Origin: Mesorhizobium sp. M1B.F.Ca.ET.045.04.1.1
GTDB taxonomy: Bacteria > Pseudomonadota > Alphaproteobacteria > Rhizobiales > Rhizobiaceae
Assembly (NCBI RefSeq): GCF_003952465.1
Contig: NZ_CP034448.1
Coordinates: 868,001-932,000 of the forward strand
Length of the DNA: 64,000 bases
Reading direction: 5' to 3'
Shown here: positions 1 through 64,000 of the stretch, in pieces
Layout: each line of letters starts with the position of its first letter
Numbering within the stretch: position 1 is the first letter of the stretch
Program-made: the position numbers and the translations under genes
Notes under the pieces: generated by a model
The model's database searches: none
Told to the model about the DNA's origin: nothing
The model's input: only the letters and a program-made list of their open reading frames with translations

Positions 1-567
1 CTGTCGCTTTTGACGCAGTCGATCTCGAACGCCTCCTTCGCCATCTATTTCCCGAAATTCGTCGGCTCGATCTACGAGCTTTTGTCGGCGCCGGTCTCCT
101 ATCTGGAGATCATCCTCGCCTATGTCGGGGGTGCTGCGACCAAATCGATCATGCTCGGCCTGATAATCCTGGCGACGGCGTCGCTGTTCGTGCCGCTCAG
201 AATCGAGCACCCGTTCTGGATGATCGCCTTCCTGGTGCTGACGGCGGTGACCTTCAGCCTGTTCGGTTTCATCATCGGCATCTGGGCCAAGACCTTCGAG
301 CAGCTGCAGCTGGTGCCGCTCCTGATCGTCACGCCGCTCACCTTCCTCGGCGGCAGCTTCTATTCGATCCATATGCTGCCCGGCATCTGGAAGACGATCA
401 CGCTGTTCAACCCGGTCGTCTACCTGATCAGCGGCTTCCGCTGGAGCTTCTACGGCAAGGCGGACGTCTCGGTCGGCGTCAGCCTCGGCATGACGCTGGT
501 GTTCTTGGCCGTCTGCATCGCGATCGTGGCGTGGATCTTCAGGACGGGATATCGGTTGAGGAATTGA
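1..567 (+). CDS. ABC-2 type transporter permease, 3' part (truncated by window edge)
   Basis: Inner-membrane permease of an ABC-2 type exporter (YadH/NodJ-like). The reading frame is open from the first base, so the 5' end lies outside the window; the visible 188 residues are the C-terminal part. At least four hydrophobic segments are visible, and the stretch around [16 protein letters not shown] followed by [12 protein letters not shown] is the typical ABC-2 pattern, in which a short re-entrant region precedes the last helices. The protein ends with a short basic tail (RTGYRLRN). Its ATPase partner is presumably upstream, outside the window. The substrate cannot be read from this part; drugs, polysaccharide or lipo-oligosaccharide are all handled by related permeases. 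Family is confident, substrate unknown. Confidence 0.85.
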
Positions 568-610
568 ACGGGACGGCCGAGGTCTCTGTCAGATTATTTC
601 AGTTTTCAAG

Positions 611-802
611 CGTCGGCGCTGCCCCTCACCTGCCTGCCGGCATCCTCTCCCCGTATAGTGACGGGGAGAGGGGCGCTCCCGTCCGCGGTTTCGCCAATCG
701 CGAGCATTGCAGGAAAAGCGCCAAGGTCGCGGCCAGCCCCTTCTCCCCGTCACTATATACGGGGAGAAGGTGCCGGCAGGCGGATGAGGGGCGGCGCCGA
801 CG
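611..802. repeat. Type A intergenic repeat, complete paired element
   Basis: The 261-base gap between the ABC permease and the DUF2156 gene is filled by one complete type A element. Left arm: CGTCGGCGC, CCCCTC, TGCCGGCA, then a hairpin CTCCCCGT/ACGGGGAG. Centre: TTTCGCCAATCGCGAGCATT (from about 689). Right arm: the inverted copy ending in GCGCCGACG. No gene is seen here. Confidence 0.85.
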
Positions 803-828
803 CTCAATGCGATTGCCCGCCGGCCAAC

Positions 829-1866
829 TCAAATCGCCTTGATCAGCCGCAACAGCCCCAGCATCTCCATCAGAGTGCCTCTGCGGAAGGCGACGTAGGT
901 CGGCTCCTCCAGCCCGTGGAAGCGGCGCTTGAAGGCGGCCTGGCCCTGCAGATTGAAGCGCGAGCGGTTGACCCAAGGCGACTCGTAGGCGCGCTGGAAG
1001 GCGCCGCGCCAGAAGCTCGATTCGGCAAAACCGCTCGGCGCGACATCGAGCAGTGGCGACAGGCCCAGCGTGACGACCGAAATGCCTTCCTCGCGAAAAC
1101 GGTCGACGGCGAATTTGGTCAGGCCGATCTCGGAATGCGGCGTGGCGTCGACATGCTTGCGCTTGAAGGCGGTGGTGTAGCCGATGACCTTGCCGTCGCT
1201 GAACAGCGGATCGAAATCGAGGATGGCGACGAGCTCACCCTCCGGACCGTGCAGGACGAAGCGGCGCATGTCGGCGCCGAGATGGTCGGCGAAGGGGCGG
1301 TTGAGGAAGCCCATCTCCCAGCGCTTGACGATGCGCTCGCCGCGCCAGTTCTCGGAAAGCCGCGAAACCTCGTCGAGGAGCATGTTTTTTCTGTCCTCGG
1401 CGAAGGTGAAGCCCTTCTTCGCCAGCCAGCGCTCGGAATAACGCACGGTTTCGTTGCGCTTGCCGGAAAAATCATGCGCCGGCAGCTGCAGCCTGGTGTC
1501 GACGCCCAGCCGGTTGACCTGGTAGCCGAGGCCGGCCAGCACCTTTGCGGTGGCGGCGCCGATCTGCACGAACCAGGGGCCGCCGGCGGCCTCGACGAAG
1601 CGCTTGATGTAGCCGGGCCGCTCCGACGGATCGACCACCGGATCGCCAAGCGCGAAATGGTGCTTCATCTTGCTGCCGAAGGCGATGTAGCCGTCGCCAT
1701 CGCTGAAATAGGACAGTTTTTGCTGCACGGCGGTCGAATAGGCGAGCGAGAAGTCGCCGTGCCGCCGAACCATCGCCAGGCGCTCGAGATGGGTCAGCTC
1801 GCGGCGCGGCACCTTGGGCGCCGCGCCTTCGAGAAACCTGTCGATATGTTTGCGCAGGGAGGGCAT
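829..1866 (-). CDS. DUF2156 domain protein (MprF/LpiA C-terminal-like acyl-aminoacyl transferase fold)
   Basis: Soluble protein of about 345 residues that matches the DUF2156 family, the tandem GNAT-like domain also found as the cytosolic half of lysyl-phosphatidylglycerol synthases (MprF/LpiA). Supporting segments are SYFSDGDGYIAF, FALGDPVVDPSERP, ILDFDPLFSDGKVIGYTTAF and the C-terminal KRRFHGLEEPTYVAFR. No membrane segments are present, so it lacks the flippase half of MprF. I chose the ATG at 1866 (MPSLRKHIDRFLE); an upstream ATG at 1905 would add 13 residues with no family support. It is divergent from the MarR gene across a 246-base region. Possible role: aminoacyl or acyl transfer to lipid or peptide, not proven. 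Confidence 0.75.
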   Translation of the reverse strand: MPSLRKHIDRFLEGAAPKVPRRELTHLERLAMVRRHGDFSLAYSTAVQQKLSYFSDGDGYIAFGSKMKHHFALGDPVVDPSERPGYIKRFVEAAGGPWFVQIGAATAKVLAGLGYQVNRLGVDTRLQLPAHDFSGKRNETVRYSERWLAKKGFTFAEDRKNMLLDEVSRLSENWRGERIVKRWEMGFLNRPFADHLGADMRRFVLHGPEGELVAILDFDPLFSDGKVIGYTTAFKRKHVDATPHSEIGLTKFAVDRFREEGISVVTLGLSPLLDVAPSGFAESSFWRGAFQRAYESPWVNRSRFNLQGQAAFKRRFHGLEEPTYVAFRRGTLMEMLGLLRLIKAI

Positions 1867-2070
1867 GAGCTTCCGCGTGCCGATGAACACAGACCCGCAG
1901 CCCACGGGCTCGAATCAGTCGCCTTGGCGCGACCGATTGTCGGTCATGTCGCGCCAGCGCCATATAGGATGCTATCGGCCGCGAATGAAGAGGAAATGTC
2001 TGCCGTCCGACGCAGCGATCGACACCGATCAGCCTGTGCCGCGAAGGCATATTGCCGAGTTCTATGCAAT

Positions 2071-2088
2071 GTTATATATCAAGTTATA
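2071..2088. promoter_or_regulatory. AT-rich direct repeat upstream of the MarR gene
   Basis: Two copies of GTTATA (2071-2076 and 2083-2088) occur 12 bases apart in an AT-rich patch inside a GC-rich region, 25 bases before the MarR start codon. This is a candidate core promoter or autoregulatory operator for the MarR/GNAT operon. It is a pattern call only; no consensus is known for this regulator. Confidence 0.3.
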
Positions 2089-2112
2089 GTTCCTTGTTCG
2101 GACAGCTCGGCC

Positions 2113-2598
2113 ATGGAAGACGTCTTGCGATCTCTCGGCTTTCTCTGCCTCGGCAGCCGGCTGAAGCGCATTGGCGAGCAACTGCAGGCCGACACGCAGC
2201 GCGTGCTCGACCGCCTGGATGTGCGTGTCCAGTCGAGCCAGTACCCTCTGCTCGCCGCGCTCGACAGGCTGGGGCCGCTGCCGGTCGGCGAGCTGGCGCA
2301 GTCTCTCGGCATCGCGCAGCCGGGCGTGACGCGCAGCGTGTCGCTGCTGACCGAACTGGGCCTGGTCGAGGTCACGCAATCGAACGACGACCAGCGGCGC
2401 AGGATCGTCTCGCTGTCGCGGAACGGCCAGCGGCTGGTCGACACCGCGAAGCGTGACGTCTGGCCGCGCATCGAGGACGCGGTCGCGGAATTGTGCGCGG
2501 ACCTCTCCGGGCCGCTGCTTGGTCAGCTCGCCGCCATCGAGGATCGGTTGGCCGCAACCCCGCTCGATCGCCGTGCCGAGAAGGCTGGTGTGCCATGA
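2113..2598 (+). CDS. MarR family transcriptional regulator
   Basis: DNA-binding regulator of 161 residues with a MarR winged helix. The recognition region is PVGELAQSLGIAQPGVTRSVSLLTE, and the wing carries the family DDQRRRIVSLS pattern (residues about 92-105), equivalent to the conserved D-x-R-x3-L-T of MarR. The ATG at 2113 was chosen because the protein then has the usual MarR length; the open frame continues far upstream only because it is antisense to the neighbouring gene. The stop overlaps the start of the GNAT gene by four bases (ATGA), so the two are co-transcribed. It probably regulates its own operon. The ligand is unknown. Confidence 0.85.
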   Translation: MEDVLRSLGFLCLGSRLKRIGEQLQADTQRVLDRLDVRVQSSQYPLLAALDRLGPLPVGELAQSLGIAQPGVTRSVSLLTELGLVEVTQSNDDQRRRIVSLSRNGQRLVDTAKRDVWPRIEDAVAELCADLSGPLLGQLAAIEDRLAATPLDRRAEKAGVP

Positions 2599-3275
2599 AA
2601 CACGTTCTCGACCGTCCCATCTGGAGCGCGCTCGCGACGCGCCATCAGGCCTTCGCGGAAGGCGGCAGCCTCGCCCGGCGGTACCGGCCGTCGATCGTTC
2701 CTTTCGCCGCCACGGCGGCGGACGATGCCGAAAGCCTGCGGGCCCTGGGCAAGCTGCTCCCACCGCTTGAAAGCGCCATCCTGGTTCAGACGGATAAAAT
2801 CATCCTGCCTGCGGAGCTTGCCGCGATTTCGACGGCGTCGCTGGTGCAGATGGTCGCAGAGCAGCCGGTTGGGACAGTGTCCGATGAGCGCGTGCAACAG
2901 CTGACCGAGGCCGATGCCGCCGAGATGCTGGCTCTGGCGTCGCTCACCAAGCCAGGTCCGTTCACGCTGGAGGCCTTGAGCCTCGGCGAGTTCTGGGGCG
3001 TGAAGATCGACGGCAGGCTCGCGGCGATGGCCGGCGAGCGCATGAAGCAGCCCGGCTACACCGAACTCAGCGGCGTTTGCTCGCATCCGGATTTCCGCGG
3101 CGGCGGCCTTGCCAGGCTGCTGTCGCTCTTCGTGGCGAACCGGATCATGGCGCGGGGCGAGGTTCCTTATCTCCACGCCTATGACAGCAACGTCGCTGCC
3201 GTCAGGCTCTACGAGTCGATCGGCTTCCGGCTGAGAACCACCCTGAACATGGCGGTGGTGCAACGCGCGGGATAG
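2595..3275 (+). CDS. GNAT family N-acetyltransferase
   Basis: Acetyltransferase of 226 residues, FR47-like within the GNAT superfamily. The C-terminal half carries the acetyl-CoA binding motif (SHPDFRGGGLARLL, about residues 160-173) followed by the YDSNVAAVRLYESIGF segment, which is a canonical GNAT ending. The N-terminal 100 residues are a less conserved accessory region. It starts within the stop codon of the MarR gene, so translation is coupled. MarR-GNAT pairs often modify and control responses to a small toxic compound, but the substrate is not visible here. Family assignment is firm, function open. Confidence 0.85.
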   Translation: MKHVLDRPIWSALATRHQAFAEGGSLARRYRPSIVPFAATAADDAESLRALGKLLPPLESAILVQTDKIILPAELAAISTASLVQMVAEQPVGTVSDERVQQLTEADAAEMLALASLTKPGPFTLEALSLGEFWGVKIDGRLAAMAGERMKQPGYTELSGVCSHPDFRGGGLARLLSLFVANRIMARGEVPYLHAYDSNVAAVRLYESIGFRLRTTLNMAVVQRAG

Positions 3276-3309
3276 TTGACCTAGGAGATTGGCTCGAAGG
3301 CGCGATGGC

Positions 3310-3481
3310 TTCGTCATCCACGGGCGAAGCGGGCGCGTAGACCCGAGGATCCATTCCGTGACTTCGAGGCGCTGCGACGGTGCAGAATTCTGCTCCGCTG
3401 CGCCCTGCGTCCGAGGTAACGGAATGGATCCCAGGGTCTCCGCGACGGAGCTTCGCTCCTGCTTCGCCCTGGGATGACGAC
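3310..3481. repeat. Type C repeat, short (gene-less) copy
   Basis: The gap after the GNAT gene holds two inverted arms, TTCGTCAT...GGATCCATTCCGTGAC on the left and its complement, CGGAATGGATCC...GGGATGACGA, on the right. The loop carries the palindrome GCAGAATTCTGC. It is the same arm type that flanks the GIY-YIG gene at 60434-60950. The arms have diverged from each other here, so this is an older copy. Confidence 0.8.
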
Positions 3482-3546
3482 GTTGGGGAGGCTTCGGCCA
3501 ATCCCCAACGTCAGCGATGGTGCCCTTGCCGCAGAGTCTCTGTCTC

Positions 3547-5544
3547 TCAAACCGCGATCTTGCCGCCGCCCTGCTTGGTGATGGCGACGACCGAAGGCCG
3601 CACCGGCATGTCCGGCTTGAAGTCCGGCCAGCGGGTCGACAGGTCCTCATAGTAGGAGGGGCGGCCGAAGGCCTCCCAGTCCTCGCCGCCGTCGCCCGGA
3701 TGCTGGACGGCGACGAAGGCGGTCTGGTCGTCCGGGGCGAACAGCGGGCCGCACATTTCGGCGCCGATCGGCACGCGGAAAAACAGTTTCGACGTCGCCC
3801 GCGCGGCGCCTTCCGTGTCGACCGCCCACAGGCCATCGGTGCGGCCGGTGGCTTTCGGACCCTGGCCGTCGGTGGCGACCCAGAGCCGGCCGGCCGAATC
3901 GACGGCGCAATTGTCCGGCATGCCGAACCAGCCATTGGCGGTGGTCGCCGTCGAGAAGGTGGCACCGACATCGGCAACGGAAGGATCGCCGCATTTCAAG
4001 AGCACTTCCCACTTGCCCTTGGTGGCGGCGAAATCACCGCCATCCTCGACGATCTCGATGATGTGGCCGAAGGCGTTTTCGGCGCGCGGGTTGGCAGCGT
4101 CGACCTGGTCTGCCTTGCGCTTGGAATTGTTGGTCAGCATGACATAGACCTTGCCGTTGCCGGCATTGGGCTGGATGTCTTCCGGCCGGTCCATCTTGGT
4201 GGCGCCGAGCAGGTCGGCGGCGCGGCGCGTCTCGATGAGCACGTCGGCCTGGGAGGCAAAACCGTTCTCCGCCGTCAGCGGCCCCTGACCAAACACGATC
4301 GGCATCCATTCGACCGAGCCGTCCTCGGCGAACTTCGCCACATGCAACGTGCCGTCGTCGAGCAGGTTCATGTTGGCCGCGAGGTCATTGGGATTGAACT
4401 TACCAGCGGTGACGAACTTGTAGACATAGTCGAAGCGCTCGTCGTCGCCGAGATAGAAGACGACGCGGCCGTCCCTGGCGACGATCGATTCGGCGCCCTC
4501 ATGCTTGAAGCGGCCCATGGCGGTGCGCTTCCGCGGCACCGAATTCGGGTCGTTGACGTCGACCTCGACGATCCAGCCAAAACGATTGGGCTCGTTCGGC
4601 TCCTTGGCGAGGTCGAAGCGATCGTAATGCGCGCCCCATTCATAGGCGCCTTCCGGGATGCCGAGCCGCTTGTAGTTGGCGGCCTCCTTGTGGCCTTCCG
4701 GCAATTCGCCCGAGAAATAGCCGTGGATGTTCTCCTCGGCCATCACATAGGTGCCCCAGGGGGTGACGCCGCCAGCGCAGTTGTTGAGCGTGCCGATGAC
4801 CTTGGCGCCGGACGGATCGGCATTGGTCTTGACGCGGTCATGGCCGGCGACCGGACCGGAAAGCGCCATCTCGGTGGTGGACATGATGCGGCGGTTGAGC
4901 TTGCCGTCGCGCACCACCTGCCACTTGCCGCCTTCCTTGCGGATCTCGACGATGGTGCCGCCATGAGCGGCCATCTCGACATCGACCTGCTCCTTGCTGA
5001 GCGGCGCCACCTCGGCGGCCTTCTTGCCGTCCTTGTCGACGATCTTGACGATGCCGGGGAACATCAGATGCGGGTTGGTGTATTCGTGATTGACGACCAG
5101 CAGGCCATGCTCGGCCGAGCCGTCGATCGGGATATAGCCGACATAGTCGTTGTTGTAGCCGAACTGCCTGGCCTGGGCGTCGGCCGACTGCTTCACCGGA
5201 TCGAATTCCGGCGAATCGGCAAACAACCGATCGCCCCAGCGCAAGAGCACGTCGGCATCGTAGCCCGGCGCGACATGATGCTTGTCGTCGATGCCGGCTT
5301 CGAGCTCGTCGAATTTGAAGGCGGAGCCCTCGGTCGCGCGCGCCTCGTCGGCGGCGACGAGCGCCAGCGGGCTGACGGTGGCGGCGATGGCCGAGACGGC
5401 CAGCGAACCCTTCAGGAAACCGCGGCGCGAGAAGCGCGCGGCGATGATCTCGCCCATGGTGCGGTTGTCGGTGGGGTTGACGGACGGGCCGTCATTCTCC
5501 TCGAGCTGGCTGGTGCGGAAGCGGGTTTCAGGGGATTGGGTCAT
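3547..5544 (-). CDS. PhoX family phosphatase (DUF839), Tat-exported
   Basis: Probable periplasmic alkaline phosphatase of the PhoX/DUF839 family, 665 residues, a calcium/iron-dependent beta-propeller in characterised members. A twin-arginine signal is clear: SRRGFLKGS at residues 39-47, followed by a hydrophobic stretch ending near ADEARATEGS. Family segments include DVLLRWGDRLF, YIPIDGSAEHGLLVVNHEYTNP, NNCAGGVTPWGTYVMAEEN and NSKRKADQVDAANPRAENAFGHI. The ATG at 5544 (MTQSPETRF) has a good ribosome site (AGAGGA) 8 bases upstream; the open frame extends 27 codons further without support. A Pho-box-like sequence lies about 65 bases upstream. It is monocistronic between repeat elements. Substrate specificity is inferred from the family. 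Confidence 0.88.
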   Translation of the reverse strand: MTQSPETRFRTSQLEENDGPSVNPTDNRTMGEIIAARFSRRGFLKGSLAVSAIAATVSPLALVAADEARATEGSAFKFDELEAGIDDKHHVAPGYDADVLLRWGDRLFADSPEFDPVKQSADAQARQFGYNNDYVGYIPIDGSAEHGLLVVNHEYTNPHLMFPGIVKIVDKDGKKAAEVAPLSKEQVDVEMAAHGGTIVEIRKEGGKWQVVRDGKLNRRIMSTTEMALSGPVAGHDRVKTNADPSGAKVIGTLNNCAGGVTPWGTYVMAEENIHGYFSGELPEGHKEAANYKRLGIPEGAYEWGAHYDRFDLAKEPNEPNRFGWIVEVDVNDPNSVPRKRTAMGRFKHEGAESIVARDGRVVFYLGDDERFDYVYKFVTAGKFNPNDLAANMNLLDDGTLHVAKFAEDGSVEWMPIVFGQGPLTAENGFASQADVLIETRRAADLLGATKMDRPEDIQPNAGNGKVYVMLTNNSKRKADQVDAANPRAENAFGHIIEIVEDGGDFAATKGKWEVLLKCGDPSVADVGATFSTATTANGWFGMPDNCAVDSAGRLWVATDGQGPKATGRTDGLWAVDTEGAARATSKLFFRVPIGAEMCGPLFAPDDQTAFVAVQHPGDGGEDWEAFGRPSYYEDLSTRWPDFKPDMPVRPSVVAITKQGGGKIAV

Positions 5545-5607
5545 GGGCTGTCCTCTGGCTTCTTGAGGTGGCTGGAACTGTGACCCGTCGATCCCTAAAG
5601 GCAGCCG

Positions 5608-5625
5608 ATCACATTTTCGTGACAT
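5608..5625 (-). promoter_or_regulatory. Pho-box-like direct repeat upstream of the PhoX gene
   Basis: On the minus strand the 18 bases read ATGTCAC-GAAA-ATGTGAT: two 7-base units 11 bases apart, as in a PhoB box (consensus CTGTCAT N4 CTGTCAT). Each unit matches the consensus at 5 of 7 positions. Position (64 bases before the ATG) and the nature of the target fit PhoB control. The match is only moderate, and the same bases also contain a TCAC/GTGA dyad. Confidence 0.35.
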
Positions 5626-5659
5626 GGCTTCGACGTACCACCCGGTGATTGGCGAAGCC

Positions 5660-5880
5660 GTCGATGTCGGCCCTTACTCCCTGTCACTATACGGGGAGAA
5701 ATGCCCGGCAGGGGCAATGAGGGGCGGAGCCGACCTAGCAAACAGAGGCGCCGTGACGATCGCTGCAAGCAAGGACAACGCCCGGCGTGTAATGCTGATG
5801 GCCAACGCTGGCGCCGCCCCTCATCCGCCTGCCGGCACCTTCTCCCCGTATAATGACGGGGAGAAGGGGGCTGGCCGCGG
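5660..5880. repeat. Two type A half-elements, back to back
   Basis: This 438-base gap carries a right-type arm (5668-5733: CTGTCACTATACGGGGAG, then GCCCGGCA and GAGGGGCGGAGCCGAC) and then a left-type arm (5808-5870: GGCGCCGCCCCTC, TGCCGGCA, hairpin CTCCCCGT/ACGGGGAG). The order is the reverse of a complete element, so they are probably halves of two elements with the outer halves lost. No gene is supported here. Confidence 0.7.
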
Positions 5881-5982
5881 CCTTCGCTCTTGTCCTCCAC
5901 TGCTCGGCTTGACGGCTTCACGCGCTTGGGAAACAAGGACGGCGACGGGCGCGGCGAAGGCCGCTTCGAGAGGGGATGAAAC

Positions 5983-6321
5983 GTGAGTTTCTGGGGACTG
6001 GCGCAGCTTGGCGTTTCGACCGTGATCTTCCTGCTGGCGGCAACCGCGGCCAAGCAATGGGGGCTGGCGCCGAGCCTGGCCAAGATCCTGCTGACCCTCG
6101 CGCTCTATTCCGCGGGCAATCTGATAATGCTCAGGCTGATCCGAGAATTCGGCATGTCGGTGTCGTTCAGCCTGTCGGCGGTGATCCAGCTGGTGTCGGT
6201 GAATGTCGTGGCGCTGGTCTTTTTCGGCGAACGATTGAATGCGTTGCAGGCCACCGGCGTCGTGCTGGCGATCGCGGCCGTCGCGCTGATCACGCTCGGG
6301 CCCTATATGCAGCGGCTGTAG
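5983..6321 (+). CDS. Small EamA/DMT-type membrane protein
   Basis: Inner-membrane protein of 112 residues with four predicted helices (about residues 4-22, 33-50, 60-80 and 85-105), resembling half of an EamA drug/metabolite transporter or a small multidrug resistance subunit. The segment VFFGERLNALQATGVVLAIAAVALI is typical of the last two helices of such proteins. The start is GTG at 5983, preceded by GAGAGGGG. The PAP2 phosphatase follows 20 bases downstream on the same strand and is likely co-transcribed. Such half-size carriers usually work as dimers, and some act in lipid-linked sugar or polyamine transport. Substrate unknown. Confidence 0.75.
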   Translation: MSFWGLAQLGVSTVIFLLAATAAKQWGLAPSLAKILLTLALYSAGNLIMLRLIREFGMSVSFSLSAVIQLVSVNVVALVFFGERLNALQATGVVLAIAAVALITLGPYMQRL

Positions 6322-6341
6322 CTGAACCCAAGGCCCCCCTG

Positions 6342-7043
6342 ATGAAATCGACCGCCAACGCGCTGCTCAACAAGGTGGAATTCCCGGTGCTGCTGGCCGG
6401 GCTGGTGATCGCCGGCGGGCTATGGGGCCTGGTGGAACTCATGGAAGTGGCGCGCGCCACCAGCCCGCACGCCTTCGACACGGAAATCCTGCTCGCATTC
6501 CGCCATGCCGGGCAGCCGGACAGTCCGATCGGTCCGCCCTGGCTGGAAGGCGCGGTGCGTGACGTCACCGCGCTCGGCAGTTCCGCCGTCCTGGTGCTGA
6601 TCACTACGGCGACGATCATCTACTTGCTCTTGATCCGCAGGCCAGCGACGGCATTGTTCGTGTTTGTCGCGGTGGCGGGCGGGCAGGTGCTTTCGAGCCT
6701 GCTCAAGTTCGAAGTCGACCGGCCCCGCCCTGAGCTTGTCTCACATCTCGTCAACGAGACGTCGCTCTCGTTTCCCAGCGGCCATGCGATGCTGTCGGCG
6801 GTGACCTATCTTACCCTCGGCTCACTGGCGGCACGCTTCCTGCCGGACCGCACGACAAAAATCTTCGTGCTCGGCCTCGCCGTGCTCACCACGGTGCTGG
6901 TCGGAGCAAGCCGCGTCTATCTCGGCGTGCATTGGCCGTCGGACGTGCTTGCCGGCTGGTGCGCCGGCTTCGCCTGGGCCATGCTGTGCTGGCTTGCGGC
7001 GCGCCTGCTGCAGCGGCGCAAGGTGATGGCGGACAGCGAGTGA
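6342..7043 (+). CDS. PAP2 family membrane phosphatase
   Basis: Integral-membrane phosphatase of 233 residues of the type 2 phosphatidic acid phosphatase superfamily. All three signature motifs are present: KFEVDRPRPE (motif 1, K-x6-RP), SFPSGHAM (motif 2, PSGH) and SRVYLGVHWPSDVLAG (motif 3, SR-x5-H-x3-D). Substrates in the family are lipid phosphates, including phosphatidic acid, phosphatidylglycerol phosphate and undecaprenyl diphosphate. The ATG at 6342 starts just before a first hydrophobic helix; the frame is open further upstream only as a shadow of the preceding gene. It follows the EamA-like gene, which suggests a joint role in envelope lipid handling. This is inferred from context only. 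Confidence 0.85.
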   Translation: MKSTANALLNKVEFPVLLAGLVIAGGLWGLVELMEVARATSPHAFDTEILLAFRHAGQPDSPIGPPWLEGAVRDVTALGSSAVLVLITTATIIYLLLIRRPATALFVFVAVAGGQVLSSLLKFEVDRPRPELVSHLVNETSLSFPSGHAMLSAVTYLTLGSLAARFLPDRTTKIFVLGLAVLTTVLVGASRVYLGVHWPSDVLAGWCAGFAWAMLCWLAARLLQRRKVMADSE

Positions 7044-7126
7044 TCGAGGGCCGTTGCGCGGGCCGCAGCTCGAGGAAGCACCTGCGAAAGCATCCTTCCC
7101 ATCATCCTGGAGCGAAGTGATGTCGA

Positions 7127-7188
7127 AGCTGCCAATCTCCCCCTTGCGGGGGAGATGGCCGGCAGGCCAGAGGGGGGTGCTGTCCCGC
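7127..7188. repeat. Type B repeat, single arm
   Basis: Right-type arm: CTGCCAATCTCCCCCTTGCG, then GGGGGAGAT, GGCCGGCAGGCC and GAGGGGGGTGC. It lies in the 436-base gap between the PAP2 gene and the broken propeller gene. The matching left-type arm is displaced to 7363, with a degenerate type C copy between them. Confidence 0.7.
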
Positions 7189-7226
7189 CAGCGTTTCGGA
7201 TTTCGGCACTGCAGCGGCGTTCTGAA

Positions 7227-7330
7227 GTCACGGCAGGATCCCAGGCTCTCCGCGACGGTAAGTGGCTATCGCTACGGCCGCAGCGTCGTCCCAGGGCGAA
7301 GCAGGAGCGAAGACTCCTGGGGTGGGACGA
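7227..7330. repeat. Degenerate type C repeat
   Basis: Diverged type C sequence: GTCACGGCAGGATCCCAGG and CTCCGCGACGG (7227-7258), then a second arm, GTCGTCCCAGGGCGAAGCAG (7286-7305). The arms are incomplete and no longer complementary over their length. It sits between two type B arms, as if inserted into a type B element. Confidence 0.5.
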
Positions 7331-7362
7331 TTAAGGAAAGTACTGTGGCGCCGCGTTCCTTC

Positions 7363-7460
7363 ACACCCCCTCTGTCCTGCCGGACATCTCCCCCGCAAGG
7401 GGGGAGATCAGATGTCGCTCCGGCTTTCGCCAATAGCCAACACTGCAGAGCGGGGACCTC
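7363..7460. repeat. Type B repeat, left arm plus core
   Basis: Left-type arm ACCCCCTCTGTCCTGCCGGA, hairpin CTCCCCC/GGGGGGAG, then the conserved core TTTCGCCAATAGCCAACACT ending in GCAG (7432-7446). It ends just before the stop codon of the propeller pseudogene. Confidence 0.7.
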
Positions 7461-7479
7461 CACAATCACTTCCGCATGT

Positions 7480-8340
7480 TCAATCCAGTGACAGAGCCGT
7501 CACCTCGCCTTCGTTCATCAGCGGGACATAGATGGTCGAGCTGCCGTCGGTGCCGATGTCTGCGCTGCCCGGCTTGAAGGAAGCGACAACCTCGGGCTTG
7601 CCGCCGGCCCGGTAGCTGTAGAGCGTGCCGGTCATGTAGGCGGTGGCGTAGATAGTGTCGCCGATGGCGATGACGCCGTCGAGATCGGCGAATCTTTGGG
7701 CGCCGGGCAGCGGCGTCACCTTCCTGCCGGCGAGATCGACCGCCAGCAGCCCGCCGGGCTCCGCGGTGCTGAAGTCGGGCTTGATGCCCTTGCCTCAGGA
7801 CGCGACGATCAGCCGGTCGCCGTCGGCGAAGACGCCGTTGGGCGAGGCGAGCAGCGCATCCTTGACGAACAGCTCCGGCTTGCCGCCGTCGATGCGGTAG
7901 ATCGTGTCGGCCAGCATGTCGGTGACATAGACCTTGCCCGAGGCATCGGCCGTCATGTCGTTGAGGAAGACGGCGCCGGGCACGTCGATGCTGGAGACCA
8001 GCTTGCCGCTGGCGAGATCGACGATGCGAACCTTGGTGATGTCGGCGGCGTAAAGCTTGCCGCCCGAGATCGCCATGCCCTTGGGCGCGTCCATGCCGTC
8101 CACCCAGTGCCTGGCGACGACCTTGCCGTCCATGGACAGCAGCGACAAATAGCCGTTGCCGTCGGCCTCGCCTGGATTGCCGACGATGTTGGAGACGACG
8201 ATGCGCTTGTTGGCGGTGTCGAAAAGCGCCGATTCCGGCTGCTCGAAGCCGCCGGCGCGCCAAATTTCCCCCGCCTCGGCAACGGGAGCCGTTGCGATGC
8301 CGGCGATGGCGAGAAAAGTCGAAGCGATGAGGGTCTTCAT
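7480..8340 (-). pseudogene. SMP-30/gluconolactonase-like beta-propeller gene interrupted by one in-frame TGA
   Basis: A single frame runs from ATG 8340 to TGA 7480 (286 codons) except for one in-frame TGA at 7797-7795. The first 181 residues begin with a signal peptide (MKTLIASTFLAIAGIATAPVAEA) and then show propeller repeats such as PKGMAISGGKLYAADI and LNDMTADASGKVYVTDMLAD. After the stop the frame continues with GKGIKPDFSTAEPGGLLAVD and more propeller blades to VPLMNEGEVTALSLD. Both halves have the same codon style and frame, so the gene was intact until recently. The stop follows LIVAS, where family members commonly have Trp-Gly, so TGG to TGA is the likely change. The start has a strong AGGAGA site. 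Divergent from its likely regulator at 8453. A sequencing error is possible. Confidence 0.75.
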
Positions 8341-8378
8341 GGTGCTCTCCTGCGATGACGGCGGAGAGCTAGGTTTTT

Positions 8379-8426
8379 CGATACTTTCCTGGAAGACGGT
8401 TCAAGCCTAGTATCGAAGATCGATAC
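8379..8426. promoter_or_regulatory. Operator with GTATCG/CGATAC half-sites between divergent genes
   Basis: A perfect inverted repeat GTATCG-AAGAT-CGATAC lies at 8410-8426, and a further CGATAC half-site at 8379-8384 lies 26 bases upstream. All are in the 112-base divergent promoter region between the propeller gene (minus strand) and the XRE-type regulator (plus strand). The second element ends 26 bases before the regulator start, which fits autorepression and control of the divergent gene. Confidence 0.6.
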
Positions 8427-8452
8427 GAATTCGTGCAGATGAGGTGCATTCC

Positions 8453-9247
8453 ATGAACGGTCCGATCTTCGAGGCGCTGAAACGGACGCTGAAGGCCAAG
8501 GGCCTGACCTACCGGACGCTGGCCGAGCGCATGGGCGTATCCGAGCCGACGGTGAAACGCATCTTCCATGAGCGGAACTGCAAGCTCGACCGGCTGATGG
8601 AGATCTGCGCCGCGGCGGAAGTGGAACTGGAGAATGTGCTGGGTTCGATGAACCGCGGACCGGGACCGGCCAACCACGTCGCGCCGGAGATCGAACGCAA
8701 ACTGGCGGCGCGGCCGGCGCTGCTCTTCGTCTTCATCATGCTGTCGGAGAAATTCACGCCCGAAGGCATCATGCGCTCGCAGGGTCTCAGCGAAGCATCG
8801 ATGTTCCTCTATCTGCGCGATCTGGAAGAGCTCGGCCTGGTGGCGCTCGGGCGCGGCCTGTCGGCGAGGCTGCTGGTGGAGACGCCGATCCAATGGGATT
8901 TCGAGGGGCCGCTGAAGCCGCATTTCGAGACGACCAACAAGAACTTCATCGGCTGGGCGATCGGCCATATGGAACGGCAGGCAACCTTCGTCAGCTTCTC
9001 GCGGCGGATGCGGCCGGAGACAGCGGAAATGGTGCGGCGGGAGGCGGAGGACCTGGCGGAACGCGCAAGGCTGCTTGCCCACCACGACCAGCACACCACG
9101 CCGGAAGACCAGCTCATCGGTTACAAATGGACCTTTGCCTTCGGGGCGACGCCATTTCCGGCAATCATGCCGATCGGGCCGCACCCGCGGGATGCGGGTG
9201 CCCGGGCGGGTGGCGGGGTGAAAGGAAGACGACCGCTCCCGGCGTAA
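8453..9247 (+). CDS. XRE-type helix-turn-helix transcriptional regulator
   Basis: Regulator of 264 residues. The N-terminal domain is a Cro/XRE helix-turn-helix (TYRTLAERMGVSEPTVKRIF, residues 20-39). The remaining 200 residues contain a second winged-helix-like segment (LSEKFTPEGIMRSQGLSEASMFLYLRDLEELGLV) and an effector region with no motif that I recognise. The ATG at 8453 is preceded by GAGG at 8 bases; a GTG three codons upstream is less likely. It is divergent from the secreted propeller gene and shares an operator region with it (8379-8426). The C-terminus (PHPRDAGARAGGGVKGRRPL) is low-complexity and may be a recent extension. Ligand unknown. Confidence 0.8.
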   Translation: MNGPIFEALKRTLKAKGLTYRTLAERMGVSEPTVKRIFHERNCKLDRLMEICAAAEVELENVLGSMNRGPGPANHVAPEIERKLAARPALLFVFIMLSEKFTPEGIMRSQGLSEASMFLYLRDLEELGLVALGRGLSARLLVETPIQWDFEGPLKPHFETTNKNFIGWAIGHMERQATFVSFSRRMRPETAEMVRREAEDLAERARLLAHHDQHTTPEDQLIGYKWTFAFGATPFPAIMPIGPHPRDAGARAGGGVKGRRPLPA

Positions 9248-9302
9248 TAGTTGAAATCTAGCGCTTGGTACCCGCAGTCCAGAAAACCGGGGAGAGTATT
9301 GG

Positions 9303-10124
9303 ATGTCGTGGAAACTCGATGAGACCGTGCAAACATCCGCGGGCACTGTGGCGGCGGGTCGACTGGGTAGCGGGCCTGCGCTCGTGCTGGCTCATGGTTG
9401 GCCGTGGTCCTCGTTCTCATGGCATCGGATCATTCCGGACCTTGCAGGGCGGTACCGCGTCCATTGGTATGACATGCCCGGATACGGGCAATCCGAAAAA
9501 GACGCGGGGCAGCGCACGTCACTCGATGTGCAAGGAAAGATATTCGCCGAGATGCTTGCTTATTGGGATATCGAGCGCCCGATCGTCATTGCGCACGATA
9601 TGGGTGGAGCGACAACGCTGCGGGCGCATTTGCTGCATGGCTGCGACTTCGACCGGTATCTGCTGATGAATGTTGTCGCGATGCGTCCTTGGGGATCGGA
9701 GTTCTTCGATCATGCGGGTCGCCATGTGGATGCCTTTCGGGGCCTGCCGCCGCATATCCACAGAGCGGTCGTAGAGGCCTACATCAAGGGAGCCATCGTA
9801 AACGACATCGATTCCGGAGATTTCGAGAAGCTTGTCGAGCCGTGGCTTTCCGAGGAAGGGCGCGCGAGCTTCTATCGCCAATTCGCGCAAGCCGATGAAA
9901 GATATACCGCCGAAGTCGAGCCCATGTTTGGGGACATACGCTGTCCGGTAAAGATAATCTGGGGCGAGGACGATCCATGGATTCCGCTGAAGCGAGGCAA
10001 AGCGCTTCATGCGTTGATCCCGCAGGCGTCGTTCGAAACGCTGCCTGGCGTCGGCCACCTGCCTCAGCTTGAAGCTCCGGATCTGGTGCTGACGCGACTG
10101 CAGGCATTTTCAGGCGGGACTTGA
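9303..10124 (+). CDS. Alpha/beta hydrolase, haloacetate dehalogenase/epoxide hydrolase type
   Basis: Soluble alpha/beta hydrolase of 273 residues. The oxyanion motif is HGWPWSS (31-37). The nucleophile elbow AHDMGG (97-102) has Asp99 rather than Ser, which marks the haloalkane/haloacetate dehalogenase and epoxide hydrolase branch instead of esterases. The acid is in GEDDPWIP (about Asp223/224), and the catalytic His252 is in GVGHLPQLE. The cap region (about 125-205) includes RYTAEVEPMF. Codon use is slightly less GC-biased at third positions than in its neighbours (for example several GAT, AAA and TAT codons), which could mean horizontal arrival. It is monocistronic. The reaction is probably hydrolysis of a small halogenated acid or an epoxide; the exact substrate cannot be told. 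Confidence 0.8.
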   Translation: MSWKLDETVQTSAGTVAAGRLGSGPALVLAHGWPWSSFSWHRIIPDLAGRYRVHWYDMPGYGQSEKDAGQRTSLDVQGKIFAEMLAYWDIERPIVIAHDMGGATTLRAHLLHGCDFDRYLLMNVVAMRPWGSEFFDHAGRHVDAFRGLPPHIHRAVVEAYIKGAIVNDIDSGDFEKLVEPWLSEEGRASFYRQFAQADERYTAEVEPMFGDIRCPVKIIWGEDDPWIPLKRGKALHALIPQASFETLPGVGHLPQLEAPDLVLTRLQAFSGGT

Positions 10125-10277
10125 TGACATCTCTGCAAGGCACCAGTCATCGATGGTTTCGTCAGCCTTGGCGGCCGCAAAAAATCTTCCTCCCCTGCGG
10201 GAGGGTTAGGGATGGGATATGCGACCGGAGTTTGTTGCCTGACATAGCCCTCGGAGAGACCGGATTTTCGCTCCAAG

Positions 10278-11216
10278 TCAGCCGACGGCCGCGGCTGCGT
10301 CTTCCCGCTGGCCGGCGAGATCGTCGCGCGCCTTGCGCGCGAGCTTTTTGGCCGAGCGCCTGGGGCTGTCGCCGAACAAGTCGGCGGCCTCGGCAAGGCA
10401 GGCCTTGCCGAGGCTCTTTTCCGAGCGTTTCAGGAGCTTGCGCAGAAGCTTCGTATCTTCCGGCGGGCCGAGCGGCTCGCCATCGGCGGCGAGCAGCGCG
10501 CGCATGACGAAGACATCATGCAGTTCGCCGAGCAGCTCGCCAAGCTTGTCGACGGCCTTGCGGCGCGCCTTGATCGGCGTCGGCCACAGGCGGCCGAGCA
10601 GCGACAGATGCATCGAGTGCGTCTTGGCCGCCTTGCGCAGATCGTGAAAGTCATCGGCCTCGCCGCGCGAGCCGGCCTTGTCCAGCGCCTTTTTCGCCCG
10701 CCGCAAGGTGGCGCGGGCGCCTTCGGCCAGGATGTCGGCAGCCTGCTCGGGCTGGTCGGGCAGGGCCAGCCTGTCGATCCGCTCCAGCCCTTCCTGGCAG
10801 GCGGTGACAGCGGCATTGATGGCGGCATCGAGGCCGGGACCGGCATGGAGCTCATGCTGGCGCAGCAGCAGCCGATCGCGGACGGGGTCGAGACCGCCGC
10901 CGGCGGTCTGTTCCGGAAAGGCATCCGCCAGGCGGTCGATGGTCTCGATGAGAGCGGTGGCCTCGCGCGGGCCGGAAAGCAGCGCCGACACCTGCTTATA
11001 ACATTCGTTTTCGGTCTGGCAGAACGGTTCGTCTCCGGAACGAACCAGGCGCAGCAAGGCACGGATGCTCTTCAGCCGCTTGCGGCATTTGTGCAGTCCC
11101 TGTTCCGGCTTGTCGCGCGCCGTCTCAAGATGGCCGAGCGCCCTGCCAATCTCGTCGGCCAATATGCGCCTGACCTCGCCGGTCAGCGGCAAGCGCGGAT
11201 CGATGCGAAAGCTCAT
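10278..11216 (-). CDS. CHAD domain protein
   Basis: Cytosolic alpha-helical CHAD domain protein of 312 residues. The conserved histidines and basic residues that bind polyphosphate in this family are visible in LHKCRKRLKSIRALLRLVR (residues about 41-59) and in the second half, FHDLRKAAKTHSMHLSLLGRLW. The ATG at 11216 overlaps the stop of the CYTH gene by four bases, so both are translated together. CHAD and CYTH are frequently fused or adjacent; the pair is thought to act on or sense inorganic polyphosphate or triphosphate. The C-terminus is rich in Lys/Arg (RRSAKKLARKARDDLAG), consistent with polyanion binding. The cellular role is inferred from the family. Confidence 0.88.
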   Translation of the reverse strand: MSFRIDPRLPLTGEVRRILADEIGRALGHLETARDKPEQGLHKCRKRLKSIRALLRLVRSGDEPFCQTENECYKQVSALLSGPREATALIETIDRLADAFPEQTAGGGLDPVRDRLLLRQHELHAGPGLDAAINAAVTACQEGLERIDRLALPDQPEQAADILAEGARATLRRAKKALDKAGSRGEADDFHDLRKAAKTHSMHLSLLGRLWPTPIKARRKAVDKLGELLGELHDVFVMRALLAADGEPLGPPEDTKLLRKLLKRSEKSLGKACLAEAADLFGDSPRRSAKKLARKARDDLAGQREDAAAAVG

Positions 11217-11686
11217 GCGGCGATCTCCGGAATCTCCCCGAGGGCCAGCGACGCGTTGTAGAATTTCTGTTCGCCGGTGACCTCGCGGCCGAGCCAGTCG
11301 GGCAGCATTTCGTCAGGTACGTCCTCCGGCGTCTCCAGCTCCGCGACCACGAGCCCCGAGAGCACTCCGCCGAACACATCGACTTCGTAGAGATAGCCAC
11401 GGTGTCTAACATGGTGGCGTGTCTTCTCGATGACACGCCCGATGGCGAACGCCATCAATTCCTCGGCCTCGTGTAGAGGGATCGGATATTCGAACTCGTC
11501 GCGCTCGCGCGCCCTGTCGCCGAACTTCAACGTCAGCTCGGCGGAACGCCCGTCGCTGATGCGGACACGCACCGTGCGGCCGGGCTGCGCGGCGACGTAG
11601 AACTGGCGAATGCGGATATCCGCCTCGACCAGGCTACGCCAAGCGGGATCAGAGACCAGGAACTTGCGCTCGACTTCCTTGCCCAT
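11213..11686 (-). CDS. CYTH domain triphosphate tunnel metalloenzyme
   Basis: CYTH family protein of 157 residues. The signature ExExK is at residues 4-8 (EVERK), and the acidic and basic residues that line the tunnel are in TVRVRISDGRSAELTLKF, FEYPIPLHEAEEL and LVVAELETPEDV. The short single-domain form resembles bacterial inorganic triphosphatases of the YgiF/NeuTTM type, which hydrolyse tripolyphosphate with a divalent metal. It is the first gene of a two-gene operon with the CHAD protein (ATGA overlap). It lies divergent from the TetR gene, with 90 bases between, and that region contains the palindromic operator at 11747, so it could be touched by the same regulator. Confidence 0.88.
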   Translation of the reverse strand: MGKEVERKFLVSDPAWRSLVEADIRIRQFYVAAQPGRTVRVRISDGRSAELTLKFGDRARERDEFEYPIPLHEAEELMAFAIGRVIEKTRHHVRHRGYLYEVDVFGGVLSGLVVAELETPEDVPDEMLPDWLGREVTGEQKFYNASLALGEIPEIAA

Positions 11687-11746
11687 GGCCGCGCACTAAA
11701 GCCCGCGCGGACGGAGATGGCAAGCCGAGTCGGGATTCAATTTGAC

Positions 11747-11768
11747 TTTAATCAATCGATTGATTAAA
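11747..11768. promoter_or_regulatory. 22-bp perfect palindrome, probable CecR/TetR operator
   Basis: TTTAATCAATC is followed immediately by its exact complement GATTGATTAAA. It lies 9 bases before the ATG of the TetR-type regulator. A 22-bp perfect palindrome at this place is what a TetR homodimer would bind, covering the start region and blocking the operon. It is AT-rich in an otherwise GC-rich context. Confidence 0.75.
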
Positions 11769-11776
11769 CTAATGTC

Positions 11777-12481
11777 ATGGGCAAGCAAACGAACGTCAAA
11801 AGGCCACAACGCGAGGCCTCTCCCGCCGATCAAACGCGCGCGGCGCTTGTCCATGCCGCGCTCAAGCTGTTCGGACGGCAGGGCTTCGACGGCACCTCGA
11901 CGCGCGAGATCGCGGCCGAGGCCAAGGCCAATATCGGCTCCATCGCCTATCATTTCGGCGGCAAGGAAGGTTTACGCGCCGCCGCCGCCGACTTCATCGT
12001 CGAGACCATCCAGGGGATCGCTGGCCAGGCGCTCGGTGCGCCCCAAGCGGCCGCGGCCTCAAACCCGGAAGCCGCACGGGCGCAACTCTTTGCCGCGCTG
12101 GAGCGGATGGTCGGCTTTGTCGTGGCAAGCCCCCAGGCCGGCGAGATCGTACAATTCGTACTCCGCGAGCTGTCGCACCCGACGGCGGCTCTCGACCGCA
12201 TCTATGCCGGCGTTTTCGAGCCGACGCATCGCCGGCTTTGCCAGATCTGGGAACAGGCGACCGGCGAGCCGGCAGAGAGCGAGAATACCAAGCTCACCGT
12301 GTTCACCGTTATCGGCCAGGTCATTTATTTCCGGATCGGGCGCGAGGCGGTGATGCGCAGGATGGGCTGGCGCGAGATCGGCGACAAAGAGGCCGCCAAG
12401 GTCGTGGCGGTCGCGACCGACAACCTCAGGGCAATGCTGGCGGCGCGTGTGCCGGCCGCCGGCAGGAAGGGCAAATCATGA
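11777..12481 (+). CDS. TetR family regulator, CecR (YbiH)-like
   Basis: TetR regulator of 234 residues. The helix-turn-helix is at about residues 18-62 (ALKLFGRQGFDGTSTREIAA, then ANIGSIAYHFGGKEGLRAAA). The C-terminal ligand domain matches the CecR/YbiH (DUF1956) type, with LERMVGFVVASPQAGEIVQF and TVIGQVIYFRIGREAVMRRM. In E. coli, CecR controls an operon with a HlyD protein and ABC exporter genes (ybhGFSR). Here the next three genes are the same set, each overlapping the previous stop by four bases. The start at 11777 follows the 22-bp palindrome by 8 bases; another ATG five bases upstream is in a different frame. It likely represses its own operon and is released by a toxic ligand. Confidence 0.88.
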   Translation: MGKQTNVKRPQREASPADQTRAALVHAALKLFGRQGFDGTSTREIAAEAKANIGSIAYHFGGKEGLRAAAADFIVETIQGIAGQALGAPQAAAASNPEAARAQLFAALERMVGFVVASPQAGEIVQFVLRELSHPTAALDRIYAGVFEPTHRRLCQIWEQATGEPAESENTKLTVFTVIGQVIYFRIGREAVMRRMGWREIGDKEAAKVVAVATDNLRAMLAARVPAAGRKGKS

Positions 12482-13443
12482 GTTTTCTCTGCTCCCTGCC
12501 GCTTGCGGCGCAATTGTTCGGCGCCTGCGCGCCGGCGGCGCCGCTCGCCGTCGGCTATGTCGAGGGCGAATACGTGCTGCTCGCGCCGATCGAGGTGGCG
12601 CAGGTCGAGACGGTCGCCGTCACGCGCGGCGACCGCGTCGAGCCGGGTGCTCCGGTGGTGACGCTGGAAAGCGCCGACGCCAAGATCGCCGTAGTGCAGG
12701 CTGAGGCAGCACTCGCACAGGCTAAGGCCCAGCTCGCCGATCTGCAGGTCGGCAAGCGCCCGGAAGAGATAGCGGTGCTCAAGGCCGAGGTCGACATGGC
12801 GAAGGCGCAGGCCGCCGACGCCAAGCGCAAATATGACCGCGCCAGCGACCTCTACAAGCGCGGCACCGGCACGCAGGCCGACTACGACACCGCTTCGGCT
12901 TCGCTGGAGACGGCCAACGCGCAGGTCGGCCAGGCGGAGGCCAACCTCGCCGTCGGCGGCCTGCCGGCGCGGGCCGAGACGATCAAGGCGGCCGAGAACC
13001 AGGTCAAGCAGGCGCAATCGGAACTGGGACAGGCCGAGTGGCGCCTGTCGAAGCGCGTGCTGACGGCACCTTCCCCCGGCCGCGTCAACGATGTCATCCG
13101 CAATCCGGGCGACACCGCCGGACCGACCGCGCCGGTGCTCTCGATGCTGCCGGACGGCGCCGTGAAGCTCAGCGTCTATGTGCCGGAGGCCGCCTTCTCC
13201 TCGGTCAAGGTCGGCACATTGCTCAGCGTCCGTTGCGACGGCTGCGGGCCGGATGTGAAGGCGCGCGTCAGCTATGTGTCGCCCGATCCGGAATTCACCC
13301 CGCCGGTGATCTACTCGCTGGAGAACCGGCAGAAGCTGGTGTTTCTGGTCGAGGCGCGGCCGGAGGGCGGTGCCGGCCCGCTGCAGCCCGGCCAGATCGT
13401 CGATGTCGACTTGGCGGACCTCGGGGCGGACCTCGGAAAATGA
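12478..13443 (+). CDS. HlyD family periplasmic adaptor (YbhG-like)
   Basis: Membrane-fusion adaptor of 321 residues that links an inner-membrane ABC exporter to the periplasm or an outer-membrane channel. The N-terminus is a short signal (MSFLCSLPLAAQLFGACAP) with an imperfect lipobox-like LFGAC, so it may be a lipoprotein. Next come a biotinyl-lipoyl half (VTRGDRVEPGAPVVTLES), a long alpha-helical coiled-coil hairpin (about residues 75-185, rich in Ala, Gln and Lys), the second lipoyl half (LTAPSPGRVNDV) and a beta-barrel domain. The start codon lies within the stop of the regulator (ATGA). It is the second gene of the CecR-type operon. The YbhG assignment rests on operon order and overall pattern. 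Confidence 0.88.
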   Translation: MSFLCSLPLAAQLFGACAPAAPLAVGYVEGEYVLLAPIEVAQVETVAVTRGDRVEPGAPVVTLESADAKIAVVQAEAALAQAKAQLADLQVGKRPEEIAVLKAEVDMAKAQAADAKRKYDRASDLYKRGTGTQADYDTASASLETANAQVGQAEANLAVGGLPARAETIKAAENQVKQAQSELGQAEWRLSKRVLTAPSPGRVNDVIRNPGDTAGPTAPVLSMLPDGAVKLSVYVPEAAFSSVKVGTLLSVRCDGCGPDVKARVSYVSPDPEFTPPVIYSLENRQKLVFLVEARPEGGAGPLQPGQIVDVDLADLGADLGK

Positions 13444-14360
13444 GCGTCATCGACGTCCGCGGACTGGTCAAGCGCTTTGGCGACAAGACCGTCGTCGACC
13501 ATGTGACGATGACGGTCGCCGAGGGCGAGATAGTCGGCTTCCTCGGGCCGAACGGCTCGGGCAAGACGACGACCATCCGCATCATGTGCGGGCTTTTGAC
13601 GCCGGACGAGGGCGAGGGCACGGTGCTGGGGTTCGACATCCTTACCGATGCGCTGAGGATCAAGCGCGAAGTCGGCTACATGACGCAGAAGTTCTCGTTC
13701 TACGAGGATCTGACGATCGGCGAAAATCTCGAATTCGTGGCGCGGCTGTACCGGCTGAGGCCGGTCGAGCACTATGTGTCGCGCACGCTGCAGGATCTCG
13801 GCCTGGCGACGCGCCGAAACCAGCTGGCCGGAACGCTTTCCGGCGGCTGGAAGCAGCGGCTGGCTCTGGCCGCCTGCATTATGCACCAGCCGAAACTGCT
13901 GCTGCTCGACGAGCCGACGGCGGGCGTCGACCCGAAAGCGCGGCGCGAGTTCTGGGACGAGATCCACAGGCTGGCGAGCGGCGGACTGACGGTGCTCGTC
14001 TCCACCCACTACATGGACGAAGCCGAGCGCTGCCACCGCATCAGCTACATCTCCTACGGCAAGATGCTCGCCACCGGCACGGTGGACGAGGTGGTGAGGA
14101 ATGCCGGCCTGACCACCTTCGTGCTGCAGGGACCGCGTCTCGACCAGGTCGCCGAGGCGCTGCAGGGCCGCCCCGGCGTCGATCAGGTGGCGCCGTTCGG
14201 CGCGACGCTGCATGTCGTCGGCTCCGACAAGGCGGCGCTGGAAAAGGCGCTTGCCGATGTCGAGAAGGAACACAAGGGCGTGACGGTGACGCCGGGCGAG
14301 ACCAGCCTGGAAGACGTCTTCATCCAGTTCATGTCCGGCTCGAAGGACAACATGGCATGA
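13440..14360 (+). CDS. ABC transporter ATPase (YbhF-like, single nucleotide-binding domain)
   Basis: ATP-binding subunit of 306 residues for the efflux system. Walker A is GPNGSGKTT (residues 36-44), the signature is LSGGWKQR (about 133-140), Walker B is LLLLDEP, and the H-loop is STHYMDEAE. The C-terminal 80 residues (from LTTFVLQGPRLDQVAEAL) form the extension found in ABC-2 exporter ATPases. E. coli YbhF has two ATPase domains, while this protein has one, so it must pair as a homodimer. It is translationally coupled at both ends by ATGA overlaps. Partner permease: the next gene. Confidence 0.9.
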   Translation: MSVIDVRGLVKRFGDKTVVDHVTMTVAEGEIVGFLGPNGSGKTTTIRIMCGLLTPDEGEGTVLGFDILTDALRIKREVGYMTQKFSFYEDLTIGENLEFVARLYRLRPVEHYVSRTLQDLGLATRRNQLAGTLSGGWKQRLALAACIMHQPKLLLLDEPTAGVDPKARREFWDEIHRLASGGLTVLVSTHYMDEAERCHRISYISYGKMLATGTVDEVVRNAGLTTFVLQGPRLDQVAEALQGRPGVDQVAPFGATLHVVGSDKAALEKALADVEKEHKGVTVTPGETSLEDVFIQFMSGSKDNMA

Positions 14361-15505
14361 AAGATGGCTTGAGAGCGGTCTTCTCCTTCGCGAGACTCGG
14401 CGCGCTGCTGATCAAGGAGTTCATCCAGATGCGGCGCGACCGCATCACCTTCGCCATGATGCTCGGCGTGCCGCTGATCCAGCTGGTGCTGTTCGGCTAT
14501 GCCATCAACAACGATCCGAAGAGCCTGCCGGCCGCGCTGGTCGCGACCAGCAGCGATCCCTATACGCGGGCGATGGTCTCGGCGCTGCAGACGACCGGCT
14601 ACTACCGTTTCGACCATGTGGCGCAAAGCGCTGCCGAAGCCGAGTTCCTGATGGCGCGCGGCGACGTCGCCTTCGTCGTCACCATCCCAGCCGATTTCGC
14701 GCGGCGGGTGGAGCGCGGCGACAACCCGCAGATCCTGATCGAGGCCGACGCCACCGACCCGGCGGTGGCCAGCGGCGCCATCTCGACGCTGAGCACCGTT
14801 GCCGGCCAGGCGCTGCTGAGAGCGCAGGGCATGCAGGAAGCGGCCAAGGAGGCGGCGCGCGGCCAGCTCGATGTCGTGGTGCACCGCCGCTACAACCCGG
14901 AAGGCATCTCGCAATACAACATCGTTCCCGGCCTGCTCGGCGTCATCCTGCAGATGACGATGGTGATGATGACTTCGATCGCGCTGACTCGCGAGACCGA
15001 GCGCGGCACGATGGAAAATCTGCTCGCTATGCCCTCCAGTCCGCTTGAGATCATGCTGGGCAAGGTGCTGCCCTATCTGGTCGTCGGCGCGGTGCAGGTG
15101 GTGGTGGTGCTGGCGGCGGCGAAGCTTCTGTTTTCGATACCTTTCATGGGCTCGCTGTCGCTCTTGTTGTCGGCGGTGCTGGTGTTCGTGTTGGCGCTGG
15201 TGCTGCTCGGCTACACGATCTCGACGATCGCACGCACGCAGATGCAGGCGCTGCAGCTCACCTTCTTCTTCTTCCTGCCCTCGATCATGCTGTCGGGCTT
15301 CATGTTCCCCTATCGCGGCATGCCGGGCTGGGCGCAGATCTTCGGCGAGATTTTTCCGCTGACGCATTTCCTGCGCATCACCCGCGCCGTCATGCTGAAG
15401 GGCGCCGAGCTGCCGGCGGTGGCGACCGAGATCGGCTGGCTGGTGGTGTTCGTGGCGTTGTTTGCCGGCGTGGCGCTGGTGCGGTTCAGGCGGACGCTGG
15501 ATTGA
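14357..15505 (+). CDS. ABC-2 type permease (YbhR/YhhJ-like)
   Basis: Inner-membrane permease of 382 residues, last gene of the CecR-type operon. One helix near the N-terminus (about residues 28-48) is followed by a large periplasmic domain (to about residue 185) and then five more helices, the ABC-2 layout of YbhR/YhhJ. Family segments are KEFIQMRRDRITFAMML, YNIVPGLLGVILQMTMVMMTSIALTRE and LPSIMLSGFMFPYRGMP. Only one permease gene is present, whereas E. coli has two (ybhS and ybhR), so a homodimer is expected. The substrate is probably a cationic drug or toxic metabolite, by analogy with the E. coli system. Confidence 0.9.
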   Translation: MKDGLRAVFSFARLGALLIKEFIQMRRDRITFAMMLGVPLIQLVLFGYAINNDPKSLPAALVATSSDPYTRAMVSALQTTGYYRFDHVAQSAAEAEFLMARGDVAFVVTIPADFARRVERGDNPQILIEADATDPAVASGAISTLSTVAGQALLRAQGMQEAAKEAARGQLDVVVHRRYNPEGISQYNIVPGLLGVILQMTMVMMTSIALTRETERGTMENLLAMPSSPLEIMLGKVLPYLVVGAVQVVVVLAAAKLLFSIPFMGSLSLLLSAVLVFVLALVLLGYTISTIARTQMQALQLTFFFFLPSIMLSGFMFPYRGMPGWAQIFGEIFPLTHFLRITRAVMLKGAELPAVATEIGWLVVFVALFAGVALVRFRRTLD

Positions 15506-15546
15506 AGTCACCGAAGACTTCTTGCACACAAAAGCCTAAGGCCGGC

Positions 15547-15715
15547 GGGACAGCACCCCCTCTGCCCTACCGGGCATCTGCCCCGCAAGGGGGAGATTGG
15601 CAGCTCCGGCGCTCCGCTTCTCCTGTGACGTTGGAGATTGGCGAAAGCGGCGGCGACAGCTGATCTCCCCCCTTGCGGGGGAGATGTCCGGCAGGACAGA
15701 GGGGGTGCTCAAGCG
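15547..15715. repeat. Type B intergenic repeat, complete element
   Basis: Left arm GCACCCCCTCTGCCCTACCG, hairpin (GCCCCGC AAG GGGGAG), core in reverse orientation GACGTTGGAGATTGGCGAAA (15627-15646), then the inverted right arm ending GACAGAGGGGGTGC. It fills the gap between the convergent efflux operon and the dehydratase gene, where it may work as a bidirectional transcription end. Confidence 0.8.
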
Positions 15716-15746
15716 CGGCACTTCCAGCGTGGGGCCGCTGCACCTC

Positions 15747-16724
15747 TTAGGCCGTGGCCATGATCTGCGCATAAGTGCCGAAATCGACATTGCCGCCGGA
15801 AAGCACCACCGCCACGCATTTGCCGGCGAGGTCGATCTCGCCGGATGACAGCGCCGCGAGCGCGACACAGCCGCCGGGCTCGACCACCAGCTTCAGATGG
15901 GCCATGGCGTCGCGCATCGCTTGCGCGGCGGCCCTGTCGGAGACCGCGATGGCGCCGGCGAGATTTTTGCGGTTGATCTCGAAGGTGATGGCGCCGGGTT
16001 CGGCGGTAAGCAGCGCATCGCAGATCGAGGTGTGGCCGGGCTCGTTCGGGACCCTTTCGCCCTTGGCGAGCGAGCGGCGCGTGTCGTCGAAATGTTCCGG
16101 CTCGACCGCCCAGACTGCGGTGCCCGGCGAAGCATCCTTGACAGCGACGGAAATGCCGCTCGACAGACCGCCGCCGCCGCAGGGCACGACGACAGCATCG
16201 AGGCTGACGCCCAATGCCTTCGCTTGCCTCATCAGCTCCAGCCCGATGGTGCCCTGGCCGGCAATGATGGCCGGATCGTCGAAGGGCGGCACCAGCACCA
16301 TGCCCTTCTCGATATAGGGACGAACGACGGTCATGCGGTCGTCCTTGAAGCGGTCGAACGGCACCACCTCGGCGCCCATCTTGCGGACATTGCCCACTTT
16401 AAGCGCCGGCGCGTCGACAGGCATGGCGATGACCGCCCTGACGCCGAACATGGCGGCCGAAGCGGCAACGCCTTGCGCGTGATTTCCGGAAGAAAAGGCA
16501 ACGACGCCGCGGCTGCGCTCCTCTTCGCTCAGCGACGACAATTTGTTGTAGGCGCCGCGGATCTTGAAGGAACCGGTGCGCTGCAGCGTCTCCGGCTTGA
16601 ACAGGATGCGGCCGCCATGGCGCTTGTTGAGCTCCGGCGATTCGATCAGCGGCGTTTCCACGACCAGGCCGGAAAGCCGCGCGGCGGCGGCGTGGATGTC
16701 GGAGATGCCGGGGAGAGTGGTCAT
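15747..16724 (-). CDS. Serine/threonine dehydratase family PLP enzyme
   Basis: Fold-type II PLP enzyme of 325 residues related to catabolic threonine dehydratase, serine racemase and hydroxyaspartate ammonia-lyase. The PLP lysine is Lys54 in GSFKIRGA. The asparagine loop is SSGNHAQG, and the phosphate-binding glycine loop is PCGGGGLSSG. It lacks the C-terminal ACT-like regulatory domain of biosynthetic IlvA, so it is the short, catabolic type. It probably forms 2-oxobutanoate or pyruvate plus ammonia from Thr or Ser. It is monocistronic. The alternatives within the family cannot be separated by motif. Confidence 0.85.
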   Translation of the reverse strand: MTTLPGISDIHAAAARLSGLVVETPLIESPELNKRHGGRILFKPETLQRTGSFKIRGAYNKLSSLSEEERSRGVVAFSSGNHAQGVAASAAMFGVRAVIAMPVDAPALKVGNVRKMGAEVVPFDRFKDDRMTVVRPYIEKGMVLVPPFDDPAIIAGQGTIGLELMRQAKALGVSLDAVVVPCGGGGLSSGISVAVKDASPGTAVWAVEPEHFDDTRRSLAKGERVPNEPGHTSICDALLTAEPGAITFEINRKNLAGAIAVSDRAAAQAMRDAMAHLKLVVEPGGCVALAALSSGEIDLAGKCVAVVLSGGNVDFGTYAQIMATA

Positions 16725-16839
16725 GGGTGTGGTCTCGCGGAAAAACGGTGAACCTATGCTGCCCGGAAATTATGCCGGCGCGCCAACGAAAAAATGTGAT
16801 GGAGACAATGTTTGGGATGCGACAGACGGCGAAGCGCGT

Positions 16840-16872
16840 AATCTCCCCCCTTGCGGGGGAGATTGGCAGCTT
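16840..16872. repeat. Type B hairpin remnant
   Basis: Isolated hairpin ATCTCCCCCCTTGCG/GGGGGAGAT of a type B arm followed by TGGCAGC. No partner arm is seen. It lies downstream of the gene ending at 16940 and upstream of the dehydratase promoter, and could form a terminator-like stem. Confidence 0.5.
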
Positions 16873-16939
16873 TAGCGCCGACGCCCTTCCTGAAGTACGC
16901 CACGGTGAGACGACCCTCTGGCCGTCTCTCGGCAGCCGC

Positions 16940-17263
16940 TCACCCCAACAACGTCCTTGCCCTCTTCTTGCCGCCCAGCTTGCGCCAGCTGTTGAAGCGG
17001 TGGGTGGCGGCGGCGAAGGAGATCTTCATCTGCTGGGCGACCGTATAGCGCGACTTGCCCTCGTCGAACATGCGGTAGCAGCACTCGACGCCCTCACCGG
17101 TCAGCTTGCCGTCCGGCGTCTTGTTGTGCGGATTGGCCGGATCGAATTTCTCGGCCTGCTGCTCGACCAGGCCCTTGAGGCGCTGCAGGTCGGCCTCGAT
17201 GCCGGCGATGAGATCGAGAACGGGCTTCACGTCGAACGAATGCGGGGGCTTCTTTTCCGTCAT
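16940..17263 (-). CDS. Conserved hypothetical protein with a helix-turn-helix-like C-terminus
   Basis: Protein of 107 residues that I do not recognise by name. The N-terminal half is helical and charged (PVLDLIAGIEADLQRLKGLVEQQ). The middle segment, ECCYRMFDEGKSRYTVAQQM, followed by FAAATHRFNSWRKLGGKKRAR, resembles a helix-turn-helix ending in a strongly basic tail, so DNA binding is conceivable. The ATG at 17263 has AAGGA 8 bases upstream and is preferred over ATGs 16 and 12 codons earlier. It is divergent from mbfA, with the Irr-type element between them, so it may share iron-dependent control. Function unknown. Confidence 0.65.
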   Translation of the reverse strand: MTEKKPPHSFDVKPVLDLIAGIEADLQRLKGLVEQQAEKFDPANPHNKTPDGKLTGEGVECCYRMFDEGKSRYTVAQQMKISFAAATHRFNSWRKLGGKKRARTLLG

Positions 17264-17394
17264 GCCTTGTTTCCTTGGATTTGGGCTGATGCGCTTCATA
17301 TAGGTGAACATTCGGCAATAATGAAGGGTGCGTCGCCGGACCGACGAATTCCGTGCGCCCGACGACGTCCGTGATTGACCCTCGCCTTACGAGT

Positions 17395-17423
17395 CCCTAG
17401 TTTAGAACTATTCTAAACTAGGG
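17395..17423. promoter_or_regulatory. Irr-type iron control element (ICE), perfect 13-3-13 inverted repeat
   Basis: CCCTAGTTTAGAA, spacer CTA, then the exact complement TTCTAAACTAGGG. The core TTTAGAA-N3-TTCTAAA is the iron control element bound by Irr in Rhizobiales. It ends 10 bases before the mbfA start codon, so bound Irr would cover the ribosome-site and transcription-start region and repress mbfA when iron is scarce. Confidence 0.88.
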
Positions 17424-17433
17424 TGATTTCCTC

Positions 17434-18417
17434 ATGCTTTCCCGTGTTTTCGGCTTCGGCCGCCGCTCCTTCGATTCGCTGTCGGAGCAGGAGATCCTGG
17501 CGCTGGCGATCTCTTCCGAAGAGGACGATGGACGCATCTACCGCGCCTATGCCGACGGGCTGGCGCAAGATTTTCCGCAATCGGCCAAGGTGTTCGAGGC
17601 GATCGCCGAGGAGGAAGACGGCCATCGCGATTCCCTCATCGAGCTCCACCGCAAGCGCTTCGGCGAGCGCATCCCGCTGATCCGGCGCGAGCATGTGAAG
17701 GGCTATTACGAGCGCAAGCCGGACTGGCTGGTGCGGCCACTCGGCATCGAGCATGTGCGCCGCCAGGCCGAGGACATGGAGCGGCAGGCCTACCGCTTCT
17801 ATGTCGAGGCGGCCAAGCGCACCACCGATGCTTCGACCCGAAAACTGCTCGACGAACTGGCCTCGGCCGAGCTCGGCCATGAGAATTCCGCGCATGAACT
17901 GGAGCAGGAGCACGTGCCGGGCGCGGTGAAGGTGGAGGAAGCGAGCGCCGAGCAGCGCCAGTTCATCCTCACCTATGTGCAGCCGGGGCTGGCCGGGCTG
18001 ATGGACGGCTCGGTGTCGACGCTGGCGCCGATCTTCGCCGCGGCGTTTGCCACACACCAGACGTTCCAGACCTTCCTCGTCGGCCTCGCCGCCTCTATCG
18101 GCGCCGGCATCTCGATGGGTTTCACCGAAGTGGCCTCCGACGACGGCAAGCTGTCGGGACGCGGCTCGCCGGTGAAGCGCGGTCTGACGGTCGGCATCAT
18201 GACGACGCTGGGCGGGCTCGGCCACGCGCTGCCCTACCTCATCCCCTATTTCTGGACGGCAACGATCGTCGCCGCGATCGTGGTGTTCTTCGAGCTGTGG
18301 GCGATCGCCTTCATCCAGAACCGCTACATGCAGACGCCTTTCTGGCGCGCCGCCTTCCAGGTGGTGCTGGGCGGCGCGCTGGTGTTTGCGGCGGGCGTGC
18401 TGATCGGGAATGCGTAA
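17434..18417 (+). CDS. mbfA: MbfA, membrane-bound ferritin (rubrerythrin-like domain plus VIT1 domain)
   Basis: Inner-membrane iron exporter/detoxifier of 327 residues. The N-terminal half (about 15-165) is a ferritin-like diiron domain, with ExxH pairs in AEEEDGHRDSL (Glu61/His64) and ASAELGHENSAHE. The C-terminal half (about 170-325) is a CCC1/VIT1-type domain with four to five helices (PGLAGLMDGSVSTLAPIF, GISMGFTEVASDDGK). This fusion is the MbfA family, which in Bradyrhizobium and Agrobacterium exports iron and protects against iron and peroxide stress and is repressed by Irr. The perfect ICE immediately upstream supports the same control here. Third-position GC and length are ordinary. 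Alone in its operon. Confidence 0.93.
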   Translation: MLSRVFGFGRRSFDSLSEQEILALAISSEEDDGRIYRAYADGLAQDFPQSAKVFEAIAEEEDGHRDSLIELHRKRFGERIPLIRREHVKGYYERKPDWLVRPLGIEHVRRQAEDMERQAYRFYVEAAKRTTDASTRKLLDELASAELGHENSAHELEQEHVPGAVKVEEASAEQRQFILTYVQPGLAGLMDGSVSTLAPIFAAAFATHQTFQTFLVGLAASIGAGISMGFTEVASDDGKLSGRGSPVKRGLTVGIMTTLGGLGHALPYLIPYFWTATIVAAIVVFFELWAIAFIQNRYMQTPFWRAAFQVVLGGALVFAAGVLIGNA

Positions 18418-18428
18418 CTGGGAAGGTT

Positions 18429-18563
18429 CGCGCTGCCCCTCATCCGCCTGCCGGCACCTTCTCCCCGTGAAAAACGGGGAGAAGGGATAAGCTCCAGCGC
18501 TGGCGATCCCCTCTCCCCGTTTTTCACGGGGAGAGGGTAAGGGTGAGGGGCAGCGCCGAGCTC
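18429..18563. repeat. Type A intergenic repeat, compact copy
   Basis: Left arm CGCTGCCCCTCATCCGCCTG with hairpin CTCCCCGT-GAAAA-ACGGGGAG, shortened core AGCGCTGGCGAT, then inverted right arm with CTCCCCGTTTTTCACGGGGA ending GAGGGGCAGCGCCGAG. It lies between the convergent mbfA and monooxygenase genes, so it may end both transcripts. Confidence 0.8.
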
Positions 18564-18574
18564 GGCGATTTCAC

Positions 18575-18919
18575 TCACCCGTTCACCGCCCGGCTGTCCT
18601 GTGGCGCCTCAGCCCTTTCGTTGAGCCCATAGTCGCGCACGACATGGGCGATGCGCAGACGATAGCCGGCAAAAATTCCGCCGCGTCCCGCCTTTTGCGC
18701 CTGGCGATGCTCCTCCGTGTTGCGCCAGAACTTCACCGCTTCCTCGTCGCGCCAGAACGACAGCGAGAGCACGCGCTTCGGGTCGGTCAGGCTCTGGAAA
18801 CGCTCGACCGAGATGAAGCCGTCGATGCTCTCGAGCAGGGGCCTGAGCTCCGCGGCGATGCCGAGATAGGCATCGCGTTTTCCCTCGGCCGGCTCCACCT
18901 CGAAGATGACAGCGATCAT
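18575..18919 (-). CDS. Antibiotic biosynthesis monooxygenase (ABM) domain protein
   Basis: Small protein of 114 residues with the dimeric ferredoxin-like ABM fold: MIAVIFEVEPAEGKRDAYLG at the N-terminus, FISVERFQSLTDPKRVLSLS in the middle and FWRDEEAVKFWRNTEEHRQA as the family F-W...H pattern. Members are cofactor-free quinone or polyketide oxygenases, haem-degrading enzymes, or simply stress proteins of unknown role. It follows the NIPSNAP-type gene with a gap of 27 bases, so the two form an operon divergent from an ArsR-type regulator. The reaction is unknown. Confidence 0.8.
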   Translation of the reverse strand: MIAVIFEVEPAEGKRDAYLGIAAELRPLLESIDGFISVERFQSLTDPKRVLSLSFWRDEEAVKFWRNTEEHRQAQKAGRGGIFAGYRLRIAHVVRDYGLNERAEAPQDSRAVNG

Positions 18920-18946
18920 GCCTCTATCCCTTCCCTGACAGTGACG

Positions 18947-19270
18947 TCAGTTTGAAAGACCTGTCGTGGGCCATGCGGTCCCGAAGACGCGATCCTCCTT
19001 GAGGATGAATTTCTCGCGCCGCGCGAACTCGTAGTTTGCCTTGCCGGCGGGGTCGGCGGCAAGCCGGGCGCGATAGGCTTCGTAGGCGGCGAGGTTCTCG
19101 ATGTTGTAGGCGGCGTAAGCCGTGGTCGCCGAACCCTCATGCGGCGCGAAATAGCCGATTAGGTCGGCGCCGCAGCGCGGAATGGCCTGGCCCCAGGCGC
19201 GCGCATATTGCTCGAAGGCAGCCTTGCCGAACGGGTCGATCTCGTAGCGGATGAAGCAGGTGATGGTCAT
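18947..19270 (-). CDS. NIPSNAP family protein
   Basis: Protein of 107 residues beginning MTITCFIRYEIDPFGKAAFE, with the NIPSNAP/ferredoxin-like alpha-beta repeat (CGADLIGYFAPHEGSATTAY, then YEAYRARLAADPAGKANYEF). The ATG at 19270 has AGGAG 9 bases upstream and is clearly better than the long in-frame extension, which would run into the regulator gene. It is the first gene of a two-gene operon with the ABM protein. Both products have the same fold and might form a heteromeric complex. The divergent ArsR gene suggests control by an inducer. Function unknown. Confidence 0.8.
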   Translation of the reverse strand: MTITCFIRYEIDPFGKAAFEQYARAWGQAIPRCGADLIGYFAPHEGSATTAYAAYNIENLAAYEAYRARLAADPAGKANYEFARREKFILKEDRVFGTAWPTTGLSN

Positions 19271-19308
19271 TCTCGGTCTCCTCGTCGGTTGGCTATTGGC
19301 GACGATGG

Positions 19309-19324
19309 TTCGACCGCGGTCGAA
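19309..19324. promoter_or_regulatory. 16-bp perfect palindrome in ArsR/NIPSNAP divergent promoter
   Basis: TTCGACCG followed by CGGTCGAA, a perfect palindrome 39 bases before the NIPSNAP start codon. It is a plausible ArsR-family operator for the divergent operon. Confidence 0.5.
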
Positions 19325-19350
19325 ACATCGCTTCACTCGGTGTGCTAGGC

Positions 19351-19399
19351 ATTCTCGTGTCAGGAGCGTTTGCCGCACTGCTTGAGCTGACCCGAGAAT
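19351..19399. promoter_or_regulatory. Spaced 12-base inverted repeat upstream of ArsR gene
   Basis: ATTCTCGTGTCA (19351-19362) and TGACCCGAGAAT (19388-19399) are inverted copies with one mismatch, 25 bases apart. The right copy ends 40 bases before the ArsR start codon. This could be a second operator or a hairpin in the leader. Confidence 0.4.
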
Positions 19400-19439
19400 A
19401 GTGCTTTCGTTGCGGGAATGCTTCGATGGAGATCGAACC

Positions 19440-20114
19440 ATGCGTGAAGGACCGGACATCGCCCGCATCGCCGGCCTGGTCGGCGATCCGGCCCGCGCCA
19501 ACATGCTCAACGCGCTGATGGGCGGCACGGCGCTGACCGCATCGGAACTGGCGCTGGAAGCCGGCGTGTCGCTCCCCACCGCTTCCTCGCATCTGTCGAA
19601 GCTGATGGATGGCGGGCTGCTGACGCTCGCGAGCCAGGGCCGGCACCGCTATTACGGCCTCGCCGGCCCGCAGGTGGCGGGCATGATCGAGGCGATCATC
19701 GGCGTCGCCGAGGCGGTCGGCCCGAAGCGGGTGCGGCCGGGACCGCGCGATGCTGCGATGCGCGTGGCCCGCGTTTGCTACGATCATCTCGCCGGCGAGC
19801 AGGCGGTGGCGATGCTCGACCGCCTGGTCGACAGAAAGCTGCTGCTGCGCGAAGAAAACGAGATCAGGCTCTCACCATCCGGCGTCTCGCATTTTTCCGC
19901 GCTCGGCATCGAGATCCATGCCAAGGCGCGCCGCCCGGTGTGCCGCGCCTGCCTCGACTGGAGCGTGCGGCGATCGCACTTGGCCGGCACGCTGGGCGCC
20001 GCCATCCTCGACAAGATCATCGCCGAGAAATGGGCGCGGCGCGAAAAGGACAGCCGCGCCGTGGTGTTCTCGCCGAAGGGCAAGCAGGCGTTCGAGAGGG
20101 TGTTTCTGGCGTAG
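19440..20114 (+). CDS. ArsR family transcriptional regulator
   Basis: Regulator of 224 residues with an N-terminal ArsR winged helix: IAGLVGDPARANMLNALMGG, then LTASELALEAGVSLPTASSH and LSKLMDGGLLTLASQGRHRY. The C-terminal 120 residues contain a YdfF-type extension with VCRACLDWSVRRSHLAGTLG, a conserved pattern in long ArsR proteins that usually does not bind metal at the classic site. The ATG at 19440 is preceded by TGGAG at 7 bases. It is divergent from the NIPSNAP-ABM operon, with two candidate dyads in the shared promoter. The inducer is probably an organic compound rather than a metal, inferred from the neighbours. Confidence 0.85.
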   Translation: MREGPDIARIAGLVGDPARANMLNALMGGTALTASELALEAGVSLPTASSHLSKLMDGGLLTLASQGRHRYYGLAGPQVAGMIEAIIGVAEAVGPKRVRPGPRDAAMRVARVCYDHLAGEQAVAMLDRLVDRKLLLREENEIRLSPSGVSHFSALGIEIHAKARRPVCRACLDWSVRRSHLAGTLGAAILDKIIAEKWARREKDSRAVVFSPKGKQAFERVFLA

Positions 20115-20149
20115 GGCTGCGCCGCAATGATAACCACGCAATGTCGGCG

Positions 20150-20312
20150 TGAGGCGCCCCCCTCTGCCCTGCCGGGCATCTCCCCCTCAAGGGGGAGATC
20201 AGCTGTCACGCCGCTCTTCGCCAATAGCCAATGTTGCAGGAGAGTCGCCTGCGCCGAAGCTGCCAATCTCCCCCTTGAGGGGGAGATGTCCGGCAGGACA
20301 GAGGGGGGCGCT
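20150..20312. repeat. Type B intergenic repeat, complete element
   Basis: Left arm GCGCCCCCCTCTGCCCTGCC, hairpin CTCCCCCTCAAGGGGGAG, core CTTCGCCAATAGCCAATGTT then GCAGG (20217-20240), and inverted right arm ending GGACAGAGGGGGGCGC. It lies between the convergent ArsR and ligD genes. Confidence 0.85.
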
Positions 20313-20330
20313 GTCCCTCGGCATTGAAAA

Positions 20331-22853
20331 TTACCCCCGCTTCAACACCTTCCCCAGCTTGAAGAAATCCTTCCACGGATCGGCCTTCTTCAGCTCACTC
20401 AACGTCGTGTCGTCGCCGAGCGGGAAGGCGTTGGGCGCAAGACCCTTTTCAAGCTCCGGCCATGTCACCGGCATCGATACCGTCGCGCCCTTCTTGGCGC
20501 GCGACGAGTAGGGCGCCACCGTGGTCGAGCCGCGACCGTTGCGCAGATAGTCGACGAAGATCTTGCCCGTGCGCGCCTTCTTCGACAGCGTCGCCGTGTA
20601 GCGGTCGGGCGATGCCTGCTCCAGGGCGCGGGCGAAGTCATGAGCAAAATCCTTGACCTCGTCCCAGTCCGCCGACGCTTTAAGCGGCACCAGCACGTGA
20701 TAGCCCTTGCCGCCGGAGGTCTTGACCAGGTTCGGCAGCGACAGCTCGTCGAGCTGCTTATGGATGTCGAGCGCCGCCTTGCGCACAGCCTTCACATCGA
20801 CGCCTTCGTCAGGGTCGAGGTCGAAGATGATCTGGTCGGGCTTTTCCAGTTGGTCGATGGTGGAGCCCCAGATATGGGCCTCGACAACGCCGTACTGGAC
20901 GAGTGCCGCAAGCCCGTCGAAGTCCTTGATGAACAGGATCTCCTCGCCGTCGGTCGGATCCTTCATCCTGGCGATCTTGTCGCTCATGCCGGGCGAGGCA
21001 TGTTTCTGGAAGAAGCGCTGACCATGGATGCCGTCGGGCGCCCGCACCAGGCTCAGCGGCCGGTTGACGACGAATTGTTCCATGCGCGGCCAGACCAGGG
21101 CGTAGTGGTCGAGCAGATCCTGCTTGGACACCTTTTCGTCGGGCCACAAAAGCTTGTCGGGATGCGAGAGTTTTATCGAGGTCATCGCGGTTCCGGCCGA
21201 CGCCTTGGTTGCTACCTTGCCGCTGCTCGACTTTGTTTCGCTTCCGGCTTTGCCGTCGGCGTGTTTCGGCTTCTCCTGCACGACTTCCTCCGCCGGCTTG
21301 TCCTCGCGCAATCCCTGGAACGAGGCGTGGCGGATTATACGGTCGGATGTCCAGCTGCGAAACTCCACTTCGCCGACCAGCTCGGGCTTGACCCAGGTGA
21401 GGCCCTTGCCCTTCGGCACGGCCGCCGAGAACGGCGAGTCCTTCGCCTTCAGGCCGTCGAGCTTCTTCTTCAGATCCGTCATCACCTTGCCGGAAAAGCC
21501 GGTGCCGACACGGCCGGCATAATTGAGCTTGCCGCCCTCGAAATAACCGACCAAGAGCGAGCGCAGGCCGCGCCCGGTCTTGTCCGAGGGCAGATAGCCG
21601 CCGATGACGAATTCCTGGCGCAGCGTGCATTTCGACTTGATCCAGGTGAGGCCACGCCCGCTGCGGTACGGGGCGTCGGCGCGTTTCGAGACCACGCCTT
21701 CGAGGCCCATGCGGCAGACATGCTGCAGGATGATCTTGCCGGGCTCGGAAAAATGGTCGCTGAAGCGCAGCGCCGAGTTCTCCGGCTGCTCGCCGAGCAG
21801 TTCGGCCAAAGCCTGCTTGCGCTCGACCAGCGGCTCGCGGCGCAAATCCTCGCCGTCGAGCCGCATCAGATCGAAGACGTAGTAAATGAAGCGGCCGGTG
21901 CGGCGGGCCGAAAGGTCAGCCTGCAGCAGCGGAAAGGACGATATGCCGCTGTCGGCCAGCACGACGACCTCGCCGTCGATGACGGCGTCGCGGCATTTCA
22001 AGCCGGCAAGCGCCGCGGTGACCGGACCGTCGAATTTTTCCGTCCAGTCGAGGCCGGCGCGCGTCAGCAGCCTGACCTCGCTGCCGGCGATCTGCGCCTG
22101 CATGCGGTAGCCGTCGAATTTTACTTCATGCAGCCAATCGTCGCCTGAGGGCGCATTCTTTTCCAGTGTCGCCAACTGCGGCTCGATGAACTCCAGGCGC
22201 TTGGCGTGCCCGGCCTTAGCCTTGCGAGCGGCCGGTTTGTTGGAGTGCCAGACCTTCGGCTTCGCGCCCCTGGCCGCCTTGCCTTCGCCGACCTCCTCGA
22301 CGGTCAGGCCGGACTTCACCGATTGCGGCTGGTCCTTGAGGATGTCCTCGCCGGGACGGGCGGCGGCATCGTCGGACTTGATCAGCAGCCAGTTGTCGCG
22401 CTTTTCGCCGGGACGGGGTTTCAGCCTGACCAGATGCCAGCGCCCGTGCAGCTTGTAGCCCTCGAGCTCGAAATCGATATGGCCTTTCTTCATGCCTTCG
22501 GCCGGGTCGCCGTCCGGAATCCATCGGCCGTCGTCCCAGACGATGACCGAGCCGCCGCCATACTCGCCCTTCGGGATGGTTCCCTCGAAGGACGCGTAGT
22601 CGATCGGGTGGTCCTCGACATGCACGGCCAGCCGCTTTTCATGCGGATCGAGGCTTGGGCCGCGTGTCACCGCCCAGCTCCACAGCACGCCTTCGTGTTC
22701 CAGCCGAAAATCGTAGTGGAGGCGGGTAGCGGCGTGCTTCTGGATGACGTAGATGCCGCCCGCCTCGCTTTTCTTTCGCCGAGGCACCTTGCCGGCCGGC
22801 TCGGCGGTTTTGCGGAAATCGCGCTTGGCATGATATTGCTCGAGGCCGGCCAT
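20331..22853 (-). CDS. ligD: ATP-dependent DNA ligase D, three-domain form
   Basis: Bacterial non-homologous end-joining ligase of 840 residues in the order phosphoesterase, ligase, polymerase. The phosphoesterase domain (about 1-165) has RLHYDFRLEHEG and TIPKGEYGGG. The ligase domain (about 220-530) has the nucleotidyl lysine Lys245 in EVKFDGYR and the oligonucleotide-binding fold after RQEFVIGGYLPSDKTGRG. The polymerase/primase domain (about 555-840) has the catalytic DLDPDEG and the TSGGKGYHVLVPL segment. A low-complexity linker near residues 525-555 joins ligase to polymerase. The ATG at 22853 is preceded by AGGAGCAGGA. It follows ku by 12 bases, so the two are one operon, and an EcfG-type promoter lies in front of ku. 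It acts with Ku on double-strand breaks. Confidence 0.95.
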   Translation of the reverse strand: MAGLEQYHAKRDFRKTAEPAGKVPRRKKSEAGGIYVIQKHAATRLHYDFRLEHEGVLWSWAVTRGPSLDPHEKRLAVHVEDHPIDYASFEGTIPKGEYGGGSVIVWDDGRWIPDGDPAEGMKKGHIDFELEGYKLHGRWHLVRLKPRPGEKRDNWLLIKSDDAAARPGEDILKDQPQSVKSGLTVEEVGEGKAARGAKPKVWHSNKPAARKAKAGHAKRLEFIEPQLATLEKNAPSGDDWLHEVKFDGYRMQAQIAGSEVRLLTRAGLDWTEKFDGPVTAALAGLKCRDAVIDGEVVVLADSGISSFPLLQADLSARRTGRFIYYVFDLMRLDGEDLRREPLVERKQALAELLGEQPENSALRFSDHFSEPGKIILQHVCRMGLEGVVSKRADAPYRSGRGLTWIKSKCTLRQEFVIGGYLPSDKTGRGLRSLLVGYFEGGKLNYAGRVGTGFSGKVMTDLKKKLDGLKAKDSPFSAAVPKGKGLTWVKPELVGEVEFRSWTSDRIIRHASFQGLREDKPAEEVVQEKPKHADGKAGSETKSSSGKVATKASAGTAMTSIKLSHPDKLLWPDEKVSKQDLLDHYALVWPRMEQFVVNRPLSLVRAPDGIHGQRFFQKHASPGMSDKIARMKDPTDGEEILFIKDFDGLAALVQYGVVEAHIWGSTIDQLEKPDQIIFDLDPDEGVDVKAVRKAALDIHKQLDELSLPNLVKTSGGKGYHVLVPLKASADWDEVKDFAHDFARALEQASPDRYTATLSKKARTGKIFVDYLRNGRGSTTVAPYSSRAKKGATVSMPVTWPELEKGLAPNAFPLGDDTTLSELKKADPWKDFFKLGKVLKRG

Positions 22854-22865
22854 GGCATCCTGCTC

Positions 22866-23765
22866 CTATGCGGATTTGCGGCTTCTGTGTTGACGGTGAC
22901 TTCTATGCCGATTGTGACCGGGCGCGGCGGCCTTGGCTTTCGTCCGCCCCGGCGCTTTCGATGACGATTTGCCGGCTTTACCGCCGCCTTCCGCGCTCAG
23001 GCTCTTCTTCAGCGCGTCGAACAGGTTGACGACGTTGGACGGCTTCGGCGGCGCCTTGGCCTTGGGCGCCTTCTTGCCGGCCTTCTTGGCGCGGATCAGC
23101 TCGAGCAGCGCGTCCTCATAGCGGTCGTCGAATTTCGAGGCGTCGAACTTCGTCTTCTTGCTGTCGATGATGTGCTCCGCGAGGTCGATCATCTCGTCAT
23201 CGGTCTTGGCTGCCTTGATCTCGTCGAAGACCGTGCTTGGCCGGCGCACGGTGTCGTCGTAGCGCAGCGTCGTCATCACCATGCCCTTGCCGAGCGGCTC
23301 GATCACCACGGGGCGCTCTCGGTTGTAGAGCACGATGCGTGCGAGGCCGGCCATCTTCTTCGCCGCCATCGCATCGCGGATGACGGCGAAAGCCTCTTGT
23401 GACACCTCGTCCGCCGGCGAGACGTAATAAGGCGTGTCGAGATAGATCTGCTGGATCGAGGATTTCTCGACGAAGCCGTCGAGGCCCAGCGTGTGCGAGG
23501 ACTCGATCTCAACCGCCTCGATCTCGTCCTCCTCGACATGGACGAAGTCGCCGTCGCTGACCTCATAGCCCTTGATTTCATCGCCTTCCTCCAATGGCTT
23601 GCCGGTTTCGGCATCGACATAGATGCGTTTGACGGTGTTGCCGGTCTTGCGGTTGAGGATGCGGAAGGAAACCTTCTCGGCGTGGGTGACGACGTTGGTC
23701 AGCTCGATGGCGCAAGTGACCAGCGACAGTTTCAGATAACCCTTCCAGGCGGGGCGCGGTGCCAT
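22866..23765 (-). CDS. ku: Ku DNA end-binding protein
   Basis: Homodimeric DNA-end-binding protein of 299 residues that recruits LigD for end joining. The Ku core spans residues 1-250 (MAPRPAWKGYLKLSLVTCAI at the start, then KTGNTVKRIYVDAETGKPLE and YLDTPYYVSPADEVSQEAFA). The C-terminal tail is long and very basic (KKAPKAKAPPKPSNVV, then SKAPGRTKAKAAAPGHNRHR), as in Ku proteins whose tails promote threading on DNA and LigD stimulation. The ATG at 23765 has AGGAG at 8 bases. It is the first gene of the ku-ligD operon, with a GGAAC-N17-CGTT promoter about 120 bases upstream. Confidence 0.95.
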   Translation of the reverse strand: MAPRPAWKGYLKLSLVTCAIELTNVVTHAEKVSFRILNRKTGNTVKRIYVDAETGKPLEEGDEIKGYEVSDGDFVHVEEDEIEAVEIESSHTLGLDGFVEKSSIQQIYLDTPYYVSPADEVSQEAFAVIRDAMAAKKMAGLARIVLYNRERPVVIEPLGKGMVMTTLRYDDTVRRPSTVFDEIKAAKTDDEMIDLAEHIIDSKKTKFDASKFDDRYEDALLELIRAKKAGKKAPKAKAPPKPSNVVNLFDALKKSLSAEGGGKAGKSSSKAPGRTKAKAAAPGHNRHRSHRQHRSRKSA

Positions 23766-23882
23766 GGTGATCTCCTGCGCGATGCGATCCGAAGCGCGTT
23801 AGCCGTTGAATGCCGACCGCTTTCGTTCTGACGCAATCGCGAACGCAACGCTGCTACACTTTCGTCGTATCGCTCCGACCGC

Positions 23883-23908
23883 AACGGATAGGGGCTCGCC
23901 TGGGTTCC
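23883..23908 (-). promoter_or_regulatory. EcfG/RpoE2-type general stress promoter for ku-ligD
   Basis: On the minus strand: GGAAC (23908-23904), 17-base spacer, CGTT (23886-23883). This matches the rhizobial EcfG consensus GGAAC-N16/17-CGTT exactly. Transcription would start near 23876, giving a leader of about 110 bases before the ku ATG at 23765. It indicates that end joining is part of the general stress response. Confidence 0.75.
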
Positions 23909-23948
23909 GGCGGAGCCGGCAGGCCGGTCACACATGGTGCCGGATCTA

Positions 23949-24452
23949 TCACGCCGCCAGCAGGTTGATCCTGCTTTCCGCCATCTCGGTAAGCTTGCGG
24001 TCGGTCGCCTGCTCTTCCTTGAGGTTCTTGGCCAGAACATTGGCGCAGTCGCTGCGGCCGAGCTGCTTGGCCCAGGCGATCAGCGTGCCGTAGCGCGTCA
24101 TCTCGTAATGCTCGACCGCCTGCGCGGATGCGATCAGCGCGGCATCGAGAACCTCGCGGTCGTCGATATCGCCGCTCACCTCGTCGGCTTCCTCGAGGAT
24201 GCCGTCGATGGCGGGGCAGCTGACGGCCTTGGCCTTGACGCCATTGAGCTCGAACACCTGCTCGACGCGATCGATATGGCCCTTGGTCTGCTCGAGGTGC
24301 TTTTCGAAGCCGGCCTTCAGCTGCGGATCGGTCGCCTCGCCGATCATCTTCGGCAGCGTCCGCTCGATCTTTTTCTCGGCATAATAGATGTCGCGCAGCA
24401 TATGGATGAAGAGGTCGTCCAGCGTCTTGATGTCTTTCGAAAAGAAACCCAT
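23949..24452 (-). CDS. DUF892 ferritin-like protein (YciE/YciF type)
   Basis: Four-helix ferritin-like protein of 167 residues of the DUF892 family. Family segments: TLDDLFIHMLRDIYYAEKKI at the start, FEKHLEQTKGHIDRVEQVFE in the middle, and AQAVEHYEMTRYGTLIAWAK near the end, with the Glu and His residues that would bind a diiron site. YciE/YciF proteins are stress-induced in enterobacteria, but their chemistry is not established. The ATG at 24452 follows GGAAGG; a much longer in-frame extension upstream is antisense-like and lacks family support. A perfect EcfG-type promoter lies 88 bases upstream. The ku-ligD operon follows on the same strand. Confidence 0.88.
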   Translation of the reverse strand: MGFFSKDIKTLDDLFIHMLRDIYYAEKKIERTLPKMIGEATDPQLKAGFEKHLEQTKGHIDRVEQVFELNGVKAKAVSCPAIDGILEEADEVSGDIDDREVLDAALIASAQAVEHYEMTRYGTLIAWAKQLGRSDCANVLAKNLKEEQATDRKLTEMAESRINLLAA

Positions 24453-24539
24453 GGCTGTTGCCTTCCATGCTTGTTCCGGGTTGGGGAATTCAATCGGCGG
24501 CGCGGCCGCCTTCGTCGGAGCCGCGGGCTTGAAGGAATC

Positions 24540-24564
24540 AACGTGTCCCTTCCGGGCCGGTTCC
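24540..24564 (-). promoter_or_regulatory. EcfG/RpoE2-type general stress promoter for the DUF892 gene
   Basis: On the minus strand: GGAAC (24564-24560), 16-base spacer, CGTT (24543-24540), an exact match to the EcfG consensus. Transcription would start near 24533, about 80 bases before the ATG at 24452. The rest of the 392-base gap holds no other feature that I can name. Confidence 0.78.
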
Positions 24565-24844
24565 TGACCTTTTCCGGACGCGCAATGAAATTTCCGCGCC
24601 GGCCGAACGTGAAACAGAAGCGCGTCCAAGCGACATCGAGACGAAACATATGTGATGCAAAAGTCACACGGCCCGAAATCACGACAAGGGGCATCGAAAG
24701 ACCGCGAATCAGCCGCATTCCGGCCACGATGCAACGGGTTTCGGACCAGAAATTAACATCGCGTTCACCGACTATTCACGCCTCGACGCTATGCTCTCGG
24801 ACAATTCGGAAGGGACATCCGAAAACGGGACAGGGACAGGTAAA

Positions 24845-24991
24845 ATGAACTTCTGGAACCACATCGCCGGCTATGCCGCCGCCATTCGCGAATTCGTCGC
24901 GCCGACCTATCGGCCGGAGCGCTACTACATGCGCGGCCCGGGTCCGGCCTGCGCCCGCCGCGGCAACTCGTTCGGCATCGGCACGCACTGA
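24845..24991 (+). CDS. Small hypothetical protein (48 residues)
   Basis: Short open frame with coding-like GC-rich third positions: MNFWNHIAGYAAAIREFVAP, then TYRPERYYMRGPGPACARRG and NSFGIGTH. It has an aromatic, partly amphipathic N-terminus and a basic, Gly/Arg-rich C-terminus. No family is recognised. The ATG at 24845 follows ACAGG at 5 bases; the upstream part of the open frame looks non-coding. It is transcribed away from the DUF892 gene. It may be a small stress-related peptide or a chance frame. Confidence 0.45.
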   Translation: MNFWNHIAGYAAAIREFVAPTYRPERYYMRGPGPACARRGNSFGIGTH

Positions 24992-24996
24992 ACACC

Positions 24997-25119
24997 ATGC
25001 TCGACAGCCGCCACAACAGCCGGATCTGCAAGCCGGCCGCCGACACCCGCGCCACGACCTACCGTGACGAGCGCCCCGCCGTCGCCGACGGCAGGCGTGC
25101 GACAACGCCGCGACTTTGA
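24997..25119 (+). CDS. Very short open frame (40 codons), doubtful
   Basis: ATG 24997 to TGA 25119, starting five bases after the preceding small gene. The product would be polar and basic (MLDSRHNSRICKPAADTRAT and onward). Codon third positions are GC-rich, but no ribosome site or family is seen. It is listed only because it directly follows another small frame with the same orientation. Confidence 0.2.
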   Translation: MLDSRHNSRICKPAADTRATTYRDERPAVADGRRATTPRL

Positions 25120-25170
25120 CGCCGCCGCCGGCTGGCTTAGTGTTTTGAGGCACAAGCAGCCGGGGCCGAC

Positions 25171-25620
25171 ATGACCGACCTGCCCGACCCGAACCGTCCG
25201 CCTCGATCCGAGTTCTTCGGCGCAAGCCAGCCGCTGATCGTCTTCGACGGCGTCTGCGTGTTCTGCTCGGGCTTTGTCCAGCTCATCCTCAAGCTCGACC
25301 GGGAAAAACGCTTCCGCTTCGCCACGGCGCAATCGCCGTTCGGCGAGGCGTTGTTCCGCAAATACGGCCTGGCAACCGACAATTACGAAACCAATCTCGC
25401 CATCATCGACGGCGCGGCCTTCACGAAGCTCGACAGTTTCATCGCCGTCATGGCCGCGCTCGGCTGGCCGTGGCGCGCCGCAAGGCTGCTGCTCGTCCTG
25501 CCGCGGCCGCTGCGCGACTGGCTCTACGACCGCGTCGCCAAGAACCGCTACGCGCTGTTCGGCAGGAAGGACAGCTGCGAAATCCCGTCCGCCGAATTGC
25601 GGCAACGGCTGATCGGCTAG
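25171..25620 (+). CDS. DCC family thiol-disulfide oxidoreductase (DUF393)
   Basis: Thioredoxin-fold protein of 149 residues of the DCC family. The defining DxxCxxC motif is DGVCVFC (residues 26-32), following LIVFDGV. Other family parts are FRFATAQSPFGEALFRKYGL, LDSFIAVMAALGWPWRAARL and the C-terminal YDRVAKNRYALFGRKDSCEI. It is predicted to catalyse dithiol-disulfide exchange in the cytosol or at the membrane face; partners are unknown. The stop TAG coincides with the first bases of a palindromic repeat (25618-25722), which therefore directly borders the gene. Confidence 0.88.
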   Translation: MTDLPDPNRPPRSEFFGASQPLIVFDGVCVFCSGFVQLILKLDREKRFRFATAQSPFGEALFRKYGLATDNYETNLAIIDGAAFTKLDSFIAVMAALGWPWRAARLLLVLPRPLRDWLYDRVAKNRYALFGRKDSCEIPSAELRQRLIG

Positions 25621-25722
25621 AGCAATTCCAGGAAAAGTGTTTAGCGGTTTTCCGTCTGGAATTGCGTAAAAGCAAAGAGATAGAGCGGTTCGGCGTTTCC
25701 GTGAAACGGTGAACCGCTCTAG
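25618..25722. repeat. Type D intergenic repeat, double dyad
   Basis: Two successive inverted repeats: GCAATTCCAG (25622-25631) with CTGGAATTGC (25656-25665), then TAGAGCGGTTC (25681-25691) with GAACCGCTCTA (25711-25721). Between them, AGCGGTTTTCCG echoes the second dyad. I recall this element as common and multi-copy in Rhizobiales. It starts inside the stop codon of the DCC gene. Confidence 0.8.
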
Positions 25723-25810
25723 TGAATGTCGCCCAAAACTGCGCAGCGGCTTTGGGTCATCAAACAAAGATCTGAAGCGCGTCACGCTGTGGAAGGCATT
25801 GGGGGGTGGG

Positions 25811-27136
25811 ATGAGGCTTCTGATCGTCGGCGGCTACGGAACCTTCGGCGGCCGCATCGTGCAGTTGCTGGAGACCGAGCCGCGCCTCACCCTGATCGTC
25901 GCCGGCCGCTCGCCGGGGAAGGCCAAGGCGTATTGCGAGGGCAGGGATCGCGCGAGGGCCAGGCTGGTGCCGGCGCTCTTCGATCGCGACGGCGATCTTG
26001 CCACACAATTGGCCGCGCTCGCGCCCGACATCCTCGTCGACGCAAGCGGCCCGTTCCAGGCCTATGGCGAGGGACGCTACCGGCTGATCGAGGCCTGCAT
26101 GGCCGAGCGCATCAACTATCTCGACCTCGCCGACGGCTCGGACTTCGTCGCCGGCGTGGCAAGCTTCGACGCCGCCGCCAGGGAAGCAGGCGTTTTCGTG
26201 CTGTCCGGCGTGTCGAGCTTCCCGGTGCTGACGGCGGCGGTGGTGCGCCGGCTCTCATCCGAGATGGCGCGCGTCGAGAGCATCCGCGGCGGCATCGCGC
26301 CATCGCCTTTCGCGGGCGTCGGCGAGAACGTCATCCGCGCCATCGCCAGCTATGCCGGGCAGCCGGTGCAATTGGTTCGCGGCGGGCGGCCGGCCGAAGG
26401 CCGCCCGTTCACGGAACAGATGCGTTACACGATCGCGCCGCCCGGTCGCTTGCCGCTCAAAAAGACGCTGTTCTCGCTAGTCGACGTGCCGGACCTGCGC
26501 GCGCTGGCGGCGCTGTGGCCCGAGGCAAAAACGGTCTGGATGGGCGCGGGGCCGGTGCCGGAAGTGCTGCACCGCGCCCTGATCGGCCTGGCCTGGCTGG
26601 TTCGCGCCGGCCCGATCCCAACGCTGTCGCCGCTGGCGCCGCTGATGCACTGGGCGACCAACCGGCTCGCCTGGGGCGAGCATCGCGGCGGCATGTTCGT
26701 CGAGGTCGAAGGGGCGGACGAGGCGGGCGGGCCGATCAAACGATCCTGGCATCTCCTGGCCGAAGGCGATGACGGGCCGCTGATCCCGTCGATGGCGGTC
26801 GCAGCCTTGGTCGGCAAGGCGCTCGATGGCCGCACGCCTTTGCCGGGCGCCCGCGCGGCTGTGCGCGACGTCGAGCTGGAGGACTATGAAGCGCTCTTTG
26901 CCGGCAAGACGATCTACATCGGCTTCAGGGACGACACCGACAAGGGGAAGGCACTCTATCCGGATCTGCTCGGCGATGCCTGGAAGGCCTTCCCGCCGCA
27001 ATCCGCGCCATGCATGAGGGAGCGGCAATGGCGGATGGACGCGCCAGCGTCGAACGCGGCAGCGGCATCCTTAGCCGGCTTGCCGCGCGCGTGGCCGGCT
27101 TCCCACCCGGCGCAGCCGATGTCCCCGTCAAGGTGA
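25811..27136 (+). CDS. Saccharopine-dehydrogenase-like reductase, probable frameshifted N-terminal part of a DUF4166 fusion
   Basis: NAD(P)-dependent reductase/epimerase-like protein of 441 codons. The Rossmann start is MRLLIVGGYGTFGGRIVQLL, followed by DILVDASGPFQAYGEGRYRL and GVSSFPVLTAAVVRRLSSEM, typical of the saccharopine dehydrogenase NADP-binding family. From about residue 378 the sequence reads ALYPDLLGDAWKAFPPQ, which is the beginning of a DUF4166 domain. It then leaves the family (SAPCMRERQWRMDAPASN) for the last 43 residues. The DUF4166 domain continues in the +2 frame from about 27001, so one base appears to be missing near 26998-27001. The ATG at 25811 follows GGGGGTGGG. In related genomes I recall one fused protein of about 560 residues. 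Confidence 0.8.
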   Translation: MRLLIVGGYGTFGGRIVQLLETEPRLTLIVAGRSPGKAKAYCEGRDRARARLVPALFDRDGDLATQLAALAPDILVDASGPFQAYGEGRYRLIEACMAERINYLDLADGSDFVAGVASFDAAAREAGVFVLSGVSSFPVLTAAVVRRLSSEMARVESIRGGIAPSPFAGVGENVIRAIASYAGQPVQLVRGGRPAEGRPFTEQMRYTIAPPGRLPLKKTLFSLVDVPDLRALAALWPEAKTVWMGAGPVPEVLHRALIGLAWLVRAGPIPTLSPLAPLMHWATNRLAWGEHRGGMFVEVEGADEAGGPIKRSWHLLAEGDDGPLIPSMAVAALVGKALDGRTPLPGARAAVRDVELEDYEALFAGKTIYIGFRDDTDKGKALYPDLLGDAWKAFPPQSAPCMRERQWRMDAPASNAAAASLAGLPRAWPASHPAQPMSPSR

Positions 27137-27591
27137 GGTTCGTTACCGGCGGGCAAGGCGAGACCTGGACGCGAACCTTCGGCGCGCACAGCTTTTCGAG
27201 CCGGCAGTTTGCCGGGCGCGGCCGCTCGCAACGTCTGCTTGCCGAGCGCTTCGGCCCGCTGACCTTCGCCATGGCGCTAGTGGCCGAGGAGAACCGGCTG
27301 TCGCTCGTGCTGCGCCGCTGGAGCTTTCTTGGCCTGCCTTTGCCGATGTGGCTTTGCCCGCGCTCGACATCCTACGAGACCGTCGAGGATGGCCGCTTCC
27401 GCTTCCATGTCGACATCTCGCACCCGCTCGCCGGACTGATCGTGCGCTATCGCGGCTGGCTCGTGCCGTCGCAGGATTCGAGCACCGTCGTCTCTCCCGC
27501 TGCCTTGCCCAGCTCGCGACAGCCTTTGGCCGTGCATAGCGTCCAGCCTTCCCCGGTGGCGCCGGATGCCGCGAGCACCAGGCGTGGCTGA
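27010..27591 (+). CDS. DUF4166 domain, second half of the frameshifted fusion
   Basis: Open frame of 193 codons overlapping the reductase by 127 bases in another frame. It carries the body of DUF4166: RASVERGSGILSRLAARVAG, TWTRTFGAHSFSSRQFAGRG, RWSFLGLPLPMWLCPRSTSY and HPLAGLIVRYRGWLVPSQ. Read upstream in this frame, IRAMHEG continues directly from the FPPQ of the other frame, which supports one original gene. The family normally stops just after RYRGWLVP; here the frame runs about 42 codons further, into the antisense of the DUF1850 gene, so its end may be altered. If translated alone it would start at ATG 27010 or 27028. Function of DUF4166 unknown. Confidence 0.65.
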   Translation: MHEGAAMADGRASVERGSGILSRLAARVAGFPPGAADVPVKVRFVTGGQGETWTRTFGAHSFSSRQFAGRGRSQRLLAERFGPLTFAMALVAEENRLSLVLRRWSFLGLPLPMWLCPRSTSYETVEDGRFRFHVDISHPLAGLIVRYRGWLVPSQDSSTVVSPAALPSSRQPLAVHSVQPSPVAPDAASTRRG

Positions 27592-27824
27592 GGTCCGATC
27601 CGCGGCGCATAGACCCACCAGCCGTTGCGCAGCACCGAGCCCTCGGGCGGGTCCATGCCGGCGCCGGAGCCCTTGACCCGCGCCTCGACGACCTGCAGCC
27701 CGACGGGCAGCACTTTCCAGTCTTCCCGCCAGCGCGTGCGCTCCACCGAATGCGTCCAGGACAAAGTGAAGGCGGCAACGGCGAGCGTCACCGTCTTGCC
27801 GGCGGCGAGAATGCACAGGCTCAT
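27447..27824 (-). CDS. DUF1850 domain protein
   Basis: Protein of 125 residues of the DUF1850 family. It has an N-terminal hydrophobic segment (LCILAAGKTVTLAVAAFTLS), then FTLSWTHSVERTRWREDW and GARVKGSG/GMDPPEGSVLR-type segments ending in a conserved GWWVYAP. DUF1850 proteins are typically encoded beside TAXI-type TRAP transporters, as here, and are thought to assist transport; their role is unproven. The ATG at 27824 was chosen because the family pattern begins there. Its last 48 codons overlap the convergent DUF4166 frame by 145 bases. It follows the TRAP permease, separated by the palindromic repeat at 27845-27893. Confidence 0.8.
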   Translation of the reverse strand: MSLCILAAGKTVTLAVAAFTLSWTHSVERTRWREDWKVLPVGLQVVEARVKGSGAGMDPPEGSVLRNGWWVYAPRIGPQPRLVLAASGATGEGWTLCTAKGCRELGKAAGETTVLESCDGTSQPR

Positions 27825-27844
27825 ATGGGGCTTTTCATTTGGTT

Positions 27845-27893
27845 GAGCATGATCTTCTCCGAAAACCGGATTCCACTTTTCGGGATCATGCTC
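27845..27893. repeat. Type E palindromic repeat
   Basis: GAGCATGATC (27845-27854) and GATCATGCTC (27884-27893) flank CTTCTCCGAAAACCGGATTC and CACTTTTCGG, which themselves contain the dyad CCGAAAA...TTTTCGG. I recall this element as widespread in Rhizobiales. Its right end lies inside the TRAP permease gene and supplies the last two sense codons and the TGA stop. Confidence 0.85.
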
Positions 27894-29970
27894 TGGTGGA
27901 CGCCTGGCGCGCGCGCCAGCAATGCCAGCCGATCCAGACCAGCGCCAGCACCCAGCCGGCCTCGTCGGTAAGCGGCAGTGCCGCGACCAGGAGCACGCCG
28001 GCAACGAAAGCGACGATGCGTTCCCACCAGGCCATGCGGCGGGCGAGGAAGCCGACCGCGGCCGCGCCCCAGAGCACGATGCCCATGCAGGCCTTGACGA
28101 CGATGTAGGCGACCTCGACGGGGTAGCCGAACGAGGCGGCGATCGGGCCCGCGTCCTGCAGCATCAGGGCTGGTGTATAGACGGCCATGAACGGCACGAC
28201 GAAGCCGGCGATGGCGAGCTTGGTTGCCTGGATGCCGATCTTGAGGCCGCTTTCCTTCGCCATCGGCGCCGCGGCGAAGGCGGCAAGCGCCACCGGCGGC
28301 GTGAGGTCGGCCATGATGCCGAAATAGAAGACGAACATGTGGCTGACGATGAGCGGCACGCCGAGCGACAAAAGCGCCGGGCCGGCGAGCGAAGAGGTGA
28401 TGATGTAGTTGGGGATCGTCGGGATGCCCATGCCGAGCACAAGGCAGGTGAGCATGGTCAGCACCAGCGACAGGAACAGGTTGTTCTCGCCGATGGAGAT
28501 GATCCAGCCGATGAAGGTCGAGGCGATGCCGGTGAGCGTCAGCGTGCCGATGACGATGCCGACGATGGCGCAGGCGATGCCGACCGGCAGCGCGTTCTTG
28601 GCGCCTTCGGCGAGCGAGTCGACACAGATGCGCAGCGTCTCGCGCCCGCCCTTGAAGGCGAAGCAGGCGACGACGAGCGCCGCGATGACGAGGCTCAAGA
28701 TGTTGACGCCGAACCGCATGAAGGACGCGGCGGCAAGCCCAAGCGCCAGCCAGAAGACGACGCGGAACGCGAACGGCCCGATCAGCGCCGCCAGCGGCGT
28801 GCCGAGGATCAGCACGATGGTCAGCGCCAGGCCCATGGTGCCGGCGAAGATCGGCGTGTAGCCGGCGAACAGGAGATAGACGAGCACGGCGAGCGGCAGC
28901 ACCAGCGGCCAGTGCTGCCGCACCGCCTCCCAGGGATCGGGAAGCTCCGCCTTGGCCATGCCGTGCAGGCCGGCCTTGCCGGCCTCCAGATGCACCTGCC
29001 AGAAACAGGCGCCGAAATAGAGCAGCGCCGGAATGATCGCCGCCTTCACCACCTCGGCATAGGGAATGTTCAGCGTCTCGGCCATGATGAAAGCTACCGC
29101 GCCCATCACCGGCGGCATGATCTGGCCGCCCATGGACGAGGTCGCCTCGACGGCGCCGGCGAAGGCCGAGCGGAACCCGAAGCGTTTCATCAGCGGGATG
29201 GTGAACTGGCCGCTGGCCACCACATTGGCGACGCCGGAACCGGAAATCGTGCCCATCAGCGCCGAGGAGAGCACGCAGACCTGGGCCGGGCCGCCGCGCC
29301 AGGAACCAACCAGGCCAAGCGCGAAATCGTTGAACAGCGCGATCATGCCGGCGCGTTCGAGAAAGGCGGCGAAAACGACGAAGATGAAGATGTAAGCCGC
29401 CGAAACATAGACTGGCGTGCCGTATATACCTTCGGTGCCAAAGGCGAAGGTGTCGACCAATTGCGCGAAATCGTAGCCGCGATGGATAAAGGGCGGCGGC
29501 AGGTGATTGCCGACGAAACAATAGGCGAGGAAGAGGAAGGCAATGACCGCGAGCGGCAGGCCCATCAGCCGTCGAGCCGCCTCGAAGACGAGCACCACCA
29601 GCAGCGTGCCGACGATCAGGTCCGGCGTGGTGAGGAAGCCGGAGCGGCGGATGAGGTCGGCGTAGAAGATCCAGTTGTAGAGGCCGGTGGCGAAACCGAG
29701 CACGCCAAGCGTCCAGAAGGCGGCCTTCGCCGCCATGCCGGTGGCGCGCAGATTGGCGATCAGGCCGAAGCCGAGCAGCAGCAGGAAGCCGACATGCATG
29801 GCGCGCACCACCTGGCTGGGCAGGCTGCCATAGGCGGCGATGTAGATCTGGAAGACGGAGAAGGCGACGGCAATCAGGAAGGCCGCCTTACCGGCAAGCC
29901 CTTCGCCGAAGCCCGGCGGCAGGCCTTCGACTTGTTCTTCCGGGGCGAGAACTGTCGGGGTATCTGTCAT
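27886..29970 (-). CDS. TRAP transporter permease, fused 4TM/12TM (DctQ-DctM) type
   Basis: Integral-membrane permease of 694 residues of a TAXI-type TRAP transporter. The N-terminal part (to about residue 200) contributes the small-subunit-like helices; the rest is the DctM-like ion-transporter domain with about twelve helices. Family segments: YGTPVYVSAAYIFIFVVFAA, GTISGSGVANVVASGQFTIP, SSMGGQIMPPVMGAVAFIMA and CLVLGMGIPTIPNYIITSSL. It uses an ion gradient to import the substrate delivered by the periplasmic TAXI protein encoded just upstream (180 bases). The C-terminal residues (STRA) and stop come from the type E repeat, so the native terminus may have been replaced. Likely substrates are organic acids; not determinable here. 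Confidence 0.92.
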   Translation of the reverse strand: MTDTPTVLAPEEQVEGLPPGFGEGLAGKAAFLIAVAFSVFQIYIAAYGSLPSQVVRAMHVGFLLLLGFGLIANLRATGMAAKAAFWTLGVLGFATGLYNWIFYADLIRRSGFLTTPDLIVGTLLVVLVFEAARRLMGLPLAVIAFLFLAYCFVGNHLPPPFIHRGYDFAQLVDTFAFGTEGIYGTPVYVSAAYIFIFVVFAAFLERAGMIALFNDFALGLVGSWRGGPAQVCVLSSALMGTISGSGVANVVASGQFTIPLMKRFGFRSAFAGAVEATSSMGGQIMPPVMGAVAFIMAETLNIPYAEVVKAAIIPALLYFGACFWQVHLEAGKAGLHGMAKAELPDPWEAVRQHWPLVLPLAVLVYLLFAGYTPIFAGTMGLALTIVLILGTPLAALIGPFAFRVVFWLALGLAAASFMRFGVNILSLVIAALVVACFAFKGGRETLRICVDSLAEGAKNALPVGIACAIVGIVIGTLTLTGIASTFIGWIISIGENNLFLSLVLTMLTCLVLGMGIPTIPNYIITSSLAGPALLSLGVPLIVSHMFVFYFGIMADLTPPVALAAFAAAPMAKESGLKIGIQATKLAIAGFVVPFMAVYTPALMLQDAGPIAASFGYPVEVAYIVVKACMGIVLWGAAAVGFLARRMAWWERIVAFVAGVLLVAALPLTDEAGWVLALVWIGWHCWRARQASTRA

Positions 29971-29993
29971 TGGCAGGGTTTCCTGGCGGGGCG

Positions 29994-30150
29994 ATCCCCT
30001 CCCCCTCGAGGGGAGGGTGCCGAGCGAAGCGAGGCGGGAGGGGTCACCTCAGCTGCCTCGACTTTCATCTAAGAAGTTGGAGCGCGTCGCCGAGGACCCC
30101 TCCCGGCCCTGCGGGCCACCCTCCCCTCAAGGGGGAGGGGAATCGGCGCC
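29994..30150. repeat. Paired GC-rich arms between TRAP genes (type G)
   Basis: Left arm CCCCTCCCCCTCGAGGGGAG with GGTGCCGAGCGAAGCGAGGC and GGGAGGGGTC; right arm GACCCCTCCCGGCCCTGCGG with GCCACCCTCCCCTCAAGGGG. The two arms are inverted around a loop of about 55 bases. The layout is like types A and B, but the arm sequence is distinct. Located between the binding protein and permease genes of one operon, it could reduce downstream expression or protect the upstream mRNA end. Confidence 0.65.
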
Positions 30151-31110
30151 TTACTTCAGCAGCCCTTTTTCCTTGTAGTACCGCTCCGCGCCGGGATGCA
30201 GCGGCACCGGCATGCCGACCAGCGCCTTGGCCGGATCGATCGCCTTGGCGGCGGCGTGGGCGGCGGCGAGCTGGTCGAGATGGTCGAACATCAGCTTGGT
30301 CATCTGATAGGCGGTCTCGTCGGAAACGTCGGCGCGGGTGACGAGGAAATTGCCGACCGCGGCGGTCGCGACATCTTCGGTCTGGCCTTCATAGGTTCCC
30401 TTGGGAATGACGACCGAAAGATAGGGCGAGCCGATCTTGGCGACGTCCTCGGCCGGCACGGCGACGACGTTGATCGGCACCGAGGTGGCGAGGTCGCGAA
30501 TCGAAGCGACGCCGAGGCCCGCCGATTGCAGCGTGGCGTCGAGCTGCCGGTTCTTGATCAGCTCCACCGATTCGGCGAAAGGCAGATATTCGACCCGTCC
30601 GAGATCCTCGTATTTCAGCCCGGCGGCGGCGAAGATGGCGCGAGCGTTGAGCTCGGTGCCGGAAGCCGGCGCGCCGACCGACAGGCTCTTGCCCTTGAGA
30701 TCGGCGAGCGTCTTGATGCCGGACTCCTTGCTGGCGACGATCTGGATGTAGTTGGGATAGATGGCGGCGATGCCGCGCAGCTTGTCGAGCTTGCCGGGGA
30801 AGCCGGCCTCGGTGTTGCCTTCGGCGGCGAGCTTGACGGAATCGCCGAGCGCGAAGGCGATCTCGCCCTTGCCCTGCTGCAGCAGGTTGAGGTTCTCGAC
30901 CGAGGCTTTCGTCGCCTGCACCTGGGTGCGGGCGCCTTCGATGCCCTTGCCGTAAATCTCGGACAGCGCGACGCCGAGCGGATAATAGACGCCCGACGTG
31001 CCGCCGGTCAGCACGTTGATGAATTCCTGCGCCCCGGCCGACACGGCGCCGAGGCCGAGCGACAGCGCCAAGGCGCCGGCGGCAACAAATTTCGTCCTGA
31101 AATTGAGCAT
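30151..31110 (-). CDS. TAXI family TRAP transporter solute-binding protein
   Basis: Periplasmic binding protein of 319 residues. It has a signal peptide (LNFRTKFVAAGALALSLGLG ending AVSAGAQEF) and the TAXI family start FINVLTGGTSGVYYPLGVAL. Further family parts are VQATKASVENLNLLQQGKGE, DLKGKSLSVGAPASGTELNA and VAVPAEDVAKIGSPYL. It captures the substrate (organic acids such as glutamate or 2-oxoglutarate in some characterised members) and hands it to the fused permease. The ATG at 31110 has a strong site (GGAGGAGG). It is the first gene of the operon TAXI protein, permease, DUF1850. The 252-base region upstream up to the DGPF gene has no other gene. Confidence 0.92.
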   Translation of the reverse strand: MLNFRTKFVAAGALALSLGLGAVSAGAQEFINVLTGGTSGVYYPLGVALSEIYGKGIEGARTQVQATKASVENLNLLQQGKGEIAFALGDSVKLAAEGNTEAGFPGKLDKLRGIAAIYPNYIQIVASKESGIKTLADLKGKSLSVGAPASGTELNARAIFAAAGLKYEDLGRVEYLPFAESVELIKNRQLDATLQSAGLGVASIRDLATSVPINVVAVPAEDVAKIGSPYLSVVIPKGTYEGQTEDVATAAVGNFLVTRADVSDETAYQMTKLMFDHLDQLAAAHAAAKAIDPAKALVGMPVPLHPGAERYYKEKGLLK

Positions 31111-31287
31111 ATGGTTCCTCCTCCTGAAACGGTCGCGCCGCGCCGCCTCCTCGGCGCGAGCTCGTGAGTTTAGACAGGAGGCGCCAAATGCCAACCCGCA
31201 ATTGCATGCATTAGACGAACGGCTGAGTATGGCGAAAAGCGCCGGCTTGCGCCCGATGGCTTTGGGACGAAAGATTTTCAAGGCACC

Positions 31288-31314
31288 TGTCGAAATCGGC
31301 CGCAGCCGCACGAC
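31288..31314 (+). promoter_or_regulatory. ECF42-type promoter (TGTCGA-N17-CGAC)
   Basis: TGTCGA at 31288-31293, a 17-base spacer, CGAC at 31311-31314, 49 bases before the DGPF start codon. It matches the motif that I recall for ECF42 sigma factors (TGTCGA in the -35 region, CG(A/T)C in the -10 region). The sigma factor encoded in the same operon would then control its own transcription. Confidence 0.65.
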
Positions 31315-31362
31315 TTTAGCTTGGCCCGCGATGACGCGGCCTTCGAGAAACAGGAGAGACCC

Positions 31363-31725
31363 ATGCGATACATGCTGTTGATCTACAATGACGAAGCCGC
31401 AATGGCGAGTGCGCCGCGCGACAAGACCGAGCAGACGCTGGCGGCCTATGGCGCCTATACGGAAGCCTTGAAGAAATCCGGCGCGTATCTTGCCGGCGAA
31501 AGGCTGCGCCCGACCCAGGCGGCCACATCGATCCGGCTGGCCAATGGCAAGACCAACGTGCTCGACGGCCCCTATGCCGATACCAAGGAACAGCTTGCCG
31601 GTTTCTACATGATCGAGGCGACGGACATCGACACGGCCATGGAATGGGGCGCGCGCTGTCCGGCAGCCAGCACCGGCACGGTCGAGGTGCGGCCGATCTG
31701 GGAAATGACCGACTACCTGTCCTAG
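31363..31725 (+). CDS. DGPF/YCII-domain protein
   Basis: Small protein of 120 residues of the YCII/DGPF family. It starts MRYMLLIYNDEAAM, and the family motif appears as LDGPYADTKEQLAGFYMIEA (about 66-85). The C-terminal WGARCPAASTGTVEVRPIWE is also typical. These proteins are encoded beside ECF42 sigma factors and are part of the regulon; their biochemical role is unknown, although a link to oxidative or chemical stress is suspected. The ATG at 31363 has AGGAGA at 6 bases. The sigma factor starts five bases after this stop, so the genes are co-transcribed. Confidence 0.9.
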   Translation: MRYMLLIYNDEAAMASAPRDKTEQTLAAYGAYTEALKKSGAYLAGERLRPTQAATSIRLANGKTNVLDGPYADTKEQLAGFYMIEATDIDTAMEWGARCPAASTGTVEVRPIWEMTDYLS

Positions 31726-31729
31726 GAAT

Positions 31730-32977
31730 ATGGACAGCCGCTCGGAGTTGGCGCGGGCGGCGGCCGAGGCGGCCGCCCGGCAGAGCTACGGCAAGCTGGT
31801 CGCCTACCTCGCGGCCCGCATGCGCGACGTCGCTGGCGCCGAGGACGCGCTGGCCGATGCGTTCGCCGCCGCGCTGGAGCGCTGGCCGAAGAGCGGTGTG
31901 CCCGAAAAGCCGGAAGCTTGGCTGCTCGCGGTGGCGCGCCGGCGCGACGTCGATGCCGTGCGGCGGCGGTTGACCGGCGAGGCGGCCCGCGACCATTTGC
32001 GGCTGATTGCCGAGGAGGCGGAGGCGCGCATGACGAATGAGGATTTGCCCGACGAGCGGCTTAGGCTGATGTTTGCCTGCGCGCATCCGGCGATCGAATC
32101 GAGCGTGCGCGCGCCGCTGATCCTGCAAACCGTGCTGGGCTTCGACGCCGCCACGATCGCTTCTGCGTTCCTGGTTTCGCCGGCGACGATGGGCCAGCGC
32201 CTGGTGCGCGCCAAGAACCGCATCCGCGAGGCCGGCATTCCCTTTCGCGTGCCGGAACGGGCCGAGCTCGGCGAGCGGCTCGACGCGGTGCTGGAAGCGA
32301 TCTACGCCACTTTTGCCGAAGGCTGGTCGGACCCTGCCGGCACCGAGACGCGACGGCGCAACCTTGCCAGCGAAGGCATCTGGCTCTGCCGGCTGGTCGC
32401 GTCGCTGATCCCGGACGAACCGGAAACACTGGGGCTTCTGGCGCTGATGCTTTTCGCCGAAGCGCGGCGCGCGGCGCGGCGAAGCCCCGAGGGCGATTTC
32501 GTGCCGCTGGCCGAGCAGGACAGCGCGCTCTGGGACGACACGCTGATCGACGAGGCGGAAGCGGTGCTGAGGCGCGCCGCTGCCGGGAGAATCATCGGCC
32601 GCTACCAATTGGAAGCCGCGGTGCAATCGGCGCATACGGCGCGACGGCGTGGCGGCGGCACCGACTGGGCCGCGATCCGCCAGCTCTACGATGCGCTGAT
32701 GGCGATTGCCGGCTCGCCTGTGGTGGCGATCAACCGCGCCGTGGCGATAGCCGAAACCGAGGGAGCGGCCGAGGGGCTTGCCGCGCTCGACGCGATCGGC
32801 GCCGACAGGCGGATTGCGGAATACCAGCCCTATTGGGCGGCGCGGGCCGAGCTGTCCGCCAGGCTCGGCAAGACCGCCGATGCCGCTGAAGCCTATGACC
32901 GGGCGATCGGCCTGGAGCGCGATCCGGCATTGCGCCGCTACCTGCAGACGGAGCGGGCGAAGTTGGTGCGGAATTGA
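31730..32977 (+). CDS. ECF42-type sigma factor with C-terminal TPR-like extension
   Basis: RNA polymerase sigma factor of 415 residues. Region sigma-2 is near residues 15-85 (VAGAEDALADAFAAALERWP) and region sigma-4 near 115-165 (LILQTVLGFDAATIASAFLV, then VSPATMGQRLVRAKNRIREA). The remaining 240 residues form the DUF6596/TPR-like extension with TFAEGWSDPAGTETRRRNLA, MLFAEARRAARRSPEGDF and tetratricopeptide-like repeats at the end (YWAARAELSARLGKTADAAE). That extension defines group ECF42, which works without an anti-sigma factor and pairs with DGPF genes, as here. The promoter at 31288 fits the group. The start, an ATG at 31730, directly follows the DGPF stop. The signal is unknown. Confidence 0.92.
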   Translation: MDSRSELARAAAEAAARQSYGKLVAYLAARMRDVAGAEDALADAFAAALERWPKSGVPEKPEAWLLAVARRRDVDAVRRRLTGEAARDHLRLIAEEAEARMTNEDLPDERLRLMFACAHPAIESSVRAPLILQTVLGFDAATIASAFLVSPATMGQRLVRAKNRIREAGIPFRVPERAELGERLDAVLEAIYATFAEGWSDPAGTETRRRNLASEGIWLCRLVASLIPDEPETLGLLALMLFAEARRAARRSPEGDFVPLAEQDSALWDDTLIDEAEAVLRRAAAGRIIGRYQLEAAVQSAHTARRRGGGTDWAAIRQLYDALMAIAGSPVVAINRAVAIAETEGAAEGLAALDAIGADRRIAEYQPYWAARAELSARLGKTADAAEAYDRAIGLERDPALRRYLQTERAKLVRN

Positions 32978-33150
32978 GGGAATCTCCCCCTCGAGGGGGA
33001 GATGGCCGCGAAGCGGCCAGAGGGGGTCGTCTCGCGTAGATCGCCAGCCTCGTCTCTCGTCGCGAAAAAGGCGCTGGCGCTTCACGCCCGGCGACCCCTC
33101 TGTCGCCTTCGGCGACATCTCCCCCTCAAGGGGGGAGATTTGGTGCGGCA
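32978..33150. repeat. Type B variant repeat, complete element
   Basis: Inverted arms: ATCTCCCCCTCGAGGGGGAG with ATGGCCGCGAAGCGGCCAGA and GGGGGTC on the left, GACCCCTCTGTCGCCTTCGG with CGACATCTCCCCCTCAAGGG on the right. The loop lacks the clear TTCGCCAAT core; it has GATCGCCAGCCTCG instead. It lies between the convergent sigma factor and cysK genes. Confidence 0.75.
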
Positions 33151-33197
33151 TGTGGGGCGCGAAGGATCGCTACGATCCCATATTTCCCATCGACGAC

Positions 33198-34178
33198 CTA
33201 CGCCCCCAGTCCGTCGAACAGGATCGTCGAGAGATAGCGCTCGGCGAAGGACGGGATGACGACGACGAGGTTCTTGCCCTTGTTCTCCGGCCGCGAGCCG
33301 ACGACGATCGCCGCCTGCAGTGCCGCGCCCGACGAGATGCCGACCGGCACGCCCTCGAGGCGGGCGACGAGGCGCGCATTGGCGACCGAATCCTCGTTCG
33401 AGACCCTGACGATCTCGTCATAGATCGAGGTGTCGAGAATCTTGGGCGCGAAGCCGGCGCCGATGCCTTGAATCTTGTGCGGGCCGGGCTGGCCGCCGGA
33501 GAGAACCGGCGAGGCTTCCGGCTCGACGGCCACGACATTGAGCGAAGGCTTGCGCTTCTTCAGCACCTGGCCGACACCGGTGATGGTGCCGCCGGTGCCG
33601 ATGCCGGCGACGAAGATGTCGACCTCGCCATTGGTGTCGTTCCAGATTTCCTCGGCCGTGGTGCGGCGGTGGATCTCCGGATTGGCCGGGTTCTCGAACT
33701 GCTGCGGGATGATGGCGTTGGGGAGCGTCGCGGCGAGCTCGTCGGCCTTGGCGATGGCGCCCTTCATGCCTTTCGGGCCTTCGGTGAGCACCAGTTCGGC
33801 GCCTAGCAGCGCCAGCATCTTGCGGCGCTCGACCGACATCGTCTCCGGCATGGTGAGGATCAGCTTGTAGCCCTTGGCGGCGGCGGCGAAGGCGAGCGCG
33901 ATGCCGGTGTTGCCGGAAGTCGGCTCGATCAGCGTGGTCTTGCCGGGCGAAATCTTGCCGGCCTCCTCCAGCGCTTCGATCATGGCGACGCCGATGCGGT
34001 CCTTGACCGAAGCGATCGGGTTGAAGAATTCGAGCTTGGCGAGCACGTTGGCGACGATGCCCTTTTCCTTGGCGAACTTGTCCAGCCGCACCAGCGGCGT
34101 GTCTCCAATCGTCTCGGTGATCGAATTGAAGATGCGGCCGCGGCCGGGGACGCGCGCGGAGGTGACGGGCTTGTTCAT
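33198..34178 (-). CDS. cysK: Cysteine synthase A (O-acetylserine sulfhydrylase)
   Basis: PLP enzyme of 326 residues that makes cysteine from O-acetylserine and sulfide. The PLP lysine is Lys59 in [10 protein letters not shown]. The substrate loop is [11 protein letters not shown], and the glycine-rich phosphate loop is [15 protein letters not shown]. The C-terminal segment [20 protein letters not shown] is also conserved. The ATG at 34178 is the family start ([20 protein letters not shown]); the open frame continues 42 codons further with no similarity. No CBS domains, so it is not cystathionine beta-synthase. It is monocistronic. The 189 bases to the LysE gene hold no further feature. Confidence 0.93.
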
Positions 34179-34367
34179 TGGTTTCGCTCCCAAGGCAATG
34201 GCATAGGCAGACAGAATAGTGCTTTCAGCCGCGCAAGATAGGCTGGTCGCCGAAAATATCCGAGTGGGGTGGTTGCTGAAAACAACCTCGCGCCGGAAAT
34301 GCATTTTCCGGATCGGCCCATTTTCGGAATGACTTGGCCGAGATCAGAGACCGGTTGAGATTGGAGC

Positions 34368-34985
34368 CTATTGACGCGCCGCTATGGCCGCAGCGGCACC
34401 CATCATGAAGCCGGCGGCGGTGCGGTTCAGAACTTTCAGTGCACGCGGCGACTTCAGGAACCAGCGCGCCTTGGCAGCCAGCGCCAGGTAGGGCACCAGC
34501 ACCACGAAGAGCACGACGACGGTCAGCGCTACCAGGATGCCGTAATCGGCCAGCGTAATGGTCTTCAGGTCGACGATGGTCGGCGTGATGGCGAGATAGA
34601 AGATCATCGTCTTCGGGTTGCCGAGCGTCACAGTCAGCCCGGCAATGAAGCTCGCCACGAAGCCGCTCTTGCCTTTGCGCGCCTCGATGTTCTCGGGCGA
34701 GATGCCGCTCGTCCAGAAGCGCCAGGCAAGGAACGCGAGATAAGCGACGCCGGCCCATTTGATGGCGAGAAAAACCATGCCGAAGGTCTGTGCGACGAAG
34801 GCCAGGCCAAGCACCACGGCGGTGAGGTAGGTGATGTCGCCGAGCATCAGGCCGAACGACATCGCCAGCGACGAACGGAAGCCGGAGCCGAGCGCGCGGG
34901 CAACCAGCGCCGTGACGCCGGGGCCCGGAATGGCGGCGGCGACGCCGAGCGCGGCGCTGTAAGCGAGAAATCCGGTCAGTGTCAA
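34368..34985 (-). CDS. LysE/RhtB family amino acid exporter
   Basis: Inner-membrane exporter of 205 residues with six hydrophobic segments. The family N-terminus is AALGVAAAIPGPGVTALVAR, then SLAMSFGLMLGDITYLTAVV, WAGVAYLAFLAWRFW and ASFIAGLTVTLGNPKTMIFY, with the conserved N-P-K motif. Members export lysine, threonine, homoserine or other amino acids or related compounds. The start appears to be TTG at 34985; no ATG gives a complete first helix and no strong ribosome site is visible, so the start is uncertain. It lies downstream of cysK on the opposite side of a 189-base gap. Substrate unknown. Confidence 0.85.
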   Translation of the reverse strand: MTLTGFLAYSAALGVAAAIPGPGVTALVARALGSGFRSSLAMSFGLMLGDITYLTAVVLGLAFVAQTFGMVFLAIKWAGVAYLAFLAWRFWTSGISPENIEARKGKSGFVASFIAGLTVTLGNPKTMIFYLAITPTIVDLKTITLADYGILVALTVVVLFVVLVPYLALAAKARWFLKSPRALKVLNRTAAGFMMGAAAAIAARQ

Positions 34986-35164
34986 TGGTTCTGGGCCTGG
35001 CGTATGATTCCCCGAAGGGACCGGTGTGGAGCGCGGCTTCTACCATGGCGCCAGGTCACTGGTAATTCCCTCGCGGCGGGATTTGTTGCGCCAGTTCGAC
35101 GGAGAGCTCGTTCTCTTGTTGGCAGACCGCACACCTTGGAGATTGGCCGAAACGACCAGTCCTG

Positions 35165-35348
35165 TCGTCATTCTAGGGCGGAGCAAGGAGCGGAGCGACG
35201 CGCGCAGACCCTAGAATCCATTCCGTGACTTCCGAGCGCTGCCGCGGTGCAGAATTCTGCTCCGCCGCATTCTTTGATCAGGGTCACGGAATGGATTCCA
35301 GGGTCTCCGCGACGCCGCTTCGCGGCCGCTCCGCCCTGGAATGACGAG
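35165..35348. repeat. Type C repeat, short (gene-less) copy
   Basis: Left arm from GTCGTCATTCTAGGGCGGAG to CCTAGAATCCATTCCGTGAC, loop with GCAGAATTCTGC, right arm from GTCACGGAATGGATTCCAGG to CCGCCCTGGAATGACGA. The left arm is nearly identical to the left arm of the GIY-YIG element at 60434. The flanking 34986-35164 and 35349-35410 hold no gene that I can support. Confidence 0.85.
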
Positions 35349-35410
35349 GTTGGAAGGCTTCCGCCAATTTCCACCGTTTGCGCTGACCCCTAAGACCCTC
35401 TGTCGAAGAG

Positions 35411-36751
35411 CTAGCCACCATAGGTGACCCGCCAGATGGTGCCGTTGCCGTCCTCTGTCAGGATCAGCGCGCCGTCCTTCGCCACCGCCACGCCCACCGG
35501 CCGGCCCCAGACCTCGTCATCCGAAATGACGAAGCCGGTGGCGAAATCCTCATATTCGCCGGTCGGCTTGCCGTCCTTGAATTTCAGCCGCACCACCTTG
35601 TAGCCGGTGCGGGCGCCGCGGTTCCACGAACCATGCAGGGTGACGAATGCGTCGCCCTTGTAGTCGGCGGGGAAGTTGCCGCCTTCATAGAAGGCGATGT
35701 TGAGCGGCGCCGAATGCGCTTGCATCAGCACGTCGGGTACGGTGACCTTGCCGGCGAGGTCGGGCCGCGCGCCCTCCTGGCGCGGATCCTCGTTGTCGCC
35801 GATATAGTACCAGGGCCAGCCATAGAAGGCGCCGTCCTTGACGGCCGTGGCGTATTCGAAGGGCACGTTGTCGCCGAGCTCGTCGCGTTCGTTGACGACG
35901 CACCAGAGCGCGCCCGTCGCCGGCTGCACGGTCATGCCAGAGCAGTTGCGCAGGCCGGTGGCGACCATCCTGCGGTTCTTGCCATCGGGATCGAAGGCGA
36001 GCACGTCGGCGCGGCCTTCTTCCGCGCCCCAGGTGGCGCCGAGCGGCTCAGACCGCGCCCATTCCTCGACACCGCCTTTCGGCCTCGCACCCATATCCTC
36101 GGCGGTGTTGGAGCCCGAGCCGACCGACAGGTAGAGCGTCTTGCCGTCGGGCGAGAAGGCGATGTCGCGCGTCCAGTGATGGCTCGAGGGAATGTCGGAG
36201 ACGATCGTTTCCGGCCTGCCCGAGGCTTGCATGTCGCCATCGCGATAGGGAAAGCGCACGACGCTGTTGCTGTTGGCGACATAGACCCATTGCGGCTTGT
36301 CGCCCGGCGGATAGAAGGCAATGCCGTAGGGCTGGGTGAGGCCCTTGGCGAAGACGGCTTTCTCGGCGGGCTTCGCGCTGCCTTCCGCCAGCCGATAGAC
36401 CCTGACTCGATTGGCGTCGCTGTCGGCGACGAAGAGGTCGCCGTTCGGCGCCACGCGCACGACACGCGGATTGTCGATGCCGGAAGCGATGAGCTCGACC
36501 GAGAAGCCGGCCGGCACGGCGGGCTTGGCATCCGCAGGGCGGTCGGCGAGGCCGGCACTATTCGACGAGGATTCGGCGAGGTTCGGCTGCTGGAGATCGT
36601 CCGGCTTGATCAGACGACGCACGCCTGGACGGTCGGCCTTCCAATCGCCGAAGGCCTTTTTGCCTGTGAGCAAAGGTTGGTCGGCCTGCTGCGCAAAAGC
36701 GCCGGTAGCCAGAAGCAGGGCAGCGCCCGCAAAGCCGGCGATCCTTGTCAT
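35411..36751 (-). CDS. PQQ-dependent sugar dehydrogenase/L-sorbosone dehydrogenase family protein
   Basis: Secreted beta-propeller protein of 446 residues. The signal peptide is RIAGFAGAALLLATGAFAQQ. The propeller starts at about residue 85 (PAGFSVELIASGIDNPRVVR) and includes ANGDLFVADSD-like blades, FYPPGDKPQWVYVANSNSVV, RDIAFSPDGKTLYLSVGSGS and the C-terminal LTEDGNGTIWRVTYGG. The family contains soluble aldose and sorbosone dehydrogenases that use PQQ; many members are uncharacterised. The ATG at 36751 has GGAG at 6 bases and is preferred over the ATG at 36766. It is monocistronic. Enzymatic activity and cofactor are inferred from the family only. Confidence 0.85.
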   Translation of the reverse strand: MTRIAGFAGAALLLATGAFAQQADQPLLTGKKAFGDWKADRPGVRRLIKPDDLQQPNLAESSSNSAGLADRPADAKPAVPAGFSVELIASGIDNPRVVRVAPNGDLFVADSDANRVRVYRLAEGSAKPAEKAVFAKGLTQPYGIAFYPPGDKPQWVYVANSNSVVRFPYRDGDMQASGRPETIVSDIPSSHHWTRDIAFSPDGKTLYLSVGSGSNTAEDMGARPKGGVEEWARSEPLGATWGAEEGRADVLAFDPDGKNRRMVATGLRNCSGMTVQPATGALWCVVNERDELGDNVPFEYATAVKDGAFYGWPWYYIGDNEDPRQEGARPDLAGKVTVPDVLMQAHSAPLNIAFYEGGNFPADYKGDAFVTLHGSWNRGARTGYKVVRLKFKDGKPTGEYEDFATGFVISDDEVWGRPVGVAVAKDGALILTEDGNGTIWRVTYGG

Positions 36752-36866
36752 GCCGTTCTCCGTCATTCGCCGACATGCCTTGTCAGCGCAACCAGACAGC
36801 AGATATCGGGCAGGCGCTGCAAAAGAGAAGCGCGGGCACGCAGATTTGACGGGGATTGCCGGCCGA

Positions 36867-37064
36867 TCAGCTCTCTTCGACGTCGAAATCCTCGTCGAGC
36901 CGCTTTTCCAGCGCGACCAGATCGGCCGGCAGCGGCAGGCCCATGGCGCGCATTTCCCTGAGCTTCTCGCGCAGCTGCTCCTGGATTTCGTGCTCGTCCT
37001 CGGGCTGGTTCACCATCTCCTCGAGCAGCAGGCTGATCTGGGCCTTGAACGATTCCAGCGCCAT
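36867..37064 (-). CDS. Small acidic hypothetical protein downstream of hrcA
   Basis: Helical, acidic protein of 65 residues: MALESFKAQISLLLEEMVNQ, then PEDEHEIQEQLREKLREMRA and a C-terminal EKRLDEDFDVEES. It probably forms a short coiled coil. The ATG at 37064 has a near-perfect ribosome site (AAGGAGG) six bases upstream, which strongly supports translation and rules out the ATG two codons earlier. It begins 30 bases after the hrcA stop and is likely in the same operon. I do not recognise a function; the position where grpE often stands is notable, but this is not GrpE. Confidence 0.75.
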   Translation of the reverse strand: MALESFKAQISLLLEEMVNQPEDEHEIQEQLREKLREMRAMGLPLPADLVALEKRLDEDFDVEES

Positions 37065-37094
37065 TTCCACCCTCCTTGCGGCGATCCCGTTCGC

Positions 37095-38177
37095 CTATCT
37101 CAGCATGCGCGAAATCAATTGGGCAGTATAGTCGACCATAGGCACGATACGGGCATAATTGAGCCGGGTCGGGCCGATGACGCCGAGCGCGCCGACGACG
37201 CGCGCATCCTTGTCGCGATAGGGCGCGACCACAAGCGAGGAGCCGGACAGCGAGAACAGCTTGTTCTCCGAGCCGATGAAGATGCGCACGCCAGGCCCTT
37301 CCTCGGCAAGGTCGAGGAGCTGCAGCAGCCCGTCCTGCGTTTCCAGATCCTCGAAAAGATGGCGCAGCAATTCGAGGTCGGCCTGAGCGGTGACGTTCTC
37401 CAGAAGGTTGGCGCGGCCGCGCACGATGAGGCGCGCCGGCAGGCCGCTCTCGGCGCCGGCCCAGACCGCGAGGCCCTTCTCGACCAGGTCCTGCGACAGC
37501 GTGTCGAGGGCCGCCCTGGTCTCGTCCTTGATACGGGCGATCTCAATGCGCGCCTCGGCCAGCGTGCGGCCGCGGATGTGGGCGTTGAGGAAGTTCGAGG
37601 CCTCATGCAGCTGCGAGACGGTGATGCCGGCGGGCAGGTCGACAACCCGGTTCTCGACGTCGCCGCTCTGCGACACCATGACGGCGAGCGCCTTGGTGGG
37701 CTCCAGCTGGATGAACTCGATATGCTTCAGCGCCACCTCGTTCTTGGCGGCAAGCACCAGGCCGGCGCCGCGCGACATGCCGGACAGCATCTGGCTCGCC
37801 TCGGTCAGCATATGCTCCAGCGTGGCGCCCGAGCCCGAGGCGCGCACCTGCGCCTCGATGACGCGGCGCTCGTCGTCGGAGAGATCGCCAAGCTCCATGA
37901 AGGCATCGACGAAGAAGCGCAGGCCGGTCTGGGTCGGCAGCCGGCCGGCCGAGATGTGCGGGGCATAGATCAGGCCCAGATGCTCGAGGTCGCTCATCAC
38001 GTTGCGGATGGTGGCCGGCGACAGCGACGAAGGCAGGATGCGCGACAGGCTGCGCGAACCGACCGGCTCGCCATCGCGCAGATAGGAATCGACAATCCGC
38101 CGGAAGATGTCGCGCGAACGCATGTCGAGCGATTGAAGTACGGGCGGCTGCGATGCGGGATCGACTGCCTTGTTCAT
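37095..38177 (-). CDS. hrcA: Heat-inducible transcription repressor HrcA
   Basis: Repressor of 360 residues that binds the CIRCE operator of groESL and related heat-shock operons. The N-terminal winged helix contains [20 protein letters not shown] and [20 protein letters not shown]. The rest is the GAF-like and dimerisation region, ending [20 protein letters not shown] and [11 protein letters not shown], the hallmark HrcA C-terminus. The ATG at 38177 gives the usual length. It is divergent from rph, with a short tandem repeat between. No CIRCE element is visible in this window, so its targets lie elsewhere. Confidence 0.95.
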
Positions 38178-38239
38178 TCCAGCAAAAAACCTCCTATTGA
38201 AAGATATAGACTTAAGCCCCCCTGGCGCAACCCGGGCCA

Positions 38240-38284
38240 TTTTCCCTTGCGCCCCGTTTCCTTTGCGCCCTTTTCCTTTGCGCC
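38240..38284. repeat. Three tandem repeats in the hrcA-rph intergenic region
   Basis: Three near-identical 14-15 base units: TTTTCCCTTGCGCCC (38240-38254), TTTCCTTTGCGCCC (38257-38270) and TTTTCCTTTGCGCC (38271-38284), about 16 bases apart. They lie between the two divergent start codons. They may be regulator sites or a slippage product. Confidence 0.6.
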
Positions 38285-38344
38285 ATGCGTCGCATGCGTC
38301 TACAAGCCGCCGACGAATCCAAAAACGATAGGAAAGAAGGCCGA

Positions 38345-39061
38345 ATGCGCCCCTCCAAACGCCAAGCTGACGAAATGCGCGCCATCTCCTTCGAGCGCGG
38401 CGTCTCCAAGCACGCCGAAGGCTCGTGCCTGGTGAAGTTCGGTGACACGCATGTGTTGTGCACGGCGAGCCTGGAGGAAAAAGTGCCGGCCTGGATGCGC
38501 AATTCCGGCAAGGGCTGGGTGACGGCGGAATACGGCATGCTGCCGCGCTCGACCGGCGAGCGCATGCGCCGCGAGGCCTCCGCCGGCAAGCAGGGCGGCC
38601 GCACGCTGGAGATCCAGCGGCTGATCGGCCGCTCACTCAGGGCCGTGGTCGACCTGCAGGCGCTGGGCGAGCAGCAGATCACCGTCGACTGCGACGTCAT
38701 CCAGGCCGATGGCGGCACCCGCACGGCCTCGATCACCGGCGGCTGGGTGGCGCTCTACGACTGCCTGCGCTGGATGGAGGCGCGCCAGATGGCAAGTGTC
38801 GCCAAGGTGCTGAGGGATCATGTCGCGGCGATTTCCTGCGGCATCCATGACGGCCAGCCGGTCATCGATCTCGACTATCTCGAGGATTCCTCGGCCGGCA
38901 CCGACGCCAATTTCGTCATGACCGGCAAGGGCGGCATCGTCGAGATCCAGGGCACGGCCGAGGGCGAGCCCTTCTCCGAAGAGCAGTTTGCCGCGCTGAT
39001 GGGACTGGCCAAGAAGGGCATTTCGCGGCTGGTGAGCTTGCAGCAGATGGCGGTGGCGTAG
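38345..39061 (+). CDS. rph: Ribonuclease PH
   Basis: Phosphorolytic 3' exoribonuclease of 238 residues that trims tRNA 3' ends and takes part in rRNA maturation. Start: [20 protein letters not shown]. Conserved RNase PH parts: [60 protein letters not shown] and [20 protein letters not shown]. It is divergent from hrcA and followed, after a repeat, by VOC, rdgB and hemW on the same strand; rph-rdgB-hemW is a common Rhizobiales order. Confidence 0.95.
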
Positions 39062-39087
39062 GGTTATTGATGAGGTTGGCGATCCGT

Positions 39088-39242
39088 CACACCCCCCTCT
39101 GGCCTGCCGGCCATCTCCCCCGCAAGGGGGGAGATCGGGCGTCACTTCGGGTTTCGCCAACCATCAACGTTGAGACGATGTCGGCGGAGCTGCTAATCTC
39201 CCCCCTTGAGGGGGAGATGCCCGGCAGGGCAGAGGGGGGTGC
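39088..39242. repeat. Type B intergenic repeat, complete element
   Basis: Left arm CACCCCCCTCTGGCCTGCCG, hairpin CTCCCCCGCAAGGGGGGAG, core TTTCGCCAACCATCAACGTT (39152-39171), right arm ending GGGCAGAGGGGGGTGCC. Its last bases (AGAGGGGGG, 39231-39239) sit at the correct distance to act as the ribosome site of the following GTG-start gene. Confidence 0.85.
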
Positions 39243-39245
39243 CTC

Positions 39246-39656
39246 GTGACTCCCTCGGCGATTTTGGAATCGGCGCTCTACGTCACAGACTTGCACGCTG
39301 CCGAACAATTCTACCGCGACATCATCGGCCTGGATCCGCTTGGCAAAGTCGAGGGCCGCCACGTCTTCTTCCGCTGCGGCAGCGGCGTGTTGCTGCTCTT
39401 CAACGCCGAGGCGACGAAAATCCCGCCGGCGCCCGATGCCAGGCTGGCGGTTCCGCCGCACGGAACGGCCGGCAAAGGTCATCTTTGCTTCACGGCAAGC
39501 GCCGATGAGATTGGCCAATGGCGCAAGCATCTCACGGCCAAGAACGTCGCCATCGAAAGCGATTTCGAATGGCCGCAGGGCGGACACTCGATCTATATCC
39601 GCGACCCTTCGGGCAATTCGATCGAGTTCGCCGAGCCAAGGATCTGGGGCCTGTGA
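39246..39656 (+). CDS. VOC family protein (glyoxalase/fosfomycin-resistance-like fold)
   Basis: Metal-dependent vicinal-oxygen-chelate fold protein of 136 residues: [20 protein letters not shown] and [20 protein letters not shown] in the first module, [20 protein letters not shown] and [20 protein letters not shown] in the second, with the HxxxxRDPxGNxxE pattern of the family. It may be a glyoxalase-like lyase, dioxygenase or resistance protein. The start is GTG at 39246; its Shine-Dalgarno-like AGAGGGGG comes from the end of the type B repeat. The stop overlaps the rdgB start (TGATG), so the two are coupled. Exact reaction unknown. Confidence 0.85.
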
Positions 39657-40318
39657 TGCATTCCTTGAACGGACAGAAGATCGTCGTCGCCAGCCACAAC
39701 GAAGGCAAGCTGCGCGAATTCGCCGACCTGATGGCGCCATTCGGCTTCGAGGCGAAGTCGGCCAAGGAGTACGGCCTGCCGGAACCGGACGAGACCGGCA
39801 CGACCTTCGAGGAAAACGCCTATATCAAGGCCTACGCCGCGGCCAAGGCGACCGGCCTGCCGGCGCTCTCCGACGATTCGGGCCTCTGTGTCGACGCGCT
39901 CGACGGCGCGCCGGGCGTCTACACAGCCAACTGGGCCGAGACGCCCGACGGCACACGCGATTTCGGCATGGCCATGCAGCGCACCGAGGTGGCGCTGCAA
40001 GAGGTCGGCGCGACCGGGCCCGCGCAGCGCACCGGCCGCTTCGTCGCCGTCATCTGCCTCGCCTTTCCGGACGGCGATGCCGAATATTACCGGGGCGAGG
40101 CGGAGGGCACGCTGGTGTGGCCGCCGCGCGGCACGCTCGGCTTCGGCTACGATCCGGTGTTCCTGCCCAACGGTTTCGACAAGACTTTCGGCGAGATGAG
40201 CGCCGAACAAAAGCATGGCTGGAAGCCCGGCCAGGCAACCGCCCTGTCGCACCGCGCCCGCGCCTTCCAGAAATTCGCGCAAGCCCGCCTGGACTTGGCG
40301 CGGCTCGACTCAAGATGA
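39656..40318 (+). CDS. rdgB: XTP/dITP diphosphatase (non-canonical purine NTP pyrophosphatase)
   Basis: House-cleaning enzyme of 220 residues that removes dITP, XTP and dXTP from the nucleotide pool. The start, [18 protein letters not shown], contains the SHNxGK substrate motif. Next come [20 protein letters not shown], the catalytic [20 protein letters not shown] and [20 protein letters not shown], all diagnostic for the HAM1/RdgB family. The ATG at 39656 overlaps the VOC stop, and its own stop overlaps the hemW start (ATGA). Confidence 0.95.
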
Positions 40319-41493
40319 TCGGGACCGGCCAAACCATGCCCCTCGACCGCAGCCCCGGCTTCGGCGTCTACATCCATTGGCCGTTCTGCGCGGCCAAGTG
40401 CCCTTACTGTGATTTCAACAGCCATGTCCGCCACCAGCCGGTCGACCAGGAGCGCTTCGCGCGCGCCTTCGAGACGGAGTTGGCGACGATGCGCGCCCGC
40501 ACTGGGCCGCGCGAGGTCACCAGCATCTTCCTCGGCGGCGGCACGCCGTCGCTGATGAAGCCGGAAACCGTCGCGGCGGTGCTGGAGGCCGTGGCAAAGA
40601 ACTGGACGGTGCCTGCCGGCATCGAGGTCACGCTGGAGGCAAACCCCTCCTCGGTCGAGGCTGAGCGTTTTCGTGGCTACCGGACAGCCGGCGTCAACCG
40701 CGTCTCGCTCGGCGTGCAGGCACTGAACGACAAGGACCTGCGCTTCCTCGGCCGGCTGCACAATGTCGAGGAGGCGCTTCACGCCATCGGGCTCGCGCGC
40801 GAAATCTTCCCGCGGCTTTCCTTCGACCTGATCTATGCGCGGCCGGGCCAGACGCCGGAGCACTGGCAAGGGGAGCTCGAACAGGCGATCGGCCACGCCG
40901 CCGATCATCTGTCGCTCTACCAGCTTACGATCGAGGAAGGCACGCCCTTCCACGCGCTGCACGCGGCGCGGAAGTTCGTCCTTCCCGACAACGACCACGC
41001 CGCCGATCTCTACGCGCTGACGCAGGAAGTGACCGCGGCGCATGGCCTGCCGGCCTATGAGATCTCCAACCACGCGCGGCCGGGCGCCGAGAGCCGGCAC
41101 AACCTGACCTATTGGCGCTATGGCGAATATGTCGGCGTCGGGCCGGGCGCGCATGGCCGCTTTGTCGAGAACGGCCGCCGGACCGTGACGGTCGCGGAAA
41201 AAATGCCGGAAACATGGGCCAACCTGGTCGAGGCCAGGGGCCATGGCGTCACCGGCGGCGAGGTGCTGACGCGCTCGGAAGAGGCCGACGAGTTCCTGCT
41301 GATGGGGCTGAGGCTTGCCGAAGGCATCGACCTCGCGCGTTACGAGATGCTAGCTGGGCGTGGCCTTTCGACCGCGAGGCTTTCGGTGCTGCAGGAAGAA
41401 GGGCTGGTGGCGCCGGTCGGCAATGCCCGGCTGCGCGCCACGACCGCGGGGATGATCGTGCTCGATGCGGTGGTGGCGGATCTGGCCAGGTAA
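40315..41493 (+). CDS. hemW: HemW-type radical SAM protein (formerly HemN-like)
   Basis: Radical SAM protein of 392 residues, probably a haem chaperone of the HemW family rather than coproporphyrinogen dehydrogenase. The 4Fe-4S motif is CAAKCPYC (Cys25, Cys29, Cys32), preceded by VYIHWPFC. Further parts: [60 protein letters not shown] and [20 protein letters not shown]. The C-terminal HemW domain begins near residue 320. The start at ATG 40315 overlaps the rdgB stop; an ATG at 40336 would also be possible. The C-CxxC spacing without the upstream HemN helix supports HemW. Confidence 0.92.
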
Positions 41494-41501
41494 CCTCGCG
41501 C

Positions 41502-41665
41502 CTTCGTCATCCTCGGGCTTGACCCGAGGATCCATTCCGTGACCTCGGCCGAAGGATGCAGCGGAGCAGAATTCTGCACCGTTAGCGACGCTCTGATGTC
41601 ACGGAATGGATCCTAGGGTCTACGCTGCGTCGCTTCGCTCCTTGCTTCGCCCTAGGATGACGAAG
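41502..41665. repeat. Type C repeat, short (gene-less) copy with intact junction
   Basis: Inverted arms CTTCGTCATCCTCGGGCTTG to GGATCCATTCCGTGACC, and GTCACGGAATGGATCCTAGG to CCCTAGGATGACGAAG. The loop reads CGGCCGAAGGATGCAGCGGA, GCAGAAT|TCTGCACCG. The same loop ends, with the GIY-YIG gene between CAGAAT and TCTGCACCG, are found at 60501-60883. This copy therefore looks like the element without its gene. Confidence 0.88.
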
Positions 41666-41695
41666 CGAGAGCTCGTCTGCGCCAGATGCCACACT

Positions 41696-41884
41696 CTAGG
41701 CATCATGCTTCTGGCGGTGCTTGCCGCGGTTCTTCTCGGCATGCGCCTCGCCGTTGCGGACCTGCTTCTGGTCCGCCTTGTCGCGGCGAGCGCCGTTCTG
41801 TTCGGCGATCGGATGTGGGGGAGTGCCCTCGCGGGCGGTTTTGCTTTCAAGTCGGCTGATAAAAATGTCGAAGCGACTGGGCAT
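41696..41884 (-). CDS. Small charged hypothetical protein (62 residues)
   Basis: Open frame with good coding-type codon choice: MPSRFDIFISRLESKTAREG, then TPPHPIAEQNGARRDKADQK and a highly charged C-terminus ending KNRGKHRQKHDA. It is probably disordered and basic. A ribosome-like GGAGG lies 12 bases before the ATG, slightly far. No family is recognised. It occupies part of the 517-base region between hemW and rsmI, next to a type C repeat. The opposite strand also has an open frame, which looks less coding-like. Confidence 0.5.
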   Translation of the reverse strand: MPSRFDIFISRLESKTAREGTPPHPIAEQNGARRDKADQKQVRNGEAHAEKNRGKHRQKHDA

Positions 41885-42040
41885 CGTCCGGTCCTGCCTC
41901 CTACCGGGAATCAGGGATGAAATTCGCCGGTAGCGGTTTCGTTCCTCACTATGGCAAAGGCATGGCGATTTCCTTGCCTCGACTTCACGTTTTGCAACCG
42001 GCCGTGAGCCATGCCAAACAGAGTGAACGGAGGGTTATTC

Positions 42041-42937
42041 TTGACCGGCGAGAAACGCAGCTATCTGATCGGGCAGACCGAGATTCCGGCGCGGCCGATT
42101 GCGTCGGCGCTCTATCTGGTGGCGACGCCGATCGGCAATCTCGCCGACATCACGCTGCGCGCGCTGGAGACGCTGGCTAGCGCCGACATCGTCGCCTGCG
42201 AGGACACGCGCGTCTCGCGCGTGCTGCTCGAACGCTACGGCATCCGTCGCCGCACCACGGCCTATCACGAGCACAATGCCGCCTCGGCGGGGCCGAAGCT
42301 GATCGAGGCCCTGGCGGCGGGGCGGAGCGTGGCGTTGATCTCGGATGCCGGCACGCCTTTGGTCTCCGATCCCGGCTACCGGCTGGTCGGCGAAGCGCTG
42401 GAGCAGGGCATCCGCGTCGTGCCGGTGCCGGGACCGTCGGCGGCGCTCGCCGCGCTGACCGCTTCCGGACTGCCCTCCGATGCCTTCCTGTTCGCCGGTT
42501 TCCTGCCTGCAAAAGCTGGTCAACGGCTGACGAAGCTCGAAACATTCAGGCAGGTCCCGGCGACGCTGATCTTCTTCGAGTCGCCGCGACGGCTGGCCGA
42601 GACGCTTGCCGCGATGGTCGAGGCGCTGGGCGGCGCGCGCAAGGCCGCGATCGGCCGCGAGCTGACCAAGGCGTTCGAGGAGATGCGGACCGGCACGCTC
42701 GGCGAGCTTGCCGACCACTATGGGGCGGCCGACACGCCGAAGGGTGAAATCGTCATCTGCGTCGGTCCGGCCGAGGCCACGGCGGACCAGCCGGCCGACA
42801 TCGACCGGCTGCTTCTGTCGCTCGCGGCCGAAATGCCGGCGTCCAAGGCCGCCGCGGAAGCGGCGAAGATGACCGGCGGTCAGAAACAGGCGCTCTACCG
42901 GCGGCTGCTCGGGCTCAAGGACGCCGGCGGTGGCTGA
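42041..42937 (+). CDS. rsmI: 16S rRNA (cytidine(1402)-2'-O)-methyltransferase
   Basis: SAM-dependent tetrapyrrole-methylase-fold enzyme of 298 residues that 2'-O-methylates C1402 of 16S rRNA. Family parts: [79 protein letters not shown] and the methylase loop [20 protein letters not shown]. The C-terminal HTH-like tail ([20 protein letters not shown]) is also typical. I chose TTG 42041 because GGAGGG stands 6 bases upstream; an in-frame ATG at 42011 would add 10 residues but has no ribosome site. It overlaps yraN by 8 bases. Confidence 0.92.
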
Positions 42938-43307
42938 GCGCACTGTCGGCCATCGACGCAAGGCTTATCGGCGCGGCCATCGCGGCGAATGGCTGGCGGC
43001 GCTGGCGTTGATGCTGAAGGGCTACCGGATTCTCGCCCGCCGCCATCGCACCAAGCTCGGCGAGATCGACCTGATCGCCAGGCGTGGGAACCTCGTTCTG
43101 TTCGTCGAGGTCAAGGCGCGCCGAACGCTGATGGAGGCGATGGAGGCGATCGCCCACAGCTCCGAGCGGCGCATCGAGGGCGCCGCCGATCTCTGGCTGT
43201 CGCGCCAGCCCGACTATGGGCGATTGTCGATACGCTTCGACATGGTGGCGGTGCTGCCCTGGCGCTGGCCGGTGCATGTCGAGAATGCGTTTTATGGGAG
43301 GAATTGA
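42930..43307 (+). CDS. yraN: YraN/UPF0102 nuclease-fold protein
   Basis: Protein of 125 residues of the UPF0102 family with a restriction-endonuclease-like core. The motif string [20 protein letters not shown], then [20 protein letters not shown] and [11 protein letters not shown] contains the E-x-D-x-EVK residues of the fold. The biochemical role is not settled. The start is GTG at 42930, inside the end of rsmI. The rsmI-yraN order is common in Rhizobiales and is often followed by gshB; here a repeat and the convergent uppP gene follow instead. Confidence 0.9.
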
Positions 43308-43349
43308 GGAGCACCCCGAAGACGTGACCTTGCAAGATGCCAACTGTCG

Positions 43350-43543
43350 ACGTCGGCGCCGCCCCTCATTGCCCTGCCGGGCATTTCTCCCCGTATAGTG
43401 ACGGGGAGAAAGGGCTGACCGCAGCCTTGGCGCTGTCCTGTGCAACGCTGGTGATTGGTGAAACGGGCGATGAGAGCGCCCCTCTCCCCGTCACTATACG
43501 GGGAGAGGATGCCGGCAGGCAGGTGAGGGGCAGCGCAAACGTC
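43350..43543. repeat. Type A intergenic repeat, complete element
   Basis: Left arm GACGTCGGCGCCGCCCCTCA, TGCCGGGCA, hairpin CTCCCCGTATAGTGACGGGG; core in reverse orientation CAACGCTGGTGATTGGTGAA (43445-43464); right arm with CCGTCACTATACGGGGAGAG ending GAGGGGCAGCGCAAACGTC. It lies between the convergent yraN and uppP genes. Confidence 0.85.
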
Positions 43544-43573
43544 CAAAAGATGCCAATCTCACCAGATCTGAAG

Positions 43574-44380
43574 TCACCCCCAGATCATCAGTGCCACCAA
43601 TCCCACAGCACCCACCACGAGCCGCCACCAGCCGAACAGCGAATAGCCCTTGCGCGAGACGAAATCGAGCAGGAAGCGCACGACGATCAGCGCGCTGACG
43701 AAGGCGGCGATGAAGCCGACGGCGATGATCGGCAGGTCGGCCGAGGTCAGCACGTTGCGGTTCTTGAACAGGTCGAAGGCGAAAGCGCCGACCATGGTCG
43801 GCATCGCCAGGAAGAAGGAGAACTCCGCCGCCGCGCGCTTGTCGACGCCAAGCAGCAGCGCGCCGACGATGGTCGAGCCGGAACGCGAGGTGCCGGGGAT
43901 CATCGACAGGCACTGGAACAGGCCGATCTGCAGGTAAAGCCTGGTCGGGAAACGCTCGACGTCGCGATAGACCGGCTTGAGGTTCATGCGGTCGACGGCC
44001 AAAAGCACCACGCCGCCGATGATCAGCATGATGCAGATCAGCCGCGGCGATTCGAACAGGAAGGTCTTGATGAAATCATGCGCCAGCGCGCCGATGACCG
44101 CGGCCGGCAGGAAGGCGATCAGGATGCCGATGACGAAGTGCCGGGTCAGCCGGTCATAGGGCAGTTCGAGCACCATCTTCCACAGGCGGCGGAAATAGAC
44201 GCTGAGGATGGCGAGGATCGCGCCGAGCTGGATCAGGATCTCGAAGGCCTTGCCGGTCGAATGGAAGCCGAGGAAATGGCCGGCGAGCAAGATATGGCCG
44301 GTCGAGGAGACCGGGATGAATTCGGTCAGGCCCTCCAGCAGGCCAAGCAGCAGCGCTTCGACGATGGTTTGGCTTTCCAT
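43574..44380 (-). CDS. uppP: Undecaprenyl-diphosphatase (BacA family)
   Basis: Integral-membrane phosphatase of 268 residues that recycles undecaprenyl diphosphate for peptidoglycan and other envelope polymers and gives bacitracin tolerance. Two signature regions are present: [20 protein letters not shown] (about residues 14-33) and [20 protein letters not shown] (about 161-180). About eight hydrophobic segments. The ATG at 44380 was chosen because the family starts there ([20 protein letters not shown]); the frame continues 27 codons upstream without similarity. It is convergent with yraN. Confidence 0.95.
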
Positions 44381-44541
44381 GGCAACCTCTGCTTTCGAGT
44401 AACGGCTAACGGGAAGGGCTTGCTTGTCATGGCGCGTAAGTGCCCCTATAGGTCGCAACACATGACAGTCCCTGGAATCGGGCGGCCAAGACTTACCGGC
44501 GCCGAAAACGATTCGCCAGTGCGCCCTATCATCGCGGAACC

Positions 44542-45234
44542 ATGCTGACGCTTTTCCACCATCCCATGTTCGCCACCTGCCGGTTCGTGCGTCTCGCTTT
44601 CGGCGAATACGGCGAGGAACTGGCGCTGATCGAGGAAAAGCCGTGGACGCGGCGCAAGGAGTTCTTGGCGCTCAACCCGGCCGGCACGCTGCCGATCCTG
44701 CTTGCCGAGGGCGACGTTCCGATCGTCGGCGCCATGGTGATCGCCGAATATCTCGACGAGACGCGCGGGGTGCTCAAGCGCGACAAGCGGCTGTTCGCCG
44801 AAGACCCGATGCAACGCGCCGAAATCCGCCGGCTGACCGACTGGTATCTCGCGAAGGCCGAAAGCGAGGTCACCCGCCATCTGGTGCGCGAGCGCGTGCT
44901 GAAGCCGGTCATGCCGGAGACCGCGGGCGGCGGCTCGCCCGATTCGGCGGCGATCCGCGCCGCGCGCGCCAACATCCGCCAGCACATGAAATACACCAAC
45001 TGGCTGGCCGGCACGCGCCATTGGCTGGCCGGCAACAAGGTGACCTATGCCGACCTCGCCGCCGCGGCGACGCTTTCGGTGCTCGACTATCTCGGCGAGA
45101 TCGACTGGCGCGAGCACTCGGCAGCGCGCGAATGGTATACACGCGTCAAATCACGGCCGTCGTTCCGGTCGCTGCTCACCGACCGGGTGCGCGGCCTGTC
45201 GCCGGTATCGCATTATGCGGACCTCGATTTCTGA
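44542..45234 (+). CDS. Glutathione S-transferase family protein (FzlA-like)
   Basis: GST-fold protein of 230 residues. The thioredoxin-like N-terminal domain begins [20 protein letters not shown] and contains [20 protein letters not shown] with the cis-Pro turn, followed by [13 protein letters not shown]. The alpha-helical C-terminal domain (about 90-230) includes [20 protein letters not shown] and the N-capping region [12 protein letters not shown]. In alphaproteobacteria a close relative is the cell-division protein FzlA, which is often next to queG and uppP; that assignment is my recollection of synteny, not proven here. It overlaps queG by 20 bases, so the genes are co-transcribed. Confidence 0.82.
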
Positions 45235-46372
45235 CAAAACCCGCCTGCGCGCGCTGATCGACGCGGAGGCGCGCCGCGCCGGCTTCGAGGCGGTCGCCGT
45301 GACCAGGCCGGACGCGATCCCGCTGGCGCCCGCGCGCCTGGCCGAGTTCGTCGCGGACAGTTTCCATGGCTCGATGGAGTGGATCGCCGAGACCATCGAG
45401 CGCCGGGCCGAACCCTCGACATTGTGGCCGGAGGTGCGCTCGATCATCGTTCTGGCGATGAATTACGGCCCGGATCGCGATCCGCGCGACGTCCTCGAAA
45501 AGCGCGATCGCGGGGCGATCTCGGTCTATGCGCAAAATCGCGACTATCACGACGTGATGAAGGGCCGGCTGAAGGAGATCGCCGGCAAGATCGTCGCGCG
45601 CGCCGGGGGCGACGTCAAAGTCTTCGTCGATACGGCCCCGGTGATGGAAAAGCCGCTGGCCGAAGCCGCCGGCCTCGGCTGGCAGGGCAAGCACACCAAT
45701 CTGGTCAGCCGCGCGCATGGCTCGTGGCTGTTCCTCGGCACGATCTTCACGACGGCCGAGCTCGAGCCGGACAAAGCTGAAATCGACCATTGCGGCTCCT
45801 GCCGCGCCTGTCTTGATGTGTGCCCGACCGATGCTTTCCCCGCGCCCTACCGGCTCGATGCGCGGCGCTGCATCTCCTACCTCACCATCGAGAACAAGGA
45901 GCCGATCCCGCGCGAATTCCGCGAGAAGATCGGCAACCGCATCTATGGCTGCGACGATTGCCTCGCCGTCTGTCCATGGAACAAGTTCGCCAGCGTTGCC
46001 TCGGAAGCCAAGCTTGCCGCGCGCGCCGATCTGCGCGAGCCGTCGCTTTCGGAACTCTTGCTCCTCGACGACGCGGCGTTCCGCGCCTTCTTCTCGGGCT
46101 CGCCGATCAAGCGCATCGGCCGCGACCGTTTCGTCCGCAACGTGCTGATCGCCGCCGGCAATTCGAGCGATGCCTCGCTGACGCCGATCGTGCAAGGCCT
46201 GCTCGACGACGGCTCGCCGCTGGTGCGGGGTGCGGCGGTATGGGCACTTTCGCGACTGATGCCTCGGCGCGATCTTGCCAGGCTCGCGGCATCGGCCTTG
46301 AAGGCCGAAGGCAATGCTGCGGTGCGCGACGAATGGTTCTTGGCGCTGCCGGATTCTGCGAAGGATCGTTGA
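45215..46372 (+). CDS. queG: Epoxyqueuosine reductase
   Basis: Cobalamin- and 4Fe-4S-dependent enzyme of 385 residues that performs the last step of queuosine formation in tRNA. The N-terminal part contains [20 protein letters not shown] and [20 protein letters not shown], with [20 protein letters not shown]. The two ferredoxin-type clusters are [20 protein letters not shown] (from about residue 193) and [14 protein letters not shown] (from about 246). The C-terminal region has HEAT-like repeats ([14 protein letters not shown]). The ATG at 45215 overlaps the GST gene by 20 bases. Confident by cluster pattern and family segments. Confidence 0.94.
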
Positions 46373-46384
46373 AGGGGTTCATTG

Positions 46385-47290
46385 ATGGGCGAAAGACGCT
46401 TCTTCATCTTCGGCGCCGGCTATTCCGGCAAGGCCTTCGCGCAGGCCAACGGGCAGGGCGCGCCGATCCTGGGCACGACCCGCGCGCCGGAAAAGTTCGC
46501 GGCGTTGCGGCAGGCGGGCATCGGGCCGTTGCGCTTCGACGGTTCGCTGACGTCTGAAATCAGCGACGCGCTTCGGCAAACCACGCATCTCATCGTCTCG
46601 GTCGCGCCGGACGAAGCGGGCGATCCGGTGCTCAACGCCGCCGGCGAGACGATCCGGGCAAAGATGCCGGCGCTGGAATGGATCGGCTATCTCTCCACCG
46701 TCGGCGTCTATGGCGACCATGGCGGCGCCTGGGTGGATGAGAGCGCCGAATGCAGACCGGTATCGAAGCGCTCGATGATGCGGGTGGCGGCCGAAAAGGA
46801 CTGGCTGAGGCTCGGCCAGGAGATCGGAAAACCGGTGGCGATCCTGCGGCTCTCCGGCATTTACGGCCCGGGCCGCAACGCGTTGGTCAATCTCGAGGAC
46901 GGCACCGCGAGGCGGCTGGTCAAGAAGGATCAGGTGTTCAATCGCATCCATTGCGACGACATCGCCGGGGCGCTTTGGCATCTGGCCGGGAACAATCTCG
47001 GCGGCATCTTCAACGTCACCGACGACGAGCCGGCACCGCCGCAGGACGTCGTCGCCTATGCCGCCGGATTGATGGGCGTGGAGCCGCCGCCCGAAATTCC
47101 TTTCGAGACCGCCCAACTTTCGCCCATGGCGCGTTCCTTCTATGGCGAGAACAAGCGCGTCGCCAACAAGGCGATCAAGGCGGCCGGCTACAGCTTTCGT
47201 TTCCCGAACTATCGGGTGACGCTGGAGCGGATGTGGGCCGACGGCAATTGGCGGGACGGGGAGCCGCGCAGCCCCATGAAACGCTCGTGA
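46385..47290 (+). CDS. NAD(P)-binding epimerase-like protein (YeeZ-type SDR)
   Basis: Rossmann-fold protein of 301 residues of the extended SDR/YeeZ family. The nucleotide loop is FFIFGAGYSGKAFAQ. Further parts: LIVSVAPDEAGDPVLNAAGE, WIGYLSTVGVYGDHGGAWVD, AILRLSGIYGPGRNALVNLE and RIHCDDIAGALWHLAGNN. The catalytic Tyr-x3-Lys of classic SDRs is not obvious, as is usual in this subgroup, so activity is uncertain. ATG 46385 follows AAGGGG; a TTG one codon earlier is also possible. It starts 12 bases after queG and belongs to that operon. Confidence 0.85.
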   Translation: MGERRFFIFGAGYSGKAFAQANGQGAPILGTTRAPEKFAALRQAGIGPLRFDGSLTSEISDALRQTTHLIVSVAPDEAGDPVLNAAGETIRAKMPALEWIGYLSTVGVYGDHGGAWVDESAECRPVSKRSMMRVAAEKDWLRLGQEIGKPVAILRLSGIYGPGRNALVNLEDGTARRLVKKDQVFNRIHCDDIAGALWHLAGNNLGGIFNVTDDEPAPPQDVVAYAAGLMGVEPPPEIPFETAQLSPMARSFYGENKRVANKAIKAAGYSFRFPNYRVTLERMWADGNWRDGEPRSPMKRS

Positions 47291-47379
47291 TCGAAGCCAA
47301 GCGCGGGACATGATATGATTCGCTGCTGAAGCATGTCGCCCGAGATTGCGTCGCTCTACTGGAGAGGGGACCCGACCTG

Positions 47380-48462
47380 ATGACGTTGCGATCGCTGCCC
47401 GACAGGAAGCCGTTCCTGACCGCCGCGCTTGCGCTGGCGACTTTAGCAGCCCTGGCGGCGGCCGCGATCTCGGCCGAACCGCGTGCAAAAGACCTGTTCG
47501 GCGCCAGGAAGCTGCCGGCGGTAGCGCCGGCGCAATCCTTCGGCTTCTATTCCAAAGGCTGTTTCACCGGCGGCGTCGCCCTGCCGATGGACGGACCGAG
47601 CTGGGAAGTGATGCGCCCCTCGCGCAACCGCCGCTGGGGCCATCCGGCGATGATCGCGCTGATCGAGAAGCTCGCGCGCGACGCCCACGCGGATGGCTGG
47701 CCGGGTCTTTTGATCGGCGACGTCTCGCAGCCGCGCGGCGGTCCGATGACGACCGGCCATGCCTCGCATCAGATCGGCCTCGACGCCGACATCTGGCTGA
47801 CGCCGATGCCTCGCCGCCCGCTGACGATAGCCCAGCGCGAGACCATGAGCGCGACGCTGATGGTCGACGAGAAGACGCATCTGGTGAAGGAGGCGCTTTG
47901 GACGCCGGCGCATACGCGGCTGTTGAAGCGTGCGGCGAGCTACGCGGAAGTCGAGCGCATCCTGGTCAATCCGGGCATCAAGAAGAAGCTTTGCGACACG
48001 GTCACCGGCGACCGTTCCTGGCTGCGCAAGATCCGCCCGTTCTGGGGCCACGACTATCATTTCCACATGCGCATCGGCTGTCAGCCTGGCTCGCCAGGCT
48101 GCAAGGCGCAGGAGGCGACGCCTGACGACGACGGCTGCGGCAAGCCGCTGGCCTGGTGGTTCACCGAGGAGCCCTGGCGCCCGAACAAAAACCCGGACGC
48201 GCCGAAGGCCCGCGACCTGATGACCATGGCCAACCTGCCGAGGGAATGCCAGGCGGTGCTCGCCGCGCCGGACGCGCCTTCGCTGGAAGCGGTCACCTAT
48301 CAGGGCGGCGGCGCGGCAGCGGTGGCGGCCGCGAAGCAGGAACCGACCGAGCCGGCGGAGACGATCTCCAGCGGCAATGCTGTGCTTCCCGCGGCGGCCA
48401 GCGCTTTTGCTCCGACGCCGAAAATCGGCATTCCACTGCCGCGACCGAGGCCGGGGAACTGA
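47380..48462 (+). CDS. mepA: Penicillin-insensitive murein endopeptidase
   Basis: Periplasmic LAS-family metalloendopeptidase of 360 residues that cleaves D-Ala-mDAP cross-links in peptidoglycan. A signal peptide covers about residues 1-32 (PFLTAALALATLAALAAAAI ending SAEP). Zinc ligands lie in GHASHQIGLDADIW (from about 126) and GHDYHFHMRIGC (from about 223). The fold part begins SFGFYSKGCFTGGVALPMDG. After residue 290 there is a low-complexity Ala/Pro-rich extension ending PRPRPGN, absent from E. coli MepA and typical of rhizobial forms. ATG 47380 has GGAGAGGGG upstream. It is probably the last gene of the queG group or independent. Confidence 0.93.
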   Translation: MTLRSLPDRKPFLTAALALATLAALAAAAISAEPRAKDLFGARKLPAVAPAQSFGFYSKGCFTGGVALPMDGPSWEVMRPSRNRRWGHPAMIALIEKLARDAHADGWPGLLIGDVSQPRGGPMTTGHASHQIGLDADIWLTPMPRRPLTIAQRETMSATLMVDEKTHLVKEALWTPAHTRLLKRAASYAEVERILVNPGIKKKLCDTVTGDRSWLRKIRPFWGHDYHFHMRIGCQPGSPGCKAQEATPDDDGCGKPLAWWFTEEPWRPNKNPDAPKARDLMTMANLPRECQAVLAAPDAPSLEAVTYQGGGAAAVAAAKQEPTEPAETISSGNAVLPAAASAFAPTPKIGIPLPRPRPGN

Positions 48463-48497
48463 CGACAGGGTTTTGGGCAGGCCAATTGTCGAAGCCA

Positions 48498-48648
48498 GCG
48501 CTGCCCCTCATCGCCCTGCCGGGCACTTCGGCCGCAGCCTTGCAGCCTTTTCTGCAACGCTGGCGATTGGCGAAACCGGTGGCGAGCTTCCCTCTCCCCG
48601 TGCCTATACGGGGAGAGGATGCCGGCAGGCAGGTGAGGGGCAGCGCCG
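48498..48648. repeat. Type A intergenic repeat, complete element with a reduced left arm
   Basis: Left arm AGCGCTGCCCCTCATCGCCC with TGCCGGGCACT but without the CCCCGT hairpin; core in reverse orientation CAACGCTGGCGATTGGCGAA (48555-48574); right arm with CCCCGTGCCTATACGGGGAG ending GTGAGGGGCAGCGCC. It fills much of the 333-base gap between mepA and glk; the remaining 150 bases before glk carry no other feature that I can name. Confidence 0.8.
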
Positions 48649-48795
48649 CCGCCGGAAAACGGGGCAAGGACGGAATTCAAAACATGAAGCGATGCCCCGA
48701 AACTGGGGCCAAACCGGCTTTCCCTTTGCAAGTCCATGCGCTAGTTCAACGAACAGACAACGGCATATTCGCCCGAACGGGGACGAACAAAGAGC

Positions 48796-49821
48796 ATGGC
48801 AGGCGAAGACGATACAGCGCTGCGGTTTCCGGTCCTGATCGGCGATATCGGCGGCACCAATGCGCGTTTCTCGATCGTGCTCGACGCGAACTCGGAAGCG
48901 ACCGAGCCGCAGATCGTCCAGACGGCCAATTTCAAGACCATCGACGAGGCGATCCAGGCGGCGGTGCTCGATCGCTCGTCGATCCAGCCGCATTCGGCGG
49001 TGCTGGCGGTTGCCGGCCCGGTCGACGGCGACGAGATCCGGCTCACCAACTGCCCCTGGGTGGTCAAGCCGCGCCAGATGTTTGCCAATCTCGGCCTTAG
49101 CGAGATCGTCGTGCTCAACGATTTCGAGGCGCAGGCGCTGGCCGTCGTGGCGCTCGGCGAAGAGCATATGGAAAAGATCGGCGGCGGCACGCCGGAGCCG
49201 AGCGCCGGCCGGGTCGTGCTCGGCCCCGGAACCGGGCTTGGCGTCGCCGGGCTGATCTACGCGCTGCGCCACTGGATACCGGTGCCGGGCGAGGGCGGGC
49301 ACATGGACATCGGCCCGCGCACGGCGCGCGACTTCGAAGTCTTCCCGCATATCGAAAAGCTCGAGGGCCGCATCTCCGGCGAGCAGATCCTGTGCGGCCG
49401 CGGGCTGGTCAATGTCTATCGCGCGGTGGCCAAGGCCGACGCCAAGCCGACGCCGTTCACGACACCGGCCGAAATCACAGCGGCGGCGCTCGCCAAATCC
49501 GATCCGGTGGCGGAAGAGGCGCTGTCGCTGTTCGTCACCTGCCTCGGCCGCACCGCCGGCGATCTGGCGCTGGTGTTCATGAGCCGGGGCGGCGTGTTTT
49601 TGACCGGCGGCATCGCACAAAAAATCGTGCCGGCGCTGAAAGCCGGCAATTTCCGCGCCGCTTTCGAAGACAAGGCGCCGCACAGCGCGCTGATGCGCGC
49701 GATGCCGGTCTATGTCATCACGCACCCGCTGGCCGCGCTTCTTGGCCTCGCCGCCTATGCCAGGACCCCAGCGCTGTTCGGCGTCCAGACCGTGGGACGG
49801 CACTGGCGGGCGGCCGTTTGA
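48796..49821 (+). CDS. glk: Glucokinase
   Basis: ATP-dependent glucokinase of 341 residues of the bacterial Glk family. The phosphate motif is [16 protein letters not shown] (about residues 14-29). Next come [22 protein letters not shown] segments (here [20 protein letters not shown]), the adenosine region [20 protein letters not shown] and [18 protein letters not shown]. It phosphorylates glucose to glucose 6-phosphate for the Entner-Doudoroff or pentose phosphate routes. ATG 48796 stands after CAAAGAGC. The ABC exporter, dapB and gpmA follow on the same strand. Confidence 0.93.
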
Positions 49822-49956
49822 GGCTACGGGTTCGTGACCTGTTATGAGCCGCGACGAAGTTTCGCCATAGGCAAGCCACGACCGGAGCGCTAAGAGGGGT
49901 GCCAAATTGCGGCCCTGCTGCGAAAGCAACCGAAAAATCACGGAACAAACCCCGAT

Positions 49957-51807
49957 TTGAACCAGTCGCTTCAACCTCAAGCGAAGGCCCTGCCGGGCGA
50001 GACCTGGGCGATCCTGCGCCGCATCATCGCCGAGAACGGCCGCGAATACCGCTGGGCCTATGTGGTGGCCATCACCTGCTCGCTGGTCGTTTCGGGCACG
50101 ACGGCCTTCGCCGCCTGGATCATGAGCCCGGTCGTCAACCAGATCTTCTATGATCGACGCGGCGATCTGATCTTCCTGATCTGCGCGGGCATCATGGCTT
50201 CTTTCGTGTTGCGCGGAATTGCCACCTACGGCCAGGCGGTGACGCTGGCGAGAATCGGCAACAATCTGGTTGCGCGCTACCAGCGCCGAATCTTCGACCA
50301 TCTTATGAAGCTCGGGGTCGGCTTCTTCACCGACACGCGTTCGGGTCAGCTCGCGGCGCGGGTCAACGAGAACATCAACGGCATCCGCGATCTTCTGTCG
50401 ATGACGCTGACCTCGATCGCGCGCGATGCGGTATCGCTGATAGGCCTGATCGGCATCATGATCTATCAGGACCCGCTGTTGTCGCTGTCCTCGTTGCTGA
50501 TCGGGCCGCCGCTGATCTGGGCCGTCGTCTACCTGCAGCGCCGGGTGCGGCGCATCTCGCGCGAATCCGTGCAGATCAACTCGCGGCTGATCGGCGCCAT
50601 GCAGGAAGCGACGCAAGGCATTGCCATCGTCAAGGCCTTCACCATGGAGGAGGAGCTTGCGCGCCGCATCGGCCAGCTCTCCGAGAGCGCCGAGCAGCGC
50701 GGCAACAAGATCGCCCGCGTCTCGGAGCGGCTGACGCCGATCTCCGACTTGCTGGCCGGCCTCGCCGTCACCGGCGTCATCGCCTATTCCGGCTACCGCG
50801 CGCTGGTGCTGGGCCAGCCTCCGGGCGCGGTCTTCTCCTTCATCACCGCGCTGATCCTCGCCTATGATCCGGCACGGCGGCTGGCGCGCATGCAGGTGGG
50901 CATGGAGCGGTCGTTGGTCAATGCGCGCATGATCTACGAGCTGCTCGACCTCGAGCCGCAGCAGGGCGACGCGCCCGGCGCGGCCGAGGCCAGGATCGCC
51001 AGCGGCGAGGTGCGCTTCGACAACGTCACCTTCGGTTACAGCGCCGACATGCCGGTGCTGCGGAACCTGAGCTTCACCGCCGCCGCCGGCAAGGTGACGG
51101 CGATCGTCGGCGCCTCCGGTGCCGGCAAGTCGACGCTGGTGGCACTCTTGCAGCGCTTCTATGACGTCGATAGCGGCAGCATCGTTGTCGACGGCCAGGA
51201 CATCGCCAAGGTAACCAAGCAGTCGCTGCGCGGCTCGATCGCCTATGTCTCGCAGGCGCCCTATCTGTTCGAAGGCACGATCCGCGACAACATTCGCTAC
51301 GGACGGCTTTCCGCCTCGGACGCCGAGATCGAGCTGGCGGCGAGCCAGGCGGCGGCCGACGACTTCATCCGCCAGCAGCCGCAGGGCTACGACACGCCGG
51401 TCGGCGAAAACGGCGTGACGCTGTCGGGCGGCCAGCGCCAGCGCGTCTCGATCGCCCGCGCCATCGTGCGCCAGGCGCCGATCCTTTTGCTCGACGAGGC
51501 GACGTCGGCGCTCGACAACGAGGCGGAAGCGCGCGTCCAGGAAGCGCTGACCCATGTCATGGAAGGGCGTACCACGATCGTCATCGCGCACCGGCTGTCG
51601 ACGGTGGTCAATGCCGACCACATCATCGTGCTGGAAGAAGGCCGGCTGGTCGAGGAAGGCACGCATGCCGCGCTGATGGCCGACCCGCACAGCGTCTATG
51701 CCCGCTTCCACCGGGTGCAGGGCAAGAAGGGGCTGGGGCTTGTCGATGACGCCAAGCCAATCCAAACTCCGCAGCGCGCGAAGAAGGCCGTCAGGAGAAG
51801 CGCATGA
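49957..51807 (+). CDS. ABC transporter, fused permease-ATPase (MsbA-like exporter)
   Basis: Half-size ABC exporter of 616 residues: an N-terminal membrane domain with six helices (about residues 35-320) and a C-terminal nucleotide-binding domain. Walker A is GASGAGKST (about 385-393), Q-loop [15 protein letters not shown] ([10 protein letters not shown]), signature LSGGQRQR (about 489-496), Walker [13 protein letters not shown] and H-loop IAHRLST. The sequence resembles MsbA/lipid A exporters and rhizobial multidrug ABC proteins (for example in coupling helices [20 protein letters not shown]). The start is TTG at 49957 with a weak ribosome site; it is the only start that gives a full N-terminus. 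The stop overlaps dapB by four bases. Substrate not certain. Confidence 0.9.
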
Positions 51808-52625
51808 GCGAAGCGGGCGACATGGGCCTGGTGGTGGTGGGTGCGGCCGGCCGCATGGGCCAGACGCTGATCCGCGCCATCCACACGATTCCGGGTGCAA
51901 GAGTAGCCGGCGCCGTTGAAAGGGCAGGTTCGCCCTATCTCGGCAAGGATGCCGGCGAGCTTGCCGGCATCGGCATCATCAACGTGCCGATCGTCGACGA
52001 CCCGCTGCCGGCCTTCGCCAAGGCCGATGGCGTGCTCGATTTCACGGCGCCCAAGGCAAGCGTCGAATTCGCCGGCTACGCCGCGCAGGCGCGCATCGTC
52101 CATGTCATCGGCACGACCGGCTGCTCGGCCGACGACGATGCGAAGATCGCGGCCGCAGCCCGCCATGCGACGATCGTCAAATCCGGCAATATGAGCCTAG
52201 GCGTCAACCTTTTGGCGGTGCTGGTGGAGCAGGCGGCCCGCGCGCTCGACAGCGAAGATTTCGACATCGAGATCCTGGAGATGCACCACAAGCACAAGGT
52301 CGACGCGCCGTCGGGCACGGCGCTGCTGCTCGGCGAGGCGGCGGCGAAGGGCAGGGAGATCGCGCTCGAGGACAACAGCGTGCGGGTGCGCGACGGCCAC
52401 ACCGGCGTGCGCAAGACCGGCGCGATCGGCTTCGCCACGCTGCGCGGCGGCTCGGTGGTCGGAGAGCACAGCGTGATCCTGGCCGGCACCGGCGAGCGCA
52501 TCACGCTCTCCCATCAGGCCGAGGACCGGGCGATCTTTGCCCGGGGCGCGGTCAAGGCGGCGCTTTGGGCGCGCGGCAAGAAGCCGGGCCTTTATTCCAT
52601 GCGGGACGTGCTCGGCCTGAGCTGA
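51804..52625 (+). CDS. dapB: 4-hydroxy-tetrahydrodipicolinate reductase
   Basis: Enzyme of 273 residues for the second committed step of lysine and meso-diaminopimelate synthesis, NAD(P)H-dependent. The nucleotide loop is [16 protein letters not shown], followed by the conserved [17 protein letters not shown] and [13 protein letters not shown]. The active-site motif is [20 protein letters not shown] (about 157-176), containing the HHxxKxDAPSGTA signature. The C-terminal oligomerisation region is [20 protein letters not shown]. The start is within the ABC gene stop (ATGA), and gpmA follows 29 bases later. DapB acts in the cytosol on the DapA product. Confidence 0.96.
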
Positions 52626-52654
52626 GCACCCCAAATCCGAAACAAGGAGCAAAC

Positions 52655-53275
52655 ATGTCGGGAACTCTCGTGCTCGTGCGCCACGGCCAGAGCGAATGGA
52701 ACCTGAAGAACCTGTTCACCGGCTGGCGCGACGTGGGTCTGACCGAGCAAGGCAACGCTGAAGCGCTTGCCGCCGGCGAGAAGCTCAAGGCGCGCGGGCT
52801 GAAATTCGACATCGCCTACACCTCGGCGCTGAAGCGGGCGCAGAACACCTGCCAGATCATCCTTGACGTGGTCGGCCAGGGCGATCTGAAGACCATCCGC
52901 GACCAGGCGCTCAACGAACGCGACTACGGCGACCTCTCCGGCCTCAACAAGGACGACGCGCGCAAGAAATGGGGCGAGGAGCAGGTGCATATCTGGCGCC
53001 GCTCCTACGACGTCGCGCCGCCCGGCGGCGAAAGCCTGAAGGACACCGGCGCGCGCGTGTGGCCCTATTACCTGCACGACGTGCAGCCGCACGTGCTGCG
53101 CGGCGAAACCGTGCTGGTCGCCGCGCACGGCAATTCGCTGCGCGCGCTGATCATGGCGCTGGACGGCAAGAGCGGCGAAGAGATCGTCAAGCTCGAGCTC
53201 GGCACCGGCGTACCTGTGATCTACAAGCTCAACGCCGATTCGACGGTGGCGAAGAAGGAAGTGCTGGAGGGGTGA
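52655..53275 (+). CDS. gpmA: 2,3-bisphosphoglycerate-dependent phosphoglycerate mutase
   Basis: Glycolytic mutase of 206 residues in the histidine phosphatase superfamily. The phospho-His motif is [20 protein letters not shown] (RHG, His10). Next come [37 protein letters not shown], and [20 protein letters not shown] with the second catalytic His. It is shorter than E. coli GpmA (about 250), as is typical for Rhizobiales. ATG 52655 has AAGGAGC upstream. It is the last gene of the glk to gpmA group; a repeat and tRNA-Leu follow. Confidence 0.94.
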
Positions 53276-53370
53276 GGGCTCCTCGCCTCCTTACGGCGAC
53301 CATCGGATCGATGGGCAGCCTCTCGGGCCAGTAGTTTCAGGTTTGAATTCCGTCCCGCCCTTATCTGTTC

Positions 53371-53565
53371 AGCGTTTGCGCCGCCCCTCACCTGCCTGCC
53401 GGCATCCTCTCCCCGTATAGTGACGGGGAGAGGGGCGCTCTCATCGCCGCTTTCGCCAATCGCCAGCGTTGCAAGAAGGGAGCCGGCATTGCGGCCAGCC
53501 CCTTCTCCCCGTCACTATACGGGGAGAAGTGCCCGGCAGGGCGATGAGGGGCGGCGCCGACGCCG
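53371..53565. repeat. Type A intergenic repeat, complete element
   Basis: Left arm GCGTTTGCGCCGCCCCTCAC, CTGCCGGCATC, hairpin CTCCCCGTATAGTGACGGGG; core TTTCGCCAATCGCCAGCGTT then GCAAG (53451-53475); right arm with CCGTCACTATACGGGGAGAA ending GGGGCGGCGCCGACGCC. It lies in the 415-base gap between gpmA and the tRNA; the rest of the gap holds the tRNA promoter region and no gene. Confidence 0.85.
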
Positions 53566-53690
53566 GCAATTAACATCAACAGCGCAGCTTCGCCGAAGAT
53601 CGGCCGTTCCTATCTTGAGCCGGCATCGGCAGCCCCTCGAAAAAAGCGCGTTGACACGCTTCGATTGCCCGCTTACATGAGCGCCCACCA

Positions 53691-53775
53691 GCCCAGATGG
53701 CGGAATTGGTAGACGCGCACGGTTCAGGTCCGTGTTCCGCAAGGAGTGGAGGTTCGAGTCCTCTTCTGGGCACCA
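53691..53775 (+). tRNA. tRNA-Leu, anticodon CAG
   Basis: Cloverleaf readable by eye. Acceptor stem GCCCAGA (53691-53697) pairs with TCTGGGC (53765-53771). The anticodon arm is CACGG-TTCAGGT-CCGTG, with anticodon CAG at 53725-53727. A long variable arm (GTTCCGCAAGGAGTGG region) is typical of class II tRNA-Leu. The T-arm GGTTCGAGTCC is present, and the discriminator A plus an encoded CCA end at 53775. No integrase gene is adjacent, so it shows no sign of being used as an attachment site here. Confidence 0.96.
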
Positions 53776-53808
53776 AATTCCCGTTTCAGACGTTCTGACG
53801 CGATGAGC

Positions 53809-53836
53809 AAAAAGCCCGGATTTTCCGGGCTTTTTT
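53809..53836 (+). terminator. Rho-independent terminator after tRNA-Leu
   Basis: AAAAA GCCCGGA TTT TCCGGGC TTTTTT: a perfect 7-bp GC-rich stem with a 3-base loop followed by a T run, 33 bases after the tRNA. The A run before and T run after make it potentially bidirectional. Confidence 0.93.
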
Positions 53837-53900
53837 GTGCCCTGCAACTCGCCTCGGGTTGAACCGTTCCTATCTTGTCGTGTTAACCCGAGGTTCCGGG

Positions 53901-54620
53901 ATGCCCAAGCCATTCAAGGAATGGAAGGTTCTGCCACACGGCAGGCTCACTCCTGTCGACGACAATATTCTGACGGTGACCGGCGACATACCGATGCCCG
54001 TCGGCAACATGAAACGGCGCATGACTGTGGTGCGATTGCGCGACCAACGGCTCGTTATCTTCAGCGCCATCGCGCTTGACGACGAACAGATGCGCGCGAT
54101 CGAGGCCTTCGGCCAGCCCGCCTTCCTGATCGTCCCTAATGATCATCACCGGCTCGATGCAAAGCCATGGAAGGACCGCTATCCCTCCCTTCAGGTGATT
54201 GCACCGCTGGGCGCGCTTAACAGTGTCGAGAAGGCGGTACATATCGATGCGACACGCGGTGACTTTGGCGATCCCGACGTCAAGCTCATCACCGTCCCCG
54301 GAACCCGCGATCGCGAAGCGGCGCTGCAGGTTCACGGACCAAACGGCACGACGCTCGTTCTCAATGACGTCGTCGGCAACATCCGCGATGCAACCGGCTT
54401 TGCAGGCTGGGCATTGCGCATGATGGGATTTGCCGGTGATGAGCCGCATATACCCTGGCCGGTCAAGCTGGCGATGGTCGGCGACAAGGCGGCACTCGCA
54501 GCGCAATTGAGACGATGGGCGGAACAGCCGGCGCTCAAGCGCATCCTTGTTTCGCATGGCTCCGCCATCGCCGATGATCCGCAGGGGGCGCTGCGCAAGC
54601 TTGCGACGTCGCTCGGATAG
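53901..54620 (+). CDS. DUF4336-like protein (degenerate metallo-beta-lactamase fold)
   Basis: Protein of 239 residues: MPKPFKEWKVLPHGRLTPVD, then NILTVTGDIPMPVGNMKRRM, LRDQRLVIFSAIALDDEQMR and FLIVPNDHHRLDAKPWKDRY. The overall plan resembles the DUF4336 family, which has the metallo-beta-lactamase fold without a full set of zinc ligands (only the NDHHRLD cluster recalls HxHxDH). The C-terminal HGSAIADDPQGALRKLA is another fold landmark. The ATG at 53901 follows a weak AGG. It is monocistronic after the tRNA terminator. Enzymatic activity unknown. Confidence 0.75.
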   Translation: MPKPFKEWKVLPHGRLTPVDDNILTVTGDIPMPVGNMKRRMTVVRLRDQRLVIFSAIALDDEQMRAIEAFGQPAFLIVPNDHHRLDAKPWKDRYPSLQVIAPLGALNSVEKAVHIDATRGDFGDPDVKLITVPGTRDREAALQVHGPNGTTLVLNDVVGNIRDATGFAGWALRMMGFAGDEPHIPWPVKLAMVGDKAALAAQLRRWAEQPALKRILVSHGSAIADDPQGALRKLATSLG

Positions 54621-54663
54621 CGGTTGGAATTGCGTCGAAAAGTGATGCGCGCCTCTCCTGGGC

Positions 54664-54753
54664 ACCATCCTTCGCTCTTCGAGCTTCGGATGGCAGGCCA
54701 CCCGGCGTTATAAGAGCGAAGGATGGTCCTCCGAAGCCTTTGGCGAAGGAGGA
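54664..54753. repeat. Inverted repeat between convergent genes
   Basis: ACCATCCTTCGCTCTT (54664-54679) and AAGAGCGAAGGATGGT (54712-54727) are perfect 16-base inverted copies around a 32-base loop. Directly after lies TCCTCC-GAAGCCTTTGGCGAA-GGAGGA, a second small dyad. It lies between two convergent genes, a likely transcription end or another mobile palindrome. Confidence 0.7.
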
Positions 54754-54761
54754 TCCGCCGG

Positions 54762-55535
54762 CTATTCGCGCTTGGCTGTGATGATCCACGCCCGCGAGTC
54801 GAACAGCACGCCCCCTGAGGTCATATGCGCCGCCAGCATGTCGCGCAGCCGCTTCGACACCTTGCCTGGCGGCTCGGTCGCGTGCGCGAGCGCCTCCTTG
54901 ACCATCTGGAAGCTGGAGAGAGCGCCAAACGCGGCATCGACGTCCGGCCCGTAATAGACCGGCTCATGCACCTCAGTGAAGGCGATGGACTTAAACCCGG
55001 CCGCGCTCAGAAGCGTCCTGGCGACGGCAGCGTCCCCGAGTGAAAACGCCATGGGGACATCCCCGGACGGCGTGCTTTCCGGGTTCAGTGCTTGCTGAAT
55101 GGCTCCTGACCACTCGTTACGCTCCTGGCTCTGCCAGACCATCCACACAAGGCGCGCGCCGGGCCGCAACGCCTGGGCGATATTGGCGAATGCCGCAGGC
55201 GGATCGACAAAGAACATCGTCCCGAAGCGGCTGATGCAAACATCGAAACTGGCAGCGGGGAATGCGTGCGATTGCGCATCTCCCTGCTCGAAGGTCACGT
55301 TCCGCAGTCCTTCTTCGGCGCAACGTCGCCGCGCCACTTCGAGCATCTGCGCGGACGTATCGACGCCGACCACCTCTCCGTCGACGGCGACGCGTGCGGC
55401 CTCGCGGGCCGTTAGTCCCGCACCGCAGCCGATGTCGAGCACGCGGTAACGTGTTCCGATGTCGGCGGCCGCCCTGAGGTGCCGATTATGCCGTGCCAGT
55501 TCCGCGTCGTAAAAGTCGGCACAATCCGCTGCCAT
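54762..55535 (-). CDS. Class I SAM-dependent methyltransferase
   Basis: Methyltransferase of 257 residues. SAM motif I is VLDIGCGAGLTAREAARV, followed by GEVVGVDTSAQMLEVARRRC (motif II acidic residue), NVTFEQGDAQSHAFPAASFD (motif III) and CISRFGTMFFVDPPAAFANI. These fit the UbiE/Methyltransf_25 type. The ATG at 55535 was preferred (MAADCADFYDAELARHN); a GTG at 55574 or the ATG at 55655 would extend it without support. The substrate is a small molecule, unknown. It is divergent from the FAD oxidoreductase gene and convergent with the DUF4336 gene. Confidence 0.83.
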   Translation of the reverse strand: MAADCADFYDAELARHNRHLRAAADIGTRYRVLDIGCGAGLTAREAARVAVDGEVVGVDTSAQMLEVARRRCAEEGLRNVTFEQGDAQSHAFPAASFDVCISRFGTMFFVDPPAAFANIAQALRPGARLVWMVWQSQERNEWSGAIQQALNPESTPSGDVPMAFSLGDAAVARTLLSAAGFKSIAFTEVHEPVYYGPDVDAAFGALSSFQMVKEALAHATEPPGKVSKRLRDMLAAHMTSGGVLFDSRAWIITAKRE

Positions 55536-55695
55536 CGCACCCACCGGCTCTATCGTTGCAGCACCGAGACTCACTTTTGAGCGCGGTATTGAAGTGTAGC
55601 AAGCGCGAAAAAGGGTGACAGGTGCGAAACCACTCTGCCGGTCAGCGCCAAACAAACCGCTTCAAACCCCGCGGACGCTCCGCTACGGTTCGCCC

Positions 55696-57384
55696 ATGGC
55701 CCCGACCGTCAGTCCGACCATCGCCGCCCGCCGCGACCAGATGTTCCCAGTCCTCGCCGATGCGGACATCGAGCGCATGCGCCGCTTCGGCGAAGGCCGC
55801 ACCTATGCCGCCGGCGAGCATATCGTCACGGCCGGCACGGTTTCGCCCGGGCTGATCCTCATCCTGTCGGGCAAGGTCGACATCACGCAGGCCGGTGGGC
55901 TTGGCCCGCGCGAGGCGATCATCACCTATGGCGCCGGCAATTTCATCGGCGAGCTGGCCCAGCTCTCGAGCCGTCCGTCGCTGGTCAATGCCGAAGCGAG
56001 GGAGCCGGTCGAGGCCATCGTCATCCCCTCGCAGCGGCTGCGCGACCTGATGGTGCAGGAGGCGAATCTCGGCGAGCGCATCATGCGGGCATTGATCCTG
56101 CGCCGCGTCGGCCTGCTCGAGAGCGGCGCCAGCGGGCCGATCGTCATCGGCCCTCCCGGCAATGGCGACGTGCTGCGGCTGCAAGGTTTTCTCAGCCGCA
56201 GCGGCCTGCCGCATCGCGCGCTCGATTCCGACACCGACCCCTGCGCCAAGACGCTGATCGAGCGTTTCCATGTCGATCCGCACCATTTGCCGATCGTGCT
56301 CTGCCCGAACGGCAAGCTGCTGCACAATCCGGGCGAGAGCGACCTCGCCCGCTGCGTCGGCCTGCTGCGGCCGGTCGATGCCGACAAGGTCTACGACGTG
56401 GCCATCGTCGGCGCGGGACCGGCGGGGCTTGCGGCCGCGGTCTATGCCGCCTCCGAAGGGCTGTCGACGATCGTGCTCGACTGCCGCGCCTTCGGCGGCC
56501 AGGCAGGCGCGTCCTCACGCATCGAAAACTATCTCGGCTTTCCGACCGGCATCACGGGCATGGCGCTGATGGCGCGCGCCTACAACCAGGCGCAAAAATT
56601 CGGCGTCGAGATGGTGATCCCCGATGAGGCGAAGCTGCTCGGCGCCGCCGACGACATGCCCGGCTACCGGCTCGACGTCGGCGACGGCGAGACCGTGCGC
56701 ACTCGCACCGTGGTGATCGCCAGCGGCGCGCGCTATCGCCGCCTCGATATCGCCAACCTGGCGCAGTCCGAGGGGACGTCCGTGCATTACTGGGCCTCGC
56801 CGATCGAGGCACGTCTTTGCCGGGAGCAGGAGGTGGCGCTGGTCGGCGCCGGCAATTCGGCTGGGCAGGCGGCAGTCTATCTGGCGAGCCAGGTGCGCAA
56901 GGTGACGCTTTTGGCACGGCGCGACAGCCTCGACGCCACCATGTCGCGCTATCTGGTCGAGCGCATAGAGGCGCAGCCGAACATCGAGGTGCTGACCGGA
57001 ACCGAGATCGAGGCGCTGGATGGTCAGGAAGGCAATCTGGAGGAGGTGCGGTGGCGCAGCCGGGCGACCGGCGCGGCGACGACGCGCCCCATCCGCCATG
57101 TCTTCCTGTTCATCGGCGCCGATCCGAACACCGACTGGCTGGCGCGCTGCAACGTGGCGCTCGATGCCAAGGGTTTCGTGCGCACCGGGCCGGACGTCGC
57201 GCCGGGGCATGGGCTGATGGAGACGAGCCGTAGCGGCGTGTTCGCCATCGGCGACGTTCGCTGCGGCTCGACCAAGCGCGTCGCGGCCGCCGTCGGCGAA
57301 GGCGCCCAGGTCGTGGCGGCATTGCATGGCTATCTGGCGCGGAACGGCCGCGCCATTGCGCCCGAACAAGCGAGGAGACCGTGA
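55696..57384 (+). CDS. Cyclic-nucleotide-binding domain/thioredoxin-reductase-like FAD oxidoreductase without CxxC
   Basis: Multidomain protein of 562 residues. Residues about 18-130 form a cyclic-nucleotide-binding (CAP_ED) domain (FGEGRTYAAGEHIVTAGTVS, then GAGNFIGELAQLSSRPSLVN). Residues about 148-228 look like a thioredoxin-fold spacer without redox cysteines (LPIVLCPNGKLLHNPGESDL). From about 234 there is a thioredoxin-reductase-like domain with FAD motif VAIVGAGPAGLAAAVYAASE, NADP motif VALVGAGNSAGQAAVYLASQ (about 380) and the FAD-binding C-terminal IGDVRCGSTKRVAAAVGEGA. At the place of the reductase CxxC the sequence reads HYWASPIEARLC, so the dithiol is absent. The stop overlaps the zinc-finger gene (TGATG). 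ATG 55696 chosen. Substrate unknown; second-messenger control is possible. Confidence 0.88.
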   Translation: MAPTVSPTIAARRDQMFPVLADADIERMRRFGEGRTYAAGEHIVTAGTVSPGLILILSGKVDITQAGGLGPREAIITYGAGNFIGELAQLSSRPSLVNAEAREPVEAIVIPSQRLRDLMVQEANLGERIMRALILRRVGLLESGASGPIVIGPPGNGDVLRLQGFLSRSGLPHRALDSDTDPCAKTLIERFHVDPHHLPIVLCPNGKLLHNPGESDLARCVGLLRPVDADKVYDVAIVGAGPAGLAAAVYAASEGLSTIVLDCRAFGGQAGASSRIENYLGFPTGITGMALMARAYNQAQKFGVEMVIPDEAKLLGAADDMPGYRLDVGDGETVRTRTVVIASGARYRRLDIANLAQSEGTSVHYWASPIEARLCREQEVALVGAGNSAGQAAVYLASQVRKVTLLARRDSLDATMSRYLVERIEAQPNIEVLTGTEIEALDGQEGNLEEVRWRSRATGAATTRPIRHVFLFIGADPNTDWLARCNVALDAKGFVRTGPDVAPGHGLMETSRSGVFAIGDVRCGSTKRVAAAVGEGAQVVAALHGYLARNGRAIAPEQARRP

Positions 57385-57689
57385 TGGACGAATGCAGGCA
57401 TACGGACGGCATCAAGGATGTCACGCCGAGCGCGCTTGGCTGCGAGGAATGCCTGAAGAGCGGATCCTGGTGGGTGCATCTCAGGCTCTGCCGCACCTGC
57501 GGTCACGTCGGCTGCTGCGACGACTCGCCGAACCGCCACGCCACCAAACATTTTCACGCCACCAAGCATCCGGTCATCGAAGGCTACGATCCGCCGGAGG
57601 GCTGGGGCTGGTGCTATGTCGACGAGGTTTTCATCGACCTCGGCGAGCGCACGACGCCGCAGAACGGCCCGATCCCAAGATTTGTTTGA
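57384..57689 (+). CDS. UBP-type zinc finger protein
   Basis: Protein of 101 residues consisting almost only of a ZnF-UBP domain, known from eukaryotic deubiquitinases where it binds the free C-terminal Gly-Gly of ubiquitin. Putative zinc ligands: Cys4 and His6, Cys20 and Cys23, Cys36 and Cys39, Cys44 or Cys45, and His52, His56, His58, His62 in RHATKHFHATKH. The start codon overlaps the stop of the FAD oxidoreductase, so both are made together. Bacterial versions are often paired with this type of oxidoreductase; the partner it binds is unknown, as this organism has no ubiquitin. It could be a domain that tethers the reductase. Confidence 0.88.
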   Translation: MDECRHTDGIKDVTPSALGCEECLKSGSWWVHLRLCRTCGHVGCCDDSPNRHATKHFHATKHPVIEGYDPPEGWGWCYVDEVFIDLGERTTPQNGPIPRFV

Positions 57690-57698
57690 GGTTGCTGA

Positions 57699-57896
57699 CT
57701 GAACAGGCCATCAAACAAGGCCCGCAAGCAGAAATCGGACACCCGCGTTGAGTTGAACAAGGTGCTCGATCGCACGCTTATCACGGTCTCGCCGGAGGCT
57801 TATGCGGAGCTTGTCACCCAACTCGATGCGCCGTCGAAGCTCAGCGAGAGGTTGAGCCGACTGATGAATGCGCCTCTGCCGTGGAAGAGCGACTAA
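57699..57896 (+). pseudogene. Remnant of a DUF1778 (TacA-type) antitoxin gene
   Basis: The frame from 57699 reads LNRPSNKARKQKSDTRVELN, then KVLDRTLITVSPEAYAELVT and QLDAPSKLSERLSRLMNAPL, PWKSD, then TAA at 57896. The second half matches the C-terminal toxin-contacting part of DUF1778 antitoxins, and the first part resembles their very N-terminus (SDTRVEL). The ribbon-helix-helix body between them is missing, and there is no start codon except a TTG at 57753. No GNAT toxin follows. This is best read as an internally deleted relic of a toxin-antitoxin pair. Confidence 0.6.
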
Positions 57897-57905
57897 GCGC
57901 GCTGC

Positions 57906-58079
57906 CTATTTCACCGAGCTGGTGACGGTCCGGTCTATTGCCGCGGGATCGCGGTCGTTGCCGGCGAGCGCGCCGATGATCAAAAGGCTGACGATGATCG
58001 GGACGAACAGAATGGCGACGCGCGCCTGCACGTAGAAAATGGCGCGCCATTCATTGCGCTTTTCGGGGCTGTCGTTCAT
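57906..58079 (-). CDS. Small single-span membrane protein
   Basis: Protein of 57 residues with one transmembrane helix: MNDSPEKRNEWRAIFYVQAR, then VAILFVPIIVSLLIIGALAG and a polar tail NDRDPAAIDRTVTSSVK. A charged N-terminus precedes the helix, so an N-in orientation is likely. The ATG at 58079 was chosen; the frame extends 19 codons upstream without hydrophobic or family features. Ribosome site weak (GAGTGAG). No family recognised. It lies between the antitoxin relic and the racemase-fold gene. Confidence 0.55.
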   Translation of the reverse strand: MNDSPEKRNEWRAIFYVQARVAILFVPIIVSLLIIGALAGNDRDPAAIDRTVTSSVK

Positions 58080-58193
58080 CGCGCTCACTCTGTCCTGCCT
58101 CCCCGGGGCGGGACATAGTAGCGAAGCGTTAAGCAACCTTTTCCGGAACCGTTAACCCCGACGTATTCCAACGCTCCGAATCCGAAAAAATGT

Positions 58194-59015
58194 TCAGTTT
58201 GCGGGCAGCGCGAACAGCCTTCCGCCCGCCGGCACGACGTCGTCGATGCCGGCGAGGCGCAGGCAGTGCCAGGCCATGGCGTGGTTGGAGGAGGTGACGG
58301 GAATGCCGATCTTCCGTTCCAGCCCCGCCACCGCCTCGGCGACGCGCAGGCTGGTGCAGGAGATGAAGATCGCGTCCACGCCCGGCGCCGCCGCCATGCG
58401 CTCGGCGGCCGCCTCGATCGAGGCGAGCGAGATGCGGGCCGCCTCGCGGTCGTCGCGTCGGTCGAAGGTGGCGACGGCTGATATGTCGAGGCCCCGACCG
58501 GTGAAGTAACTGACGAGGCCCCGGTTGATCTCGGGCGCATAAGGCGTCAGCAGCCCGATGCCCCTGGCGCCGAGCGCCTTGAACGCCGCAAGCGCCCCGG
58601 TAACCGGCGTGGTGCAGGCGACGCCCGGCCGCGCCTTCCTGATCTCGGCGAAGACGGCTTCCTCGCCGAGCGTCATGGTCGCCGAGGTGCAGCCGAAGCC
58701 GACGACGTCGAGCGGGATGCTGGGCAGGATGAGGTCGACGGTCGGCGCGATCCGCGGGCCGATGGCGCGCAGCGTGTCGGGCGTGATGTCGTTGTCGTTG
58801 AAGAGGCGGGCTTCGTAGAAGGCAACGCCCGGAATGCGCACCAGGGCGCGGAATTCATGCTCCAGCGTCTGGTCGGTGGCGAGGATCGCAAGCCCGATCG
58901 CCGCGCGCGAGGCGAGGCCGCCATCGAGCTCCGACGGCAATATGCCGAGATCGGCTGGCTTGGGGTCGACAGGTGCCGAAGAATGAAGGCGGGTAGCGGC
59001 TGCGCTGACGGACAT
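58194..59015 (-). CDS. Asp/Glu racemase superfamily protein (maleate isomerase/arylmalonate decarboxylase-like)
   Basis: Enzyme of 273 residues of the Asp/Glu/hydantoin racemase superfamily. The two catalytic cysteine positions are visible in FGCTSATMTLGEE and ISCTSLRVAEAVAGLERKIG. Further parts: LVRIPGVAFYEARLFNDNDI, CTTPVTGALAAFKALGARGI and LLTPYAPEINRGLVSYFTGR. Relatives include maleate cis-trans isomerase, arylmalonate decarboxylase and EutA-type proteins of ectoine degradation. The D-amino-acid dehydrogenase gene is 52 bases upstream on the same strand, so the two likely act in one route on D-amino acids or derivatives. Substrate undetermined. Confidence 0.82.
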   Translation of the reverse strand: MSVSAAATRLHSSAPVDPKPADLGILPSELDGGLASRAAIGLAILATDQTLEHEFRALVRIPGVAFYEARLFNDNDITPDTLRAIGPRIAPTVDLILPSIPLDVVGFGCTSATMTLGEEAVFAEIRKARPGVACTTPVTGALAAFKALGARGIGLLTPYAPEINRGLVSYFTGRGLDISAVATFDRRDDREAARISLASIEAAAERMAAAPGVDAIFISCTSLRVAEAVAGLERKIGIPVTSSNHAMAWHCLRLAGIDDVVPAGGRLFALPAN

Positions 59016-59067
59016 GGCATTCCCTTTCTCGTCGATCCCCGTTCGAACCCCGTCCGGGACCCTGCTC

Positions 59068-60312
59068 TCAGTTCAAAAGTCCATCCATGGAAATGGCCGG
59101 CTTGCGGCCGGCGATCAGGTCGGCGGTGATGCGCGCCGAGCCGTGCGACATGGTCCAGCCGATATGGCCGTGCCCGGTGTTGAGGTAGAGGTTGCCGAGC
59201 CGCCGCCGTCCGAACTCGGGCAGGTTGTTCGGGGTCATCGGCCTCAGGCCGGCCCACATCTCGGCGCGGTCATAGTCGGCGCCTTCCGGATAGAGCTCCC
59301 GCGTCACGCCCTTCATGAAAGCGAAATCGGCCGGCTTGTGGCTGGTGTCGTAGCCGGCGAATTCCGCCGTGGCGGTGACGCGGATGCGGTCGCCGAAGCG
59401 CGATATGGCGACCAGGTTGTGCTCGTCGACCGAGGCGATGGTCGGCGGATGCGGCCGGTTGCCGACGGGAATGGTCAGCGAATAGCCTTTGATGGGATAG
59501 ATCGGCAGGCCGATGCCGATCGTCCTGGCGATCAGCGGGCTGTAGGAGCCGAGCGCCAGCACATAGGCGTCGCCCTTGAAATTCCCCTTGTCGGTCAGCA
59601 CCTGGGTAACGCCGTCACCGCCCGAAGTCTCGATGCCGGTGATGGTGGTGCCGGTACGGATTTCGCCGCCGCGTTCGACGACTTTCGCCGCCAGCGCCCG
59701 GGTGAACTTCGCCGGGTCGCCGGTCTCGTCGGTCGGGCAATGGATGCCGCCGGCGATCTTTTCCCTCGCGGAAGCCAGCGACGGATCGAGCGCGACGACG
59801 CCGTCGCGGTCGAGCACCGTGATCTCCTGCCCGTCGGATTCCAGCAGCTTCATGTGCTCTACGCCCTTGTCGAGCGCCTGCTGGCTGCGGTGGAAATAGA
59901 GGATGCCGCGGCCGTTGCGGTCGTATTCTATCTGCTCGTCGGCGACGACCTCGTGCAGGACCGATTGCGAATAGGCGGCAAGGCGATGCTTGAGCAGCGT
60001 GTTGCGCCTGGCCTTCTCGGCCGTGCATTCCATCAGGAACAGCCACGACCAGCTGTAGAGCCTGGGATCGGCCGACAGCTTGAAGCGCAGCGCCTGGTCC
60101 TTCAGCACCAGCGATTTCAACAGGATCATCGGCGCCTTGGGCGACGACCAGACAAAGGAATGTCCGGGCGCGATCATGCCGGCATTGCCCCAGCTGGTCT
60201 CGGCGGCGACTTGGAGTTGGCGCTCGAGGATGACGACCTCGTGCCCGTCCTTTTGCAGCTGGTAAGCGGTGGTGACGCCGACAACACCGCCACCCAACAC
60301 GATCACGCGCAT
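59068..60312 (-). CDS. D-amino acid dehydrogenase (DadA family)
   Basis: FAD-dependent, membrane-associated dehydrogenase of 414 residues that oxidises D-amino acids to 2-oxo acids. The FAD loop is MRVIVLGGGVVGVTTAYQLQ, then HEVVILERQLQVAAETSWGN, AGMIAPGHSFVWSSP and the C-terminal NLYLNTGHGHIGWTMSHGSA. The family is DadA-like (DAO superfamily); a hydroxyproline or opine role is possible for paralogues. ATG 60312 follows GGAGG and is clearly better than the ATG 31 codons upstream. The racemase-fold gene follows in the same operon. Confidence 0.88.
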   Translation of the reverse strand: MRVIVLGGGVVGVTTAYQLQKDGHEVVILERQLQVAAETSWGNAGMIAPGHSFVWSSPKAPMILLKSLVLKDQALRFKLSADPRLYSWSWLFLMECTAEKARRNTLLKHRLAAYSQSVLHEVVADEQIEYDRNGRGILYFHRSQQALDKGVEHMKLLESDGQEITVLDRDGVVALDPSLASAREKIAGGIHCPTDETGDPAKFTRALAAKVVERGGEIRTGTTITGIETSGGDGVTQVLTDKGNFKGDAYVLALGSYSPLIARTIGIGLPIYPIKGYSLTIPVGNRPHPPTIASVDEHNLVAISRFGDRIRVTATAEFAGYDTSHKPADFAFMKGVTRELYPEGADYDRAEMWAGLRPMTPNNLPEFGRRRLGNLYLNTGHGHIGWTMSHGSARITADLIAGRKPAISMDGLLN

Positions 60313-60433
60313 GACGCCTCCGGAGATCGCAAGTTGGGGGCAGTTTAGAATGTAGATTTCGGTCTGCAATGGCACACATACCGAGATGTTGGCGGGACAG
60401 CGCACCCATCGTGGTCAGGACGATCGCGAATGG

Positions 60434-60950
60434 CGCTTCGTCATTCTAGGGCGGAGCAAGGAGCGAAGCGACGCGCGCAGACCCTAGAATCCATGCCGTG
60501 ACATTGGCCGTGGAATGCAACGGTCCAGAATGGCGGCTGGCGAGAGTGCCAGCTAAGATCGCCAGATGACCGGCTTCGTTTACATGACTGCAAGCCAGAA
60601 AGGCGGCACGATCTATATCGGTGTCACCAACGACCTTGCTCGTCGGATGCCCGAGCACAAGACCGGCCAAGGCTCCAGCTTCACCAGCCGCTACGGTGTG
60701 CAGCGTTTGGTCTGGTACGAGGAACACTTCGACATCGCCGATGCCATTCAGCGTGAGACGTCATTGAAGCGCTGGCCCCGCCGATGGAAGATTGAATTGA
60801 TCGAAAAGAACAATCCGGAATGGTTCGAGCTGTTTCGCGGAATTGGCTGGTGAGAGTTCTGCACCGCGGTGGCTCTCAACCGGCACGGCATGGATTCTAG
60901 GGTCTGCGCGCGTCGCTTCGCTCCTTGCTCCGCCCTAGAATGACGAAGCG
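60434..60950. mobile_element. Type C element with GIY-YIG gene and perfect 67-bp terminal inverted repeats
   Basis: Left arm 60434-60500 and right arm 60884-60950 are exact reverse complements over 67 bases, each with an internal dyad TTCTAGGG/CCCTAGAA. Between them, the loop ends (ACATTGGCCGTGGAATGCAA, CGGTCCAGAAT and TCTGCACCG) are homologous to the loops of short type C copies. The extra 326 bases (60532-60857) hold a GIY-YIG nuclease gene. No target duplication is seen at the ends. Because the arms are still identical, the copy is recent. The same arms without the gene occur at 3310, 35165 and 41502. Confidence 0.85.
60566..60853 (+). CDS. GIY-YIG nuclease family protein (element-encoded)
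   Basis: Single-domain GIY-YIG endonuclease of 95 residues. The GIY part is degenerate (FVYMTASQKGGT), followed by IYIGVTNDLARRMPEH, where Tyr6, Tyr17, Gly19 and Arg27 correspond to conserved positions. Glu64 in IQRETSLKRWPRRWK is the metal-binding Glu, and Asn83 lies in NNPEWFELF. The YGVQRLVWYEEH segment is typical of the small UPF0213-like branch that is multi-copy in Rhizobiales. The gene sits in the loop of a type C repeat and has no clear ribosome site, so expression is probably low. I infer that it cuts or processes the repeat; that is untested. Confidence 0.88.
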   Translation: MTGFVYMTASQKGGTIYIGVTNDLARRMPEHKTGQGSSFTSRYGVQRLVWYEEHFDIADAIQRETSLKRWPRRWKIELIEKNNPEWFELFRGIGW

Positions 60951-61001
60951 TCCTACCCACGAGGGGGCGCGAAGGATCACCACGCGCGGTGATTGGCCAG
61001 G

Positions 61002-62180
61002 CTAGAGCGCCAGCGCCTGATCCAGATCCGCGATCAAATCATCGCCGTCCTCGATGCCGGCCGACAGCCGCACCAGCGAATCGGAGATGCCGATCGCGCC
61101 GCGCTTTTCCGCCGGGATCGAGCCGTGCGTCATCAAGGCCGGATGCTCGATCAGGCTTTCGACGCCGCCGAGGCTTTCCGCCAGCGTGAAGAGCTGCGTG
61201 CGCTCGAGGAAGCGTTTTGTGCCGGCCAGGTCGCGATCGAGGTCGACCGAGATCATACCGCCGAAGGCATGCATCTGGCGTTTCGCGATCTCGTGTTGCG
61301 GATGGCTGGCAAGCCCGGGATAGATGACGCGCCGGACATCTTTCCGCCCTTCCAGCCATTGCGCGATTTTGAGGCCGTTGGCGGAATGGCGCTCCATCCT
61401 GAGCGCCAGGGTCTTGATGCCGCGCAGCGCCAGAAAGCTGTCGAACGGGCCGGAAATGGCGCCAATGGCGTTCTGCAGGAATTTCAGCCGGTCGGCCAAA
61501 TCCTTGTTGTCTCCGACCACCGCGACGCCGCCGACCATGTCGGAATGGCCGTTCAAGTATTTCGTCGTCGAATGGACGACGATGTCGATGCCGAGCTCCA
61601 GCGGCCGCTGGATGTAGGGGCTGGCGAAGGTGTTGTCGGCGACGGTGATCAAGCCCTTGCGCTTGGCGAGCGCGGCAACAGCCTCGAGATCGACGATGCG
61701 CAGCAGCGGATTGGTCGGCGTCTCGACCCAGAGCAGCTTTGTCTCGGGCCTGATCGCGGCTTCGACGGCGGCAAGGTCGGTGAAGTCGGCGAAGCTCACC
61801 TGCAGGCCCGCCGAGCGCTTGCGCACCCGCTCCATCAGCCTAAACGAACCGCCATAGATGTCGTCGGTGGCGACGACATGGGCGCCGGCGTCGAACAGTT
61901 CCAGCACCGTGCCGATCGCCGCCAGGCCGGAGGCGAAGGCGAAGGCGGCCGTGCCGCTTTCGAGATCGGCGACCGCGCGCTCGAAGGCAAAGCGCGTCGG
62001 GTTCTGGCTGCGGGCGTATTCAAAACCCTTGTGCACGCCGGGCGACTGCTGGCCATAGGTCGAAGTGGCGTAGATCGGCACCATCACCGCGCCGGTCAGC
62101 GGATCGTGGCTCTGGCCGCCATGGATGGTGCGGGTGGAGAAGGCCAGGCGGTTCCTGCCCGATGGCGGTGTTGTGGTCAT
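61002..62180 (-). CDS. Cystathionine gamma-lyase/gamma-synthase family PLP enzyme
   Basis: PLP enzyme of 392 residues of the Cys/Met metabolism family. The PLP lysine is Lys207 in VVHSTTKYLNGHSDMVGG. Other family parts: YATSTYGQQSPGVHKGFEYA, RSQNPTRFAFERAVADLESG, LLWVETPTNPLLRIVDLEAV, and the C-terminal SLGGVESLIEHPALMTHGS. The upstream, overlapping gene is a cystathionine beta-synthase, so this is most likely cystathionine gamma-lyase, giving the reverse transsulfuration route homocysteine to cysteine. A gamma-synthase or beta-lyase activity cannot be excluded from motifs. ATGA overlap couples it to CBS. Confidence 0.88.
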   Translation of the reverse strand: MTTTPPSGRNRLAFSTRTIHGGQSHDPLTGAVMVPIYATSTYGQQSPGVHKGFEYARSQNPTRFAFERAVADLESGTAAFAFASGLAAIGTVLELFDAGAHVVATDDIYGGSFRLMERVRKRSAGLQVSFADFTDLAAVEAAIRPETKLLWVETPTNPLLRIVDLEAVAALAKRKGLITVADNTFASPYIQRPLELGIDIVVHSTTKYLNGHSDMVGGVAVVGDNKDLADRLKFLQNAIGAISGPFDSFLALRGIKTLALRMERHSANGLKIAQWLEGRKDVRRVIYPGLASHPQHEIAKRQMHAFGGMISVDLDRDLAGTKRFLERTQLFTLAESLGGVESLIEHPALMTHGSIPAEKRGAIGISDSLVRLSAGIEDGDDLIADLDQALAL

Positions 62181-63613
62181 TTTGCGCGGCGCCTCAGATG
62201 GTTGATCAGGTCGATACGGGTTATCAGGCCGATGAACTCATCGCCATCGAAGACGATGGCGACCTCGTTGCGGTCGAAGACCGGCAGCAGCGCATCGAGC
62301 GTCTGGCTGGCCTGCAGCGTGTGCAGCGTTGAGGTCATGGCCGTGCGCACCGGGGCGTTGAAACGGTCCCAGCGGCCGTCATAGGGGCCGTCGACCTTGG
62401 CCAGGATATCGCTCTCGTCGACGATACCGACCAGCTTGCCGTCGTCCAGCACCGGCAGCTGCGAGACGTCTGAGCGGCGCATGCGGCCATAGGCGTTGAG
62501 CAGGCTTTCGTCCGGGCCGATATAGACGATGTCGCCGGTGCGGGGCGAGCGCATCACCAGGTCGCGCAAATCGCCGTGCTGTTTGTGGTCGTCAAGCCCC
62601 TGCTCGGCCAGCCAGATGTCATCAAAGACCTTCGACAGATATTTGTTGCCGCTGTCGCAGACCAGGGTGACGACACGCTTGGCCGTCGTCTGCTCGCGGC
62701 AGTAGCGCAGCGCCGCCGACAGAAGCGTGCCCGAGGACGAGCCGGCCAAGATGCCTTCCTTCGACAGCAGATCGCGCACTGCCAGCATGCTCTGCTTGTC
62801 GGGGATGGAATAGGCCTTCTTGACCAGCGAGAGATCGGCGTTGGGCGGCACGAAATCCTCGCCGATGCCCTCGACGGTCCAGCTGCCGGCCTCCTGCATC
62901 TTGCCGGTCTTGATCAGCGGCGCCAGCACCGAGCCGACCGGATCGGCAAGCACCATCTCGGTCTTCGGCGAATGTTTCGCGAAGAAGCGGCCGACACCCG
63001 TGAGCGTGCCGCCGGAGCCGACGCCGACCACCACCGCGTCGACATCGCCGTCGAGCTGCGAAAAGATTTCCGGGCCGGTGGTCGTCTCATGCGCCAGCGG
63101 ATTGGCCGGGTTGGCGAACTGGTTGGCATAGAAGGCGCCGGGCAATTCGGCGGCGATCTTCTCGGCCATGTCCTGGTAATATTCGGGATGGCCCTTGCCG
63201 ACATCGGAGCGGGTCATGCGCACCTCGGCGCCCAAAGCGCGCAGGTGCTGGATTTTTTCGCGCGACATCTTGTCGGGCACGACCAGGATGATGCGATAGC
63301 CTTTCGGAATGCCGACCTGGGCGAGACCGAGCCCGGTGTTGCCGGCGGTGGCCTCGACGATTGTGCCGCCGCGCTTCAGCAGGCCCGCCTTCTCGGCCGC
63401 GGCGATCATCGACAGCGCGATGCGGTCCTTGATCGAACCGCCGGGGTTCTGGCTTTCCAGCTTGATGAATAGCCGGCACTTGCCGGTGTCGAATTTGGTG
63501 AGCTCGACGACGGGCGTCTGGCCGATCAGGTCGAGCACCGAGGCGTAAGGCGGCCGCAGCCGCGCCAAATTGCTTTCCGCGCCGTCGGGCGCTGTCTTCC
63601 TGTGCACGCTCAT
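62177..63613 (-). CDS. Cystathionine beta-synthase with CBS domain pair
   Basis: PLP enzyme of 478 residues that condenses serine and homocysteine to cystathionine. The catalytic domain (about 20-335) has Lys62 in GGSIKDRIAL, the loop EATAGNTGLGLAQVGIPKGY and the glycine loop GVGSGGTLTGVGRFF. The C-terminal region (about 350-478) is a Bateman pair: YGRMRRSDVSQLPVLDDGKL and VGIVDESDILAKVDG, then LLPVFDRNEVAIVFDGDEFI and GLITRIDLINHLRR, likely an allosteric adenosyl-ligand site. No haem-binding N-terminus. ATG 63613 follows GGAGGG. It forms an operon with the downstream cystathionine lyase (ATGA overlap). Confidence 0.92.
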   Translation of the reverse strand: MSVHRKTAPDGAESNLARLRPPYASVLDLIGQTPVVELTKFDTGKCRLFIKLESQNPGGSIKDRIALSMIAAAEKAGLLKRGGTIVEATAGNTGLGLAQVGIPKGYRIILVVPDKMSREKIQHLRALGAEVRMTRSDVGKGHPEYYQDMAEKIAAELPGAFYANQFANPANPLAHETTTGPEIFSQLDGDVDAVVVGVGSGGTLTGVGRFFAKHSPKTEMVLADPVGSVLAPLIKTGKMQEAGSWTVEGIGEDFVPPNADLSLVKKAYSIPDKQSMLAVRDLLSKEGILAGSSSGTLLSAALRYCREQTTAKRVVTLVCDSGNKYLSKVFDDIWLAEQGLDDHKQHGDLRDLVMRSPRTGDIVYIGPDESLLNAYGRMRRSDVSQLPVLDDGKLVGIVDESDILAKVDGPYDGRWDRFNAPVRTAMTSTLHTLQASQTLDALLPVFDRNEVAIVFDGDEFIGLITRIDLINHLRRRAK

Positions 63614-63849
63614 CTCGGACCCTCCATGAAGCAAGCTCGACGCGAGTGACCAGTCTTCACAATCCTGCGCATGAGGCCGGCCGGAATCTATTCCGGGTTC
63701 ACGGATCACGCACGAGCGTCTTTTCCAGCCCTTTTCGCTTTGAAAGAAGATAGATCGTGCCAATCCGGCGGCGAGTGGGGGAATGGAATTTCACCGACTG
63801 GCGGGGAAGGGGCGGTCTGGATCGAGCATTCCAACGTCGAGTTCCTTCG

Positions 63850-64000
63850 CGCCCCCCTCTGGCCTGCCGGCCATCTCCCCCTCAAGGGGGGAGATTGGAT
63901 GTCACCACCGCCTTTCGCCAATTGTTGACGTTGCAGGAAAGGGCGCCGTCGGCGAAGCTGCTGATCTCCCCCCTTGAGGGGGAGATGGCCGGCAGGCCAG
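63850..64000. repeat. Type B intergenic repeat, cut by window end
   Basis: Left arm GCCCCCCTCTGGCCTGCCGG, hairpin CTCCCCCTCAAGGGGGGAG, core TTTCGCCAATTGTTGACGTT then GCAGG (63913-63936), right arm starting GCTGATCTCCCCCCTTGAGG and still open at 64000. The 236 bases between the CBS start and this repeat contain no gene that I can support, only the CBS promoter region. Confidence 0.85.

Follow-up and report, generated by a model that had tools for sequence, protein, structure and literature searches.

The stretch of DNA analysed here (the window, 64,000 nt) comprises bases 868001–932000 of the single-contig, 7.78-Mb genome of a Mesorhizobium-like bacterium. Flanked by genes for a DAO-family FAD oxidoreductase and for a PLP enzyme of Cys/Met metabolism, it carries a short unit in which one gene for a 95-aa GIY-YIG nuclease is surrounded by two 67-nt arms that are exact reverse complements of each other, an arrangement described by a previous sequence-only reading and confirmed here. 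The arms are an exact inverted pair, as had been claimed, and at the same time more than a terminal repeat, since each arm is itself a hairpin with most features of a CGTC-tagged REP. The features of the unit and of related pairs in the window are as follows.

60436–60948, no strand assigned: the unit as a whole, some 513 bp with CTTCGTC at one end and GACGAAG at the other, delimited by the conservation edge at 141 arm ends and by filled and unfilled alleles
60434–60500, forward strand: left 67-nt arm, in the coordinates of the sequence-only reading
60884–60950, reverse strand: right 67-nt arm, in the same coordinates
60439–60493, forward strand: left REP, with the CGTC tag at 60439–60442 and CCA at 60491–60493, based on covariation in homologous arms
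60443–60451 and 60482–60490, forward strand: stem of the left REP, with a 30-nt loop between its halves
60891–60945, reverse strand: right REP, the exact reverse complement of the left REP, tag outward
60521–60531, forward strand: left half of an inner dyad, CGGTCCAGAAT, the closing point of gene-less units
60566–60853, forward strand: gene for the 95-aa GIY-YIG nuclease, with a dN/dS of about 0.06 across its intact relatives
60856–60866, forward strand: right half of the inner dyad, GTTCTGCACCG
3312–3479, no strand assigned: gene-less inverted REP pair
35166–35346, no strand assigned: gene-less inverted REP pair, of which 35165–35229 is 97% like the left arm of the unit
41505–41662, no strand assigned: gene-less inverted REP pair, a heterodimer with one short-loop (CTTGA) REP

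The flank-to-flank inverted-repeat score of the window unit was 134 and random positions reached 32 at best (602 positions in the same 86 loci, of which L003, L004 and L006 were left off the strand of the gene and L058 and L060 are inflated by runs of N), so chance is excluded for these arms. The unit has discrete terminal inverted repeats, and its edge could be placed by aligning 141 arm ends anchored on CGTCATYC, an anchoring that makes them no independent test of the CGTC tag. Outside the anchor the letters CTT were conserved at 1.1, 1.6 and 2.0 bits, and beyond them conservation dropped to about 0.1 bit, except for a weak CC at −9/−8 of about 0.7 bit, which sets the edge at CTTCGTC. A consensus search of the unit for promoters and terminators found none, and an RNA family search of the same DNA gave nothing near the gathering score, its one match being at chance level (E 0.84).

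REPs of this kind are a known class. CGTC-tagged REPs occur in five phyla and 'apparently lack a dedicated transposase' (Di Nocera 2013, PMC3733652). According to that paper they consist of a CGTC tag, a stem starting with AT, a loop of 4–5 nt and a CCA tail; they form inverted dimers with spacers of mostly 20–100 nt, the HH arrangement being predominant; no tyrosine transposase gene was found flanked by CGTC units, links to other transposases are few and fortuitous, and it is the GTAG-class REPs that are linked to RAYTs. The window arms, which read CGTC – ATTCTAGGG – 30-nt loop – CCCTAGAAT – CCA, share with this class the tag, unpaired at one end of the hairpin, the AT-starting stem, here of 9 bp against a definition of 8–9 bp, the CCA tail and the organisation in inverted dimers. 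They depart from it in the loop, which has 30 nt in the window arms and 4–5 nt in the published class, although short-loop partners of long-loop REPs do occur (e.g. 41505–41538). S. meliloti, A. lipoferum, N. aromaticivorans and Neisseria are represented both in that paper and in our data, and where the paper found no dedicated enzyme for the CGTC REPs, we find a GIY-YIG gene between the dimer partners.

The stem is supported by covariation. In an alignment of 41 homologous arms (34 distinct, from 64 available), 99% of the cells were paired, as against at most 54% in slid versions of the alignment, and double changes occurred in four of the nine stem pairs (13 double-change cells versus 2.1 in shuffles), both AT pairs being invariant. 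The single-strand folding energy of the arms showed no excess over shuffles (z −1.08, −0.65 and +0.41), and it is for this reason that the hairpin rests on covariation. Although arm sequences diverge greatly between lineages, most of them retain the GTCA-type tag, the stem-loop and the CCA-like tail, and around the nuclease the tags, oriented by our own definition, point outward far more often than inward (57 versus 2 in the relatives, 20 versus 2 in the class draw and 12 versus 0 in the phylum draw, sets that are defined below).

The 95-aa protein matches PF01541, the GIY-YIG domain, with an E value of 7e-16. Because this and the overlapping PF10544 are the only matches to the single gene of the unit, the unit contains no transposase gene. 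Residues Y17, G19, R27 and E64 were invariant across 20 aligned nuclease sequences, and we take R27 and E64 to be the catalytic Arg and Glu of GIY-YIG nucleases. The predicted fold (model pLDDT 80) is likewise GIY-YIG, with the UPF0213 structure 1zg2 as best match (E 1e-4), followed by weaker matches to Slx1 (E 0.01 and weaker) and then to UvrC domains. A reading frame of N. gonorrhoeae, presumably Ssn, is 49.5% identical to the window protein. Relatives are labelled in databases as 'GIY-YIG nuclease family protein', 'putative endonuclease' or 'excinuclease ABC subunit C', the last of which is misleading for such nucleases. A screen of 50,697 phage records for the nuclease gave one weak partial match only, and carriage by phages was accordingly rejected.

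The gene was intact at full length in 65 of 72 units and carried stops in five of the 72. The median dN/dS was 0.062 for the 1600 pairs whose dS fell in the range 0.05–1.5, a rough value since dS is near saturation (median 0.94); judged from these codon changes, the nuclease is under purifying selection. The window's own genome holds five close copies, and among the 119 congeneric species a copy or fragment of at least 75% identity was found in 53, with up to five copies per genome.

The sequence-only reading had proposed that nuclease and arms belong together. We scored a nuclease locus as framed when its flanks gave a flank-to-flank inverted-repeat score of at least 40 or held outward-tagged REPs on both sides. 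Besides the own genome, the loci comprised 80 relatives kept from 235 found in a scan of species genomes, 71 loci drawn across the class (Alphaproteobacteria), 45 drawn across the phylum and six from the genus/family, these three sets leaving out some of the loci listed; loci with short flanks were skipped (two relatives, one class, one genus and one control locus). Four loci of the genus/family set duplicate loci of the relatives set (L180=L054, L181=L089, L178=L096 and L176=L098) and were excluded from the framed count, although they are still in the random controls; three duplicates also remain among the 72 units used for the distance, end-conservation, dN/dS and target-site analyses. Random positions and two operonic yazA genes served as negatives.

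Overall 140 of 199 distinct evaluable nuclease loci were framed versus 11 of 2030 random positions in the same loci, and the nuclease is thus usually accompanied by such arms. The individual sets gave 5/5 in the own genome (random 0/50), 71/78 in the relatives (5/780), 39/70 in the class draw (6/700), 24/45 in the phylum draw (0/450) and 4/5 in the genus/family set (0/50), the last reduced to 1/1 further distinct locus once duplicates were removed. Of the phylum-draw loci 16 belong to the class itself, and 10 of these were framed; outside the class 14 of 29 loci were framed versus 0 of 290 random positions. Even among the 52 unframed loci of the class and phylum draws (of 115), 31 had at least one REP in a flank. 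The pairing of nuclease and arms is not due to chance. A search of 241 class genomes with a 5-nt-loop REP pattern, which proved too narrow for its purpose, found the pattern in 13; the nuclease was present in 11 of these 13 and in 67 of the other 228 (Fisher p 1e-4).

Framing was also seen in nine of the 12 records of named organisms that were fetched (of 40), including S. meliloti pSymB, Rhizobium, Shinella, Novosphingobium, Sphingobium, Aeromonas and A. lipoferum. The nucleases of Planktothrix and Spirosoma have diverged palindromes to either side, which score below 40, and the R. tumorigenes nuclease is unframed. For Neisseria the framing is weak, given its high density of REPs and a best pair that draws on a distant upstream arm. 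As to where such units sit, the framed unit of the Azospirillum lipoferum plasmid AZO_p3 (L356) lies between sufB and sufC, genes of Fe-S cluster assembly. In the Planktothrix agardhii plasmid p1 (L358) the nuclease unit has an MmeI-like restriction-modification gene on one side and the DISARM gene drmA on the other.

The arms also follow the nuclease clades, as the sequence-only reading had anticipated. Across the 72 units of 90 in which both arms were recognisable, nuclease and arm distances were correlated (Mantel r 0.52, permutation maximum 0.26), and within genomes the correlation was 0.59 (43 pairs). In the clade nearest the window the stem ATTCTAGGG/CCCTAGAAT was found in 46 of 48 arms, and in other clades the stem ATCCTAGGG/CCCTAGGAT in 60 of 96. 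In genomes with several units a unit's own two arms matched each other better than those of any sampled sibling in 35 of 46 units, and in 24 of 28 when only framed units were taken (Wilcoxon p 9e-6, a value biased by the choice of scores of at least 40).

Moreover, the number of REPs rises with the number of nuclease copies. Over 119 congeneric genomes, with kinship ignored, the two were correlated with rho 0.69, or 0.62 after subtracting two arms per nuclease; median REP counts for zero to five copies, a count that includes fragments and broken copies, were 10, 16, 31, 37, 56.5 and 84.5 (n = 66, 21, 15, 9, 4 and 4 genomes). In the same genomes a second repeat family gave rho 0.32, falling to a partial rho of 0.005 given the REPs, and the correlation of REPs and nuclease was 0.65 when that family was controlled for. 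Nuclease-free genomes had a median of 10 REPs and up to 40, and since they still contain REPs, these must persist or spread without a resident nuclease.

Arms without a gene had been reported elsewhere in the window, and of that claim the relatedness stood (3312–3479, 35166–35346 and 41505–41662) and the identity did not. Gene-less units of the own genome consist of REP, spacer and REP with the inner dyad; the spacer measured 61–63 nt in 13 of 22 units (median 62 nt), and the dyad core CAGAA/TTCTG was present in 12 of the 22 by strict matching and in 20 by loose matching. The nuclease gene sits between the two halves of this same dyad, and by their sequence the dimers that lack a gene resemble the unit with the gene left out. 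That they share the subterminal sequence of the unit agrees with what had been expected of non-autonomous offspring. Solo hairpins were found by a strict pattern, which misses some of the solos described below, at 1–10 per genome in 59 of the 119 genomes.

Alleles lacking the unit exist at both orthologous sites that we examined. At the window site 21 orthologous segments were extracted from 30 loci; seven hold the unit and 14 lack it, most of the latter being occupied by a different repeat family, as a pair or a remnant. Remnants of that other family adjoin the window unit, and because the unit thus lies in or beside another repeat pair its insertion here was not a clean event. At the second site (site 2), analysed in 39 genomes with allele states taken from the sequences (G026 and G101 were unreadable), we found 10 gene units, two forward and eight inverted, one internally deleted unit, and nine solo hairpins with tags at both ends; the remaining 19 genomes had neither unit nor solo, one of them (G109) holding a hairpin remnant. 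Both junctions were identical between a solo and a unit in three pairs (G049/G010, G071/G081 and G089/G000, of which G049 is a solo and G010 a unit), and solos and units intermingle on the tree of the site-2 flanks. The two orientations at this site could reflect recombination between the arms. The identity of the two arms had been read as a sign of recent movement or gene conversion; recent movement need not follow from it, as many copies share these arms.

None of 69 units had a target-site duplication of at least 3 nt, and in eight of the 69 the ends of the unit showed a direct repeat of 2 nt, somewhat more than the 3.7 expected. Mirror-like outer flanks were seen in seven of the 69 units and in 1.8% of cross pairs; at L120 and L047 a longer outer inverted repeat, CCCTCGTGGGCAGGACGATCGCAAATGGCG, extends beyond the REP arms, as if an older palindrome had been entered.

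On these grounds we read 60436–60948 as a pair of inverted CGTC-type REPs with their own GIY-YIG gene, whose product is predicted to cut the hairpins and likely spreads both the unit and the gene-less pairs, a reading to which we give a probability of about two in three (0.66). The sequence-only reading, which had cast a GIY-YIG enzyme in the role of a RAYT, is supported in that framing, the match of arms to clades and the unfilled alleles all agree with it, so that none of the three outcomes it had named as refuting came about, and from these we infer movement. The enzyme would nick REP hairpins at the base of the stem while they are single-stranded, as might happen on the lagging strand. If both REPs were cut behind the 3' half-stem and the ends rejoined, a solo hairpin of the kind found at site 2 would remain, and the reverse reaction would return the gene into a solo. 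GIY-YIG enzymes hydrolyse DNA and we know of no strand transfer by such enzymes, so we infer cutting followed by repair; since no other domain was found in the 95 aa, the ends would be joined by host repair or replication. A cut at this place in both REPs predicts exactly the junction of the solos, which is suggestive only, because deletion between 9-nt direct repeats gives the same junction.

The main rival is homing into solos, in which the nuclease cuts existing solo or dimer REPs and its gene is copied in by repair, the REPs multiplying by other means and themselves driving nuclease number. Site 2, with its nine solos and 10 units intermingled and joined by matched junctions, is what such a process would leave; a palindromic target would explain both unit orientations, and REPs in nuclease-free genomes fit as well. 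Against this, the 14 unfilled segments of the window site hold no CGTC REP of the window type that could have been the target, the gene-less dimers resemble deletion products of the unit, and solos are few by the strict pattern, which misses some of those at site 2; we regard homing as unlikely. We think it distinctly unlikely that the nuclease is a partner of the REPs and not their mover, recognising them for processing of single-stranded DNA or for limiting DNA uptake, with the REPs protecting or marking the gene. The strong purifying selection would suit such a function, as would the work on Ssn, which is said to show site-specific cleavage of single-stranded DNA and a role in transformation; the patchy presence (53 of 119 species), the presence of up to five copies, the broken copies and the site polymorphism fit a mobile gene, and under the partner reading no dose relation with gene-less REPs would be expected.

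That the nuclease is a passenger of REPs and units moved by a RAYT or other transposase has its precedent in the GTAG-class REPs linked to RAYTs, whereas the same paper found no tyrosine transposase gene flanked by CGTC units (PMC3733652). A RAYT or transposase as mover was also rejected for the own genome, whose only Y1_Tnp match is interrupted by a stop and lacks arms of this kind. With framing of the nuclease recurring across families and outside the class, and target-site duplications of at least 3 nt absent, the passenger reading is very improbable. The view of framing as a chance effect, due to densely placed REPs or to an intergenic hotspot common to both, can appeal to the nesting of the window unit with another repeat family and to the clustering of REPs in some genomes such as Neisseria, but 11 of 2030 random positions against 140 of 199 loci, together with the better match of arms within than between units in 35 of 46, make its probability practically negligible.

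The combination of parts resembles several known systems. RAYT/TnpA-REP with its REPs and REPINs likewise has a small nuclease gene between inverted REP hairpins and many gene-less dimers; it differs in its Y1/HUH transposase, where the present unit has a GIY-YIG enzyme (PF01541), and in its GTAG tag, here CGTC, while the present nuclease has several copies per genome and is patchy among species. Ssn is, like the window nuclease, a small stand-alone GIY-YIG protein, and a 2025 paper reportedly describes it in Neisseria as a family of site-specific nucleases for single-stranded DNA with a role in transformation. GIY-YIG homing endonucleases such as I-TevI are selfish mobile genes, possibly inserted at their own target, and share with the window unit the domain, the probable selfish mobility and the possible insertion at an own target; in the window unit, however, no intron was seen and no second domain was found in the 95 aa, and it has terminal palindromes and gene-less derivatives. 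UPF0213/YazA provides the nearest solved fold (1zg2), yet B. subtilis yazA is unframed, unlike the window nuclease. A MITE and its autonomous insertion sequence also have terminal inverted repeats and come in gene-bearing and gene-less forms, from which the window unit differs in having no transposase and no target-site duplication of at least 3 nt.

Among the literature matches listed, judged by title, start of abstract and word counts, no paper linked GIY-YIG nucleases to REP- or MITE-type repeats. A GIY-YIG enzyme is likely the missing partner that spreads CGTC-type REPs. The recurring, arm-matched gene makes the question of the CGTC-REP enzyme, open since 2013 (PMC3733652), testable with one protein and one oligonucleotide. 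If the reading is true, the spreading of REPs evolved more than once with unrelated nucleases, and proteins known only by labels such as 'GIY-YIG nuclease family protein' would gain a role.

Other GIY-YIG loci had been intended as a negative control (L006 and L267–L279, 13 of 14 evaluable), a use that was rejected because six of the 13 had an inverted repeat scoring at least 40, formed by other palindromes; a strict CGTC detector was positive in 0 of the 13. Loci L267, L270–L272, L275, L277, L365 and L369 hold other GIY-YIG proteins, mostly of one GWSRAKKEALI-like subfamily, framed by other palindromes. The palindromes around these proteins are mostly CCTGAG...TCGAAGG-like; two Methylobacterium records have another GIY-YIG gene framed in the same manner, and a Sphingomonas record is unframed though it has a CCTGAG...TCGAAGG-like palindrome upstream. 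No framing repeats were found at the operonic yazA genes of B. subtilis and a Radiobacillus relative, which lie between trmNF and rsmI. Since some of the other GIY-YIG loci and those of Methylobacterium are framed too, the link between lone GIY-YIG genes and palindromes may be general. At somewhat less than even odds we extend this to the proposal that REP spreading has a second engine, of independent evolutionary origin, in lone GIY-YIG nucleases, each subfamily with its own palindrome (CGTC-type or CCTGAG...TCGAAGG-type), and that many bacterial palindromes without a known mover are their miniature elements; if so, units of about 500 bp may be the smallest autonomous mobile units.

Finally, the window contains further inverted pairs of two other families. 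The second family (CCCCCTCTGGCCTGCCGGCCATCTCCCCC...) is found at 7118–7441, 15555–15715, 20139–20326, 39090–39248 and 63849–64000, and repeats of this family often lie beside or around GIY-YIG units. The third family (CCGCCCCTCATCCGCCTGCCGGCACCTTCTCCCCGT...) is found at 597–798, 5666–5869, 43336–43551, 48498–48660 and 53359–53577.
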